A stretch of 11,178 nt of DNA from positions 21,572-32,749 of the forward strand of contig DYHY01000013.1 in NCBI GenBank assembly GCA_020723935.1. Direction: 5' to 3'. This DNA comes from Candidatus Micrarchaeum sp. (GTDB lineage Archaea; SpSt-1190; DYHY01). Shown in pieces: positions 1 to 11,178 of this stretch; the first letter of the stretch is position 1, and each line of letters starts with the position of its first letter. A program made the translations under genes and the position numbers. The notes beneath the pieces are model-generated. The model was not told where the DNA came from, ran no database searches, and saw only the letters and a list, made by a program, of their open reading frames with translations.

Positions 1-717
1 GTCCCCGCCGAGACGACGATTGTCCCCGCCCCCGCCACCACGACCATCTCCAGCGGAGGCGACACGACCACAACCACGGTCTCTCCGCCCGTTCCCGCCG
101 CGATGATCACGGCCAGCGCCCCTGACAGGGTCGTCGTGTACATCGAGGAGGAATCCTCGGTGCCTGTGACCGTGAAGAACACGGGGACTGCCCCAGGCGA
201 CGTCGCCGTCTCCTTCGGCCCCAACACGAAGACCGAAACCCTCCAGCCGGCTCAGGAGAAGACGATAGGCTTCCCGATACTCGGGGACGTCTCCAAGGAG
301 GTCAGGCTCGAGGCGATCTCCAGGGGCGAGACGATCCTTAGCAAGAACGTCAAGGTCGAGGTCAGGGAGTTCCAGCTCGTCTGGCAGAACACGGTGTTCC
401 AGAAGGGCAGGGTCGCCGTGCCCTACGAGATAATCGGCTCGACGTCCGGAGCGATGGTGAGCGAGACGCTCGTCGAGAACACGAACAGGACGAACATCTT
501 CAACGGCACCGGCGTGCACGACCTGCCCGCGAACGGGACGATAAGCGCGACCCTGGATGCGGGCACCTACACCGCCTGCGTCGGCGCGACGAACGCGAAG
601 GGCTCGCAGGTCGTCTCCGGCTGCTCGGACGTCGTCGTGAGGGAAGGCCTGTCAGGGGCGGTCAAGTGGTTCGCCCTCGTGATCGCGGGAGTCGCCGCCC
701 TGCTCCTCTTCTTCTGA
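1..717 (+). CDS. Membrane-anchored extracellular beta-sandwich (COG1361/CARDB-like) protein, 5' partial
   Basis: The frame is open from the first base, so the start lies outside the window; 238 residues are visible, ending at TGA 715-717. The first 35 or so residues are a Thr/Pro/Ala-rich linker typical of surface proteins. Two Ig-like beta-sandwich units follow; the first contains 'VPVTVKNTGTAPGDV', the N-G-T/N-A-G motif common in COG1361/CARDB-type archaeal surface domains. Three N-glycosylation sequons (NRT, NGT, NGT) and a cysteine pair lie in the second unit. The C-terminus is one hydrophobic helix of about 18 residues ending in FF, with no basic cytoplasmic tail. I infer a protein anchored by its C-terminus and exposed outside the cell. 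No enzymatic motif is visible and the exact role is unknown. It converges on uppS, 14 bases away. Confidence 0.8.
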   Translation, partial: VPAETTIVPAPATTTISSGGDTTTTTVSPPVPAAMITASAPDRVVVYIEEESSVPVTVKNTGTAPGDVAVSFGPNTKTETLQPAQEKTIGFPILGDVSKEVRLEAISRGETILSKNVKVEVREFQLVWQNTVFQKGRVAVPYEIIGSTSGAMVSETLVENTNRTNIFNGTGVHDLPANGTISATLDAGTYTACVGATNAKGSQVVSGCSDVVVREGLSGAVKWFALVIAGVAALLLFF

Positions 718-731
718 GGGACGGGGGGCGT

Positions 732-1427
732 CTAGCGGCCGAATCGCCTGTTGCGCCTGCCGTAGTCGGAGACTAGGCGCGCAAGGTCCTTCTTCTCGAA
801 GGCGGGCCAGTTCTTCTGCGAGAAGCCAAACTCTGCGTAGCTTGAGCCCCAGAGGAGGAAGCCGGAAAGGCGCCTCTCGCCGCTCGTGCGGATTATGAGG
901 TCAGGCTGGGGCAGGCCGCCGAGGTAGAGCGCGGACTCGATGGCCTTCTCCGTCCTCGCGCCGGCGCGCACGGCGTCCGCTATCTCCGCCTGCCCGTCAT
1001 ATGCGAGGGCGATGTTGAGGAAGAACCTGTCGTAGCCGGAGGTGGCCCTCTCGGCCCGGGAGATCTCCATGCGTATGGACTCGGGCATCATGCGCGTCCT
1101 CCCGATGAACCTCAAGCGGATGTGGTTCCTGTGGACCGACTCGTCGGCCGCTATCTCTCTCACGTTCTTCTCTATTATCTCCATGAGCTTTGCGACCTCG
1201 CGCCTGGGCCTGGAGAAGTTCTTCGCGGAGAAGCCGTAGATTGTCAGGACGGGTATGCCGAAATCCTCGAAGACCCAGTTGATGAAGGCCTTCATCTTCT
1301 TGACGCCCGCCAGGTGCCCGTACCAGGCCGGGAGGCCGCGCTCCCGCGCGAAGCGCCTGTTCCCGTCGGGTATGAGTGCAAGGTGCCTTATTCCGCCGCT
1401 CTTGTCGCGCTTGTCGGTGGGAGCCAT
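732..1427 (-). CDS. uppS: Cis-prenyltransferase (polyprenyl/undecaprenyl diphosphate synthase family)
   Basis: 231 residues, a normal length for the family. The enzyme adds isopentenyl units in cis to an allylic diphosphate, making the long polyprenyl diphosphate that archaea use as lipid carrier for N-glycans and other surface sugars. Motifs are in the expected order: IPDGNRRFA with the catalytic Asp at 21; GLPAWYGHLAG (31-41); YGFSAKNFSRP (64-74); LNIALAYDG (137-145); and IIRTSGERRLSGFLLW (178-193), with Arg180, Arg186 and Ser188 for diphosphate binding and Glu199 downstream. One oddity is Lys69, where relatives usually have Glu (FS-x-E-N-W/F). The start at 1427 is preceded directly by AAGGA, too close for a normal Shine-Dalgarno. 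It lies 31 bases after the hef stop on the same strand, so it is probably co-transcribed with hef. Confidence 0.93.
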   Translation of the reverse strand: MAPTDKRDKSGGIRHLALIPDGNRRFARERGLPAWYGHLAGVKKMKAFINWVFEDFGIPVLTIYGFSAKNFSRPRREVAKLMEIIEKNVREIAADESVHRNHIRLRFIGRTRMMPESIRMEISRAERATSGYDRFFLNIALAYDGQAEIADAVRAGARTEKAIESALYLGGLPQPDLIIRTSGERRLSGFLLWGSSYAEFGFSQKNWPAFEKKDLARLVSDYGRRNRRFGR

Positions 1428-1458
1428 TCCTTGGCGGGGGGCCCGCTGGGCCGAGTTT

Positions 1459-3693
1459 TTAGCGTTTTTCCCCGGCGGGTTCCGCCGGCTCGTCTTCCCT
1501 GCCCGAGGCGACCTTCCTGATCTTGGCCGCGGTCACCTTTCCTATCCCCCCGACCTTCCGGAGCTCCTCCGGGCCCGCGCAGAAGACGGCCTGGGGGCTC
1601 CCGAAATGCGAGAGGAGCCTGCGCGCGAGGGTCAGGTTCACGTCCGGGAGCGCCGCTACCACCCCCTCCTGCTGTTCGGGAAGGGTCTTCCCGCGCAGCT
1701 TCCCCTTCACCTGCGGGGGCCGCTTGGGGTCCGTCTCCCGCCTGAGGATGACAGATATCAGCGCGGCGCCCTCCTCCTTGTCGCGCACGAAGATGACAGG
1801 TATGCCGAAGTCGAGGGAAATGGAAGCGAGGGCGCCCCTTATCGCGTTCGGGTGGATGTTCCTCTTGGCGTATATCTTGGAGAGGGACTCGGCCTCTACT
1901 ATCATCAGAGGCCGATCGAAGGTGTCGGAGAGCTGGGCCGCCTGGTCAAAGAGCCTCCCATCCAGGAGCGATGCGACGAAATCCTCCCCAGTCTTCCTCT
2001 CTATCGCGACGCTGTCCGAGATGACGATATCTGCGACGGGGAGGGGCTTCATCTCGACGGAGACGTTGGAGAGGGACTTGAGGAGCGACAGGACGCTGGA
2101 GCCAGCCTCCCTCGTGTCGACGAGTATCCTCGGGCGCGGCTCATCCTCCCCCTCCTCCTCGTGCGCGGAGGGCGAGATGAACGAGGAGAGGGAGCGGTTC
2201 GCCGACTCCTCCTCGCGCTTGGCCAGCTTCACGGAGCGCATGATGTTCCTCATCGCCTTCTCGTTCCTGTGGGAGATCCAGCGGTACGCTTCGTCCTTGG
2301 AGCCCTTGGCGACGAGGATCGCCACCCTCCCCTCCCCGGCCTTGCGTCCCGTCCGGCCGCGCCGCTGTATGTGCCGTATCGCGCTAGGCACCGGCTCGTA
2401 GAATACGATCGTGTCGACCGCCGGGATGTCTATCCCCTCCTCGCCGACTGACGTGCTGACTAGGGCGGAGAAGTCCCCCCTGCGGAACGCTTCTATCGTC
2501 TCCTTCTGCTTCTTCTGCGTGAACCCCTCCTTCTGGCCCAGGAACTCGCGCGCCGACACTCCGGACGATTCCAGGGCGGCGGCAAGCTTCCTCGCCTGGG
2601 CGCGGTAGTGGGCGAAGACTATCACCGGCGAGCTGCCGGCTCCCTTCACTATCTCGATGAGGCGCGCGAGCTTCGGGTGGTCGACGCCCTTGGAATGGAG
2701 GTGGCGCGTTATCGCGAGCGCCTGGCGGAAGTCCTCCAGCTGCATTATCTGGCGCGAGGAGGCTGAGCCGTCCTTCCTCAGCCTCTCGAGGAACTCCACA
2801 AGGGAGAAGACCCCCTGCGTCTCGAGCAGCTCTATGGCGTGGAGTATCTTCATCGCCCCTGCGGTCGCGGCGATTGACGCGAAGTCGCGAAGGGACGCCG
2901 CCCTGCCCTTCGCGGACAGGATGTCGCGCTTGGTGACGAACGCGACGTCCGCCGACTCTATGAGGCCGCTCGCCTTCAGGCCGCGCAGGTACGCGCGCAG
3001 GACCGACAGGAGGAGCTCCTTCACACGCAGGAACTCGGCGGGCAGCGGGACCTCGACGAACTGCGTGTCCACCTTCGACACGTAGGGGAGAACGTCCCCG
3101 TCCGACTCGGACCTGCTCTCGACGTTCGATATGAAAAGGTTCCTGCATATCTCCCCCACCTTCTCGGAAGTGTGGCCGGGAGAGGCGGTGAGCGCGAGTA
3201 TCAGCGGGTTCTTGGCCCTGTTCATGTATTCGCGGGCGAGGAACACGTAGGAATCGTTCTTCACGCAGTGGTGCGCCTCGTCGAAGACCGCAAGGACGGT
3301 GTCCGAGAGGTCGAAGTTCCCCGTTATCACGTCGTTTCTGAGGACGGGAGCGGTGCAGCAGATCATCCGCGCCCCGCAGTAGGAGGCCGCCCGCTCGGAG
3401 GGCGGTATCTCCCCAGTGACGACCGCGACGGGGACGTCGAGGAACGCGGAAAGCGTCTTCGCGTGCTGCTCGGCGAGGGGCTTGGTCGGGCAGATGACAA
3501 CTGCTGGGCCCGGAAGGCCCCTCAGCCTCTCGGCCGCGACGAGGGCGGCGATGGCGGTCTTCCCCAAGGCCGTCGGCAGGACGACGAGGGTGTTCCCCTT
3601 CTTGAGGGCGGATGCCGCTATCACCTCCTGGTAGAGCCTGCGCTCTATCGCGTTCTCCCTTACCAGCGGGTTGTGGGAGAAATATTCGGCCAT
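1459..3693 (-). CDS. hef: Hef-type fork-structure helicase/nuclease (SF2 helicase + ERCC4 nuclease + HhH)
   Basis: 744 residues, full length for archaeal Hef, the XPF/FANCM relative that unwinds and cuts stalled replication forks and branched DNA. Helicase domain: Walker A PTALGKT (40-46, with Ala where PTGLGKT is usual), DEAH box VFDEAHH (136-142), TASPG (169-173), a helical insert at about 220-340, and motif VI QRRGRTGR (443-450). ERCC4 nuclease: VDTRE (525-529) and IERKTGED (564-571), which matches ERK-x3-D. The usual GD before ERK is AD here (554-555), keeping the acidic residue. Tandem helix-hairpin-helix motifs lie at about 681-699 and 714-728. The reading frame continues 284 codons upstream, but that part is antisense to the ABC operon. 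I chose the start at 3693 because homology begins there and a TATA box lies about 30 bases upstream, giving a leaderless message. Confidence 0.95.
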   Translation of the reverse strand: MAEYFSHNPLVRENAIERRLYQEVIAASALKKGNTLVVLPTALGKTAIAALVAAERLRGLPGPAVVICPTKPLAEQHAKTLSAFLDVPVAVVTGEIPPSERAASYCGARMICCTAPVLRNDVITGNFDLSDTVLAVFDEAHHCVKNDSYVFLAREYMNRAKNPLILALTASPGHTSEKVGEICRNLFISNVESRSESDGDVLPYVSKVDTQFVEVPLPAEFLRVKELLLSVLRAYLRGLKASGLIESADVAFVTKRDILSAKGRAASLRDFASIAATAGAMKILHAIELLETQGVFSLVEFLERLRKDGSASSRQIMQLEDFRQALAITRHLHSKGVDHPKLARLIEIVKGAGSSPVIVFAHYRAQARKLAAALESSGVSAREFLGQKEGFTQKKQKETIEAFRRGDFSALVSTSVGEEGIDIPAVDTIVFYEPVPSAIRHIQRRGRTGRKAGEGRVAILVAKGSKDEAYRWISHRNEKAMRNIMRSVKLAKREEESANRSLSSFISPSAHEEEGEDEPRPRILVDTREAGSSVLSLLKSLSNVSVEMKPLPVADIVISDSVAIERKTGEDFVASLLDGRLFDQAAQLSDTFDRPLMIVEAESLSKIYAKRNIHPNAIRGALASISLDFGIPVIFVRDKEEGAALISVILRRETDPKRPPQVKGKLRGKTLPEQQEGVVAALPDVNLTLARRLLSHFGSPQAVFCAGPEELRKVGGIGKVTAAKIRKVASGREDEPAEPAGEKR

Positions 3694-3718
3694 CCTTCCC
3701 GGCGCCCCCCCTTCGCGG

Positions 3719-3728
3719 CCTTTTATGC
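3719..3728 (-). promoter_or_regulatory. TATA box of hef
   Basis: Read on the minus strand the sequence is GCATAAAAGG. Its A/T core lies 28-33 bases upstream of the hef ATG at 3693. Archaeal transcription starts about 25 bases downstream of the TATA centre, which places the first transcribed base at or very near the ATG. This supports both the start codon and leaderless translation. The surroundings are strongly GC-rich, so the A/T island stands out. Confidence 0.6.
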
Positions 3729-3775
3729 CCTTTCCCGCGGGCCTTTCCGGTATCCTGCCGTGCGCCCATGCAAAG

Positions 3776-3786
3776 CCATTTAAGCC
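3776..3786 (+). promoter_or_regulatory. Probable TATA box for the padR-ABC operon
   Basis: CCATTTAAGCC is the first A/T-rich island reading rightward in the 174-base gap between hef and padR. A start about 25 bases downstream would fall near 3806-3811, at the ATG of 3811 that is followed immediately by a stop. Two further A/T islands (GAATATTATG at 3804 and GAATATAC at 3820) could also serve, so the exact promoter is uncertain. Confidence 0.4.
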
Positions 3787-3790
3787 CTGA

Positions 3791-3826
3791 TATTCCCGGA
3801 TGCGAATATTATGGAGTGAGAATATA
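3791..3826. promoter_or_regulatory. Possible PadR operator: repeated GAATAT / TATTC elements
   Basis: TATTC at 3791-3795 and GAATA at 3804-3808 form a 5-base inverted repeat with an 8-base spacer. GAATAT recurs at 3820-3825, 16 bases after the first copy, about one and a half helical turns. PadR proteins bind short inverted repeats with spacers of about 8 bases, classically ATGT-N8-ACAT, and usually repress their own promoter. The position directly upstream of padR fits autoregulation. The bases differ from the classical site, so this is an inference from symmetry and location. Confidence 0.35.
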
Positions 3827-3867
3827 CGGCCAAGAAGTCGTCGGCGGCCTTCGACCTGAAGGAGCAC

Positions 3868-4209
3868 ATGAGGCGCGGCATCCTGCGCGTCTACGTCCTG
3901 TTCTCGCTCTCCAAGAAGAGGATGCACGGCTACGAGCTGCTTAAGCACTTCCGCACGAGGATGGCGGAGTGCGGCGGGAGGGCGACGAGCACGGGCGAGC
4001 TCTACTCCTTCCTCGCCCACATGGAGAAGGTGGGCCAGGTGAGGTCCGAGTGGACCGGGGCGGGGAGGCGGAGGAGGGTCTTCAGCCTCACCCCCTCGGG
4101 CAGGGCGACGGTCGCCGAGACGAAGAACAACTTCAGAGCGGTCCTGGGGCTCTTCAGGCAGATAGTCCCCGAGGTCTTCGGGAAGCCCGGCGGGAAGGAG
4201 GGCTTTTGA
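3868..4209 (+). CDS. PadR-family winged-helix transcriptional regulator
   Basis: 113 residues, the small PadR class. The hallmark HGYEL is at 20-24, within 'SKKRMHGYELLKHF'. The recognition-helix and wing segment STGELYSFLAHMEK-GQVRSEW runs from about 41 to 62, followed by GRRRRVFSLTPSGRATVAE and a short C-terminal helix for dimer contact. PadR proteins are usually repressors released by small lipophilic ligands, and are often encoded beside the drug or lipid exporter they control. The ABC ATPase gene starts 6 bases after this stop. The start at 3868 has GAAGGAG before it with only a 3-base spacer. The frame stays open upstream back to TGA 3817, encoding a plausible N-terminal extension (AKKSSAAFDLKEH), but no ATG, GTG or TTG lies there. 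The true N-terminus is therefore less certain than the family assignment. Confidence 0.88.
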   Translation: MRRGILRVYVLFSLSKKRMHGYELLKHFRTRMAECGGRATSTGELYSFLAHMEKVGQVRSEWTGAGRRRRVFSLTPSGRATVAETKNNFRAVLGLFRQIVPEVFGKPGGKEGF

Positions 4210-4215
4210 GCGGCA

Positions 4216-5220
4216 ATGGCCAAAGCGTCCAAGACGGCGATATCGGTGAAGGGCCTTGTGAAGAGGTTCGGGGACCTTTCGGCGGTCAAGGGGATAACGT
4301 TCTCGGTGAAGGAGGGGGAGATCTTCGGGTTCCTGGGCCCGAACGGTGCGGGGAAGAGCATGACGATAAACATGCTGACCACCCTCCTCGTCCCCACCGG
4401 AGGGGACGCGACGGTCGCGGGAGTGAGCGTCGTGGGCTCGCCCGAGACTGTGCGTGAGAGGATCTGCCTCATCTCCCAGGAGGGGAGCGTCGACGGGGAC
4501 CTCACGGCCGAGGAGAACCTCGTCTTCTACGGCAGGCTCTACCACGTCCCCGAGAAGGAGCTCTCGCGCAGGGTCGACAGGGCCCTCGAGTTCGTCAACC
4601 TCTCAGACAGGAGGGCGACGAGGGTGAAGTTTTACTCAGGGGGGATGCGGCGGCGCCTGGAGATGGCCAAAGTCTTCATATCCGACCCCAAGGTCATCTT
4701 CCTAGACGAGCCCACGATCGGCCTCGACCCCCAGTCCAGGGACATGGTTTGGAAGAAGATCTTCGAGATAAACAGGTCCAAGGGCATCACGATATTCGTG
4801 ACGACCCACTACATGCAGGAGGCAGAGGGCCTCTGCAACCGCATCGCGATAATGGACCACGGCAAGATAATAGCGATGGACACCCCGGCGGCCCTGCGGG
4901 AGGGAATAGGCATCGGGGAGATAGTTGAGGTGGAGGTCCGCCACGACGGGGCATTCCACCGGGCCCTCGCCAAGGCGGGCTTCGAGGTCGAGCCCCTGTC
5001 CAGGAACAAGTACAGGATAACCGCGAAGGGGTCCGGCGGCGTGGAGAGGGTCGTCGGGATCGCGAGGAAGTCGGGGACGAAGATAATCAACATGCTCGCG
5101 AGGCGCCCGACGATGGAGGACGTCTTCATGCACTACACCGGAAGGGAGGTGCGCGACGGGACGGAGGCGGGAAACCTCCTCACCAAGGTCCTCGCGCGCA
5201 ACGCCCGGGGGGGAGGCTGA
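4216..5220 (+). CDS. ABC transporter ATP-binding protein, DrrA/CcmA-like (ABC-2 exporter)
   Basis: 334 residues. It is the nucleotide-binding subunit that powers the permease encoded next. Walker A GPNGAGKS is at 41-48, the Q-loop Gln at 88, signature YSGGM at 140-144, Walker B IFLDEP at 161-166, the D-loop just after it, and the switch His at 198 in TTHYMQEAE. The C-terminal 90 or so residues (about 235-334) match the extra domain of DrrA-type exporters, ending in the usual 'RPTMEDVFMHYTG'. The family drives export of drugs, lipids, polysaccharides or other hydrophobic cargo; nothing here identifies the substrate. It lies 6 bases after padR and 1-4 bases before the permease start, so the three genes are certainly one operon. 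Confidence 0.94.
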   Translation: MAKASKTAISVKGLVKRFGDLSAVKGITFSVKEGEIFGFLGPNGAGKSMTINMLTTLLVPTGGDATVAGVSVVGSPETVRERICLISQEGSVDGDLTAEENLVFYGRLYHVPEKELSRRVDRALEFVNLSDRRATRVKFYSGGMRRRLEMAKVFISDPKVIFLDEPTIGLDPQSRDMVWKKIFEINRSKGITIFVTTHYMQEAEGLCNRIAIMDHGKIIAMDTPAALREGIGIGEIVEVEVRHDGAFHRALAKAGFEVEPLSRNKYRITAKGSGGVERVVGIARKSGTKIINMLARRPTMEDVFMHYTGREVRDGTEAGNLLTKVLARNARGGG

Positions 5221-5221
5221 A

Positions 5222-6310
5222 GTGATGGGGCTTTTCGGGGACATATTCACCGTATGGGCCAAGGACATGCGGGTCTGGAGCAAGAAGCCCTTCGTCGTCC
5301 TCTCGAGGGCGCTCATCTTCCCCCTCGTCTACCTGGTGATCTTCGCGAACTCCTTCGGCGACTCCTTCTACGACCTCCCGATAGCGGTCGTCGACCTCAA
5401 CGCCGGGCCGGCCTCCCTCTCGTTCGTCTCGGCGATGACGACGGGAAACACCGTGCGCGTGGTGGCGCAGCCCAGCTACGAGAAGGCCCTCGAGCTCTTC
5501 AAGGCGAGGAAGGTCTACGCGATCGTGATAATACCCAAGGGTGCGGCCGAGGTGAGCCTCCTCGCCGACCAGTCCTCGCCCCAGACGGCGGGGGCGATAA
5601 TCTCCGTCGTGAACGCCGCCGCGGCGAGGCTGTCCTCGGCCCCGGGAAGCGCAGGTGCCCCGCCCATTATCGTCAGGACGGACGTCCACTACGGGAGGGG
5701 TGCCAGCTACATGGACTTCCTCACGCCCGGCGTCATAATACAGACAATAGCGATGGGCGCCCTGTTCTCCGGGGGCGTGAGCCTCCTCTTCGAGAAGCAG
5801 CTGGGAGTCTTCAACCTCCTCCTCGTCGCCCCGATAGACAAAATGGCGATAATCATGGGCAAGATCCTCTCGGCAGTCACCCAGTCGATGGCAAGCGGCC
5901 TCATCGCCCTAGTGATAGCCTTCCTCCTGGGGGCCAAGATCAAGGCCGGGGTCGTCGGGATCCTCTTCCTGATCCTCCTGATGTTCCTCGTCTCCTTCTG
6001 CTTCATAGGCCTGGGGATAGCGATGACGGCCTACATCAGCGACTTCCAGGCATGGATGATGACGATGCAGCTAATCATAATGCCCTTTTGGATAGTGAGC
6101 GGGACGTTCTTTCCGATAGAGTCGATGGCATGGTGGCTGCGGCCTCTTGCCCTGGTGAGCCCGCTCACGTACGCGACGAGCGCCGCGAGGAACATCATGA
6201 TCCGCGGCTTCACCTTCGCGTCGGTTTCAAGCGATTTCGCTGTGCTCGCCGGCATGGCGGCATTCATGTTCCTGTTCGGGATAAAGTCGTTCAGGAGGAC
6301 GGTTGAATAA
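5222..6310 (+). CDS. ABC-2 family transporter permease
   Basis: 362 residues from GTG 5222, or 361 from ATG 5225; the two starts are adjacent. About six membrane segments are visible: roughly 29-45, 167-190, 212-238, 243-266, 278-298 and 336-354. A large extracytoplasmic region of about 120 residues lies between the first and second, as in the YhgE/DrrB/ABC2_membrane_3 group. The segment EKQLGVFNLLLVAPI (191-205) is the conserved cytoplasmic coupling region after helix 2, and the late 'SGTFFPIESM' is also typical. With the preceding ATPase it should form a dimeric exporter. The stop TAA 6308-6310 sits 4 bases before the next ATG. Substrate unknown. Confidence 0.9.
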   Translation: MMGLFGDIFTVWAKDMRVWSKKPFVVLSRALIFPLVYLVIFANSFGDSFYDLPIAVVDLNAGPASLSFVSAMTTGNTVRVVAQPSYEKALELFKARKVYAIVIIPKGAAEVSLLADQSSPQTAGAIISVVNAAAARLSSAPGSAGAPPIIVRTDVHYGRGASYMDFLTPGVIIQTIAMGALFSGGVSLLFEKQLGVFNLLLVAPIDKMAIIMGKILSAVTQSMASGLIALVIAFLLGAKIKAGVVGILFLILLMFLVSFCFIGLGIAMTAYISDFQAWMMTMQLIIMPFWIVSGTFFPIESMAWWLRPLALVSPLTYATSAARNIMIRGFTFASVSSDFAVLAGMAAFMFLFGIKSFRRTVE

Positions 6311-6314
6311 GAAT

Positions 6315-6620
6315 ATGGCAACGGTGGCAGCAGGCAGGGCAAGGGGATTTTTCGTGGGGGCGTTGGTCGCGGCGGCCGTCGCGATAACGGGGATAGTCTT
6401 CCTCTTCATCTACGCGATACTCGGCGCGCTCTTCGGGGGCGTCGCCGGATGGTTCGTGCAGGTGGCTCCGGTGATAGGACCGGCGGTCAGGACGGGATTC
6501 GCGCAGCTGGGCCTGAAGGTCGACAACCTCGCGGCTGTCGGCGCGGCCCTGGGCTTCGTCAGCGGCTTCTTCAAGCACAATGGGAACAGCGGCGGGGCGG
6601 CCGGCGCGAGGGAGTGGTAG
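6315..6620 (+). CDS. Small glycine/alanine-rich membrane protein of unknown function
   Basis: 101 residues from ATG 6315. An in-frame TTG at 6303 would add four residues and overlap the permease stop, but the ATG is the simpler choice. Residues 12-50 are almost entirely hydrophobic and glycine-rich (GFFVGALVAAAVAITGIVFLFIY, then AILGALFGGVAGWFVQ), enough for a helical hairpin. A third weakly hydrophobic stretch lies at about 72-86, and the end is short and hydrophilic. The Gly pattern (GALFGGVAG) suggests tight helix packing. I do not recognise the family. Its place between the exporter permease and two secreted COG1361-type proteins suggests an accessory membrane subunit of the same system. 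Confidence 0.72.
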   Translation: MATVAAGRARGFFVGALVAAAVAITGIVFLFIYAILGALFGGVAGWFVQVAPVIGPAVRTGFAQLGLKVDNLAAVGAALGFVSGFFKHNGNSGGAAGAREW

Positions 6621-6640
6621 GAAGGGCAAAGGGCGCGAAA

Positions 6641-7842
6641 ATGGCGGCACGTGGACGGGTTGCGGTGTTCGCGGCGATTGTCCTCTTTGCGGTGTTCGCG
6701 GCGATTGTGCCGTCGGCGGCTTCGCCCAGATAGAGAACACGCGGGTCGGGACGGTGAGGCCGGGCTCCACCTTCGCGGTGAGCTTCGACGTGCACAACAT
6801 AATGAACGACTACGTGAAGTACGTCTACGTCAAGGCCCCGGTCTCGACGTCATTCCAGCCCGTCGGATACGACACCTGGGCTTCCCCAGGCCAGATAGCG
6901 AGGGACGGTAGGGAGCGCGCAACGTTCATATTCAAGGCGGACGACAACCTGGTCGCGGGGGTCTATTCCCTCCCCTTCCTCCTGACGAGCGAATCCAAGA
7001 CCCTCAGCGGGGCGAGCCTCTCAGGGGGCCTTGTGAGCTCCCTCCAGACGCTCACCACAACCGAATACGTCTACGTGAAGGTGGACGGCGCGCCTTCGCT
7101 CGTGGTCAGCCAGAAATCATCCGTCCCCGCGCTCGTGGAGGCGGGGAAGGAGGCGACCGTGACATTCGACGTCTTCAACAACGGGACGGACACGGCCCGG
7201 GAGATAGCAATCGACGTCGGAAGCCCCGACAAGGTGAGCGTCGGCTCCGCAAGCAGGCACATCTACCTCGGGGAGCTCGCGCCCAAGGCGAGGACGGCGT
7301 TCTCCGTCGGCTTCCTCGCTGACGGGGCCCCGGGCAGGACCGGCTTCGTCCTTCCGGTCGGGGTCTCCTGGAACGGGGGCTCCGCCTCGCAGGACCAGGG
7401 CATCACCCTTCGGACCGCGACGAGGCTCGAGATTGTGCAGATACGGGGCGCGATCCTCCGCGGGGTGAACGACCAGAAGCTCTCCGTCGTCGTGAGGAAC
7501 GCGGGGAACAGTCCCGCCGAGGGGATACGCGCGACGATCCTGACGAGCTACCCCCTGACCCCGTCCGGCAGGGATTCGTTCATCCAGAGCCTCGCGCCGG
7601 GCGAGGAGAAGGCGCTTCTCTTCAGCCTGGATGCCGACTCGCAGGGCGCGCTGCAGGAATACCCCTTGCAGTTCGCGGTCACGTACGACGATCATTCCAG
7701 GAGCGAGAGTGATGTCCTGGACGCGAGCGTCCCGCTGCAGAAGGGGGCCGGCGGCGCCTACTACTGGCTCGCCGTTCCCGTCGTCCTCTTCGCGGCGCTT
7801 TTCGCTTTCGGGAAGCTGAAAAGGAAGCCCAAGAAGGAATAA
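6641..7842 (+). CDS. Secreted, C-terminally anchored COG1361-type (S-layer-like) protein, with a frameshift in the signal peptide
   Basis: A textbook signal peptide begins at ATG 6641 (MAARGRVAVFAAIVLF...VPSAA) but runs into TAG 6731-6733. The mature protein continues in a different frame from 6721 as FAQIENTRVGTVRPG. One missing base at 6719-6721 would join them, giving a signal-peptidase site AFA|Q and a protein of about 400 residues. Without that base the downstream frame reads back to an ATG at 6580 inside the previous gene, but with a polar N-terminus that is plainly not a signal. The mature part has about three beta-sandwich repeats with COG1361-type motifs (TVTFDVFNNGTDTAREI, SVVVRNAGNSPAEGI). 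It ends in a membrane helix, YYWLAVPVVLFAALFAFG, and a basic tail, KLKRKPKKE. It starts 20 bases after the small membrane protein. Likely a surface or exporter-associated scaffold; the ligand is unknown. Confidence 0.8.
6661..6715 (+). repeat. 27-base in-frame tandem duplication within the signal peptide
   Basis: Two copies of a 27-base unit lie at 6662-6688 and 6689-6715. A stretch of 21 bases (6661-6681 and 6688-6708) is identical between them. The period is nine codons, so the hydrophobic core reads AVFAAIVLF then AVFAAIVPS. The duplication lengthens the hydrophobic core without changing frame. The frameshift of this gene lies a few bases after the second copy. Confidence 0.85.
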
Positions 7843-7864
7843 AGGGGCCCAAACGAGCTTGAAA

Positions 7865-7871
7865 AGGTGAT
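7865..7871 (+). promoter_or_regulatory. Shine-Dalgarno AGGTGAT pointing to ATG 7881
   Basis: The archaeal 16S tail complements GGAGGTGATC, and AGGTGAT matches seven bases of it. It lies 9 bases upstream of ATG 7881 and overlaps the GTG at 7867, so that GTG is an unlikely start. This is the clearest Shine-Dalgarno sequence in the window, and it decides the start of the following gene. Confidence 0.6.
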
Positions 7872-7880
7872 TGGAAAACG

Positions 7881-8890
7881 ATGCAAAAAAACGAATCAGA
7901 AAAGATTTCTAGGTCCTGTGGCTTTCGCCCTCCTGATGGTGGCGGCGTCGCTCGCGCTCCTCTTCCTCCTCTCGCCATCCTTCCCGGCGAGCGGCCCGAG
8001 TAGCGGAGCAGACGTCATCTTCGTGACGAACAAGATAGACCCGGTCGCGGCAAGCCCCAGCAGGGACCTCAACTTCAACGTGGTCGCCCAGAACTGGGGC
8101 CTTACCAGCGTCCAGAACCTCACCATGGCGATAGTCCTCCCCGACGACCTCGTCTTGAAGGATTCGTCTATGGAAAGGCAGTCCGTGGGCCCCCTGTGCT
8201 CGTTCTGCAACGTCGAGACCAAGTACTTGATGAAGGTCGGCGAGTGGGTGATGTCGGGCGACTACACGATCAAGGTGGTGGCCTCCTGGGAGACCGGCTC
8301 GCGCGACAGGGAGTTCACCGTCTCCGTCAGTCAGGGGCCAGCCGCGCCTCGCGATAACGAGCGTCAGGTACGACCCTGAGGAGATAGAGCCTAGCAAGAC
8401 GACCGCAGTTTCCATGATCGTGAAGAACATCGGCAGCGCCCTCGCGATAACGCTCCCGACGCTGACCGGCGACACCAAGAGCAGGTTCGCGGTGCTGGGC
8501 TCCGGGACCGAGATACCCGTCGTGACCCTAGGCGTGGGGGAGAGCAAGACCATCTCGTTCGTCCTCGCGGCCGACGACAACGTCGAGGTCGGGGTGTACA
8601 ACTTCCCCGTCGCGCTCTCGTTCTACAACCAGTCGATCGCGAGCGGGATAGGGATCAAGGTCATCTCCAAGGCCCTCCTGACGCTGCCCAAGGTCCAGAC
8701 GGACCCCGTGACGATACTCCCGGACAAGAGCTTCCTCTGTCCGCGACGGTCGAGAACGCCGGGAAGAGCGAGGCTAAGAGCGTGACGGTGGAATACATTG
8801 AGGAGGGCGACCGGCTCTCGGGCCAGAAGGGCGCATACCTCGGCACGATCAAGTCAGGCGACAAGGACGTCGCGCTCTTCGAGATGACGT
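7881..8890 (+). pseudogene. Second secreted COG1361-type protein, multiply frameshifted and truncated at its 3' end
   Basis: The protein is recoverable from three reading segments. From ATG 7881 the start reads MQKTNQKRFLGPVAFALLM... if the A run at 7885-7891 has six rather than seven bases; with seven, only the GTG at 7867 is in frame. A hydrophobic segment (GPVAFALLMVAASLALLFLL) follows. A first beta-domain carries a CSFC cysteine pair and ends near 8335. An extra base near 8334-8341 shifts to the next frame, which continues PRLAITSVRYDPEEIEPSKTT... A missing base near 8731-8739 shifts back: FLCPRRS should read FLLSATVENAGKSEAKS. Several COG1361-type repeats are present (MIVKNIGSALA, ATVENAGKSEA). 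Homology stops at about 8890 (DVALFEMTY), where antisense HD-gene sequence begins, so the C-terminal domains and anchor are missing. The open frame runs on meaninglessly to 9036. It would be the last gene of the exporter operon, 38 bases after its neighbour. Confidence 0.72.
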
Positions 8891-9102
8891 ACGCGGGCCC
8901 GGTCTATCCCCTTGAATGCGGGCGCGAGGCCCGCCACCATCGCGGCGACGCGGAAGGAATGGTCCGCGACGCTCTCGGGGGCGGCTATCCCTTCGCGCAC
9001 CCAATCGGCGCGCCTCACCATCTTGAGCCTCCCTAGAAGCTGGAAGAGGAGGATGTCGTCGTCCTGGGAGGCACCGGACGGGACGGGTTTCATCGCAGCC
9101 AT
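8854..9102 (-). pseudogene. HD-domain phosphohydrolase (YfbR/COG1896-like), N-terminal fragment
   Basis: The segment ILLFQLLGRLKMVRRADWV...APESVADHSFRVAAMV (17-56) matches the N-terminus of the COG1896-type HD hydrolases, which include 5'-deoxynucleotidases. The first metal-binding His is His48. The protein should continue for about 100 more residues with the HD dyad and later metal ligands. Here it ends after AFKGIDRARV; the remaining residues to the stop at 8854 are read antisense to the COG1361-type gene and are not real. The fragment lacks the catalytic dyad and cannot be active as drawn. The ATG at 9102 (or Met4) follows the methyltransferase stop by 3 bases, so the two genes form an operon. 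Confidence 0.75.
8880..8900. other. Breakpoint: head-on junction of two truncated genes
   Basis: From the left, COG1361-type coding sequence on the plus strand is convincing up to about 8890. From the right, HD-domain coding sequence on the minus strand is convincing down to about 8890-8895. Neither gene has its own end and no intergenic DNA lies between them. The local bases include short palindromes (ACGTACG, GGGCCC). The exact breakpoint cannot be fixed from one sequence. Confidence 0.6.
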
Positions 9103-9105
9103 CCC

Positions 9106-9869
9106 TTATCTCTGCCCGTTCCTGCCGCCGCGGACAGCCTTCTTCTTCCTGAGGACGAGTATCTCCTTGCCCTCCGAATACCCCAGACGCGTCACTATCT
9201 CGAGGCCCGTCGCGGGGAGGGGCGCCGGCACCTGAGACTCCTCCTTGAATTCGGTAAGCCTCCTCGCTTGGCCGGGTGTGACGGTCCGCCCGTATTCCGC
9301 CGACAGGGTTTTTGCCACGGCCCTCGCGTGGCGCGCGTGGGGCGTGCCCCTGAAGATGAGGCTCGCGTCCGAGACGCGCTGCCTGAGGCGGGAGAAGGCC
9401 GGCCGGTCCATCGGCTCCGTTATCGCGAAATACATGCCGCCCTCCGGAAGCGCGGCGGAGACGGCGCGGAAGAGGTCCTGGACGTCGGGCAGGTGGTGAA
9501 GGAACGAGCAGCTCACGACAAGGTCGCAGGGGGGGATCCCCCCGCGCGAGGTCGAGGACCAGGAATCTCGCGCGCCCGTCCCTGACCGCCTTCCTCGCCG
9601 TCGCTATCGCGTCCGGCGATATGTCGATGGAGACCAGCTTCGAGCTGCTGGGGAGCTCCCCGAGGAGGATCTTGGTGAAATTGCCGATGCCTGCCCGAGC
9701 TCGACGACGCGCTTCGGATTCCTGCCGGAGACCAGCGCCGCGCACACACGCGCGCCTCGTCTCCGTAGAGCGCCTCGTCGGAATAGGCGAGGTCGGTCCT
9801 GTCGTGCCAGAGCTCGTTCGCACGCGCGACGATCGTCTTCCCCTCCGCCGTGCCGGCCGCCCTTCCCAT
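9106..9869 (-). pseudogene. Class I SAM-dependent methyltransferase, broken by three small indels
   Basis: Joining three reading segments gives about 253 residues: MGRAAGTAEGKTIVARANEL... to ...LVLRKKKAVRGGRNGQR. Motif I is VELG-x-GIGN (about 55-63), the acidic end of strand 2 is LVSIDIS (78-84), and motif IV and after is CDLVVSCSFLHHLPDV (114-129), followed by ALPEGGMYFAITEP (139-152). These define a Rossmann-fold methyltransferase of the Methyltransf_11/25 type; the substrate is unknown. Disruptions: an extra CA pair in CACACA at 9743-9748, one missing base at about 9692-9694 just before GIGN, and an extra base in the G7 run at 9529-9535. The last 136 residues are intact from 9516 to the stop at 9106. 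The ATG at 9869 has a TATA box about 35 bases upstream. It leads into the HD gene 3 bases later. Confidence 0.8.
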
Positions 9870-9899
9870 CTGGCGCTCAAGAAGGACGGCCCAGATTAT

Positions 9900-9909
9900 G
9901 TATTAAAAG
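9900..9909 (-). promoter_or_regulatory. TATA box of the methyltransferase-HD operon
   Basis: Read on the minus strand, CTTTTAATAC lies 32-40 bases upstream of the ATG at 9869. Initiation about 25 bases downstream would give a leader of roughly 10 bases with no Shine-Dalgarno. The opposite-facing TATA box at 9951 makes this 118-base gap a divergent promoter region. Confidence 0.5.
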
Positions 9910-9948
9910 GTTTTGGGGATTATCTGCCGGGGGGCGGGCCACGGGAGG

Positions 9949-9959
9949 AATATAAAAAG
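9949..9959 (+). promoter_or_regulatory. TATA box of the winged-helix gene
   Basis: AATATAAAAAG is a near-ideal archaeal TATA element in GC-rich surroundings. Its centre is about 33 bases before ATG 9988, which implies a very short leader. No Shine-Dalgarno is visible before the ATG. This also argues against any start upstream of 9988, although the frame is open further left. Confidence 0.65.
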
Positions 9960-9987
9960 ACTGGGCGGGGATAGGTGCGCATCCTCC

Positions 9988-10680
9988 ATGGGAATACTTG
10001 AATGGCTCGGGTTGAGGCGCCCCCCGGCGGCGCCATCCCCCCCTGCCGCATCCCAGCCCGTCCAGGCCGTGGGACCGGGGCCTCAGCAGGCGCCCGGCCC
10101 AAAGCCGGCTTCCCCTTTCAATTTCCAGAAGCCTTCTGACTGGAAGCTCCCGCGCGAGGACGTGAGATACATCTCCGATTCCGAGAAGCTCAACCTCGTG
10201 CTCCAGGGGGTCTATTCGGTCTACGAGGAGCTGCGGCCCATGGCCCAGGACGGGAGCAGGGTATCGCGCCTCCAGCTACTCCTCGAGAACCTCACGCCCG
10301 AGGAGCGGGCGAACGCGAAGAAGACGCTCGAAGACCTGGACATCGACAACGCGATACTTCGGTTCCTCGAATTCCCAAAGTCGATCGAGGAGATAGCCGC
10401 CGAGATAAGGAAGAGCTACGGATACGCCGCGGCCCGCCTGCGCTACCTGCGCGGGATGGGGAAGGTGGCGCGCCTGCGGGACCCGCAGAGCAACAAGTAC
10501 AGGTACGCCCGCATGAGGGAGGGCGCGGCGCGCCAGATGGACCTCTCGAGCGTCCAGCAGACCCTTGCCCAGCAGCAGGAAGAAAAGGCTGAAGATTCCC
10601 GAGAAGAGGCGGCGGCCGAGACTGAAGAGAACCGGACAAGTGGGGAAGCCGGGGAAAAGTCTCCGGAGTCGCCCCAATAG
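9988..10680 (+). CDS. Unrecognised protein with a winged-helix DNA-binding domain and disordered termini
   Basis: 230 residues from ATG 9988, chosen because it follows a TATA box at 9951; the frame stays open back to 9913. Residues 1-10 (MGILEWLGLR) may form a short amphipathic helix. Residues 11-50 are Pro/Ala/Gln-rich and probably disordered. A helical region (about 55-118: EKLNLVLQGVYSVYEEL, TPEERANAKKTLEDL) precedes a winged-helix fold at about 120-178: NAILRFLEFPKSIEEIAAEI, YGYAAARLRYLRGMGKVARL, then a beta wing ending KYRYARM. The C-terminal 50 residues are rich in Glu, Gln and Ser and acidic. There is no enzymatic motif. It may be a transcription or chromatin-associated factor, but I cannot name a family. 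It converges on radA, 56 bases away. Confidence 0.75.
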   Translation: MGILEWLGLRRPPAAPSPPAASQPVQAVGPGPQQAPGPKPASPFNFQKPSDWKLPREDVRYISDSEKLNLVLQGVYSVYEELRPMAQDGSRVSRLQLLLENLTPEERANAKKTLEDLDIDNAILRFLEFPKSIEEIAAEIRKSYGYAAARLRYLRGMGKVARLRDPQSNKYRYARMREGAARQMDLSSVQQTLAQQQEEKAEDSREEAAAETEENRTSGEAGEKSPESPQ

Positions 10681-10685
10681 TCTAG

Positions 10686-10704
10686 TCCGCCCTTCTCAGG
10701 CGGA
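10686..10704. terminator. Hairpin between the convergent winged-helix and radA genes
   Basis: TCCGCC (10686-10691) and GGCGGA (10699-10704) pair perfectly around a 7-base loop, beginning 5 bases after the stop at 10680. No T-run follows on either strand, and archaeal terminators mainly need T-runs, so termination here is a guess from position and symmetry. Confidence 0.25.
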
Positions 10705-10736
10705 ATCGTCGATCCTTGCCGTCGCCGGGCGGGGCC

Positions 10737-11178
10737 TTATTCCTCTACCGCGTCCCCCAGGCCCGTTTCGGTCACCTGGAAGACGGCTTCCCCCTCAGGG
10801 AGGTCGGGAGAGTCGATGAGCTTCGCCACGCGCTTGGTCCCCTTGCTCTTCCTGAGGAAGAGGCGGTACGTCGCCGCGTGGGCGAGGACGTTCCCGCCTA
10901 TCGCCTCTATGGCCGGGCCCCAGAAGGCGTCGGGCTTTGCCGAGACCTGGTTCGTGATGTAGACGACGAGGTTGTAGACGTCGGCCAGGCGCTGCAGGCG
11001 GTGGAGGTGGCGGTTGAGCTTCTGCTGGCGGTCGGCGAGGGTCCCGCGGCCCATGTATTCGGCTCGGAAGTGGCTCGTTATCGAGTCGACGACTATGAGC
11101 CTGATTTTCCTGCCGTTGTTGATGAGGGTCTCTATCTCGTCGACGAGGAGCATCTGGTGGTTGCTGTTGTAGGCGCGG
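10737..11178 (-). CDS. radA: RadA DNA strand-exchange recombinase, C-terminal part (start lies beyond the window)
   Basis: 146 residues are visible, running off the right edge; full RadA is about 320-350. RadA forms ATP-dependent filaments on single-stranded DNA and carries out homologous pairing. Visible motifs are [14 protein letters not shown] at the edge, Walker [16 protein letters not shown], the L1 loop region [20 protein letters not shown], then [25 protein letters not shown] covering the L2 loop. The conserved end follows: THR/TYR-type '[12 protein letters not shown]', '[20 protein letters not shown]'. The Walker A segment and the N-terminal HhH domain lie outside. The L2 stretch [10 protein letters not shown] differs from the commoner GDPTxPIGGH. 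The reading frame is clean, unlike that of the nearby methyltransferase. Confidence 0.95.

Follow-up and report, generated by a model that had tools for sequence, protein, structure and literature searches.

Frame breaks and a truncating junction in a gene block of an archaeal draft genome are most likely artefacts of assembly or sequencing

Indel errors in draft assemblies are length errors, often homopolymeric, that split single genes, conserved ones among them (e.g., PMC12007338; Homopolish, PMC8011154). The frame breaks described here resemble them, but are clustered and not merely linked to runs. The GeneTack survey of ab initio frame transitions in prokaryotes (PMC3711429) drew on the same kind of codon-frame signal that we use. 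That survey covered complete genomes and sought conserved recoding, whereas here we saw no recoding motif. Recent prokaryotic pseudogenes, like the genes examined here, show indels together with partial gene deletion, but in this assembly the same type of break also reaches a translation-essential gene elsewhere.

The host assembly is an archaeal draft genome of 1.14 Mb in 47 contigs, estimated to be 91% complete. The stretch that we analyzed (the window) consists of the terminal 11,178 bases of contig C9 (21572-32749 of 32,749 bases). A run of 10 N lies directly 5′ of its start, and radA (window 10737-11178) is cut by the contig end, which is also the window end. No second copy of the region was found in the assembly. 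When named genomes were scanned with radA, the best match had 66% identity, with no relative above this value. The comparison genomes comprised one from the same family and a few from the same class, and the CARDB and methyltransferase genes were not found at the search threshold in the one same-family genome.

An earlier note on this DNA had placed seven changes of one or two bases within 6641-9869. Using translation and Pfam, we identified four genes in this stretch, two on the plus strand and two on the minus strand, and examined them with a codon-frame HMM whose training set was 0.50 Mb from this genome and which was blind to the list of indels. For six of the seven changes there was support from the coding frame, the protein family or a signal peptide; the one in an A7 run was not established. 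The flanks at 732-6620 and 9988-11178, described as free of such changes, contained no same-strand HMM frame break.

The first gene (6641-7842, plus strand) encodes a CARDB-domain surface protein (CARDB, 1.5e-9). Its signal-peptide-like start (ATG 6641) and the mature CARDB protein, which carries a C-terminal membrane anchor, are in different frames. The frame of the mature protein has no start codon between 6580 and 6753. These features place the frame change at ~6711-6721, in agreement with the missing base proposed at 6719-6721. Within the signal-peptide region, window 6660-6713 consists of two adjoining, near-identical 27-base copies, in frame.

The second gene (7867-8912, plus strand) encodes a CARDB/NPCBM-like surface protein. 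The HMM broke the frame at 8329-8331 and at 8738, with likelihood gains of 24 and 30 nats, matching the extra base proposed at ~8334-8341 and the missing base at ~8731-8739; the first of these frame changes lies within ~8328-8341. An extra A in the A7 run (7885-7891) need not be invoked, since GTG 7867 provides a start from which the downstream frame is already open. A GGTGAT motif before ATG 7880 gives the indel weak support. We rejected this Shine-Dalgarno argument because the genome hardly uses such motifs (22/348 genes versus 12/348 control positions). The gene appears to lack its 3′ end and, judged against its neighbor, a C-terminal membrane anchor.

On the minus strand, a class I SAM-dependent methyltransferase gene (9106-9869) is divided into four frame pieces, with three breaks in one 0.76-kb gene (~9743-9748, 9692 and 9529-9546). 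The HMM placed a break at 9544-9546, near the extra base proposed in the G7 run at 9529-9535, and a further break across 9692-9748, the interval of the proposed missing base (~9692-9694) and extra CA (9743-9748). The Methyltransf_12 profile joins the pieces: one piece scored 14 bits, and the pieces joined with X reached 53 bits, covering 1-97 of the 98 profile positions. Intact relatives align over the breaks, with weak E-values.

The largest lesion, missed in the earlier note, is a tail-to-tail junction at ~8890-8912. Here the second surface-type gene collides with a convergent HD_3-family hydrolase gene (5′ part at 8893-9102, minus strand), and neither has a 3′ end. The HMM registered the junction as a strand switch at 8899-8903. 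Of the 165 positions in the HD_3 profile, the HD gene covers only 2-50, and its open frame of 83 aa compares with 173-219 aa in most relatives; ~110 C-terminal codons are gone, including the HD motif, just before which the alignment ends. Both open frames overrun each other unterminated, as do few of the 86 convergent pairs that we sampled. A search of the rest of the assembly for the missing 3′ half of the HD gene did not find it; an HD_3 gene on contig C20 was considered and rejected, as it is a separate paralogue. The junction may be a misjoin or a local deletion, which sequence alone does not tell apart. Further unterminated convergent pairs, possibly misjoins, lie at L025:5941-5987, L017:2488-2490 and L144:9900-9902.

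To place the window in the context of the assembly, we counted HMM breaks in sampled stretches totalling 0.50 Mb. Of 61 strong breaks, five were N gaps, leaving 56 (0.11/kb), compared with eight when the same method was applied to 0.52 Mb from five other archaeal genomes. This rate is ~7-fold that of the controls, whose G+C is lower or whose codon usage is less informative, so that the sensitivity of the HMM differs between the two sets. The HMM also gives false positives, such as a break at 15.9 kb on C36 that is likely an ordinary gene boundary. Runs of at least five accompanied 27% of breaks versus 5% in controls (0/1000 controls reached this value). Breaks favor G/C homopolymers; the majority nonetheless lie outside runs. 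Even without the window, breaks were clustered (12 gaps of <1 kb between neighbors versus 4.9 expected; 0/1000). The sampled 0.50 Mb showed no enrichment of breaks close to contig ends or N gaps, so that such proximity was not supported as their cause; this counts against the error reading.

The earlier note described a 3-kb island of indels, which does not fit an assembly with 56 breaks in 0.50 Mb and several clusters. With four HMM-detected breaks in 3.2 kb, the patch is tied for the densest in the sample. As ~20% of uniform simulations at the assembly's own rate reached at least four breaks in 3.2 kb somewhere, it ranks among the densest patches but is not a unique island. Another dense patch lies in a P-type cation ATPase gene in several frame pieces (L144:4686-7490, contig C34), and more clusters occur at L134:12200-17700 (C24) and L140:6180-9570 (C30). 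On C24 there are also an odd lysine-run C terminus (near 14986) and repeats of an LFIPL motif (16335-16478). The 1,439-base contig C7 (L023) is all N and probably masked.

Cells that lack histidyl-tRNA synthetase are not viable. On contig C21, hisS is split over two frames (profile positions 1-319, then 321-405) with no N gap, and both halves are recognized as HisRS domains. We found no other convincing full hisS copy in the assembly. Since cells need this enzyme and the only convincing gene for it is broken, the assembly contains some indel error. The uvrB gene on C36 is likewise split between frames. Breaks are not confined to non-essential genes, but hisS is the only clearly essential case found, and most of the broken genes seen are non-essential, which weighs against error. 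Two other candidates for indel-broken essential genes, ileS (C13, L028:6057-6066) and the aIF2 gamma gene (C17, L032:1602-1611), were rejected because each is interrupted by a 10-N scaffold gap. As the two sides of each gap are in different frames, gene callers will split both genes.

We consider it probable that the 6641-9869 stretch is an artefact of assembly or sequencing. Length errors of one base or a dinucleotide would account for the disrupted frames of three genes. At ~8890-8912 a misjoin or a collapsed deletion would have fused two convergent genes and removed both 3′ ends. The two surface proteins, the HD-domain hydrolase and the SAM methyltransferase would presumably be intact in the organism, and the patch would be one of several error-rich patches in the assembly. 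We infer that the window's patch arose as error, like the hisS break, with thin or ambiguous read support as the presumed cause. The earlier note had offered either error or very recent decay, and error is the better supported, by the ~7-fold rate, the G/C homopolymers and hisS. Two of its other grounds fared less well: the island is not isolated, and sequence described as undamaged between breaks has codon-bias scores inside the genome's normal range for the pieces, but includes two genes truncated at the junction.

The lack of damage is in any case a weak argument for error. We saw no stop codons between the breaks. This test has low power: at this G+C content only 1.4-2.6% of substitutions create a stop, and even with 10 substitutions for every indel a complete lack of stops is expected in ~30% of cases. 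We therefore rejected the absence of stops as evidence against decay, with which it is compatible, and real decay of the block has to be allowed for. A local deletion would then have taken both convergent 3′ ends, and indels would have inactivated the neighbors before many substitutions accumulated. The sharp borders with intact flanks fit such a history, as does a single junction that truncates two genes; natural slippage, too, gives rise to indels in runs and to homopolymer bias. We nevertheless regard recent decay as unlikely, given three breaks in a 0.76-kb methyltransferase gene and more in two unrelated neighbors while codon bias is still normal, the same type of break in hisS and the assembly-wide excess of breaks. 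The two kinds of lesion could also differ in origin, the junction being a real local deletion and the small length changes assembly error. The junction is unlike the indels in kind, and unterminated convergent pairs are uncommon in our sample; however, draft assemblies produce misjoins too and nothing separates the origins of the two lesions, making such a mixture quite improbable. That slippage or recoding bridges the frame changes during expression, leaving the genes functional, is harder still to credit. G/C runs at many breaks and the involvement of an essential gene, hisS, would suit bridging, but most breaks lie outside runs, the affected genes are unrelated and share no motif at the breaks, and bridging cannot rescue truncated genes.

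The patch is thus most likely an artefact and not a real feature. Claims of gene loss, pseudogene counts or split genes that are based on this draft genome are unreliable, and a codon-frame check flags it without reads. We think it very improbable that the organism truly carries frameshifted genes on this scale, hisS included, and restores the frame in transcription or translation. Were the breaks real, it would be remarkable for an archaeon to survive with a frame-broken hisS.
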